A model generated the notes under the pieces. That model had not been told where the DNA came from. It ran no database searches and worked only from the letters and a program-made list of their open reading frames with translations. From Anaerolineae bacterium (lineage in GTDB: Bacteria; Chloroflexota; Anaerolineae; B4-G1; SLSP01), in the NCBI GenBank assembly GCA_026991395.1, contig JALXBP010000149.1, positions 1 through 33,588 on the forward strand: a stretch of DNA of 33,588 nucleotides, in the 5' to 3' direction. The translations under genes and the position numbers were made by a program. Shown piece after piece: positions 1-33,588 of this stretch. Every line of letters begins with the position of its first letter. Positions within the stretch are counted from its first letter, which is position 1.

Positions 1-379
1 CCCGCAGGACGTTGACGGCAATGGAGGCTTGTCGGTCCTTGAAAGAGCCTGTCGTGGACTGACGTTCATCCTTGATCCACAGGTTGGGTAACTCCAATTT
101 GCGCGAAAGCGCAAGCGCCGGTGTCAGCGGCGTCCATCCTTCCCCCAACGAGAGGGGGTGGAAGTCATCCGGAAGCGGCAATAACTCATAGTAGCGCCAG
201 AGATCGGGAGAGCGCTTGGCAACGATCTCCTTCCAATTCTCCGGCAGAGCCTCCAAGGCATAAGCAGCATCAAGCCACGGACTACCACAGTGTGGACAAG
301 TACGGGTCAACGGCGTAGCTTCGAAGCTGTGTCCACACTCCAGACATCGCGCCCCCTTGAAAAGCGATTTCCCCCGCAT
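1..379 (-). CDS. thrC: threonine synthase, N-terminal part (cut by window edge)
   Basis: This is the first 126 codons of a PLP-dependent threonine synthase, which converts O-phosphohomoserine to threonine. The ATG is at 379, with a Shine-Dalgarno AAGGGAGGGA 7-9 bases upstream. The N-terminus carries a zinc ribbon of two CxxC pairs (C12/C15 and C28/C31), as in many long-form threonine synthases. The substrate/PLP region follows, with a T-G-S-F-K-D-R motif at about 110-116. K114 should form the Schiff base with PLP. The rest of the gene lies beyond position 1. It follows the histidine kinase gene after a 49-base gap on the same strand. The AT-rich end of the kinase gene (about 425-455) might contain a promoter, but I could not find a convincing -35/-10 pair. 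The zinc ribbon plus lysine motif makes the family call strong. A related PLP enzyme such as a cysteate synthase is a less likely alternative. Confidence 0.88.
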   Translation of the reverse strand, partial: MRGKSLFKGARCLECGHSFEATPLTRTCPHCGSPWLDAAYALEALPENWKEIVAKRSPDLWRYYELLPLPDDFHPLSLGEGWTPLTPALALSRKLELPNLWIKDERQSTTGSFKDRQASIAVNVLR

Positions 380-428
380 CGATGTTTCCCTCCCTTCGCG
401 GAAAAGCAGGGCTTGCGTGAACCCCCTC

Positions 429-3400
429 TTAATTATTATTGGAACTATTGAACAACGGGAGACGAACGGTAAAGGTGGAGCCCTTACCGACCTCACTTTC
501 CAGCGTCAGCGTTCCCCCGTGCATCTCTACGAGGGAGCGCGTGATGGCCAGCCCCAGTCCCGTTCCTTGAGCCTTGCGCGTGTAAGAGCCGTCGGCCTGT
601 CGGAACTTTTCGAAGATGATCTCACGGGCCTCTTCGGGAATGCCGACGCCCGTATCCTCCACGGTGATCACAGCCCACTGCCCCTCGCGGCGGGCATAGA
701 TGCGGATATATCCCTCCTCGGTGAATTTGATGGCATTGGAGACGAGGTTGTTGAAGACCTGATGAATACGGAGCTGATCGGCGGGCACCAGAGGGAGATT
801 GTCATCGACGATGACTTCCAGCTTGACGGACGACCCTTGTTTCTGCAGGAGCCCTTCGCCGCTGCTGGCGATCTCCTCCAGGATGGTGCGCAGATCGATG
901 GGATGGATGTCCAACGACATCCGCCCGGCCTCGATCTTTGCCAGGTCGAGAATGTCGTTGATCATCGAGAGCAGGTGCTGACCGTTCTCGTAGATGGCCA
1001 GCACATCTTCCCGCATCTCGTCCGTCAACTCCCCATCCACGCCCATCAGGATCATCTCGGCGTAGCCGATGACGGAATTGAGCGGCGTGCGCAGCTCATG
1101 GCTCATGTTCGCCAGGAACTCGCTCTTCAGACGATCCAGTTCCTGCAGGCGCTGCGCCGTTTCACGCAGTTCCTCCACATAGCGGGCACGGCTGAGCGCT
1201 GTGGCAATCTGCGTGGAGAGGGCGCGGAAGAGAAGGACATCTTCCTCCTCGAAGCTGTGAGGTCTATCCATGAAGACGCGATCGACGATCATCAGCCGAT
1301 CACCGCTGAAGACGGGGACGACGGCCTCGGCCCTGGCCTCCGGCAAGTATTCGCGCAGATCGAAGTCCTCGTCCGCCTCCAAGTCGTTGATGATAACGAC
1401 CTCGCGTGTCCGCGCCGCCCTGACCATCGGATGCATCTCGTCGCTCATCGGCACGACCCGCCCATCGGCCACGATGCGCTTGCTGATCTCGCCGGTGCCA
1501 GCCCGCGGGATGAGCGCATCGGCCTCCTCGTCGTAGAAGTAGATTTGGATGTGGTAGAAGCCCATTTTGCTCCTCACCAACTCGGGAGCCACGGTCATCA
1601 GTTCCTTCACATCCTGATAGGTCGTAATGGCACGGGATATCTCGGCGGAGAGTTGCAACTGACGTTCACGGCGCTTGAGGCTGGTGATGTCTCGAACGGT
1701 CGTGATGAAGCCCTCGCTCTGTCCCTCGATCTGCGGCAGCATCGCCGCATTCAATTCGGCAATGAAGGTTACGCCATCCCGACGGCGCATACGGACCTCA
1801 ACGGGCTGGCTGCGTCCGGCCTCCAGAGCCTGCGTGAAAACCGAAGCTGCGCGGGTGCGGTCTTCCGGCACGATGAATTCCAGAATATTGTGTCCGCCGA
1901 GGAGTTCCTCGCGGGTGAGTTGCAGCATTTCCCAGGCAGCTCGGTTGGCATCCTCGATGACACCCGTCATACCACTGGTGAGCACACCATCTTTGAGCGT
2001 ATCCAGGGTCGTGCGAATACGGGCCACCGTCGAGCGGATCTCGGCTTCGGCTTTCTGCTGCTGCTCGAAGAGGCGGGCATTTTGCAGTGCCGTACTCGCC
2101 AAACGGGCCAGCGTGCGGTAAACGCTCAGGTCGGCCTCGGTGAAATAGCCCACCTTATCGGCCTGCACGTCGAAGACACCGACGACGCGGTTCTCGATCA
2201 AAATAGGAATGGCCACCTCGGCCTTCGTGTCGGGCAAGAGCAGGTTGGGTAAGAATCCCGGCTCCCGACTCACATCGTTGGCCAGGACGACCTCCTTGGT
2301 ACGGGCCGCACGGGCCACGAGGCTCTGCTCGCGATCGACGGGAATGCTGTGCCCCTGTTGGCGCATAATCCGCCCCGGTTCACCGTAACCGGCCACCAGG
2401 CGCAGAAGCCCTGCCTCCTCATCCAAGCTGTAGTAGTGGACGTGATAGAGATCGAAACGCTCCTTGTAGAGCGTGATCATCCTCTCCAGCATCCGCAGCG
2501 GATCGTGGATGGTGCTCACCTCCGCGGCCATTTCCGCAGCGATGTTCAGACGAGAGGCGTACAGCTCGCGTTCCGCACGGGAGGCGGCCTCCTGCTGGAG
2601 CAACTGCGCGTTGTGCACGGCGGCAGCAATCTGCTCGGCCAGCGTCGTGAAGACGCTCAGATCGGCATCGGTAAAAGCCTTCGGCTTGTCATCCTGCACG
2701 TCGAGCACGCCGATGACCTCGCCGCTGATCTTCATCGGGATGGCAACTTCCGAACGGGTCTCGGGCAGCAACTCATTCGGCAGGAAGTTCGGCTCCTGAC
2801 GCACGTCGGGGACAACGACCATCTCCCCTGTTCGCGCCGCCTGGGCAACGAGACTTTGTTCCCTGTCAAGCGGGATGCTATGGCCGCGCCGCAGCATCTC
2901 CTCCCCCGCCTCACCGTAACCGGCCTCCAGACGGAGGAGATGCTCCTCCTTATCGAGCGTGTAGGCGTGGGCATAGTAGATGCCGAAGCGCTCCACGATC
3001 GCGTCGATGACCTCCTGGAGCAGAACGGCGGGGTCCTGCAAGCGATTGGCCAAGGTGGCAATCTCGGCAGCGATGCGCAGACGCTCGGCGTAGCGCTCGC
3101 GCTCGCGGCGGGCGGCCTCCTCGCGTTGCAGGGCCTCCACATTGCGGAACGTCGCAGCGATCTGCTCGGCCAGCGTCGTAAAGACGCTCAGATCGGCTTC
3201 GGTAAAGGCATCCGGCTCATCGTCTTGCACGTCGAGGACGCCGACGACCTCATCCCCCAGCCGCAGGGGGATAGCGACCTCCGAGCGGGTGTCGGGCAGG
3301 AGCTTGTTGGGCAGGAAGTTCGGCTCCTTGCGCACATCAGGGACGACGACCATCTCCCCCGTCCGCGCCGCTTTGGCGACCAGACTCTGCTCCCGGTCCA

Positions 3401-5099
3401 GGGGGATACTGTGGCCGACCTCGAGCATACGTCGCCCCGGTTCGCCGTAACCGGCACGGAGGAACAGGGTCCGCGCGAGCATATCGAGGGTATAGACGTG
3501 GGCATAGTAGATGCCAAACCGTTCGACGATAGCATCGATGACCGCCTGCAGAAGCACATCAGGGTCTTGCAGGCGGTTGGCCAGGGTGGCGATCTCGGCA
3601 GCCGCCTTCAACCGCTCGACGTAATGTTCGCGCTCGCGGCGGGCCATCTCCTGGCGCTGGATGGCCTCGGCATTACGGAAGGCCGTGGTGATATGCGCCG
3701 CCAGCGTGGTGAAGACGCTCAAATCCCCTTCGGAGAAGGCATTGGGGTGACTATCCTGCACATCGAGGACGCCGATCACCTCTTGCCCGACCATCAACGG
3801 GATGGCGACCTCCGATCGCGTGTGCGGCAACAGCTCGTTGGGCAAGAAGTTCGGCTCCTTGCTCACATCGGGAACGACGACCATCTCCCCCGTCCGCGCT
3901 GCCTTGGCGACCAGGCTCTGCTCTCTGTCGAGCGGGATACTGTGACCGCGCCGCAACATCTCCTGGCCCGGCCCGCCGTAACCGGCCCGCAGCTTCAGGA
4001 TGCCGCTTTCCGCATCCAGCGTATAGGCATGCGCATAGTAAATGCCAAATCGCTCGACGATGGCATCGATCACTACTTGGAGCAAGGCGTCGGGGTCCTG
4101 CACGCTGTTGGCGAGGACGGCGATCTCCGCCGCAGTCTGGAGGCGTTCCGCGTACAACTCACGCGCCTTGCGAATCTCCGCATTGCGGAAGGAGGAGGCA
4201 ATCTGCTCGGCCAGCGTCGTGAAGACGCTCAAGTCGGCTTCGCTGAAGGCTGCGGGGACATCGTCTTGCACGTCGAGGACGCCGATCACCTCATCGTCGA
4301 GCTTCAGCGGGATGGCGACCTCCGAACGTGTCTTGGGCAGCAGTTCGTTGGGGAGGAAGTTGGGTTCTTCTTGCACGTCGGGAACGACGACCATCTCCCC
4401 CGTCCGCGCCGCCTGTGCCACCAGGCTCTGTTCCCTGTCGAGCGGGATATGGTGGCCACGTCGCAGCATCTCCTTCCCTGCTTCGCCGTATCCGGCACGC
4501 AGATAGAGCACATCCTCCCGCGGGTCGAGGGTGTAAACGTGGGCGTAGTAGATGCCGAAACGATCGACGATGGCATCGATGACCGCCTGGAGCAATTCCA
4601 GCGGGTCTTCCAGCCGATTCGCAAGCGACGCGATCTCGGCTGCCGTGTGGAGGCGTTCGGTGTAGTGGCGAAGCCGCTCCTCCGTCGCCTTCTGCTTGCC
4701 GATATCGAACATACTGGCGATATAACTCTCCGGCTTGCCTTCGGCATCTCGCACAACGGTTGCCGTCAGGCTCGCGATCGTCATATGCCCATCTTTATGC
4801 TTGTGGCGGAGCGTTCCTTGATAACGCCCCTCTTTTCGAAGCCGCTCCAACACCGCCGGTGGGTGGAAATCGGTCAACAGTTTCCCGATCAGGTCGTCTA
4901 CCGAAAGATCGAGCATCCTGGCCATGGTCTCGTTGACGAAGACGATCTTGCCCTCCCCATCGGCGATGGCGATACCCACAGGCGCTTGCGCCGTCAAAGC
5001 GGTCATCCAGGTAATGGGGATACTTTCCAGTGTGGTCTTCACAACAGCAGGTACAGGGGCATGGGTATTGGCGGACTTACGCTTCCTCTTGGCACTCAT
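429..5099 (-). CDS. giant soluble sensor histidine kinase: PAS, five repeat GAFs, PAS, GAF, HisKA-HATPase
   Basis: This 1556-residue sensor kinase autophosphorylates on histidine and passes phosphate to a response regulator. Domains in order are PAS (about 30-140), GAF1-GAF5 (about 155-1007), PAS (about 1030-1145), GAF6 (about 1150-1300), HisKA with phospho-acceptor H1334 in S-H-E-L-R-T-P, and HATPase_c. The ATPase has an N-box near 1451, D-T-G-V-G-I-P near 1483 and G-T-G-L-G-L near 1515. GAF1-GAF4 are near copies: each has D-R-E-Q-S-L-V-A and [12 protein letters not shown]5 is more diverged. No membrane helix or signal peptide is present, so the protein should be cytosolic. I find no cysteine in the whole protein, so no bilin thioether or Fe-S ligand is possible. 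The ATG at 5099 has GGAGGG 8 bases upstream and a sigma70-like promoter. No dedicated response regulator is adjacent. The ligands of the GAF domains are unknown. Confidence 0.95.
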
Positions 5100-5174
5100 A
5101 TAACCCTCCCAGGCAACACTGAACTGAGCACCCGCGATGCGGGAGACCTTTTAAGTTAGGCTCTTCGATAGTCC

Positions 5175-5203
5175 AGCATAGCACACACCTGACGAATTGG
5201 CAA
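5175..5203 (-). promoter_or_regulatory. sigma70-type promoter of the multi-GAF kinase
   Basis: On the minus strand, TTGCCA (5198-5203) and TATGCT (5175-5180) are separated by 17 bases. Transcription should start near 5168, giving a leader of about 70 bases. The leader holds a small CCCGC/GCGGG hairpin (5131-5143) and the GGAGGG ribosome site. Spacing and both hexamers fit a housekeeping promoter well. Confidence 0.7.
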
Positions 5204-5237
5204 GCCCTTTGGCCCGCTCTTGCATTACGAAATAGAG

Positions 5238-5297
5238 AAAAAAAGGATACACTCCGCTATGCCTCGGCAGGGGCACCGATGATGCAGCGCCCCTGCC
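5238..5297 (-). terminator. hairpin after the acyl-CoA synthetase gene
   Basis: A 9-bp perfect stem, GGCAGGGGC (5266-5274) paired with GCCCCTGCC (5289-5297), with a 14-base loop, starts 9 bases after the synthetase stop codon. On the minus strand a run of seven T (5238-5244) follows about 21 bases after the stem. That is farther than in a classic intrinsic terminator. It separates the synthetase gene from the kinase promoter. Confidence 0.55.
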
Positions 5298-5306
5298 CGC
5301 CCTCGC

Positions 5307-7409
5307 TCAAGGTTCGCGGTCGAGCCGCAAACGCACATCGACCGCCCACGCCCCCTCGCCCGCCGCGCCGACGATGAGCGGGTTGATATCCAGTTCGGCG
5401 ATGGCCGGGAAGTCGGCCACCAGTTGCCCGATCCGCTGCAGGGTCTCGACGACCGCCTCCACGTCGGCGGGGGGCTGACCGCGCACCCCGGCCAGAATCT
5501 TGCCCACCGCCGTCTCGCCGATCATCTCGCGGGCATCGGCGGCGGCGATCGGGGCCAGACGGAAGGCTACATCGCGCATCACCTCGACGTAGATGCCGCC
5601 CATCCCGAACATCAGCAGCGGGCCGAACTGCGGGTCCCGCTGCGCGCCTAAGATGACCTCCGTCCCCCTGGGGGCCATCGCCTGGATCATCACCTTCGCC
5701 TCCGCCCGGCCGTCCGTCAGCCGCTCGAAGGCGGCCCGCACCGCCTCGGCATCGGCCAGCCCCAGCGCCAGCCCGCCCACGTCTGCCTTGTGGACGACGC
5801 CCGGCGCAATCAGCTTGGCGGCGACGGGATAACCCGCCTTCTCCGCCAGCGCCACCGCCTCCTCCACCGTGGCCGCCAGGCCGGAGAAGGGCACGCGGAC
5901 GCCGTAGGCCGCCACGACCTGCGCCGCCACCTCCGCATCCACGAAACCCGCGCCCTGCGCCGTCCACGCCTCGCGCAGGAGCCGCGCTGCCGCCTCGCGA
6001 TCGACGTCGGTCAGCGGCTGCGGGGTGATGTCGGGGCGCTCGCGCAGACGGGCGTACTCCCACAGCCCGGCCAGCGCCCGCCCGGCGCGGCTGGGGTCCT
6101 GGTAGAAGGGAACGCCGCCCGCGTGGAGGATGTGCACCGCCTCCGGAATGCTCACGCCGCCGACCAGACAGGCCGCCACCGGCTTGTCGGAAGCCTGCGC
6201 CGCCGCGACGATGTGCTTCGCCACGTCGTTGACCGGCGTGATCGCCTGCGGGACGAAGATGGCCAGCATCATATCCACGCCGGGATCGTCGGCGAGGATC
6301 TTCAGCGCCGCCTCGTACATCTCCGCCCTTGGCCCGCCGAGCATATCCACCGGATTGTCGAGTTGCGCCCCGTGCGGGGTAACTTCCTTCAGCTTCGCCT
6401 TCGTCTCCGGCTGAAGGTCGGCCAATGCCAGCCCCCAGTCATCCAGCGCATCGGCGGCCAGCGCCGCCGGGCCGCCCGCGTTCGTCAGCAGGACGACGCG
6501 CGGCCCCTTCGGCAGCGGCTGATGGGCCAGCGCCATCGCAATGTCGTTCTGCTCCTGGAGCGAGTTGGCCATCAGGATGCCCGCCCGATGGCAGGCCGCC
6601 GCGTAAGCCTTCCCTGCGCCCGCCAGCGCCCCCGTATGCGAGGCGACGGCCCGCGTCCCCGCCGCCGTCCGCCCCGCCTTCGTCATCACGATCGGCTTGC
6701 GGCGGTAGATGCCCGCCGCCGTCTCCACGAAGCGCCGCCCGTTGGGGATACCTTCCGCGTAGAGATTGATGACCTTCGTGTGCGGGTCGTGGTCGAGGAG
6801 CAGCAACCCGTCACTGATCGAAACGTCCACCTGGTTGCCCAGGCTGATGATGCGGCTGTAGCCCACGCCCATGCTGATCGCCCAGTCCACCGTCCCGCCG
6901 ACGATGGCCCCCGAATGGGAGGCGAAGCCGATCGGCCCGGGCGCGGGCATCTCGGCGATGAAGGTCGTGTCGATGGGCACGTGCGTATCCATCACGCCGA
7001 CGCAGTTCGGCCCGATGAGGCGCATACCGTACTGCTCGGCGATCGTCTTCAGCGAGCGCTCCAGTTCCGCGCCCTGCGGCCCCGCCTCACGGAATCCCCC
7101 GGTGATGACGATGACCACCTTCAACCCGCGCTCGCCGCAGTCCCGCACCGCATCCGGCACCGCCTGCGCGCGCACCATAATCACCGCCAAATCGATGGGA
7201 TCGGGCACCTCCAGGATGGAGGGGTAGACCCGCAAACCGAGGATTTCGCCTCCCTTGGGATTGACGGGATAGATCGCGCCCCGATACCCGTGCTCCTTGA
7301 GGTTGCGCACCACCCCGTGGCTGAGCTTGGCCGGATTGCTGCTCGCACCGATGACGGCCACGCCGCGCGGATGGAAGAAGAGTTCCAACTGCTCGACAGG
7401 ATCGGACAT
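5307..7409 (-). CDS. ADP-forming acyl-CoA synthetase (acetate-CoA ligase type), fused alpha-beta
   Basis: This 700-residue enzyme belongs to the NDP-forming acyl-CoA synthetase family. These enzymes interconvert acyl-CoA + ADP + Pi and acid + ATP + CoA. In fermenters this conserves energy as ATP. The order is a CoA-binding Rossmann domain (about 10-105, G-A-S-S-N-P at 21-26), G-P-N-C-V-G-V at 133-139, and the succinyl-CoA-ligase-like domain. The latter carries S-H-T-G-A-L-A-G at 257-264, whose H258 matches the phospho-histidine of this family. A C-terminal ATP-grasp domain (about 475-695) has V-H-K-A-D-V-G-G and a G-I-Y-V-E-V-M-R-D-V segment. The alpha-then-beta fusion is common in bacteria and some archaea. 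The ATG at 7409 has AGGAGG 5 bases upstream. The substrate (acetate, propionate, aryl acids) cannot be read from the sequence. A protein acetyltransferase of the Pat type would carry a GNAT domain, which is absent. Confidence 0.92.
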   Translation of the reverse strand: MSDPVEQLELFFHPRGVAVIGASSNPAKLSHGVVRNLKEHGYRGAIYPVNPKGGEILGLRVYPSILEVPDPIDLAVIMVRAQAVPDAVRDCGERGLKVVIVITGGFREAGPQGAELERSLKTIAEQYGMRLIGPNCVGVMDTHVPIDTTFIAEMPAPGPIGFASHSGAIVGGTVDWAISMGVGYSRIISLGNQVDVSISDGLLLLDHDPHTKVINLYAEGIPNGRRFVETAAGIYRRKPIVMTKAGRTAAGTRAVASHTGALAGAGKAYAAACHRAGILMANSLQEQNDIAMALAHQPLPKGPRVVLLTNAGGPAALAADALDDWGLALADLQPETKAKLKEVTPHGAQLDNPVDMLGGPRAEMYEAALKILADDPGVDMMLAIFVPQAITPVNDVAKHIVAAAQASDKPVAACLVGGVSIPEAVHILHAGGVPFYQDPSRAGRALAGLWEYARLRERPDITPQPLTDVDREAAARLLREAWTAQGAGFVDAEVAAQVVAAYGVRVPFSGLAATVEEAVALAEKAGYPVAAKLIAPGVVHKADVGGLALGLADAEAVRAAFERLTDGRAEAKVMIQAMAPRGTEVILGAQRDPQFGPLLMFGMGGIYVEVMRDVAFRLAPIAAADAREMIGETAVGKILAGVRGQPPADVEAVVETLQRIGQLVADFPAIAELDINPLIVGAAGEGAWAVDVRLRLDREP

Positions 7410-7443
7410 AGAAGCCTCCTCTGATGGATTCTCGAACGACCTG

Positions 7444-7472
7444 ATGATACTTCGACATCCGGTACTTGTCCA
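7444..7472 (-). promoter_or_regulatory. promoter of the acyl-CoA synthetase gene
   Basis: On the minus strand, TGGACA (7467-7472) and TATCAT (7444-7449) are 17 bases apart. They lie in the 75-base gap between the flippase-like gene and the synthetase gene. Both hexamers match consensus at five of six positions, so the synthetase can be transcribed separately from the scpB cluster. Confidence 0.6.
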
Positions 7473-7484
7473 GCGAACCGGCGA

Positions 7485-10058
7485 TCACGGCCCCGAAAGC
7501 CTTTCGACGGATGCCGTTTCCCGCTCGCCCAGCCTCTCGTGCCATCCGGGACGATGCAGCGTGAGCGCGGTCGCCTCCTCGTCGGCCAGGGACCACCAAT
7601 GCGCCGGATAGTGCCCCTTCAGCGGCGAAAGGCGGGCCCCCAGGCGCACCACCATCACCAGCGGAAGGAAGGGGAGACGCAGCGGGCCGATCAAGGCCAA
7701 AGCCGACTCCAACTCCTCGACGGCCTGCGGCTCCCATCCACCGAGCAGGGCGGTGAGGAAGGCGTAGAGCGGCAGCGAGAGCCATCCCAGCAGGGCCACG
7801 AGCAGCGCATCGCGGATGTGGGTCGGCTCGACGAAGAGGACTACCGCCCTCAGCAGATGGTAGATCACCAGCGCCGCCCCGCCCGGCGCGATCACCGCCT
7901 GCCACAGGTAGAGGTGCGGGGCTATGACCACCCGCCGCACGACGAGGAGGGCGGCGACGGCGCGCACGAAGGCGGGCACCACCAGGGCCCAGGCGAAGCC
8001 CCGCAGTCCGTAACGCGGCACGAGGAGCACCAGCAGCACCGCGACTGCGCCCCCTTCCGGCAGGCGCAGCCACGAACGGAGCATCGGTCGCCCCACCCCC
8101 TCCAGGGCCGCGTCCGCCCACCAGAGCACCATCGCCAACGCCCCCCACAGGGGGAAGAGCGCCGCAGCCGGGAACTCCATCTTGACCACCCCGCGCAGGA
8201 GCGCTCCGGCAACCGCCCCACCTGCCGCGGCCAGGAAGAAGCCGACCCGCAGGCCATAGCGCAATCCGCGGCTCAGGTAGTAGCGCAGGAGCGTGCGGTA
8301 GCCAGCAACGGCGACCTCGGCCACCGCGGGCATCAGATCGCCGAAGAGGCCCTCGCGCATCAAGAGCGCCGCCGCGGCCATCGCGAAAAGCGGCGGCAGG
8401 GCTTGCCTCTGCGCCTCCAGCAGCGGCCAGTGCGGCAGCCATAGCATCACCCCCAAGGCCAGCAGCGGCATCACGAGATCACCGGCAACCAGGCGCACGC
8501 CATAGCCCAGCACCCGTTCGCCGACGCGCCGGTCGAAGGTGGGGAGGAGCAGCGAACGCGGCCTGAAGCCGATGGAGTAGGCCAGCACCAGCCCGAGCAG
8601 GAAGACGAAGACGAGATCGAAAGCAGCGCCCAAGGCCATCCCGCCCATCGCGCCGACCTCCGCGCCGATACTCGCCTCGGTCGCTCCCCAGCGGCGCAGG
8701 AGATAGGCGCTCGTCCCCTGGAAGACGGGCAGTCCCGCCAGCGCCGCCACCATCAGCACCTGCTCCGCGTCGAAGCGCTGCATCGCGCGGAAGAGCAGGC
8801 GGAAGAGGGTGAGGAAGCCCGGGAACTGGAGGGCGGTGAGAAAGAGCAGCGGGTAGGTCAGGTGGGCCAGGAGGCTGAAAGGAAGAAACAGACCGGCGAC
8901 CACCGCCATCAGCCCGAAGAGAAAGGCTCCCGTCAGCCACTGCCACCAGAGGAAGAACTGGAAGTAGTGCAAGGCCTCATCGGGGCGGTAGGGGTAGAGC
9001 CGCGTGAAATACCAGACGGAGGCCGTCCCCACCCCGCCGTCGAGCAGGACCGCCACCACGCCAACGGCGATCGTAACCTGCTGCCAAAGCTGTGCCGTCT
9101 GCCCCAGGGGGAAGATGCGCCGCGGGATGAACCAATCGGCGTAGAACCACAACGGCGTAAAGAGGACGATCCCCCCGGCGGCCATCAACAACGCCCCGGC
9201 AAGCGGTCGGTGAAAGCCGACACGTGCCCATCGACCGGCGGGCGGCGGAGGCGGCGAATTCGCGGCGCGAAGGAAGGCCCGCCGTCGCACAACGCTGTAG
9301 AGCGCCACCGAGCCGATGAAGATCACCAGGCCGCCCACCGTCAGCCAGAAACGCAGGGCAGCGTGCGGCACGGGGGCCAGCGGATAGTCGGCAAAGGGGA
9401 GCGGATGGCGTTCCCCGCCCCCTTCAGCCGTCAGGCGATAGATCAGGTAGTTCAGGTAAGGCCACACCAGCCAGTCCGCATTGCTCGGATCGGCAAGCCA
9501 GGGCGAGACGACGAAGACCTGGTAGCGATCCCGCCCCCGCATCCGCTCCACGACCGGCTCGCCCTCCTCCGTCAGCAGCAGGGGACGGAAGACGTTGACG
9601 TTGGCGACGACGGTGCGATTGGCCACCGGGGGAGCCGAGGCCCAGGCCATCGCCTGCATCAGCGGGTCCGGCTCCGTGCCGGGGTGGACTTTGCGCGGCT
9701 GCCCGTCATCGACGATGCTCAACTCCACCGCCCCCACCCCTAACGTCGCCCGCAGATCGCCCACGCTGCGGGGAAAGGTCGGCGAGGCGAAGACGACCAG
9801 CCCGGCCCGTTCCTCCCGCACCCACTGGCCGATAGCCTGCATCTCCGCCGCCGTCAACTCGGCATCGTTGACGACGAAGACGTCGGCCAGTTCCGCGCGA
9901 TCGACGAAGGTGAGGTAGGGAGCGGAACGCGCCAACGTCGCGTACACGCCGTCCGAGGGGCCGATGTAGTACACGCCGACGCCCGCGCCCTCTCCCGCGG
10001 CGGTCGGGACGAGCAGGAAGAGGGCCAGGAGGAGGAAGAGCGCGATCCTCCTGCGCAT
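7485..10058 (-). CDS. exported N-terminal domain fused to a 14-helix MOP/Wzx-type flippase-like membrane protein
   Basis: This 857-residue protein has two parts. Residues 1-21 are a signal peptide. Residues about 25-235 form a soluble exported alpha/beta domain, with alternating strands and a D-V-F-V-V-N-D-A-E-L segment, that resembles the glutamine-amidotransferase-like (ThuA/DUF4350-type) fold. After a first helix at about 243-265 and a basic, Pro-rich linker, about 13 more hydrophobic segments follow. Their pattern resembles Wzx/MATE (MOP superfamily) polysaccharide flippases, including F-R-P-R-S-L-L after a helix and a long amphipathic C-terminal tail. A role in moving a lipid-linked glycan or other envelope lipid is inferred. 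The start at 10058 has GGAG 8 bases upstream and lies 2 bases after the scpB stop, so translation is probably coupled. The N-terminal fold assignment is tentative, and the fusion itself is clear in one uninterrupted frame. Confidence 0.65.
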   Translation of the reverse strand: MRRRIALFLLLALFLLVPTAAGEGAGVGVYYIGPSDGVYATLARSAPYLTFVDRAELADVFVVNDAELTAAEMQAIGQWVREERAGLVVFASPTFPRSVGDLRATLGVGAVELSIVDDGQPRKVHPGTEPDPLMQAMAWASAPPVANRTVVANVNVFRPLLLTEEGEPVVERMRGRDRYQVFVVSPWLADPSNADWLVWPYLNYLIYRLTAEGGGERHPLPFADYPLAPVPHAALRFWLTVGGLVIFIGSVALYSVVRRRAFLRAANSPPPPPAGRWARVGFHRPLAGALLMAAGGIVLFTPLWFYADWFIPRRIFPLGQTAQLWQQVTIAVGVVAVLLDGGVGTASVWYFTRLYPYRPDEALHYFQFFLWWQWLTGAFLFGLMAVVAGLFLPFSLLAHLTYPLLFLTALQFPGFLTLFRLLFRAMQRFDAEQVLMVAALAGLPVFQGTSAYLLRRWGATEASIGAEVGAMGGMALGAAFDLVFVFLLGLVLAYSIGFRPRSLLLPTFDRRVGERVLGYGVRLVAGDLVMPLLALGVMLWLPHWPLLEAQRQALPPLFAMAAAALLMREGLFGDLMPAVAEVAVAGYRTLLRYYLSRGLRYGLRVGFFLAAAGGAVAGALLRGVVKMEFPAAALFPLWGALAMVLWWADAALEGVGRPMLRSWLRLPEGGAVAVLLVLLVPRYGLRGFAWALVVPAFVRAVAALLVVRRVVIAPHLYLWQAVIAPGGAALVIYHLLRAVVLFVEPTHIRDALLVALLGWLSLPLYAFLTALLGGWEPQAVEELESALALIGPLRLPFLPLVMVVRLGARLSPLKGHYPAHWWSLADEEATALTLHRPGWHERLGERETASVERLSGP

Positions 10059-10060
10059 CG

Positions 10061-10591
10061 TTACCGCTCCGCGGGGGAGATGTCCGTTTCCAGCGGGGGC
10101 AACTCGTCGAGGCTCTGCAGCCCAAACTGCTGCAGGAAAGCGGGGGTCGTTCGATAGAGGATGGGACGTCCCAGGCTCTCCGCACGCCCGGCCTCCTCGA
10201 TCAGACCGGCGGCGAGCAGCGTGCGGATGACGCTGTCGGAATTGACACCGCGTATGGCTTCGATACGCGGTCGCGTAACCGGCTGCGCATAGGCGATGAT
10301 GGCCAACGCCTCCAGCGCAGCCTGCGAAAGGCGCAGCCGCACCTCCAGGCCGAGGAATTTTTCCACGTAAGGGGCGGCCTCGACGGCGGTCGTCAACTGC
10401 AGGCGATCGCCATGGCGCTGGAGGCGCAGACCGCCTGCGGCCAGGCGCTCCTGCAGGCGCTGCAGGGCTGCCTCCCCCTCCTCCGCCGTCAGGCCGGTGG
10501 CGGCGAAGAGCTGTTCCGCCGCCACCGCGCCCTGTGAGACGAAGAGCAGTGCCTCCAGCAATGCATCGGGGGGCAGCCCGACCTCACTCAA
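10061..10591 (-). CDS. scpB: segregation and condensation protein B
   Basis: ScpB is the winged-helix (kite) subunit of the SMC-ScpA-ScpB condensin that organises and segregates the chromosome. The 176-residue length fits. The family opening L-E-A-L-L-F-V-S is at about 12-19. The second winged helix contains A-L-E-A-L-A-I-I-A-Y and Q-P-V-T-R-P-R-I-E-A-I-R-G-V, then G-R-P-I-L-Y. The start is a TTG at 10591, with GGAGGG 8 bases upstream. No in-frame ATG fits. It overlaps the end of the AmaP-like gene by 8 bases. scpA and smc are not in this window, so ScpB is separated from its usual partner gene. The flippase-like gene starts 2 bases downstream. Confidence 0.93.
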   Translation of the reverse strand: MSEVGLPPDALLEALLFVSQGAVAAEQLFAATGLTAEEGEAALQRLQERLAAGGLRLQRHGDRLQLTTAVEAAPYVEKFLGLEVRLRLSQAALEALAIIAYAQPVTRPRIEAIRGVNSDSVIRTLLAAGLIEEAGRAESLGRPILYRTTPAFLQQFGLQSLDELPPLETDISPAER

Positions 10592-11225
10592 CCGTCTCGC
10601 CCTCCTCCTGCGTCTCCGCCGACCCGGCGGGCGCTACGGGCTTGGGGAAGGAAGGTGTCGAAATCTTGGAGGGCCGTCCCTTCGGCGGGGCGGTGACCTT
10701 CATCCGAATGACAGGATCACCGGCGGGCTGCAGCCCCAGTTCGTGGGTGAGCACGTCCTTCACCTCCTCGACCAGGCGGGAAGCCAGTTCGGGCAGGTTG
10801 TACCCCGCCTCCACCATCACATCGACGGCGACCTTCACCTTCTGTCCCTTCGCCGTTACCTCCGGCTTGACTTTGATCACGCCCTCGATGGGATCGAGGC
10901 GGTATTGCACCTGCTGCACGATGCTGTCCACGCTCAGCGTCGCCACGCCACCGGTGATCTTCTGCACGTGGATGTACTTCTTGCGCGGGCGGCGCAGTTC
11001 CAGGTAGATGACGAAGAGGAAGAGCAGATCGACGAGGACGGCAGCCGCAATGCCGACGGCCAAGCGGACGACGGGATTCATCTGCCAAAGTACCGTGCTC
11101 GCCGCCGTCGCCCAAGCGCCGACCTCCTGCAGCACCACGTGGGGGACGATGAAGGCGTAGGAGAGCAAAGGGATGAGGATGAGGAGCAGGAGTACAATGA
11201 CCACGCGATTAAAGGCATTCATCAC
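10584..11225 (-). CDS. AmaP/Asp23-like membrane protein
   Basis: This 213-residue membrane protein has two hydrophobic helices at about 8-28 and 53-77. A basic stretch with R-R-P-R-K-K follows at about 79-84. The cytoplasmic domain (about 85-175) has the Asp23/Gls24 pattern: V-D-S-I-V-Q-Q-V-Q-Y, a strand with V-K-V-A-V-D-V-M-V, then a long helix ending in E-V-K-D-V-L. The layout matches AmaP, the anchor that holds Asp23 at the membrane in Firmicutes and affects envelope stress. A Pro-rich tail ends the protein. Two start codons are adjacent (11225 and 11222), after a near-perfect AAGGAGGT. I kept the first. No separate Asp23 gene is beside it. It opens the scpB cluster behind its own promoter. 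Confidence 0.75.
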   Translation of the reverse strand: MMNAFNRVVIVLLLLILIPLLSYAFIVPHVVLQEVGAWATAASTVLWQMNPVVRLAVGIAAAVLVDLLFLFVIYLELRRPRKKYIHVQKITGGVATLSVDSIVQQVQYRLDPIEGVIKVKPEVTAKGQKVKVAVDVMVEAGYNLPELASRLVEEVKDVLTHELGLQPAGDPVIRMKVTAPPKGRPSKISTPSFPKPVAPAGSAETQEEGETVE

Positions 11226-11277
11226 AACCTCCTTCGTTTGGAGAGTGCCCGACGGACGGCATCGCCGTCATGCCCGC

Positions 11278-11305
11278 AGTATAGCTGCTGCGGCGCTTTC
11301 CACAA
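11278..11305 (-). promoter_or_regulatory. promoter of the AmaP-like/scpB/flippase cluster
   Basis: On the minus strand, TATACT (11278-11283) is preceded by a weak TTGTGG (11300-11305) at a spacing of 16. The leader of about 45 bases contains a 15-base hairpin GACGGC-GAT-GCCGTC (11255-11269) and the AAGGAGGT site. The -10 is strong and the -35 is poor. Confidence 0.5.
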
Positions 11306-11318
11306 CCGCTTGAGCGGC

Positions 11319-12611
11319 TCAGTAGTGCAAACGACGGAAGGCAGCCGGATCGGCTCCCCAGGGGATGGTCGCATCCAGTCCCATCTTGTCGCTGTGGCTC
11401 TTGGCTCCTTCCACCTGGCGCGCCGAGGGATCGAGGCTGGAGCCAGGACGGTCGGGGAAAATGTAGAGATCGCGTCCGGCCTGGAAGCGGGTCGCAATCG
11501 CCCACTCCACATCGCTGGCATCGAAGATGTCCACATCGGTATCGACGATGACGACATGCTTGAGCGAACTGTGCCCGCGGAAGGCCGCATCGATCGCCTG
11601 CCGTGCATCGTCCGGGCCGTGCGGTTCGATCTGCACCACGGCGTGGAGCCAGGAGCAGCCTCCCGGCGTGATGTAGACGCCGCGGCAATCGGCCACACGG
11701 CTCACCTCGGTGTAGATGGTCGGCTCGCGCGGCATGCCCATCAGGTTCTTGTGCTCCAGCCCGCCGGGGAGCAGTGCCTGGAAGATGGGATTGTGGCGGT
11801 GGGTGATCGCCGTCAGCTCGAAGACCGGCTGACGACGCACGCCGTCCATCGTGCCCGTGAGGTCGGGGAAGGGGCCTTCCTCGGCCAGGTCGTGGGTCAG
11901 CACACCTTCGAGGACGAGTTCCGCGGCGGCGGGTACCTCCAGCGGCTGGCTGACGCAGGGCACCGTCTCCACAGGAGCCAGCGCGTTGGCAATCGCCATC
12001 TCGTCCACGCCGGGCGGGGCGGAGATGGCCGCCGCCAGCAGGATGTGTGGCGGCAGGCCGATGCACACGGCCATCGGCAGCCCCCTCGGGGAGCGTTGCC
12101 AGGCGTTGTACGTCCCCCGCCCCTCGACGACGCGCACGGCGAAACGGCGCTCGTCCAGCCGCAGCATCCGGTGAAAGGCCAGATTGCGCCCCAGTTCCGG
12201 GTCGCGGATGACGGCCACGCCTGCCGTGATGTAGGCTCCGGCATCCTGCGGGTGATAGCGCGGGATGGGCAGGGCCAGCGCCGTGAGCGAATCCCCCGTC
12301 AGCACGACCTCCTGGCAGGGCGCACTTCCCGCCTTTCCGGGGGGGCGAGGATTGGCCAGGGCCTCGATCAAGTGCGCGAGGAGTTTCTCTTTGAACGTCC
12401 CCAATCCGATGGCGAAGAAGTCCCGCTGACTGACCACGTTGCCCACCATCCGCCATTCCGGATAGCCGACCAGCGTCGTGAAGAGCATCGGGCGCTCCGG
12501 AGCCGCCGCCAGCATTCTCGCCACGCCGAAGCGCGGCGAAAGTGAAGCATCGATCCGCCGAAGCTGACCGGCCTCCTCCAATTGTTCCAGGAAAACACGC
12601 AAGTCGTTCAT
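11319..12611 (-). CDS. UbiD-family prenylated-FMN-dependent decarboxylase
   Basis: This 430-residue member of the UbiD family performs reversible decarboxylation of unsaturated or aromatic acids using prenylated FMN. Visible signatures are N-L-A-F-H-R-M at 143-149, with R148 at the place of the conserved cofactor arginine, the P-A-A-A-E-L-V-L-E-G block at 227-236, E-G-P-F at 245-248, and C-terminal S-S-L-D-P-S-A-R and K-M-G-L-D-A-T. The ATG at 12611 overlaps the nfeD stop in ATGA, so translation is coupled. A strong GGAGGAGG lies just upstream. No ubiX-type prenyltransferase gene is nearby, so the cofactor must be made elsewhere. The substrate is unknown. Relatives act on 4-hydroxybenzoate derivatives, phenylphosphate or anhydromevalonate phosphate, and the sequence alone does not decide between them. 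Confidence 0.9.
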   Translation of the reverse strand: MNDLRVFLEQLEEAGQLRRIDASLSPRFGVARMLAAAPERPMLFTTLVGYPEWRMVGNVVSQRDFFAIGLGTFKEKLLAHLIEALANPRPPGKAGSAPCQEVVLTGDSLTALALPIPRYHPQDAGAYITAGVAVIRDPELGRNLAFHRMLRLDERRFAVRVVEGRGTYNAWQRSPRGLPMAVCIGLPPHILLAAAISAPPGVDEMAIANALAPVETVPCVSQPLEVPAAAELVLEGVLTHDLAEEGPFPDLTGTMDGVRRQPVFELTAITHRHNPIFQALLPGGLEHKNLMGMPREPTIYTEVSRVADCRGVYITPGGCSWLHAVVQIEPHGPDDARQAIDAAFRGHSSLKHVVIVDTDVDIFDASDVEWAIATRFQAGRDLYIFPDRPGSSLDPSARQVEGAKSHSDKMGLDATIPWGADPAAFRRLHY

Positions 12612-13918
12612 CCCCCCTCCTCCATCGGTCGCACCTGTAACGTAAAGCCGTCGCGTCCCACGACGACGACCTTCGCCCCCGCGGGCAGTTCACCGCCCAA
12701 CGAAACCGCCTGCCATCGTTCCCCCTGCACGAGGACGATACCCTCCGGCGTGAGAGGCGTCTTGGTGATCCCCTCGGCGTGGAGCAACCCCTCGCGCCCC
12801 GTAACCGGCGGCTTGCGATAGGTCTGCACGACCTTGACGACGAGGAAGGCGAAGATGAGCGCGCTGAACGAGGCCAGCGCAATCATCAACGGCACGGAGA
12901 CCTTGCCGTAGGGCGAGGCCGCCGGAGCGTTGAAGAAGACGAGCAGACCCAGGATCATCGAACCGGTACCGGCCAGCGTCAACGCGCCGTGCGTCGGCGC
13001 TTTGATATCCAGAATGAAAAGGGCGAAGGCGATGACGATGAAGGCCATCCCCAGCCAGTTGACCGGCAGGATGCCGATGCCGTAGGCGGCCAGGGTGAGC
13101 GAGACGACGCCGATGAAGCCCGATACCCATCCGCCCGGCGCGGAAAGCTCGATGAGGATGGCCTGCACGCCGACGACGAGGAGAATGGCCACGATGTTCG
13201 GGTCGGTGAGGAGGTGCAGGAGCCGCTCCAGCGGGGAGGGCGGGATTTCGACGATCTCCGCTCCCTGCAGGGCCATCGCGAAGGAGCCGTTCACCGTCTC
13301 GACCTCGTGGCCGTCCAGTTCGACCAGGAGTTCGTCTACATCGTCGGCGACGACATCGACCAGGCCGATGTCGAGCGCCTCTTCGTCGGTCGCCACGATG
13401 CTTTCGCGCACGGCACGCTCCGCCCAGCGCACGGCCTCTTCCCCCCGCCGTTCGGTGATGACGTTCATCCGTCCCACCAGCGCGTTGACCAGCTTCTCGT
13501 CCAGCGTCTCGGGCAGGTTCTTGCCCTCGCTCCCCACGGGATGGGCGGCGCCGATCGTCGTGTGCGGGGCCATCGCCGCCGCGTGCGCCGCCAGCGTGAT
13601 GAAGGTCCCCGCCGACATCGCCTGCGCCCCCCTCGGTGCGACGTAGACGATCACCGGCACGGCGGCATTCTCGAAGCGCTGCATAATCTCCAGCGTCGCG
13701 CCGACATCGCCGCCGGGCGTGTCGAGCCGGATGATGACCGCCGCAGCGCCCATCGCCTCGGCCTCCTGCAGCCCCCGGTCGATGTAATCGGCGGTCGAGG
13801 GGGTGATCGCGCCCTCCACCGTCAGGAGCACAACGCGATGGCCGGCTTCCGCCTTGGGCACGAGGGCGAAAGCCAGCATCCATACGACGAGCAACCAGCG
13901 CACCCACCGCTTGTCCAT
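12608..13918 (-). CDS. NfeD-type membrane-bound serine protease (ClpP class)
   Basis: This 436-residue protein resembles the archaeal stomatin-operon protease PH1510, which cleaves stomatin-like membrane proteins. A signal peptide (1-25) is followed by a ClpP-like domain (about 28-215) with L-D-T-P-G-G at 65-70 and the nucleophile S102 in A-M-S-A-G-T. K142 is spaced like the PH1510 Ser/Lys dyad. Four or five membrane helices lie at about 240-375, and an NfeD OB-fold ends the protein. The longer reading from 13966 is rejected: ATG 13918 begins a proper signal peptide and has GGGGAGGT 7 bases upstream. The usual stomatin/SPFH partner gene is absent here. It is coupled to the UbiD gene by a 4-base overlap and follows the TPR/HTH gene after 94 bases. 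That gap holds a 6-bp hairpin (13993-14009). Confidence 0.9.
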   Translation of the reverse strand: MDKRWVRWLLVVWMLAFALVPKAEAGHRVVLLTVEGAITPSTADYIDRGLQEAEAMGAAAVIIRLDTPGGDVGATLEIMQRFENAAVPVIVYVAPRGAQAMSAGTFITLAAHAAAMAPHTTIGAAHPVGSEGKNLPETLDEKLVNALVGRMNVITERRGEEAVRWAERAVRESIVATDEEALDIGLVDVVADDVDELLVELDGHEVETVNGSFAMALQGAEIVEIPPSPLERLLHLLTDPNIVAILLVVGVQAILIELSAPGGWVSGFIGVVSLTLAAYGIGILPVNWLGMAFIVIAFALFILDIKAPTHGALTLAGTGSMILGLLVFFNAPAASPYGKVSVPLMIALASFSALIFAFLVVKVVQTYRKPPVTGREGLLHAEGITKTPLTPEGIVLVQGERWQAVSLGGELPAGAKVVVVGRDGFTLQVRPMEEGG

Positions 13919-14012
13919 ACCGACTACCTCCCCTTTCCTGCGATGGCAAGAAGGCGGAGACCGCACATACCACAGTCCCCGCCCACACCGCCCCTCTGCA
14001 GACCAGAGGCCC

Positions 14013-14681
14013 CTATTCCTGCTTGAAACGGGTCTCTAACGCCTCCAATAACTCGGCAGCCTCGACCAGCTTGTCCAGCGGATTGTCCTCGCCGGTGAAA
14101 TACCGGTAATCGCAGGGCATAATGTCCAGCATCTGCACCAGCCGCTTGTGGTGCTTGCGCACCGTGTCGGGTGAGACGCCGTAAGAGGCGGCCAGCTCGC
14201 TCAGCGCCACATCCCGCAGATTGACCTTGCGCACGGTGTAATCCAGGGCCGCCGCCCACGCTTCCGGTTTGGGGACGACCAACGGCTCCTCGCCCAGGAT
14301 GATGCGAAACTCCATCCACATCTGGATGGCTGCGCCGATGAGGTTGAGCGGCATTCGCTCGGCCTTCATCTTGCGTGTCAGCACCTCCTCGACGGCATCC
14401 ATACCCCGCGCGAAGAGCTGCTCGATGCGCGGGGCAACGGGCGAATCTGGCTTCAGGCGCAGGTAGTTGGCCAGTTCGCGCAGCGCACGGTCGAAATCAC
14501 CGTAACGGGCCAGCGCCTGCGCCAGGGCGATGTGGTACTCGGCCTTCGCCGGGTACAACCGGGCCGCCTTCTCCAAAGCCTCGACGGCCTCCTCGACCTG
14601 CCAATCCTGGTAAGCCCGGACACCCTGCCGATAGTAGCTTTCAGCTTTCCTCTTGTCCGCCGATGTACTCCGTGGATTCAT
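14013..14681 (-). CDS. TPR protein with C-terminal helix-turn-helix
   Basis: This 222-residue protein has two tetratricopeptide-like repeats (about 14-47 and 48-81) and a middle helical region. The C-terminal block at about 140-185 has W-A-A-A-L-D-Y-T-V-R-K followed by a helix-turn-helix with L-S-E-L-A-A-S-Y-G-V-S-P-D-T-V-R-K. That pattern recalls the TFIIB-type cyclin/HTH repeat found in some bacterial TPR or SEC-C proteins. A regulatory or scaffolding role is inferred and no precise function is known. I place the start at 14681, not 14714. GGGAGG stands 9 bases before 14681, and the upstream ATG overlaps the -10 box of a near-consensus promoter. It is probably the first gene of the transcript that continues into nfeD and the UbiD gene. 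Confidence 0.78.
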   Translation of the reverse strand: MNPRSTSADKRKAESYYRQGVRAYQDWQVEEAVEALEKAARLYPAKAEYHIALAQALARYGDFDRALRELANYLRLKPDSPVAPRIEQLFARGMDAVEEVLTRKMKAERMPLNLIGAAIQMWMEFRIILGEEPLVVPKPEAWAAALDYTVRKVNLRDVALSELAASYGVSPDTVRKHHKRLVQMLDIMPCDYRYFTGEDNPLDKLVEAAELLEALETRFKQE

Positions 14682-14712
14682 CGAGGCGTGCCTCCCGCTT
14701 GATGCTGCGTGC

Positions 14713-14740
14713 ATTATAGCGGCTTCGGACAGGCTGCCAA
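14713..14740 (-). promoter_or_regulatory. near-consensus promoter of the TPR-nfeD-UbiD operon
   Basis: On the minus strand, TTGGCA (14735-14740) and a perfect TATAAT (14713-14718) are 16 bases apart. The box lies directly after the lytic transglycosylase gene. Transcription should begin near 14706, about 25 bases before the ATG at 14681. This also rules out the in-frame ATG at 14714 as the start of the TPR protein. Confidence 0.8.
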
Positions 14741-14744
14741 GCGG

Positions 14745-17156
14745 CTACGGGCTTTGCGGTATGTAGAGGAGCCGGTACTTGAGCAGATGTTCGGTGATGG
14801 CCTCCACGTAGCGGCGCGTCTCGCGCAGCGTGATCAACTCGACGAAGAGGCCATCGTCGTGATCGGCGGCCTCCCACCACGAGGCCGCGTTGCTCGGCCC
14901 GCCGTTGTAGGCCGCTATCGCCACGAGCAGATGACCGTCGAAGCGGTCGCGCTGCTGCGCCAGATACCAGCTTCCGAAACGGACGCTGACGATCGGGCGG
15001 TAGAGATCGTCCGTGCGATAGTCGGGCGGCCAGCCCAGTGCCTGGGCGATCTGCGCCCCCGTCTGGGGGATGATCTGCATCAGCCCGTGCGCCGACGCCC
15101 AGGAGGTCGCCGCCCCCTCGAAGAGGCTCTCCTGGCGGATGAGCGCGTAGAGCTGCAAGGGAGCAAAGCCGTTCCCGGAAGCCGCTTCCTCGACGAGGGG
15201 CGCGTAGGCGATCGGGTAGGCGAGGCAGGCCAGCGCGCGCGGCACCTCGTCCACCGTCTCGGCGGGAGAAAGCCGCAGCACGGTCAGCGCGGCGAGGATC
15301 GACGTGCGGTAGAGACCGGCGTCGCGCGCCGCCAGGGCGAGCGCGTACTGGGCCAGCGGATCGTCGGCGGTGGCGTGGCGCAACGCCTCCAGTTCCGCCT
15401 TCCCCTCGTCGAAATGGTCCACGCGCAGCAGCAAAAGCCCCCGCCGAAGCCGGGGATCGTCCCCGATCGCCGCGGGCGGCCACGCCGCCCCCGCCTCACC
15501 CGACCAGTCGGCGATCCAGGCACGCACCGCATCGACCTCATCCTCGCAAGAGCGCAGTGGCCCGGCCTCCACGCTCATCGGCAGTCTGCCTTCCAGCCAG
15601 TCCGTCGCGCGGATGCCGTAGTAGCTCCAGCGATCCCAATTCGCCGCCTCCTGCAGGGCCTGCGTCCCGCTGACGCTTTCGCCCGCACGCAGCTCGGCCC
15701 TGCCGATCCAGAAGTAGGCCGCCTGGCCGCGCTCACTGTCGGGGTAGCGGCGCAGCAACTCGCGCCAACCCGCCACCGCATCCGCCATCGCCCCCGCCCG
15801 ATAGCGATCCAGCCCGGCGCGGAAGAGCGCCTCCGGAGCGCCACTGTCCGCCGGATAGCGGTCAGCCAGATCGAGGAAGGCGTCGGCGGCCTCGACGAAG
15901 CGCCCGCTCCTCTCGTCGAGTTCCGCCGCCTTCCACAGCGCGGAGGGGGCCAGCGGACTTTGCGGCAAGACCTCGGCCAGATGGCGGTAGGCCGCCTGCG
16001 CTCCCGCCGCATCGCCCTGCGCGGCCTTCGCCTCGGCCAGGACGATCCACCCGTCGTCCCACCAGGGGTCGGAGGCGGGGTGCGTTTCGACCAGCTTCTC
16101 CGCCTCCTGAGCGGCCAACTGCGGGCTTCCGGCGGCGAGGAAGGCGCGGGCCGCGTAGAAATGCGCTTCGCCGTTGTGGTCGGGGTGGGCGTCGATGTAG
16201 CGGTAGAGCGCCTGCACGGCGGGCGAGTAGGCTCCGCCCCAGTAATCGACCTTGCCGCGCAGGAGGTCGTCCACCGGCTGCCCCGCTTCGACCAGGGCGG
16301 CAAGGGCCAGATAGCCGTAGTGCTGGTCGGGATACTCGTCGAGCAGGCGGCGGAGGCGGCTCAGGTATTCCGTCATGTCGCCGAAGAGCTGCGCCGCCTG
16401 GGCGCTCTGGTAGAGGATGCGGGCGCGGTAGGCCGGGATACGCGCCTCGGCGAGGATGTCGTCGTATGCGGACAAGGTGCCCCGCTCATCGCCCATCGCC
16501 GAGGCGGTGAGGGCCATCTTTTCGAGCAGGTAGACGTGCCGCGAGCGGTCATCTTTGGCCAGCCGCGCAGCGGCGGTGTAAGCGCCCAAAGCCTCCGTGT
16601 AGGCGGCGGAGGCGTAGAGCGCATCGCCCTTCCACTCGAAGGCGTAGGGAGCCAGGATCGGTCCGTCGGGGCCGCGGAGGACGAGTTCGTAGTGCGAGAC
16701 GGCGGCCTCCGCCGCGTCGTTGCGCAGCAGCGCATCGCCCAGCCGCAGATGCACTTCCGAGGTCAGCGGCGAGGTGGGGTAGAGGGTGAGGATGCCGCTC
16801 AGCCGCCCAAGCCCCTCGGTGAGGACGCCCTGCGCCAGCAGTGTCTTCCCCAGGCCCAGCAGCACCCGGGGCTGCATCGCCTCCGGCGCATCGCCCAGCA
16901 TCGAGCGATAGGCCGCCTCGGCACGCTCCCAGTCGCCGAAAGCGTAAGCCTCTTCGGCGATCGCCAAACGCTCGCTCAGGGGGAGAGGGGGGAGCGGCGT
17001 CGGCGAAGGGATGGGCGACGTCGTGGCCGTCGGCGAGGGCGGCGCCGCCGAGGGTGTGGCCGCGGGCGAGTGCGTCGCCATCGGCATCAGCGTGCATCCT
17101 GTCAGGAAAAGGAAGGCGGCCATCATCCACAAGCCCCAGCGGCGTCCGCTCGTCAT
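14745..17156 (-). CDS. lipoprotein lytic transglycosylase with TPR-like repeats (Slt type)
   Basis: This 803-residue lipoprotein cuts peptidoglycan glycan strands non-hydrolytically. The signal peptide ends in the lipobox L-T-G-C with C21. A Ser/Thr/Pro linker follows (about 25-60). About 550 residues of tetratricopeptide-like helices resemble the doughnut of Slt70 and outer-membrane assembly TPR proteins. The C-terminal SLT domain (about 660-790) has the catalytic glutamate E676 in R-Q-E-S-L-F, then G-L-M-Q-I-I-P-Q-T and A-A-Y-N-G-G, all diagnostic. The start has AAAGGAG 6 bases upstream. It is preceded by the suf terminator hairpin, 27 bases from the ATG, and I see no clear promoter in the remaining gap. 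It may therefore depend on read-through. A wall-lytic lipoprotein fits an envelope facing the outside. Confidence 0.92.
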   Translation of the reverse strand: MTSGRRWGLWMMAAFLFLTGCTLMPMATHSPAATPSAAPPSPTATTSPIPSPTPLPPLPLSERLAIAEEAYAFGDWERAEAAYRSMLGDAPEAMQPRVLLGLGKTLLAQGVLTEGLGRLSGILTLYPTSPLTSEVHLRLGDALLRNDAAEAAVSHYELVLRGPDGPILAPYAFEWKGDALYASAAYTEALGAYTAAARLAKDDRSRHVYLLEKMALTASAMGDERGTLSAYDDILAEARIPAYRARILYQSAQAAQLFGDMTEYLSRLRRLLDEYPDQHYGYLALAALVEAGQPVDDLLRGKVDYWGGAYSPAVQALYRYIDAHPDHNGEAHFYAARAFLAAGSPQLAAQEAEKLVETHPASDPWWDDGWIVLAEAKAAQGDAAGAQAAYRHLAEVLPQSPLAPSALWKAAELDERSGRFVEAADAFLDLADRYPADSGAPEALFRAGLDRYRAGAMADAVAGWRELLRRYPDSERGQAAYFWIGRAELRAGESVSGTQALQEAANWDRWSYYGIRATDWLEGRLPMSVEAGPLRSCEDEVDAVRAWIADWSGEAGAAWPPAAIGDDPRLRRGLLLLRVDHFDEGKAELEALRHATADDPLAQYALALAARDAGLYRTSILAALTVLRLSPAETVDEVPRALACLAYPIAYAPLVEEAASGNGFAPLQLYALIRQESLFEGAATSWASAHGLMQIIPQTGAQIAQALGWPPDYRTDDLYRPIVSVRFGSWYLAQQRDRFDGHLLVAIAAYNGGPSNAASWWEAADHDDGLFVELITLRETRRYVEAITEHLLKYRLLYIPQSP

Positions 17157-17183
17157 CTCACGCTCCTTTCATCTCCGGCTCAA

Positions 17184-17210
17184 AGAGGGCGGTGACATGC
17201 ACCGCCCTCT
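17184..17210 (-). terminator. strong hairpin between sufU and the lytic transglycosylase gene
   Basis: An 11-bp perfect stem, AGAGGGCGGTG (17184-17194) paired with CACCGCCCTCT (17200-17210), has a 5-base loop. On the minus strand it is followed by TTG after the final T of the stem. It starts 16 bases after the sufU stop. The T-tract is short, so termination may be partial, which would suit attenuation into the downstream gene. Confidence 0.7.
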
Positions 17211-17226
17211 GCAGGTAGTACGGAGA

Positions 17227-17610
17227 TTATGCCTCTTCGGTTTCCTTCAGCCCCTGCTGGAGGGCGCGAAGGGCCAGCGTCGCGCACTTCACGCGCCCCA
17301 TACTCAGGCGAATGCCGCCCAGCATCGTCTCGATGTCGGGCAAGCCCATCGCCAGCACCTCCTCGCGGCGCTTCCCGACGACCTCCTCGGTGAGCATCGA
17401 GGCGGAGGCCATGCTGACGACGCATCCCTGCCCCTCGAACATCACCTTGGCGATGCGGCCCTCGTCATCCAGCCTGGCGGTGAGGTGGATGGTGTCGCCG
17501 CAGGTGGCGTTGTTGAGCCGAACGTCGATGTCGGCTTCCGGCAGCACGCCGTAGTTCTGCGGGTCCCGGTAATGATCCAGCAATTCCTCGCGGTAGAGAT
17601 CACTTGGCAT
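17227..17610 (-). CDS. sufU: SufU, sulfur-transfer protein of Fe-S cluster assembly
   Basis: This 127-residue SufU/IscU-family protein accepts sulfur from SufS for Fe-S cluster building. The three conserved cysteines are C37 (A-T-C-G-D, with D39), C63 (G-Q-G-C) and C109 (V-K-C-A). In SufU these residues bind zinc and receive persulfide. M-A-S-A-S-M at 67-72 is typical of SufU. It starts 17 bases after the sufS stop, with GGAGGAGG upstream. It ends at a strong hairpin, so sufS-sufU form a two-gene unit. The sufBCD genes are not next to it. It is a little shorter than Bacillus SufU (about 147 residues), with a shorter C-terminus. Confidence 0.95.
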   Translation of the reverse strand: MPSDLYREELLDHYRDPQNYGVLPEADIDVRLNNATCGDTIHLTARLDDEGRIAKVMFEGQGCVVSMASASMLTEEVVGKRREEVLAMGLPDIETMLGGIRLSMGRVKCATLALRALQQGLKETEEA

Positions 17611-17627
17611 CGTCTTTCCTCCTCCAC

Positions 17628-18857
17628 TCAGCGCCGCAGCAGGGCGTTGACGCGCTGCAGGGCGGCAACGAGAGCATCGATGTCCTGCGGGCGGTTGTAG
17701 ACGTAGAAGCTGGCCCGTGCCGTGGCGGGAACGCCGTATCGGGCGTGGAGCGGCTCGGCGCAGTGATGCCCGGCCCGCACGCAGACGCCCTCCTCATCGA
17801 GCAGAGCGGCGATGTCGTGCGGATGGGCGGCATCCATCCAGAAGGCGACGACGCCGCCGCGCTTTTCCGCGCTCGGCCCTAAGATGTGCAGTCCCTCCAC
17901 CTCCAGCAGCCGCTTCATCGCGTAGGCGACCAGTTCCTGCTCGTGCTGGTGAACGGCCTCCATCCCCAGGCCGGTGAGGAAATCGACCGCCGCGCCCAAG
18001 GCGATCGTCTCGGCGATCGGCGGCGTGCCGGCTTCGAACTTGTGGGGAATCTCGTTCCATTCGGAGTGGTACTTCTCCACGTGGAGGATCATATCGCCGC
18101 CGTAGAGGAAGGGCGGCATCGCCTCCAGCAAGGCGCGGCGTCCCCAGAGCACGCCGACGCCGGGCGAGCCCATCTTGTGGCCGGAGAAGGCGAGGAAGTC
18201 GGCATCGAGCGCCTGCACGTCCACCGGCAGATGGGGGACGGCCTGCGCCCCGTCCAGAACGGTGGTCGCCCCTGCCTCGTGGGCCAGACGCACGATCTCC
18301 GCCGCGGGCGTGATCGTCCCCAAGACGTTGGACATCAGCGTGAAGGCGACGACCTTCGCCTTGCCGTCGGCCAGGAGCGAGCGCAGCGCATCGAGATCGA
18401 GTTCGCCGCCCTCGGTAACGGGGACGAAGGCAAGCTCCGCGCCCTTGCGCTGGGCCAGTTGCTGCCAGGGCACCAGGTTGCTGTGATGTTCCATCTCCGT
18501 TACGACGATGCGATCACCCGCCCCGATGTTGGCCTCGCCCCAGGTGTAGGCGACGAGGTTGAGCGCTTCGGTCGCGTTGCGCGTGAAGACCACCTCCGCC
18601 GCCTCCGGCGCGTGGATGAAGCGGGCGACCTTCTCGCGTGCACCCTCGTAAGCCTCGGTCGAAAGCTCGGCAAAGGTGTAGATACCGCGGTGGACATTGG
18701 CGTAGTAGTCGGTGTACACCTTGCGCAAAGTCTCGATGACCACGCGGGGCTTCTGTGCGCTGGCCGTACTGTCCAGATAGACGACCGGTTTGCCGTGCAC
18801 CGTCCGTTCCAAGATGGGGAATTCGGCACGAACAGCTTCAACATCCCAAGGAGACAT
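17628..18857 (-). CDS. sufS: SufS cysteine desulfurase
   Basis: This 409-residue group II cysteine desulfurase is PLP-dependent. It takes sulfur from cysteine and hands it to SufU. K228 in S-G-H-K-M-G is the PLP lysine. C366 in R-A-G-H-H-C is the persulfide-forming cysteine, in the short-loop context typical of SufS. T-E-M-E-H-H-S-N (120-127) and L-D-G-A-Q (201-205) are also conserved. The longer reading from 19010 is rejected: it would run through the promoter region, whereas ATG 18857 has GGAGG 5-6 bases upstream and begins like other SufS proteins. It is transcribed divergently from the DUF362 gene and co-transcribed with sufU. Confidence 0.95.
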   Translation of the reverse strand: MSPWDVEAVRAEFPILERTVHGKPVVYLDSTASAQKPRVVIETLRKVYTDYYANVHRGIYTFAELSTEAYEGAREKVARFIHAPEAAEVVFTRNATEALNLVAYTWGEANIGAGDRIVVTEMEHHSNLVPWQQLAQRKGAELAFVPVTEGGELDLDALRSLLADGKAKVVAFTLMSNVLGTITPAAEIVRLAHEAGATTVLDGAQAVPHLPVDVQALDADFLAFSGHKMGSPGVGVLWGRRALLEAMPPFLYGGDMILHVEKYHSEWNEIPHKFEAGTPPIAETIALGAAVDFLTGLGMEAVHQHEQELVAYAMKRLLEVEGLHILGPSAEKRGGVVAFWMDAAHPHDIAALLDEEGVCVRAGHHCAEPLHARYGVPATARASFYVYNRPQDIDALVAALQRVNALLRR

Positions 18858-18888
18858 ATCGACCTCCACTTCGATTGTGATGGCAGGC

Positions 18889-18900
18889 AAGCCTTGGCTT
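18889..18900. repeat. 12-base inverted repeat at the expected sufS start of transcription
   Basis: AAGCC-TT-GGCTT is a perfect short inverted repeat lying across the position where sufS transcripts should begin, just downstream of its -10 box. Its position would suit a repressor operator for the suf operon. It does not match the CAAC-N6-GTTG form known for cyanobacterial SufR, so the regulator, if any, is unknown. Confidence 0.35.
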
Positions 18901-18905
18901 CGCTC

Positions 18906-18914
18906 AGTATAGCA
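18906..18914 (-). promoter_or_regulatory. extended -10 promoter of sufSU
   Basis: On the minus strand TGC directly precedes TATACT (18906-18911), forming an extended -10 element. No good -35 box is seen at 16-18 bases, which is common for extended -10 promoters. The leader is about 40 bases. Confidence 0.6.
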
Positions 18915-18946
18915 CAGATGAGAAGCAGCGCGACGCACCGCGCACC

Positions 18947-18974
18947 TTGTTCCCCCTGCATTTTTCCTTACAAT
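18947..18974 (+). promoter_or_regulatory. promoter of the DUF362 gene
   Basis: TTGTTC (18947-18952) and TACAAT (18969-18974) are 16 bases apart. The start would fall near 18981, giving a leader of about 32 bases with a GGGGGC ribosome site. It diverges from the sufS promoter about 35 bases away. Confidence 0.6.
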
Positions 18975-19012
18975 GGGGAAAATAGCATCGGGGCAGCGAA
19001 AAGGGGGCAACG

Positions 19013-20365
19013 ATGGAAGACGAGCGGAGAACCGGGGAAGAACGACAGGCCGAAGAGGGTGAAAGCAGAGGATTAACGCGGCGGGAGTTTCTGATCGGGC
19101 TGGGGATTGCGGCGGCCGGCGGCATCCTGAGCCTGTGGGAAAGCCTCTGGCGGGCCTCGGACGGCACGACGGCGAAGGGGCTGAGCCTCACCCCGCGGAG
19201 CTACCTGCCCTACGTCGCCAAGGACCAGCAGCCACCGACCCCCACGCCCTCCCCCACATCGACGCCACTCCCTCCGCCCTCGAAGCCGCGCGTCGTCCGC
19301 GTCCACGATGCGCAGGCCACCAACTGGGACCCCTCTTCTTCCTCGGGCTGGTACGGCGACTACGTCGATCTGGGGCGGGTGGAGACAATGCTGCTCCAGG
19401 GGCTGATGGCGCTCACCGGCACGAGCACGGCGTCGGATGCCTGGAGCCAGCTCCTGCCGGCCTACAGCAGCGGCCAGATCATCGCCGTCAAGATCAGCCT
19501 GAACAACAGCACCTCTTGCGACGACAACGACAACCAGATCGACGCGATCCCGCAGACGCTCATCGCGCTCGTCAAAACGCTGACGGAGGATCGAGGCGTC
19601 GCACAAAGCGACATCTGGTTCTACGACACCACCAAGCGCAACAACCGCAACATCCCCACCCGTCTGAGCGGCCCCGTCTGGGATCGCTATCCCGACGTCC
19701 ACTTCGTCGGCAAGGGCGAGTGCGGGGCAACCGAGATCGCCTACGATGAGACCGACGACGATCTGCGCATCGACCTCAACGATCCCGACGGGAACCTCCA
19801 GCCGCGTTACCTCACCCCGCTGCTCAAGTCGGCGACCTACCTCATCAACATCCCGCTCTTCAAGTACCACGGCATCCATCCGGTCTCCGTGGGCTTCAAG
19901 AACCACTTTGGCTCTATCAACTACGTGCTCGGTGGGGGTGCCGATAACATCCATCCCTACATCGACCCGAACGACGGTGCCTACCGCTCCAACTACAGCC
20001 CGCTGGTGGAAATCTACGACCATCCCTACATCCGCGAGAAGACGATCCTCACCATCGGCGATGCGCTCTTCGGGGCCTGCGGGGCAACTCAGCCCCCCAC
20101 ACAATGGCGCACCTTCGGGGACACCTCACCCAACAGCCTCTTCCTCGCCCGCGATCCGGTCGCGCTCGACTGTGTGATGGTCGATTTCATCCGCGCCGAG
20201 TGCGCCGCACGGTCGGAAGAGGCCAGGATCAACCACGCTTACGACTACCTCTTCGTCGCCCAGGATCGCGGCCTGGGCGTCTGCGAAGGGACCTTCAGCA
20301 ATCCGGGCGGCGACCCGTGGAACGGCGAGTACGACGACATCGACTACCGCCTCATCGAACTGTAA
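19013..20365 (+). CDS. Tat-exported DUF362 protein
   Basis: This 450-residue protein has a twin-arginine signal (L-T-R-R-E-F-L at 21-27, then a hydrophobic stretch to about 42). A Y-L-P-Y-V-A-K motif follows at 64-70, then a Thr/Pro-rich linker (about 73-90). The DUF362 domain follows (about 92-440), with I-A-V-K-I-S-L-N-N, F-K-Y-H-G-I, K-N-H-F-G and A-R-D-P-V-A-L-D-C-V. The last motif is typical of the family. DUF362 proteins often carry a ferredoxin-like CxxC cluster region, and no such cluster is visible here. Tat export suggests folding, perhaps with a cofactor, before secretion. The function of the family is not established. The gene diverges from sufS and is closed by a strong hairpin. 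The ATG has GGGGGC 5-6 bases upstream. Confidence 0.85.
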   Translation: MEDERRTGEERQAEEGESRGLTRREFLIGLGIAAAGGILSLWESLWRASDGTTAKGLSLTPRSYLPYVAKDQQPPTPTPSPTSTPLPPPSKPRVVRVHDAQATNWDPSSSSGWYGDYVDLGRVETMLLQGLMALTGTSTASDAWSQLLPAYSSGQIIAVKISLNNSTSCDDNDNQIDAIPQTLIALVKTLTEDRGVAQSDIWFYDTTKRNNRNIPTRLSGPVWDRYPDVHFVGKGECGATEIAYDETDDDLRIDLNDPDGNLQPRYLTPLLKSATYLINIPLFKYHGIHPVSVGFKNHFGSINYVLGGGADNIHPYIDPNDGAYRSNYSPLVEIYDHPYIREKTILTIGDALFGACGATQPPTQWRTFGDTSPNSLFLARDPVALDCVMVDFIRAECAARSEEARINHAYDYLFVAQDRGLGVCEGTFSNPGGDPWNGEYDDIDYRLIEL

Positions 20366-20370
20366 GCACA

Positions 20371-20397
20371 AAGCCCCTCGGCATAGCCGAGGGGCTT
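20371..20397. terminator. bidirectional hairpin between the DUF362 gene and the tRNA cluster
   Basis: A 12-bp perfect stem, AAGCCCCTCGGC (20371-20382) paired with GCCGAGGGGCTT (20386-20397), has a 3-base loop. It lies 5 bases after the DUF362 stop and 4 bases beyond the 3' end of the first tRNA. On the minus strand the stem ends in TT and runs into TGTG. It can serve both converging transcripts. Confidence 0.8.
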
Positions 20398-20401
20398 CCT
20401 C

Positions 20402-20478
20402 TGGTACCCCTGTCAGGACTTGAACCTGAAACCTTTTGGTCCGCAACCAAACGCTCTATCCAATTGAGCTACAGGGGC
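20402..20478 (-). tRNA. tRNA-Arg (GCG), copy with encoded CCA
   Basis: Cloverleaf: acceptor GCCCCTG pairs with CAGGGGT (first pair G-U). The D-arm has the Arg-like GCTCAATTGGATAGAGC with A20. The anticodon stem TTTGG/CCAAA encloses loop TTGCGGA, so the anticodon is GCG (reads CGC and CGU). The T-arm is TCAGG-TTCAAGT-CCTGA. Discriminator A73 is followed by an encoded CCA (20404-20402). The gene is 77 bases including CCA. Most bacteria use ACG here, edited to ICG. Confidence 0.93.
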
Positions 20479-20493
20479 ATACTTTCACCCAAG

Positions 20494-20567
20494 TACCCCC
20501 GTCAGGATTTGAACCTGAAGCCTTTTGGTCCGCAACCAAACGCTCTATCCAATTGAGCTACGGGGGC
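20494..20567 (-). tRNA. tRNA-Arg (GCG), tandem copy without encoded CCA
   Basis: This is a near copy of the neighbouring tRNA-Arg, with the same D-arm and the same anticodon stem-loop (TTTGG-TTGCGGA-CCAAA). The acceptor is GCCCCCG/CGGGGGT, again with a G-U first pair. The extra-loop/T-arm junction differs by single bases. A73 is followed by CTT, so CCA must be added after transcription. It lies 15 bases from the other copy in the same transcript. Confidence 0.93.
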
Positions 20568-20570
20568 AAA

Positions 20571-20663
20571 TGGCGGGGAGGCAGGGATTCGAACCCTGGA
20601 GGGAGCTTCTAACCCCCTAACCGCTTAGCAGGCGGCCCCAATCGTCCACTCTGGCACCTCCCC
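20571..20663 (-). tRNA. tRNA-Ser (GCT)
   Basis: Acceptor GGGGAGG pairs with CCTCCCC. The anticodon stem is GCCGC/GCGGT with loop CTGCTAA, giving anticodon GCT for AGC/AGU. A long variable arm (TTAGGGGG...CTCCCTC) is typical of class II serine tRNAs. The T-arm is CAGGG-TTCGAAT-CCCTG, with discriminator G73 and encoded CCA (20573-20571). Confidence 0.95.
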
Positions 20664-20680
20664 ATCTTGACCTGTTAAGG

Positions 20681-20767
20681 CGGAGGGAGAGGGATTCGAA
20701 CCCTCGGTGACCTTTCGGCCACAACGGTTTTCAAGACCGTCGCCTTCGTCCGCTCGGCCATCCCTCC
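20681..20767 (-). tRNA. tRNA-Ser (TGA)
   Basis: Acceptor GGAGGGA pairs with TCCCTCC. The anticodon stem ACGGT/ACCGT encloses CTTGAAA, giving anticodon TGA for UCA and UCG/UCU by wobble. The variable arm TGGCC-GAAA-GGTCA is long, as in class II tRNAs. The T-arm is GAGGG-TTCGAAT-CCCTC, with discriminator G73 and no encoded CCA. It is the first gene of the tRNA transcript. Confidence 0.95.
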
Positions 20768-20801
20768 TCGACCGAGGGCCACCCCTTTCCTCGCGCGCCG
20801 G

Positions 20802-20829
20802 AGTATACCACGGAGCTTGACTTTGTCAA
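20802..20829 (-). promoter_or_regulatory. consensus promoter of the four-tRNA transcript
   Basis: On the minus strand, a perfect TTGACA (20824-20829) and TATACT (20802-20807) are 16 bases apart, about 35 bases before tRNA-Ser(TGA). This is the best promoter in the window, as expected for stable RNA genes. Confidence 0.88.
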
Positions 20830-20844
20830 TAAAATGGCGATAAA
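20817..20844 (+). promoter_or_regulatory. possible subtilase promoter sharing the -35 palindrome with the tRNA promoter
   Basis: TTGAC-TTT-GTCAA (20817-20829) is a perfect inverted repeat. Read on the plus strand it gives TTGACT, with GATAAA (20839-20844) 16 bases on. A start near 20851 would leave a 45-base leader before the subtilase ATG. The -10 is only fair. Confidence 0.4.
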
Positions 20845-20895
20845 GGCAGCATATCCCCGTGGAAGCACCGGTATCCACATCTGAGGAGAAAGCCG

Positions 20896-22629
20896 ATGAA
20901 ACGCCTGCTCGCTACACTGTGGCTCACCGTCGTGATGCTCGCCCTGCCTCTCCCCCTGCGGAGCGCCCCGCCACCCCCCAAGATCGATCCCCGCGTCTGG
21001 GAAGCGGGAGGGAGCGCAGGCTGCCTCGTCATCCTGCGCGAGCAGGCCGATCTGAGCGCCGCTTACCACATCCCCGACCGGCTGGCACGCCGCCGATGGG
21101 TCTATGCCCGCCTGCTGAGCGTTGCCCGCCGGACACAGCCCCCGCTCATCCGGCTGATCGCAGGGGACGGGATGCCGGTGCGCTCCTTCTACATCGTCAA
21201 CGCCCTCTACCTCCCCCGCAGCACCCCCGCGCTCCTGCGCGAACTGGCGCGCCGTCCGGACGTCGCCCGCATCGTCGCCTCACCCGAGGTCGCCACGCCC
21301 CTTCCCCGCCCCTCAACCGCGCCGCACACGCCGGGCGCAGCGGCGGGGATCGAGCCGAACATCGCCTTCATCGGCGCGCCCGACGTCTGGGCACTGGGCT
21401 ACCACGGCGAGGGCATCGTCATCGGCGGGCAGGATACCGGCTACGCCTGGGAACACCCCGCCCTGCGGATGCACTACCGCGGCTGGGACGGCTCGCAAGC
21501 CGTGCACGACGGCAACTGGCACGACGCCATCCACAGCGCCAACGCCGACTGCCCTGCCGACTCGCCCCAGCCCTGCGACGATTACGGCCACGGCACGCAC
21601 ACGATGGGGATTGCCGTGGGCGACGACGGCGGCACCCACCGGATCGGCGTCGCGCCCGCCGCACAGTGGATCGGCTGCCGGAATATGAACGACGGCGTCG
21701 GCTCACCGGCCACCTACCTCGAATGCTTCGAGTTCTTCCTGGCCCCCTACGCGATCGGCGCTTCCCCCGACGACGGCGATCCCGCCCTCGCCCCCGACAT
21801 CACGACCAACTCCTGGAGTTGTCCGCCCGACGAGGGCTGCGACGCCGACACGCTCCGCGAGGCCGTCGAGGCGGAACGGGCGGCGGGCATCTTCACCGTC
21901 GTCGCAGCGGGCAACAGCGGCCCCCAATGCGCCTCGGTCGCCGACCCGCCCGCCCTCTACGCAGCGGCGCTGACCATCGGGGCCGTCGGGCGAAGCGACG
22001 ACACCCTGGCCTCCTTCAGCAGCCGCGGCCCCGTAACGGCGGACGGCAGCGGTCGGCTCAAACCCGACCTCACTGCGCCGGGCGTGTCCATCACCTCCGC
22101 CTCCCCGCCGGACACCTACGCCGTGCACAGCGGCACCTCTATGGCGACGCCCCACGTCGCCGGAACGGTCGCCCTCCTCTGGTCGGCTGCCCCCTACCTG
22201 CAAGCGCACCTCACCGCCACGACCTACGTCCTCACCTCGACAGCCGTCCCCATCACGACGACCGACTGCTCCTCCGACGGACGCCCGAACAACCTCTACG
22301 GCTGGGGGCGCATCGATGCCTACGCCGCCGTAACCGAGGCGATCACCGCCCGCAGCACCATCCGCGGGCAGCTTTGCCAGCCGCCGAGCGGCGAACCGCT
22401 CAGCGCGACGCTCGTCATCGCCGCCTCGCCGCAGAACGGCGATCTGTGGAGCACGACGACCTCGGCAGAGGGCCTCTTCACGCTCACCGTCCTCGCCGGG
22501 CCCTACACGCTCACCACGCCGATCGGCGAGACGAGCCTCGAAGCCCGTCCGGAGACGACGGCCACGATTTCGCTCGGTTGCGCACTGACCAGGAGAGTGT
22601 GGCTGCCGCTCCTCCTGCGCGAGCGGTAA
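20896..22629 (+). CDS. secreted subtilisin-like serine protease (S8 family)
   Basis: This 577-residue exported protease has a signal peptide (1-23). A propeptide-like region (about 30-140) follows. The S8 catalytic domain (about 155-485) has the full catalytic set: D180 in G-Q-D-T-G, H232 in G-H-G-T-H-T, oxyanion N340 in A-G-N-S-G and S415 in G-T-S-M-A-T-P-H-V-A-G. It should therefore be active. The C-terminal domain (about 490-560) looks like a small beta-sandwich (carboxypeptidase-regulatory-like). The protein ends in R-R-V-W-L-P-L-L-L-R, a tail that resembles the Y-L-P-Y-V motif in the exported DUF362 protein. The ATG at 20896 has GAGGAG 7 bases upstream. It lies beside the tRNA cluster, and fmt follows after 45 bases with its own promoter. 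Confidence 0.95.
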   Translation: MKRLLATLWLTVVMLALPLPLRSAPPPPKIDPRVWEAGGSAGCLVILREQADLSAAYHIPDRLARRRWVYARLLSVARRTQPPLIRLIAGDGMPVRSFYIVNALYLPRSTPALLRELARRPDVARIVASPEVATPLPRPSTAPHTPGAAAGIEPNIAFIGAPDVWALGYHGEGIVIGGQDTGYAWEHPALRMHYRGWDGSQAVHDGNWHDAIHSANADCPADSPQPCDDYGHGTHTMGIAVGDDGGTHRIGVAPAAQWIGCRNMNDGVGSPATYLECFEFFLAPYAIGASPDDGDPALAPDITTNSWSCPPDEGCDADTLREAVEAERAAGIFTVVAAGNSGPQCASVADPPALYAAALTIGAVGRSDDTLASFSSRGPVTADGSGRLKPDLTAPGVSITSASPPDTYAVHSGTSMATPHVAGTVALLWSAAPYLQAHLTATTYVLTSTAVPITTTDCSSDGRPNNLYGWGRIDAYAAVTEAITARSTIRGQLCQPPSGEPLSATLVIAASPQNGDLWSTTTSAEGLFTLTVLAGPYTLTTPIGETSLEARPETTATISLGCALTRRVWLPLLLRER

Positions 22630-22640
22630 CCCGCCACAAC

Positions 22641-22668
22641 TTGCCGCCCATCGACCCTGTGATACAAT
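22641..22668 (+). promoter_or_regulatory. fmt promoter giving a leaderless transcript
   Basis: TTGCCG (22641-22646) and TACAAT (22663-22668) are 16 bases apart, with TGA directly before the -10 (an extended element). Transcription should begin near 22675, which is the first base of the fmt GTG codon. No ribosome site is present between the box and the gene. Confidence 0.65.
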
Positions 22669-22674
22669 CGCGGT

Positions 22675-23616
22675 GTGAAGCCACGAATCGTCTTTATGGG
22701 AACCCCGGCCTTTGCGTTGCCCACACTGGCGCGGCTGTGCGCCGAATATCCGGTTGTCGGCGTCGTAACCCAACCCGACCGACCGGCAGGCCGCGGGCGC
22801 AAGATCATCGCCCCGCCGGTCAAGGAGATGGCCCTGGCCGAGGGGCTGCCCGTCTTCCAGCCCCGACGGCTGCGCAACGTGGAAGCCGTCGAGCGGCTCC
22901 GTGCCTGGTCGCCCGATCTCATCGTCGTCGCCGCCTTCGGGCAGATTCTCCCGCCGGAGGTTCTGCGGATGCCGCGCTACGGCGCGGTCAACGTCCACGC
23001 CTCGCTGCTGCCGCGCTGGCGGGGCGCGGCCCCCATCCAGGCGGCCATCCTCGCCGGGGATGAAACAACGGGCGTTACGATTATGCAGATGGACGAAGGG
23101 CTGGATACCGGCCCGATCATCGCCCGGCAGGAGACGGCCATCGAGCCGATGGAGACGGCGGGCGAACTGGAGGAGCGTTTGGCGCAGATGGGCGCCGATC
23201 TCCTCATCGAATGCCTCCCCGACTACCTCGCCGGAGCCATCACGCCGCAGCCACAGCCGGAGGAGGGCGTTACGTATGCCCCCCGGCTTCCCAAGGAAGC
23301 GGCGCGGCTCGACTGGGAGGAGGAGGCCGAGAAGCTGGCACGGCAGGTGCGCGCCTTCGCCCCCAGGCCCGGCGCTTACACGACCTGGGCGGGAAAGCGG
23401 CTCAAGGTCCTCCTGGCCGTCCCGATGCAGGCAGCGGCCCCGGAAGGCAGCGTGCCGGGGACGCTCATCGTGCAGGGAGGCGAACCCGCGGTCGTTACCG
23501 GCGGCGGGCTGCTCGTCCTGCGCCAACTGCAGATGGCCGGAAAGCGTCCGATGAGCGGGCGGGCTTTCCTGCGCGGGTACAAGAGGATCGTGGGCGCGGT
23601 TCTGGGAGCGCCTTGA
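22675..23616 (+). CDS. fmt: methionyl-tRNA formyltransferase
   Basis: This 313-residue enzyme transfers a formyl group from 10-formyl-THF to initiator Met-tRNA. N106 and H108 in N-V-H-A-S-L-L-P, then R-W-R-G-A-A-P-I, and D144 in D-E-G-L-D-T-G-P, are the catalytic and binding signatures. The C-terminal OB-fold-like domain (about 210-305) binds the tRNA. Translation starts at GTG 22675: this is the only start that gives the family opening K-P-R-I-V-F-M-G-T-P. The transcript appears to be leaderless. The usual neighbour def (peptide deformylase) is not here. A terminator hairpin follows the stop. Confidence 0.97.
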   Translation: MKPRIVFMGTPAFALPTLARLCAEYPVVGVVTQPDRPAGRGRKIIAPPVKEMALAEGLPVFQPRRLRNVEAVERLRAWSPDLIVVAAFGQILPPEVLRMPRYGAVNVHASLLPRWRGAAPIQAAILAGDETTGVTIMQMDEGLDTGPIIARQETAIEPMETAGELEERLAQMGADLLIECLPDYLAGAITPQPQPEEGVTYAPRLPKEAARLDWEEEAEKLARQVRAFAPRPGAYTTWAGKRLKVLLAVPMQAAAPEGSVPGTLIVQGGEPAVVTGGGLLVLRQLQMAGKRPMSGRAFLRGYKRIVGAVLGAP

Positions 23617-23618
23617 GG

Positions 23619-23659
23619 GCCGGGTGAGTCTGCAGCACCCGGCTTCGTCTGCCGCAGAC
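23619..23659 (+). terminator. terminator hairpins after fmt
   Basis: GCCGGGTG (23619-23626) pairs with CACCCGGC (23636-23643) around a 9-base loop and is followed by TTCGTC. A second small hairpin, GTCTG-CCG-CAGAC (23647-23659), follows at once. The T-tract is short, so read-through into yebC is possible. Confidence 0.6.
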
Positions 23660-23708
23660 GGCACCCGTGTGAACGAAACGATGTCATCAGTGTTTTGAAG
23701 GAGGTCAA

Positions 23709-24467
23709 ATGTCAGGACATAGCCATTGGTCAACGATCCGGCGCAAGAAGGAGGCCAACGACGCCAAGCGGGGAGCGGTCTTCACGAAGATCGCCCGCGA
23801 GATCACCATCGCCGCCCGCGAAGGCGGTGGCGATCCGGAAAGCAACATCCGCCTGCGCATGGTGCTGGAGAAGGCACGCGCGGCAGGGATGCCCAAGGAC
23901 AACATCGAACGCGCCATCAAGCGGGGGACGGGGGAGGACAAGGACGCGGCAGCGCTCATCGAGACCTTCTACGAAGGCTACGGCCCCAACGGCGTGGCGA
24001 TGATGATCGACGTCGTAACCGACAACCGAAACCGCACCGTCGCCGCCATCCGCCACCTGCTCACGCGCCACGGCGGCAGCCTTGCCGAATCCGGCGCGGT
24101 CGCCTGGCAGTTCGAGCGCAAGGGATTGATCAACGTCCCCGCCAGCGTCGATTTCGACACGCTCTTCGAGGCCGCCGTCGAGGCGGGAGCCGACGACGTC
24201 ATCGCCGGAGAGGGGGAGGACGATCACGAGGTCTACACCGAGCCGTCCGACCTCCACGCCGTCAGCGAGGCGCTGAAGGCCGCGGGCATCCCCATCAGCC
24301 AGATGGACCTGGTGATGATGCCCAAGAACGAGATGAGCTTGAGCACGGGCGATGCCGTCCAGGTCCTCAAGCTGATCGAGAAGCTGGAGGATTTGGACGA
24401 CGTGCGCCGCGTCTTCTCCAACCTGGAGGTTACGAAGGAGGCGGTCAGCGCCTTCGAGACCGCCTGA
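23709..24467 (+). CDS. yebC: YebC/PmpR family protein (TACO1 type)
   Basis: This is a 252-residue protein of the YebC family. Members have been described as transcriptional regulators and, more recently, as factors that help ribosomes through difficult proline-containing stretches. It has the family opening [14 protein letters not shown], then A-K-R-G-A-V-F-T-K and [11 protein letters not shown]. The acidic middle domain has Y-E-G-Y-G-P-N-G-V and R-H-L-L-T-R-H-G-G. The ATG has a perfect GAAGGAGG 5 bases upstream. ruvC begins 2 bases after the stop, and the order yebC-ruvC-ruvA is common in bacteria. Confidence 0.97.
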
Positions 24468-24469
24468 GG

Positions 24470-24964
24470 ATGATGCGCGTCCTGGGCGTTGACCCCGGTA
24501 CGGCGATTACCGGCTACGCGGTGGTCGAGGAAAGGGGCGGCGAACTGGTGCCGGTGGCCATCGGGGCCATCCGCACGAAGGCGCACACGCCCCTCTCCCG
24601 CCGCCTGCAGACCATCTACCGACAGATGGGCGAGGTCATCGCCGCCTACCGGCCCGATGAAGCGGCGGTCGAGGAACTCTTCTTCCGTCGCAACGTGACG
24701 ACGGCCCTTTCCGTCGGCCACGCCCGCGGCGTCGTCCTGCTGGCGTTGGCCGATGCCGGTCTGCCCGTCGCCGAGTACACGCCGATGCAGGTCAAACAGG
24801 CCGTCTCCGGCTACGGGAACGCCGACAAACACCAGGTGCAGGAGATGGTGCGGCGGCTCCTCGGCCTTGCGGAGATTCCCCGCCCCGACGATGCCGCCGA
24901 TGCCGCCGCCGTGGCCATCTGCCACTTGCACCGCGCCCGCCTGGAGGCGTTGTTGCGCTCATGA
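24470..24964 (+). CDS. ruvC: Holliday junction resolvase RuvC
   Basis: This 164-residue endonuclease cuts four-way DNA junctions after RuvAB branch migration. The acidic catalytic residues are D8 (G-V-D-P-G), E68 (A-V-E-E-L-F-F), D141 and D144 (D-D-A-A-D-A). The frame is open far upstream through yebC. The true start is one of two adjacent ATGs (24470 or 24473), just after the yebC stop. No strong ribosome site stands there, so translation is probably coupled to yebC. It overlaps ruvA by 4 bases (ATGA). Confidence 0.96.
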
Positions 24965-25524
24965 TCGCCCTGCTCGAAGGTCAAATCGTCGCCAGCGACG
25001 AGGAGAAGGTCATCCTCCTCGTCGGAGGCGTGGGCTTCGCCGTGTACGTCGCCGAACCGACCGCCCTGCCCCGCGGCGAAACGGTCCGCCTCCACACCCA
25101 TCTCTACGTGCGGGAGAACGAACTGACGCTCTACGGCTTCCCCGACGAGGAGAGCCGGGAACTCTTCCGCCTGCTCATCGGCGTCTCGCGCGTCGGGCCG
25201 AAGGTCGCGCTCAGCCTCTTGCGCACCTTCTCGCCGGAGACGATGCGGCGGGCCATCGCCGACAAGCAAAGCGCCCTCCTCACCCGCGCCCCCGGCGTGG
25301 GGAAGCGGATGGCGGAGGCCATCGTCTTCCACCTGCACGACAAGGTCGGCCCCGTCCTTCCCGGCGCGGCAACCCCCACCGACGAGATGGAGGTCATCGA
25401 CGCTCTCACCGCCTTAGGCTTCAGCCTCGTCGAGGCCCAGCGGGCCGTTCAGCGCCTGCCCCGCGACCGGCACCTGCCGCTGGAGGAGAAGATTCGGCTT
25501 GCCCTGGCCGTGCTGGGACGCTGA
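24961..25524 (+). CDS. ruvA: Holliday junction DNA helicase subunit RuvA
   Basis: This 187-residue junction-binding subunit forms the tetramer that holds four-way DNA for the RuvB motor. It has an N-terminal OB-fold (about 1-62, with [13 protein letters not shown]), the helix-hairpin-helix region V-G-P-K-V-A-L and P-G-V-G-K-R-M-A-E, and a C-terminal RuvB-binding domain (about 140-187) starting [10 protein letters not shown]. ruvB is not downstream. A substrate-binding lipoprotein gene begins 3 bases after the stop instead. Confidence 0.96.
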
Positions 25525-25527
25525 GCG

Positions 25528-26547
25528 ATGCACCGCACGCGCCGCCTGCCCTGGCTCCTCCTCGCCCTCCTCGCACTGACCGCCTGCCTGCCCCCGCCGG
25601 TTCCCCCCGTGCTCAAGATCGGGCTGGTCGCCCCCTTCGAGGGGCGCTACCGGCAGATCGGCTACGATGCCGTCTACGCCGCGCGGCTGGCCGTGCGCGA
25701 GATCAACGACGCGGGCGGCGTCAACGGGTACGCCCTCGCCCTCGTCGCCTTCGACGACGGAGGAACGGCCGACGGTGCAGAAGCGGCGGCCCAAGCCCTG
25801 CTGGTGGACGAGCAGGTCATCGCCGTCATCGGCCACTTCCGGCAGGAAAGCAGTGCCGCGGCAGCGCCCCGATATACCGCCCAGGGCATGCCCTTCCTCG
25901 TCATCGGTGCCCAGGTCGCCCCCGCGCCGACGACGCGCCAGCTTTCGCCGCCGCCCGCCCGCCTGGCTGCGGCGATGATCGCCGTGGCCGGTGGGGACGA
26001 CTGCCTCACCCTCTGGGCGGGAGGGGATTCGCCGCTGCGCCGGGCGCTGGAAGCCTCGCTCGGAGCGGGATCGGCGGCCTGCGCGGAAAGCCGCGTCATC
26101 TCGCTGCTCCCGCCGGTGCGCACGGCCGACCGCCTGCTCGCCGAACCCCGTCCCCTCGTCGGTACGACCCCGCTCCTTTCAGCCGACCTGCCCGCCATCG
26201 CCGGGGAGGCCGCCGAGGATGTGCGCATCGTCACGCCCTACCCGCTCCCCCGGGATGTGGCCGACAGCGAGGGCTGGCGCGAGGCGGTGCTGGCGATGGG
26301 GCCTCACGTCCCCGAACCCGGCCCCTACGCGCTGCCGACCTACGAAGCGGTCCACCTGATCGCCGAGGCCGTCGCCCGCATCGACGGCACGGTTGGCCGC
26401 GAGGGGCTGGCCCAGGCCCTCGCCGCCACCACCCGCGAGGGGAAACTGGGGCGCATCACCTGGGATGCCGACGGCTTTTGGGCCGACGCTCCGCTCTACG
26501 GCTACCGCAGGACAGGGGAGGGCCTGCAGCGGTTCGACTTGCCGTAG
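25528..26547 (+). CDS. orphan ABC-type substrate-binding lipoprotein (Peripla_BP_6/LivK-like)
   Basis: This 339-residue lipoprotein has lipobox L-T-A-C with C20, a short Pro linker, then the periplasmic-binding fold of the branched-chain amino acid receptor type. It opens with L-K-I-G-L-V-A-P-F-E-G and continues with A-V-R-E-I-N-D-A-G-G-V-N-G-Y and V-I-A-V-I-G-H-F-R-Q-E-S-S-A-A-A. The C-terminal part holds P-T-Y-E-A-V-H-L-I-A-E-A-V. The protein is shorter than typical LivK proteins and no permease or ATPase gene is near. It may therefore be a sensor or scavenger part of another system. It sits 3 bases after ruvA, so it is transcribed with the recombination genes. The ligand is unknown. Confidence 0.85.
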   Translation: MHRTRRLPWLLLALLALTACLPPPVPPVLKIGLVAPFEGRYRQIGYDAVYAARLAVREINDAGGVNGYALALVAFDDGGTADGAEAAAQALLVDEQVIAVIGHFRQESSAAAAPRYTAQGMPFLVIGAQVAPAPTTRQLSPPPARLAAAMIAVAGGDDCLTLWAGGDSPLRRALEASLGAGSAACAESRVISLLPPVRTADRLLAEPRPLVGTTPLLSADLPAIAGEAAEDVRIVTPYPLPRDVADSEGWREAVLAMGPHVPEPGPYALPTYEAVHLIAEAVARIDGTVGREGLAQALAATTREGKLGRITWDADGFWADAPLYGYRRTGEGLQRFDLP

Positions 26548-26566
26548 CGCAAGAGTTGATGATAAT
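26539..26566 (+). promoter_or_regulatory. promoter of the NifX-like gene
   Basis: TTGCCG (26539-26544) and GATAAT (26561-26566) are 16 bases apart. The promoter overlaps the end of the substrate-binding gene. The leader of about 115 bases begins with a hairpin (CTGCGG 26575-26580 pairing with CCGCAG 26590-26595) and contains no convincing gene. A 14-codon ORF inside it lacks a ribosome site. Confidence 0.55.
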
Positions 26567-26686
26567 AGTTACATCTGCGGGAGCAGGCTCCGCAGGATTC
26601 CGAACTCACGACAGCACCCCGATGGAGAAGAGCGATAACAGCCGAAGGGGTGATGGCAGTCAATGACGGCATAGCGGGAGGGAAGA

Positions 26687-27076
26687 TTGGATCCGATCGT
26701 TGCGCTGGCTACCGAAGATGGTCTGCACTGGCCGGAAGGCCACTTTGGGGATGCTGCTTTCTACGAGCTCTATCGGCTGGACGAGGGAGGAGCCGTCTAC
26801 GTCGGGCGCGTGGTCAACACCGCGGAAGAGGAAACGACGCACGGCGACCCGCGCAAGGCGCAGCGCATCACCGACCTGCTCAAAGCCCACGGCGTTCACG
26901 CCCTCGTCGCCCCGCGCTTTGGACCGAATATCGCCCGTATTCGCTCCCATTTCGTCCCCGTCGTGATCTCCGCACCAACCTTGCAGGATGCCCTTGCTAC
27001 ATTACCGGCTATCCGTTCGCAGATCGTGGCCGAATGGAAGCGCGCAGGGATGCGCAAAACCGCGATTGTGCGTTAA
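26687..27076 (+). CDS. NifX/NifB-type cofactor-binding-domain protein
   Basis: This 129-residue protein has the fold pattern of the dinitrogenase Fe-Mo cofactor biosynthesis (NifX/NafY/IssA-like) domain: I-V-A-L-A-T-E-D-G, H-F-G at 19-21, N at about 44 before E-E-E-T-T-H-G-D, and R-F-G-P-N-I-A-R-I. Such stand-alone proteins occur in many anaerobes without nitrogenase and may handle iron-sulfur or metal cofactors. No nif gene is near, so nitrogen fixation should not be assumed. The start is TTG 26687, with GGGAGGG 4 bases before it. No ATG fits as well. The S1-domain gene follows after 27 bases, so the two may be co-transcribed. Confidence 0.8.
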   Translation: MDPIVALATEDGLHWPEGHFGDAAFYELYRLDEGGAVYVGRVVNTAEEETTHGDPRKAQRITDLLKAHGVHALVAPRFGPNIARIRSHFVPVVISAPTLQDALATLPAIRSQIVAEWKRAGMRKTAIVR

Positions 27077-27103
27077 AATCCAATAGTTCGTTAGGAGAGT
27101 TTG

Positions 27104-28051
27104 ATGGCCACTTACATTCCTCCGCGTGAACCGCCTTCGGACGCCTACTGGCTGACCGTCCTGGAGGAGGGACCGATCAGCCGCACGGCAACGCCCGGCC
27201 CCTGGGAGTGGGTCGAAAAGCCCGATATTCCCCTGTCGATGTGGGAAAAGGCACGGCAGTTGGCAAAGTCCCGCTGCCCCGTCAAGTTGACCATCAAGGG
27301 CTACAACCGAGGCGGCCTCATCGCCTCGTGGAACGGGATCGAGGCTTTCATCCCCGCCTCGCACCTGCTCGACTATCCCTTCCCCGCCGACCTGGAGCGG
27401 CGGGAGGAAGCCTTCCGCCGCTACGTCGGGCGCGAACTGACGCTCTGCCTGCTGGAGGTCGATCCCGCCCGCCGCCGCCTCCTCCTTTCCGAGCGGGAGG
27501 CCTCGTCCTGCCAGGCCGTGCCGATGGACTGGCCGGACTGGCTCTGCGTGGGGCACATCGTCGAAGGAACCGTCACGAGCGTCCGTCCCTTCGGGGCCTT
27601 CGTGGACATCGGCCCGCTGGAAGGGATGATCCACATCTCGGAGATCTCCTGGCGGCGCGTGCGCGATCCGCTGGACTTTCTCAAGCCCGGCGACAAGGTC
27701 AAGGTCTTGATCATCAACGTCGATACCGAGCACCACCGTGTCGGCCTGAGCATCAAGCGGCTGCACCCCAACCCCTGGGAGACGGTACACGAAGCGCTGC
27801 GCCCCGGCGACGTCGTCGAAGGGACGATCGTCAGCGTGGAGCGATTCGGGCTCTTCATCGAGTTGCACAACGGCTTGGAGGGCCTGCTGCACATCTCCGC
27901 CCTGCGTCAGGAAGGCGACAGCCGCCCTCTGGACGAGGATTATCACGTCGGCGATACCATCCGCGTGCGCATCACCGAGATCGTCCCGCAGGAACACCGC
28001 ATCGCCCTGCTACCGGCCTATTCGCCGACCGACGAGAGCGACGGCGAGTAG
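27104..28051 (+). CDS. S1-like protein with three S1 RNA-binding domains
   Basis: This 315-residue protein has a unique N-terminal region (1-57) followed by three S1 OB-folds at about 58-131, 148-219 and 232-304. The second is the most canonical (G-T-V-T-S-V-R-P-F-G-A-F-V-D-I, then G-M-I-H-I-S-E-I-S). The first is diverged (N-R-G-G-L-I-A-S-W-N-G-I-E-A-F-I-P-A-S-H). Such short S1 homologues replace the six-domain ribosomal protein S1 in several phyla and bind mRNA at the ribosome. A regulatory RNA-binding role is also possible. ATG 27104 is chosen over the adjacent TTG 27101 because AGGAG is 6 bases before the ATG. ftsK starts 3 bases after the stop. Confidence 0.88.
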   Translation: MATYIPPREPPSDAYWLTVLEEGPISRTATPGPWEWVEKPDIPLSMWEKARQLAKSRCPVKLTIKGYNRGGLIASWNGIEAFIPASHLLDYPFPADLERREEAFRRYVGRELTLCLLEVDPARRRLLLSEREASSCQAVPMDWPDWLCVGHIVEGTVTSVRPFGAFVDIGPLEGMIHISEISWRRVRDPLDFLKPGDKVKVLIINVDTEHHRVGLSIKRLHPNPWETVHEALRPGDVVEGTIVSVERFGLFIELHNGLEGLLHISALRQEGDSRPLDEDYHVGDTIRVRITEIVPQEHRIALLPAYSPTDESDGE

Positions 28052-28054
28052 ACG

Positions 28055-30268
28055 ATGGCCGCTACCTCCCGCGCCAAATCGAAGCGCCGCCGGACGACGC
28101 GAAAGAAGTCTCCGGCGATGGCTTCGCGCTGGCAGCGGATAGCCCGCTACCTGTGGGACAACCTGCGCGGCCCCGCGGGGCAGCAACTGGCCTCCGTGGG
28201 GCTCATCCTCCTCGGGCTGCTCCTCGTTTTCACCATCGCCGGCCTGAATTCCGGACTGCTCATCAACGCCCTGGCCCGCCTGCTCGTTTTCCTCTTCGGC
28301 TGGGGCGCTTACATCATCGCCTTCCTCATCATCGCCCTGGGGCTGCTCTGGCTGCGCCACCTCGTCCACCGCCCCATGGCCTGGCGATGGCGTCCCGTCA
28401 TCGGCTGGGAGATGAGCTTCGTCAGCCTGCTCGCCCTCACCCATATGCTCTTCCGCGCACGCGGATGGGCGGCGGTGGAAAGCGGGCGCGTCGGGGGGCT
28501 CATCGGCTGGGCGGTGAGCATCTTCCTCCTCACCTCGCTCGGCCCTCTCACCACGGCGCTGGTGCTGCTCCTCCTGGCGCTGACGGGGCTGGGCCTGGCC
28601 TTCGACCTGACGGGGAACGACCTGCGGGCCTTCTTCCGCCGCCTCCTGGAAAGCCGCCCCTCCCTCTCCGCCTCCTCCGCGCCTGCCGAGGAGGGCGTCC
28701 GGCGGCTGTCGGAAGGGGTCGCGCTCTCTCCCGCCCCGACGCGGACGAAGCCGCGCCGCAGGCGTTCGAACAAGCCCCGCCCCAAGGCCACGACATCCGC
28801 ACGCGAGGGCCTGCCCCCGCTGACCCTGCTCAACGAAGCGCCCTTGGCCTCGCTCTCGGCGGAGGAGATCGAGCGCAAGAAGCGGATCATCGAGGTTACG
28901 CTGGAGCAGTTCGGCCTTCCGGCGACGGTTACCGAGGTGCGCCAGGGGCCGACGGTTACCCAGTTTGGACTGACCCCCGGCTACATCAGCCGAGGGGAGA
29001 GCGAGGGGGAGAGGCGCAAGGTGCGCGTCGGCCAGATCGTGGCCCTGAAGGACGATCTGGCGCTCGCGCTGGCCGCCCGCACGGTGCGGATGGAGGCTCC
29101 CGTCCCCGGACGCGCCGTCGTGGGCATCGAAGTGCCCAATGCGCACAAGGCCCTCGTGACGCTGCGCCACGTGCTGGAAAGCGACGTCTACCGCGCCTGC
29201 GACGCGCCCCTCTGCTTCGCCATCGGTGTGGACGTGGCCGGTTCCGCGGTCGCCGCCGACCTGGCCAAGATGCCCCACCTGCTCGTGGCGGGGACGACGG
29301 GCAGCGGCAAGTCGATCTTCATCAAGGCCATGACCATCAGCCTGGTGATGCGCAACAGCCCGCAGGCGCTCCGGCTGGTCACCATCGACCCGAAGATCGT
29401 GGAACTGAGCCGTCTCAACGGGCTGCCGCACCTCCTCGGCCCGACGGTTACCGACCTGGAGAAGGCGCTGCGCGTGCTCCGCTGGGCGGTGGTGGAGATG
29501 GAGAACCGCTACAAGAAGCTGGCCGCCTTGGCCGCCCGCAACCTGGACGATTACAACCGCCTGGCCGACAAAAAGGGGGAGGCGACGCTGCCGCGGCTGG
29601 TCATCCTCATCGACGAACTGGCCGATATGATGATGCTCTCGCCGGAGGAGACGGAGAAGCTGCTCACCCGTCTGGCGCAGAAGGCCCGCGCCGTCGGCAT
29701 CCACCTCGTCGTCGCCACGCAACGCCCCAGCACCGACGTCGTGACCGGCCTCATCAAGGCCAACTTCCCGGCCCGCATCAGCTTCGCCACGGCCAGCCAG
29801 GTCGATTCCCGCGTCGTGCTCGATATGCCCGGCGCGGAATCCCTGCTGGGACAGGGCGACCTGCTCTACTTGCCGCCGGATGCCGCCCGTCCCCGGCGCA
29901 TCCAAGGCTGCTACATCACCGACGAGGAGATGGAGGCCGTCATCCGCTGGTGGGAAACGCACAACCCCGACGAAGCGGAGCCGGTCTCGCCTCCCTGGGA
30001 GGTCGGCCATGAACCCCAGGCCCGCCCCCAGGCGCTGCGGCTGGAAGGCAACGGCGCGGAGGCGGACTACCTGGAGCGGGCCATCGCCCTGGCGCGGCAG
30101 ATGGGCAGCATCTCGACCTCGGCCATCCAGCGCCGCCTGCGCATCAGCTATCCACGCGCCGCGCGGCTGATGGAGGAGATGGAACGTATGGGTATCGTCG
30201 GGCCGCAGGAAGCCGCCGGACGGACGCGGCGCGTCCTCCTGCCGCCGGAGCCGCCATCGGAGAGCTAA
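28055..30268 (+). CDS. ftsK: DNA translocase FtsK/SpoIIIE
   Basis: This 737-residue membrane-anchored DNA pump clears chromosome ends from the division septum. A basic start is followed by four or five membrane helices (about 42-185) and a short basic linker (about 200-265). The RecA-like motor has Walker A G-T-T-G-S-G-K-S at 413-420 and Walker B with D520-E521 in L-V-I-L-I-D-E-L-A-D. A C-terminal gamma winged helix (about 665-725) should read polar DNA motifs. The linker is short compared with E. coli FtsK and resembles SpoIIIE/SftA-length proteins. It sits between the S1-like gene (3-base gap) and degV (21-base gap), so these three form an operon. The ribosome site is weak, consistent with coupling to the S1 gene. 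Confidence 0.96.
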   Translation: MAATSRAKSKRRRTTRKKSPAMASRWQRIARYLWDNLRGPAGQQLASVGLILLGLLLVFTIAGLNSGLLINALARLLVFLFGWGAYIIAFLIIALGLLWLRHLVHRPMAWRWRPVIGWEMSFVSLLALTHMLFRARGWAAVESGRVGGLIGWAVSIFLLTSLGPLTTALVLLLLALTGLGLAFDLTGNDLRAFFRRLLESRPSLSASSAPAEEGVRRLSEGVALSPAPTRTKPRRRRSNKPRPKATTSAREGLPPLTLLNEAPLASLSAEEIERKKRIIEVTLEQFGLPATVTEVRQGPTVTQFGLTPGYISRGESEGERRKVRVGQIVALKDDLALALAARTVRMEAPVPGRAVVGIEVPNAHKALVTLRHVLESDVYRACDAPLCFAIGVDVAGSAVAADLAKMPHLLVAGTTGSGKSIFIKAMTISLVMRNSPQALRLVTIDPKIVELSRLNGLPHLLGPTVTDLEKALRVLRWAVVEMENRYKKLAALAARNLDDYNRLADKKGEATLPRLVILIDELADMMMLSPEETEKLLTRLAQKARAVGIHLVVATQRPSTDVVTGLIKANFPARISFATASQVDSRVVLDMPGAESLLGQGDLLYLPPDAARPRRIQGCYITDEEMEAVIRWWETHNPDEAEPVSPPWEVGHEPQARPQALRLEGNGAEADYLERAIALARQMGSISTSAIQRRLRISYPRAARLMEEMERMGIVGPQEAAGRTRRVLLPPEPPSES

Positions 30269-30289
30269 ACGCAAGAGGGAGGTCGATCG

Positions 30290-31156
30290 ATGAACAAGCG
30301 CATCGCGTTGATTACGGACAGTACCTGCGATATTCCCGACGAGTTGGCCGCCCGCTACGACATCCGCATCGTGCCGCTCTACATCCACTGGGGGGAGGAG
30401 ACGCTGCGCGACCGCGTGGACATCGACGCCCCGACCTTCTTCCGCCGCCTGGCGACCGCGGAGCAGGTGCCCACCACCTCGCAGCCTTCCCCCCGCGACT
30501 TCCTCGATGCCTTCGAGGCAGCCCGCGCCGAGGGCGCGGAGGAGGCGGTTGTTATCACCATCAGCACGGCGATGAGCGGGACGTACCAATCGGCGCGGCA
30601 GGCCGCCTCGATGATCGAGGATTTTCCCGTCCACATCGTCGATGCCCGTTTCAACTCCTTCGGGCTGGGGTGGCAGGTGCTGGCCGCGGCACGGGCACGC
30701 GAGGCCGGCGGCGACGCCGCGGCGATGATCGCCGCCGCCGACGCCGTGCGCGAGCGGACGGTGCTCCTCGTCCTCCTGGACACGCTGGAGTTCCTGCGGC
30801 GGGGCGGGCGGATCGGCGCGGCGAAGCATTTCATCGGCACGATGCTCCGCCTCAAGCCCCTCATCGCCGTCGTGCCGGAGACGGGGGCGGTCGTGGGGAT
30901 CACGCAAATCCGCACGCGCAAACGCGCCCGCGAAGTCCTCGTGCAGACCTTCAGGGAGCGCATAGCCGAAAAGGGGACGGGCAAGCTCCACCTAGCCGTC
31001 CTGCACACCGGCTGGCCGGAGGCCGCCGAAGCGCTGGAGGCACGGCTGCGCGATGAGCTTTCGCCGGTGGAGGTCGTTACGGGCTGGGGCTCGATGGTTC
31101 TCGGCGTACACACCGGCCCGCGCGCCCTGGAGCTTTGCGGCTACCTCGAGCCGTAG
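30290..31156 (+). CDS. DegV family fatty-acid-binding protein (FakB-like)
   Basis: This 288-residue DegV-family protein binds a fatty acid. In Firmicutes, FakB members present it to the kinase FakA for phosphorylation and entry into phospholipid. Signatures are I-T-D-S-T-C-D-I-P at 8-16, T-T-S-Q-P-S-P at about 62-68, I-S-T-A-M-S-G-T-Y at about 91-99 and L-E-F-L-R-R-G-G-R-I-G near 164-174. No fakA gene is in the window. The ATG has GGGAGGT 5-6 bases upstream. Its stop codon directly abuts the stop of the SDR gene on the other strand, with no base between. Confidence 0.93.
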   Translation: MNKRIALITDSTCDIPDELAARYDIRIVPLYIHWGEETLRDRVDIDAPTFFRRLATAEQVPTTSQPSPRDFLDAFEAARAEGAEEAVVITISTAMSGTYQSARQAASMIEDFPVHIVDARFNSFGLGWQVLAAARAREAGGDAAAMIAAADAVRERTVLLVLLDTLEFLRRGGRIGAAKHFIGTMLRLKPLIAVVPETGAVVGITQIRTRKRAREVLVQTFRERIAEKGTGKLHLAVLHTGWPEAAEALEARLRDELSPVEVVTGWGSMVLGVHTGPRALELCGYLEP

Positions 31157-32062
31157 CTACTTCCGCCGCCCCTGTCGGGCGCGGTGAAAGTAGCGCCCGA
31201 AGGCGTAGAGCCACGTCCGCGGCATGAGCCGCTCGATGGCCACCCACAGCTTGTACTGCCAGCCGGGGATGGAGACGACGCGCCCGATCTGCAGGTCGCG
31301 GAGGGAAGCAGCGACGACCTCCTCGGGCGTGAGCCAGAGGAAGTCGGGGATGCCCTTCGAGGGAACGCCGGAGGCTTTCTGGAACTCGGTGCGCGTGTAG
31401 CCCGGACAGAGCGCCTGCACTCGGAGACCGGCGCTTTCCACCTCCTCGTGCAGTCCCTCGCTGAAGTTGACGAGGAAGGCCTTCACACCGGCATAGGTCG
31501 CGTGCCCGGCGGTCGGCGAGAAGGCGGCCACCGAGGCCACGTTGACGATGGCCCCCTCCCCCGCTTCGAGCATTGCCGGCAGGGCGGCATGGACGAGGCG
31601 CAGCGGCGCGATGACGTGGATGCGCACCATCGCCTCCTGCCGCTCGACATCGGTCTGGAAGAAGAAGCCTCTGGTGCCGAATCCGGCGTTGTTGACGAGG
31701 AAGCGCAGATCGGCGCAGGCGCGAATGCGCTCGGCCACGCGCGTGATCCCCTCCGCGGTGGTCAGATCGGCGGGGAGCACCTCCGCTTCGATGGGGTAGC
31801 GGGCTTCCAGCGTCGAGGCCAGTTCTTGCAGACGGCCCTCGCGCCGCGCCACGAGGATGAGGTCATAGCCACAGGCGGCCAGCGCCCGCGCGTAGGCCGC
31901 GCCGATGCCGCTCGAGGCCCCCGTTACGAGGGCCGTTCCCTTCTCCGCGCCCTCGGCACCGGGGAGGGGCCTCCGGTTCAGATGCCGCCGCATCATCGTT
32001 GCTGCGGCCAGGCCGCCGATGACGGCTCCGACGATCCACCATCTCGATTCGTCTTTCCGCAT
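31157..32062 (-). CDS. membrane-anchored short-chain dehydrogenase/reductase
   Basis: This 301-residue SDR has an N-terminal hydrophobic anchor at about 9-23, then the NAD(P)-binding T-G-A-S-S-G-I-G at 47-54, N-N-A-G at 124-127 and the catalytic S177, Y190 and K194. The arginine pair after the second strand (A-R-R-E-G-R) suggests NADP preference. It is related to the DltE/YqjQ-like SDRs of unknown substrate. The start has AAGGAG 6-8 bases upstream. It lies 21 bases after the receiver-kinase gene and is probably the last gene of that operon. It converges on degV. Confidence 0.92.
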   Translation of the reverse strand: MRKDESRWWIVGAVIGGLAAATMMRRHLNRRPLPGAEGAEKGTALVTGASSGIGAAYARALAACGYDLILVARREGRLQELASTLEARYPIEAEVLPADLTTAEGITRVAERIRACADLRFLVNNAGFGTRGFFFQTDVERQEAMVRIHVIAPLRLVHAALPAMLEAGEGAIVNVASVAAFSPTAGHATYAGVKAFLVNFSEGLHEEVESAGLRVQALCPGYTRTEFQKASGVPSKGIPDFLWLTPEEVVAASLRDLQIGRVVSIPGWQYKLWVAIERLMPRTWLYAFGRYFHRARQGRRK

Positions 32063-32083
32063 TGCAGGCTCCTTCTCCGCCGT

Positions 32084-33334
32084 TCAGACGCGGTCCGTGG
32101 GAAGAGGATTGCCGATCGGCACGAGGATATGGAAGGTGCTGCCGGGGAGTTTTTCCTCATCGTAGCCCTCGCTTTCGGCCCAGAGCGTACCGCCGTGCGC
32201 CTCGATGATCCCTTTCGCAACGGCCAGGCCCAATCCCAGCCCGCCGCCCTTGAAGGCGGTCTTGCTCGATCGATGGAGCGCGACGTCCTCCAGCACGTAG
32301 AAGCGTTCGAAGATGTGGCCCAGCTCGTCGGCGGGGATGCCGACGCCGGTATCCTTGACCCAGAGGTGAACCTCGTCCCCCTCCACCCGGCCGTCGATGG
32401 TGATCGTTCCGCCGTCCGGCGTGTATTTGATGGCGTTGCTGATGATGTTCCACAGCGCCTGGTGCAGCCGCCGCGGATCCCCCTCGATGACGGGGAGCTT
32501 GCGCAGGCCGCCGCCGAGATCGAAGATGAGCTGACGCTGCGGCCCAAAGTTGCGCAGGTTGTGCAGCACCGACTGGATGATGGAGTTGATGAAGACCGGC
32601 TCGTGGGCCAGATCGAGCCGGTTGGCGTCGATGAGGGAGACGTTGAGGATGTCCTGAATCACCTGGCTGAGCCGCTCCACTGCTTCGGAGACGTTCTTCA
32701 GCAGATGGCGCGGGCTTCCTTCCTGATCGACGTCGCCGGGGATGGCCGGATTGGCGAGGAGAATTTGGAGATAGCCGTAGATAACGGTCAGCGGCGTGCG
32801 CAGTTCGTGCCCGGCGAGGATGACGAAATCCGACTTCATCTTCTCGACACGCTGAAGTTCCTCGTTCGCCTTCTCCAATTCCCGCACCTTGTCTTCCAGC
32901 CGTTTGACGAGGCGGCGGTTGTACTCCAGAAGATAGTCCTCCTTGTCTTCCGGGCGGACCTCCTCCTTCTTGCCCACGAGATAGGAGCGCACCTGCTGCG
33001 GGAAGAGATCGACATCGATCGGCTTGGCGATGTAGCCGTTACAACCGGCTACCAGCGCGCGCTCGCGATCACCGGCGAGGGTAGCCGCCGTTACGGCGAC
33101 GATGGGCACATCCTCCAGCCCCTGGATGGTGCGCAGGCGGGTCGTAACCTCATAACCATCCAGGCCGCCGATGTTGATGTCCATCAAGATCAGGTCCGGC
33201 ATCTCGGTGCGGGCGATCTCGATGGCCGAGATGCCGTCCTCGGCAATGACGACATCGAACCCCTCGGCAGCCAAGATGCGCTGAACCAAGCGCTGGCTTT
33301 CGGGCGTATCTTCCACGTACAGGATTTTCGTCAT
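32084..33334 (-). CDS. receiver-first sensor histidine kinase
   Basis: This 416-residue protein begins with a receiver domain (1-120): D52 is the phospho-acceptor, T83 and K104 are the conserved switch residues. A coiled coil at about 130-168 leads to HisKA with H176 in G-H-E-L-R-T-P, then HATPase_c with N-box N-I-I-S-N-A-I-K-Y-T, D-T-G-V-G-I-P and G-L-G-L-G-L. It has no membrane helix. This order suits a relay in which an upstream kinase phosphorylates D52 and changes the activity of this kinase. The longer reading from 33475 is rejected: ATG 33334 has GGGAGGT 5 bases upstream and begins directly with the receiver strand. It follows the partial receiver gene by 13 bases. Confidence 0.94.
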   Translation of the reverse strand: MTKILYVEDTPESQRLVQRILAAEGFDVVIAEDGISAIEIARTEMPDLILMDINIGGLDGYEVTTRLRTIQGLEDVPIVAVTAATLAGDRERALVAGCNGYIAKPIDVDLFPQQVRSYLVGKKEEVRPEDKEDYLLEYNRRLVKRLEDKVRELEKANEELQRVEKMKSDFVILAGHELRTPLTVIYGYLQILLANPAIPGDVDQEGSPRHLLKNVSEAVERLSQVIQDILNVSLIDANRLDLAHEPVFINSIIQSVLHNLRNFGPQRQLIFDLGGGLRKLPVIEGDPRRLHQALWNIISNAIKYTPDGGTITIDGRVEGDEVHLWVKDTGVGIPADELGHIFERFYVLEDVALHRSSKTAFKGGGLGLGLAVAKGIIEAHGGTLWAESEGYDEEKLPGSTFHILVPIGNPLPTDRV

Positions 33335-33347
33335 GCCCCACCTCCCT

Positions 33348-33588
33348 CTATCGCTCCTCGCCTCCCGGTGCTTCGCCGCCCAAGAGCGCGTTGATACCGT
33401 CCAGCAGGTCTTCATCCATGAAAGAGCCTTTCTGCAGCAGCATCTGAATCTGTCCCTGCAGCCGCTTGCGCTCATCGCCGGTCAGCTCTTTGGCCGTAAT
33501 GACGATGACCGGAATATCTTTCAACTCCGCATCGGCCTTCAGGGTATCGAGGACGGCGAAGCCATCCATATCGGGCATCATCAAATCG
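33348..33588 (-). CDS. C-terminal receiver domain of a response regulator or hybrid kinase (cut by window edge)
   Basis: Only the last 79 codons are present. They begin at the phospho-acceptor aspartate itself (33585-33587) followed by L-M-M-P-D-M-D-G-F, then the conserved V-I-V-I-T-A-K. The C-terminal stretch (L-T-G-D-E-R-K-R-L-Q-G and L-L-Q-K-G) resembles the ends of hybrid histidine kinases in Chloroflexota. The N-terminal part lies beyond 33588, so I cannot tell a simple regulator from a hybrid kinase. The frame is open to the edge, and the ATG codons at 33579 and 33576 lie inside the domain and are not starts. It is the upstream gene of the receiver-kinase operon. Confidence 0.88.
   Translation of the reverse strand, partial: DLMMPDMDGFAVLDTLKADAELKDIPVIVITAKELTGDERKRLQGQIQMLLQKGSFMDEDLLDGINALLGGEAPGGEER

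Follow-up and report, generated by a model that had tools for sequence, protein, structure and literature searches.

Tandem tRNA-Arg(GCG) genes and probable TadA-free reading of CGN codons in an Anaerolineae genome, with apparent intermediate states among its Chloroflexota relatives

Introduction

Several groups of bacteria are already known to read the arginine CGN codons with a tRNA-Arg(GCG) instead of tRNA-Arg(ACG). By the wobble rules, anticodon GCG reads CGC and CGU, TCG reads CGA, and CCG reads CGG. The tadA gene, whose product edits A34 to inosine, is often regarded as essential or near-essential in bacteria.

One of the closest described cases is that of the Mycoplasma Pneumoniae group of Mollicutes without TadA, in which tRNA-Arg(GCG) and tRNA-Arg(UCG) read CGN with no ACG and of which M. 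gallisepticum has two GCG genes; in the model proposed for these reduced, AT-rich genomes, the loss of tadA was followed by the loss of CCG and the gain of UCG (Yokobori et al. 2013, PMC3711424). That paper also names Borrelia, Treponema, Thermotoga, Helicobacter, and Campylobacter as having GCG instead of ACG, and a review describes the replacement of ACG by GCG in Spirochaetes and Thermotogae, adding that A34 and G34 exclude one another among the tRNAs of one amino acid (PMC8007984). In CPR bacteria and Absconditabacteria, CGN is served by GCG, UCG, and CCG, and ACG is absent (Shulgina and Eddy 2021, PMC8629427, which cites Rafels-Ybern et al. 2019 for deep-branching bacteria without inosine wobble). 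With regard to the enzyme, B. subtilis is viable without its TadA (PMC10454642), and the eukaryotic ADAT3/Tad3 protein keeps the zinc site but has Val for the catalytic Glu, acting on A34 tRNAs as the partner of the active ADAT2 (PMC7713142). In the titles and abstracts that our searches of the open-access literature brought up, we found nothing about tadA loss in Chloroflexota, about GCG and ACG side by side, or about bacterial TadA proteins lacking the Glu, and Rafels-Ybern et al. (2019) may already name Chloroflexi.

Here we analyze a window of 33,588 nucleotides, the whole of contig JALXBP010000149.1 from an Anaerolineae bacterium, together with its genome and relatives. Like the Mollicutes of PMC3711424, this genome would read CGN with GCG and TCG and has neither a detected TadA nor ACG; unlike them, it keeps CCG, and among its relatives TCG occurs where ACG and tadA are still found. 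Its set of GCG, TCG, and CCG without ACG resembles that reported in PMC8629427 for CPR bacteria and Absconditabacteria, except that it belongs to an unrelated phylum and that codon reassignment is no part of our claim. As in Spirochaetes and Thermotogae, G34 replaces A34 in its CGY-reading tRNA-Arg; those groups are reported as fixed states, whereas Chloroflexota show both, some genomes having both tRNAs. The decoding of this genome is thus an ordinary case of a known strategy, and the common one in its phylum, made more interesting by the two-tRNA stage and the apparent pseudo-TadA found among its relatives.

Results

A preliminary description of the window, made from the sequence alone, had proposed two tandem tRNA-Arg genes with anticodon GCG. 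ARAGORN and Rfam both recover them, with the tRNA fold and the GCG anticodon in each (Table 1), and both copies have, as described, the loop TTGCGGA flanked by TTTGG and CCAAA. With Rfam E values of about 1e-13 for both, a chance match is excluded. The pair closes an array on the minus strand that runs, in order of transcription, Ser(TGA)-Ser(GCT)-Arg(GCG)-Arg(GCG), with spacers of 15, 3, and 14 nt and Rfam scores of 50 to 70 bits for the four tRNAs. Ahead of tRNA-Ser(TGA) lies the one promoter-like site found, against 0.2 expected in shuffles, and all four tRNAs are probably transcribed from it. A terminator scan of the window called 0 terminators; the hairpin at the end of the array received no call because its T run is not sufficient. 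A Pfam search of 20 window reading frames found no TadA and no seryl-tRNA synthetase.

Table 1. The tRNA array of the window and its flanking signals
Feature	Position	Strand	Basis
tRNA-Arg(GCG), distal copy 2, CCA encoded	20402..20478	-	ARAGORN; Rfam RF00005 70.0 bits
tRNA-Arg(GCG), proximal copy 1, without encoded CCA	20493..20567	-	ARAGORN; Rfam RF00005 70.5 bits
tRNA-Ser(GCT), ending 3 nt before the proximal Arg(GCG)	20571..20663	-	ARAGORN, Rfam
tRNA-Ser(TGA), opening the array	20679..20767	-	ARAGORN, Rfam
Probable array promoter TTGACA-16-TATACT, 11/12 consensus bases	20802..20829	-	consensus scan
Strong hairpin 3' of the array, candidate terminator, short T run	20371..20397	-	fold -27.3 kcal/mol, z -4.8

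The two Arg(GCG) copies are identical at 70 of 74 positions, and of the four that differ, two make up a compensatory exchange at acceptor pair 6:67 (T-A versus C-G), which speaks against the pair being an assembly duplicate. It is conceivable that one or both copies are decaying or idle and that a single copy does the work: the duplication is variable among relatives, two copies being found in 12 of 24, and within the pair only the copy at 20402 encodes CCA. We consider this quite unlikely, however, since both copies score about 70 bits, the change in their acceptor stems is compensatory, and some other tRNAs of the genome also have no encoded CCA. By all signs in the sequence, the pair is real and functional.

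The genome to which the window belongs (G000) is a draft of 153 contigs totalling 2,457,921 bases, its completeness rated at 100% and its contamination at 2.73%. Rfam finds 47 tRNAs, every one of which was read with ARAGORN, and together they cover all codons. The tRNA-Arg genes are GCG (two copies), TCG, CCG, TCT, and CCT. The preliminary description had foreseen that CGA would need a second tRNA, and tRNA-Arg(TCG) is indeed present, on contig C87. It had also named a standard tRNA-Arg(ACG) together with tadA as what would make the pair accessory; there is no tRNA-Arg(ACG) and no other A34 tRNA among the 47, and a search with the TadA model NF008113, which gave matches in 12 of 14 control genomes, produced no match at E <= 0.001. 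The genome therefore has no ACG, a U34 tRNA-Arg for CGA, and no TadA match, as TadA-free CGN decoding by GCG, UCG, and CCG requires, and with no A34 tRNA it would need no A-to-I editing of tRNA. In the 17 genes of the window, to which rather than to the whole genome these counts apply, the arginine codons are CGC 345, CGG 167, CGT 79, CGA 32, AGG 31, and AGA 13. The commonest is thus CGC, and the Arg(GCG) pair is probably the main decoder of CGU and CGC, as first suggested.

One proposed feature of the pair stood only in part. The first acceptor pair is G1-U72 in both Arg(GCG) copies, but it is equally present in the TCG, CCG, and TCT tRNAs, hence in five of the six Arg genes (CCT has G1-C72), so we reject it as a mark specific to GCG and regard it as a trait of this genome's Arg tRNAs. 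Nor does the body of the window's Arg(GCG) show any special closeness to ACG, being identical at 47-49 of 74 positions to the ACG tRNA of a relative, G012, and at 58 of 74 to the genome's own TCG.

GCG is widespread in the genome's own family (f1), where its pattern occurs in 22 of 24 genomes, with the two copies lying on the same contig in 10 genomes and on separate contigs in 2, and the TCG pattern in 15. A pattern search found no ACG tRNA in these 24 genomes apart from one match in G024, whose stem is unpaired by eye and which we set aside as a non-tRNA, and TadA was above the cut-off in none of them, the best sub-threshold score being 47.6 bits (NF008113). These results bear on whether the pair might after all be accessory, with a normal ACG tRNA and TadA missed by the assembly. 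The window's genome is a draft in many contigs, and three relatives (G019, G037, and G202, all less than 90% complete) have ACG without a detected tadA, so drafts do miss genes. Yet this draft is rated complete, its tRNAs cover every codon, and its family has GCG almost throughout with a credible ACG or a TadA above the cut-off nowhere, which leaves that account most improbable.

Outside the family, both tRNAs are met. The 16 genomes of the sister families f2 and f3 have TCG in 16, GCG in 9, ACG in 7, and TadA above the cut-off in 7. In G012 (L077/L115/L148), the array Ser(TGA)-Ser(GCT)-Arg(GCG)-Arg(ACG) lies on one contig, in a genome that also encodes TCG as well as a 184-bit TadA whose HAE motif is intact. 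The same Ser-Ser-Arg(GCG)-Arg(ACG) array occurs at L157 (HyVt-544, DROW01000094.1), and in both arrays Arg(GCG) and Arg(ACG) are 3 nt apart. These are the two assemblies with GCG and ACG in tandem; tadA was searched for, and found, in G012. A further genome, G017, has GCG, ACG, and tadA; its draft assembly carries 5% contamination, and the two tRNAs sit on separate contigs. ACG occurs without a detected TadA in G019 (89% complete) and G037 (77% complete), and TadA with no ACG found in G013 and in G039, the latter with GCG and 6% contamination. Further out in the class, families f9 and f10 combine a Ser-Ser-Arg(ACG) array with tadA and TCG. Within the window's order, then, the switch from ACG to GCG seems to be seen part-way. 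As a separate matter, the G012 and L157 arrays run against the mutual exclusion of A34 and G34 stated for the tRNAs of one amino acid.

Across the phylum, we surveyed 201 Chloroflexota genomes of at least 85% completeness. The GCG pattern was found in 162 of them, with ARAGORN applied to part of the matches only, and the TCG pattern in 168; a GCG match in G052 has a stem that does not pair by eye and is a non-tRNA. The ACG pattern matched in 12, of which seven were confirmed by ARAGORN and two by eye only, while those in G095, G157, and G221 gave no tRNA by ARAGORN; with the further ACG genomes G012, G167, and G150, the total is again 12. TadA was above the cut-off in 17 of the 201 genomes and reached 125 to 145 bits (NF008113) in six more, and the HAE motif was present in all 20 inspected of these 23. 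Such a TadA is found in 11 of the 12 ACG genomes, the exception being G202, which is 89% complete. Conversely, the 23 TadA genomes include those 11 with known ACG and 12 that matched neither the GCG nor the ACG pattern, and among the GCG-pattern genomes of the sample a TadA of either grade occurs in G012 only. In Chloroflexota, ACG and tadA are both rare, and they co-occur. The initial premise that almost all bacteria use tRNA-Arg(ACG) must be qualified to this extent: GCG is found instead in several known groups and is the common state in this phylum.

An RpoB tree covering 56 genomes puts the minimum number of changes at 9 for tadA and 9 for the ACG/GCG state. In seven independent pairs differing in tadA, with G150 and G215 outside the test, ACG followed tadA in 6.0, ran opposite to it in 0.3, and did not differ in 0.7, a small test with a median p of 0.031 (range 0.031-0.125). 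A covariance-model check of ten genomes of unknown tRNA state gave five readable cases (G013, G134, G078, G172, and G153 gave no call), and all five fit: G159, G160, G189, and G215, which have no TadA, have GCG, and G150, which has TadA, has ACG.

The place of tadA offers some indication of direction. In families f2, f3, f9, f10, and f55, a true tadA is found immediately upstream of tRNA-Ser(CGA); counted over loci, 10 of 26 true tadA genes are within 150 nt of it on the same strand, and 19 are within 1500 nt regardless of side. For the altered tadA of families f17 and f29, described below, the figures are 12 and 13 of 14. Because this place next to tRNA-Ser(CGA) is common to distant families, we suggest that tadA goes back to a common ancestor and that many losses followed. 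The argument is weakened by the other 16 true tadA loci, mostly of f14, f24, f40, and f49, which do not have the exact arrangement. The opposite polarity, in which GCG is ancestral in the phylum and ACG and tadA are later gains of certain lines, would agree with the far greater frequency of GCG (162 of 201 versus about 12), and the counts of change on the tree give no direction. Against it stands the shared placement of tadA beside tRNA-Ser(CGA), in altered form in f17 and f29 too, and on balance we think it rather unlikely. As for the CGA reader, TCG co-occurs with ACG and tadA in G012, G167, G175, and f3, and it adjoins ACG in G194, G122, G202, and G204. Its presence alongside ACG and tadA argues that it was in place before TadA was lost, unlike the sequence of events in the Mollicutes model (PMC3711424).

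The altered tadA represents a further state. In 18 sampled genomes of f17 and f29, GCG or TCG is present and no ACG was found, and 17 of the 18 (all but G162) have a TadA-like gene scoring 95-125 bits (NF008113). This misses the TadA equivalog threshold of at least 150 bits; two scanned proteins gave 114.7 and 114.5. The catalytic glutamate of the HAE motif is absent in 17 of 17 (HAV in 16, HAI in 1; L197-L209, L216, L268-L270), while the zinc ligands H and PCxxC are kept in all 17 with the motif EPCxMC intact. The nearest solved structures are TadA, and the proteins form one clade (100/100) within the TadA group, on a long stem of 0.89. Across the 14 closest pairs out of 136, dN/dS is low, ranging from 0.05 to 0.25 by simple NG86 counts, dS being saturated in wider pairs. 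G056, the sole such genome with all tRNAs read, has 47 tRNAs and no A34 tRNA. A partial search for an active ADAT2-like partner, covering eight further deaminase loci of f17/f29 genomes (L271-L278), identified none among the three with a readable HAE deaminase, which fall outside the TadA group; the other five gave no match to the motif applied. The gene is thus an apparent pseudo-TadA, an ortholog seemingly disabled yet conserved.

Discussion

We hold with high confidence that the window carries two functional tRNA-Arg(GCG) genes serving TadA-free decoding of CGN, a state probably reached by the loss of ACG and tadA after a stage in which GCG stood beside ACG, with the tandem duplication of GCG coming later. 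In this mechanism, G34 would pair with CGC by Watson-Crick pairing and with CGU by wobble; CGA would be read by tRNA-Arg(TCG), which could also take CGG, and tRNA-Arg(CCG) would read CGG. Adenosine-to-inosine editing would not be required where no A34 tRNA exists, allowing TadA to be lost. The ancestors probably had tRNA-Arg(TCG) plus a GCG gene adjoining ACG, at which point ACG and tadA would have been redundant and both could disappear, with the GCG gene duplicated in tandem later, in family f1. Directly observed are the gene content, the absence of both ACG and any TadA match, the relatives' tandem arrays, and the coupling between ACG and tadA across the phylum; from these we infer the expression and charging of the Arg(GCG) tRNAs, the codons that each decodes, and the order of events. 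The proposed order draws on few intermediates, and the tree gives no direction of change.

With regard to the fate of the enzyme, the f17/f29 protein is like ADAT3 (PMC7713142) in keeping its zinc site while Val takes the place of Glu. It is unlike ADAT3 in that the partial search found no TadA-like active partner and that G056 has no A34 tRNA. Tentatively, and with somewhat less than even confidence, we propose that Chloroflexota repeatedly dropped inosine editing by way of a GCG-plus-ACG stage, and that in f17 and f29 TadA, instead of disappearing along with its substrate, lost its Glu once and has since been kept by purifying selection for a non-catalytic job, such as binding RNA or a partner, as a bacterial counterpart of the step that produced ADAT3. 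Such a pseudo-TadA would be a natural experiment in what becomes of a deaminase once its substrate disappears. More broadly, Chloroflexota hold genomes with ACG and tadA, with ACG, GCG, and tadA, with GCG and no tadA, and with GCG and an apparently dead TadA, and these four states within one phylum make the route by which a tRNA edit is lost testable in living relatives.

Several minor observations were made along the way. The anticodon-arm pattern gave 37 matches in named genomes, comprising 34 with record titles that we assign to Chloroflexota (Anaerolineae, Thermoflexales, Thermomicrobiaceae, and others), one Rubrobacter, one Candidatus Moranbacteria, and one 'bacterium'. The Rubrobacter (L145) and Candidatus Moranbacteria (L155) matches are Arg(GCG) tRNAs from outside Chloroflexota whose anticodon arm is closely similar. 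In the window itself, positions 429-5099 on the minus strand hold a 1556-aa histidine kinase frame with several GAF (six stretches) and PAS domains (Pfam). Finally, ARAGORN identifies a tRNA-Ile with anticodon TAT in family f49 (L394, G150:C130:14409-14482), a tRNA that, to our knowledge, is described as missing in most bacteria.
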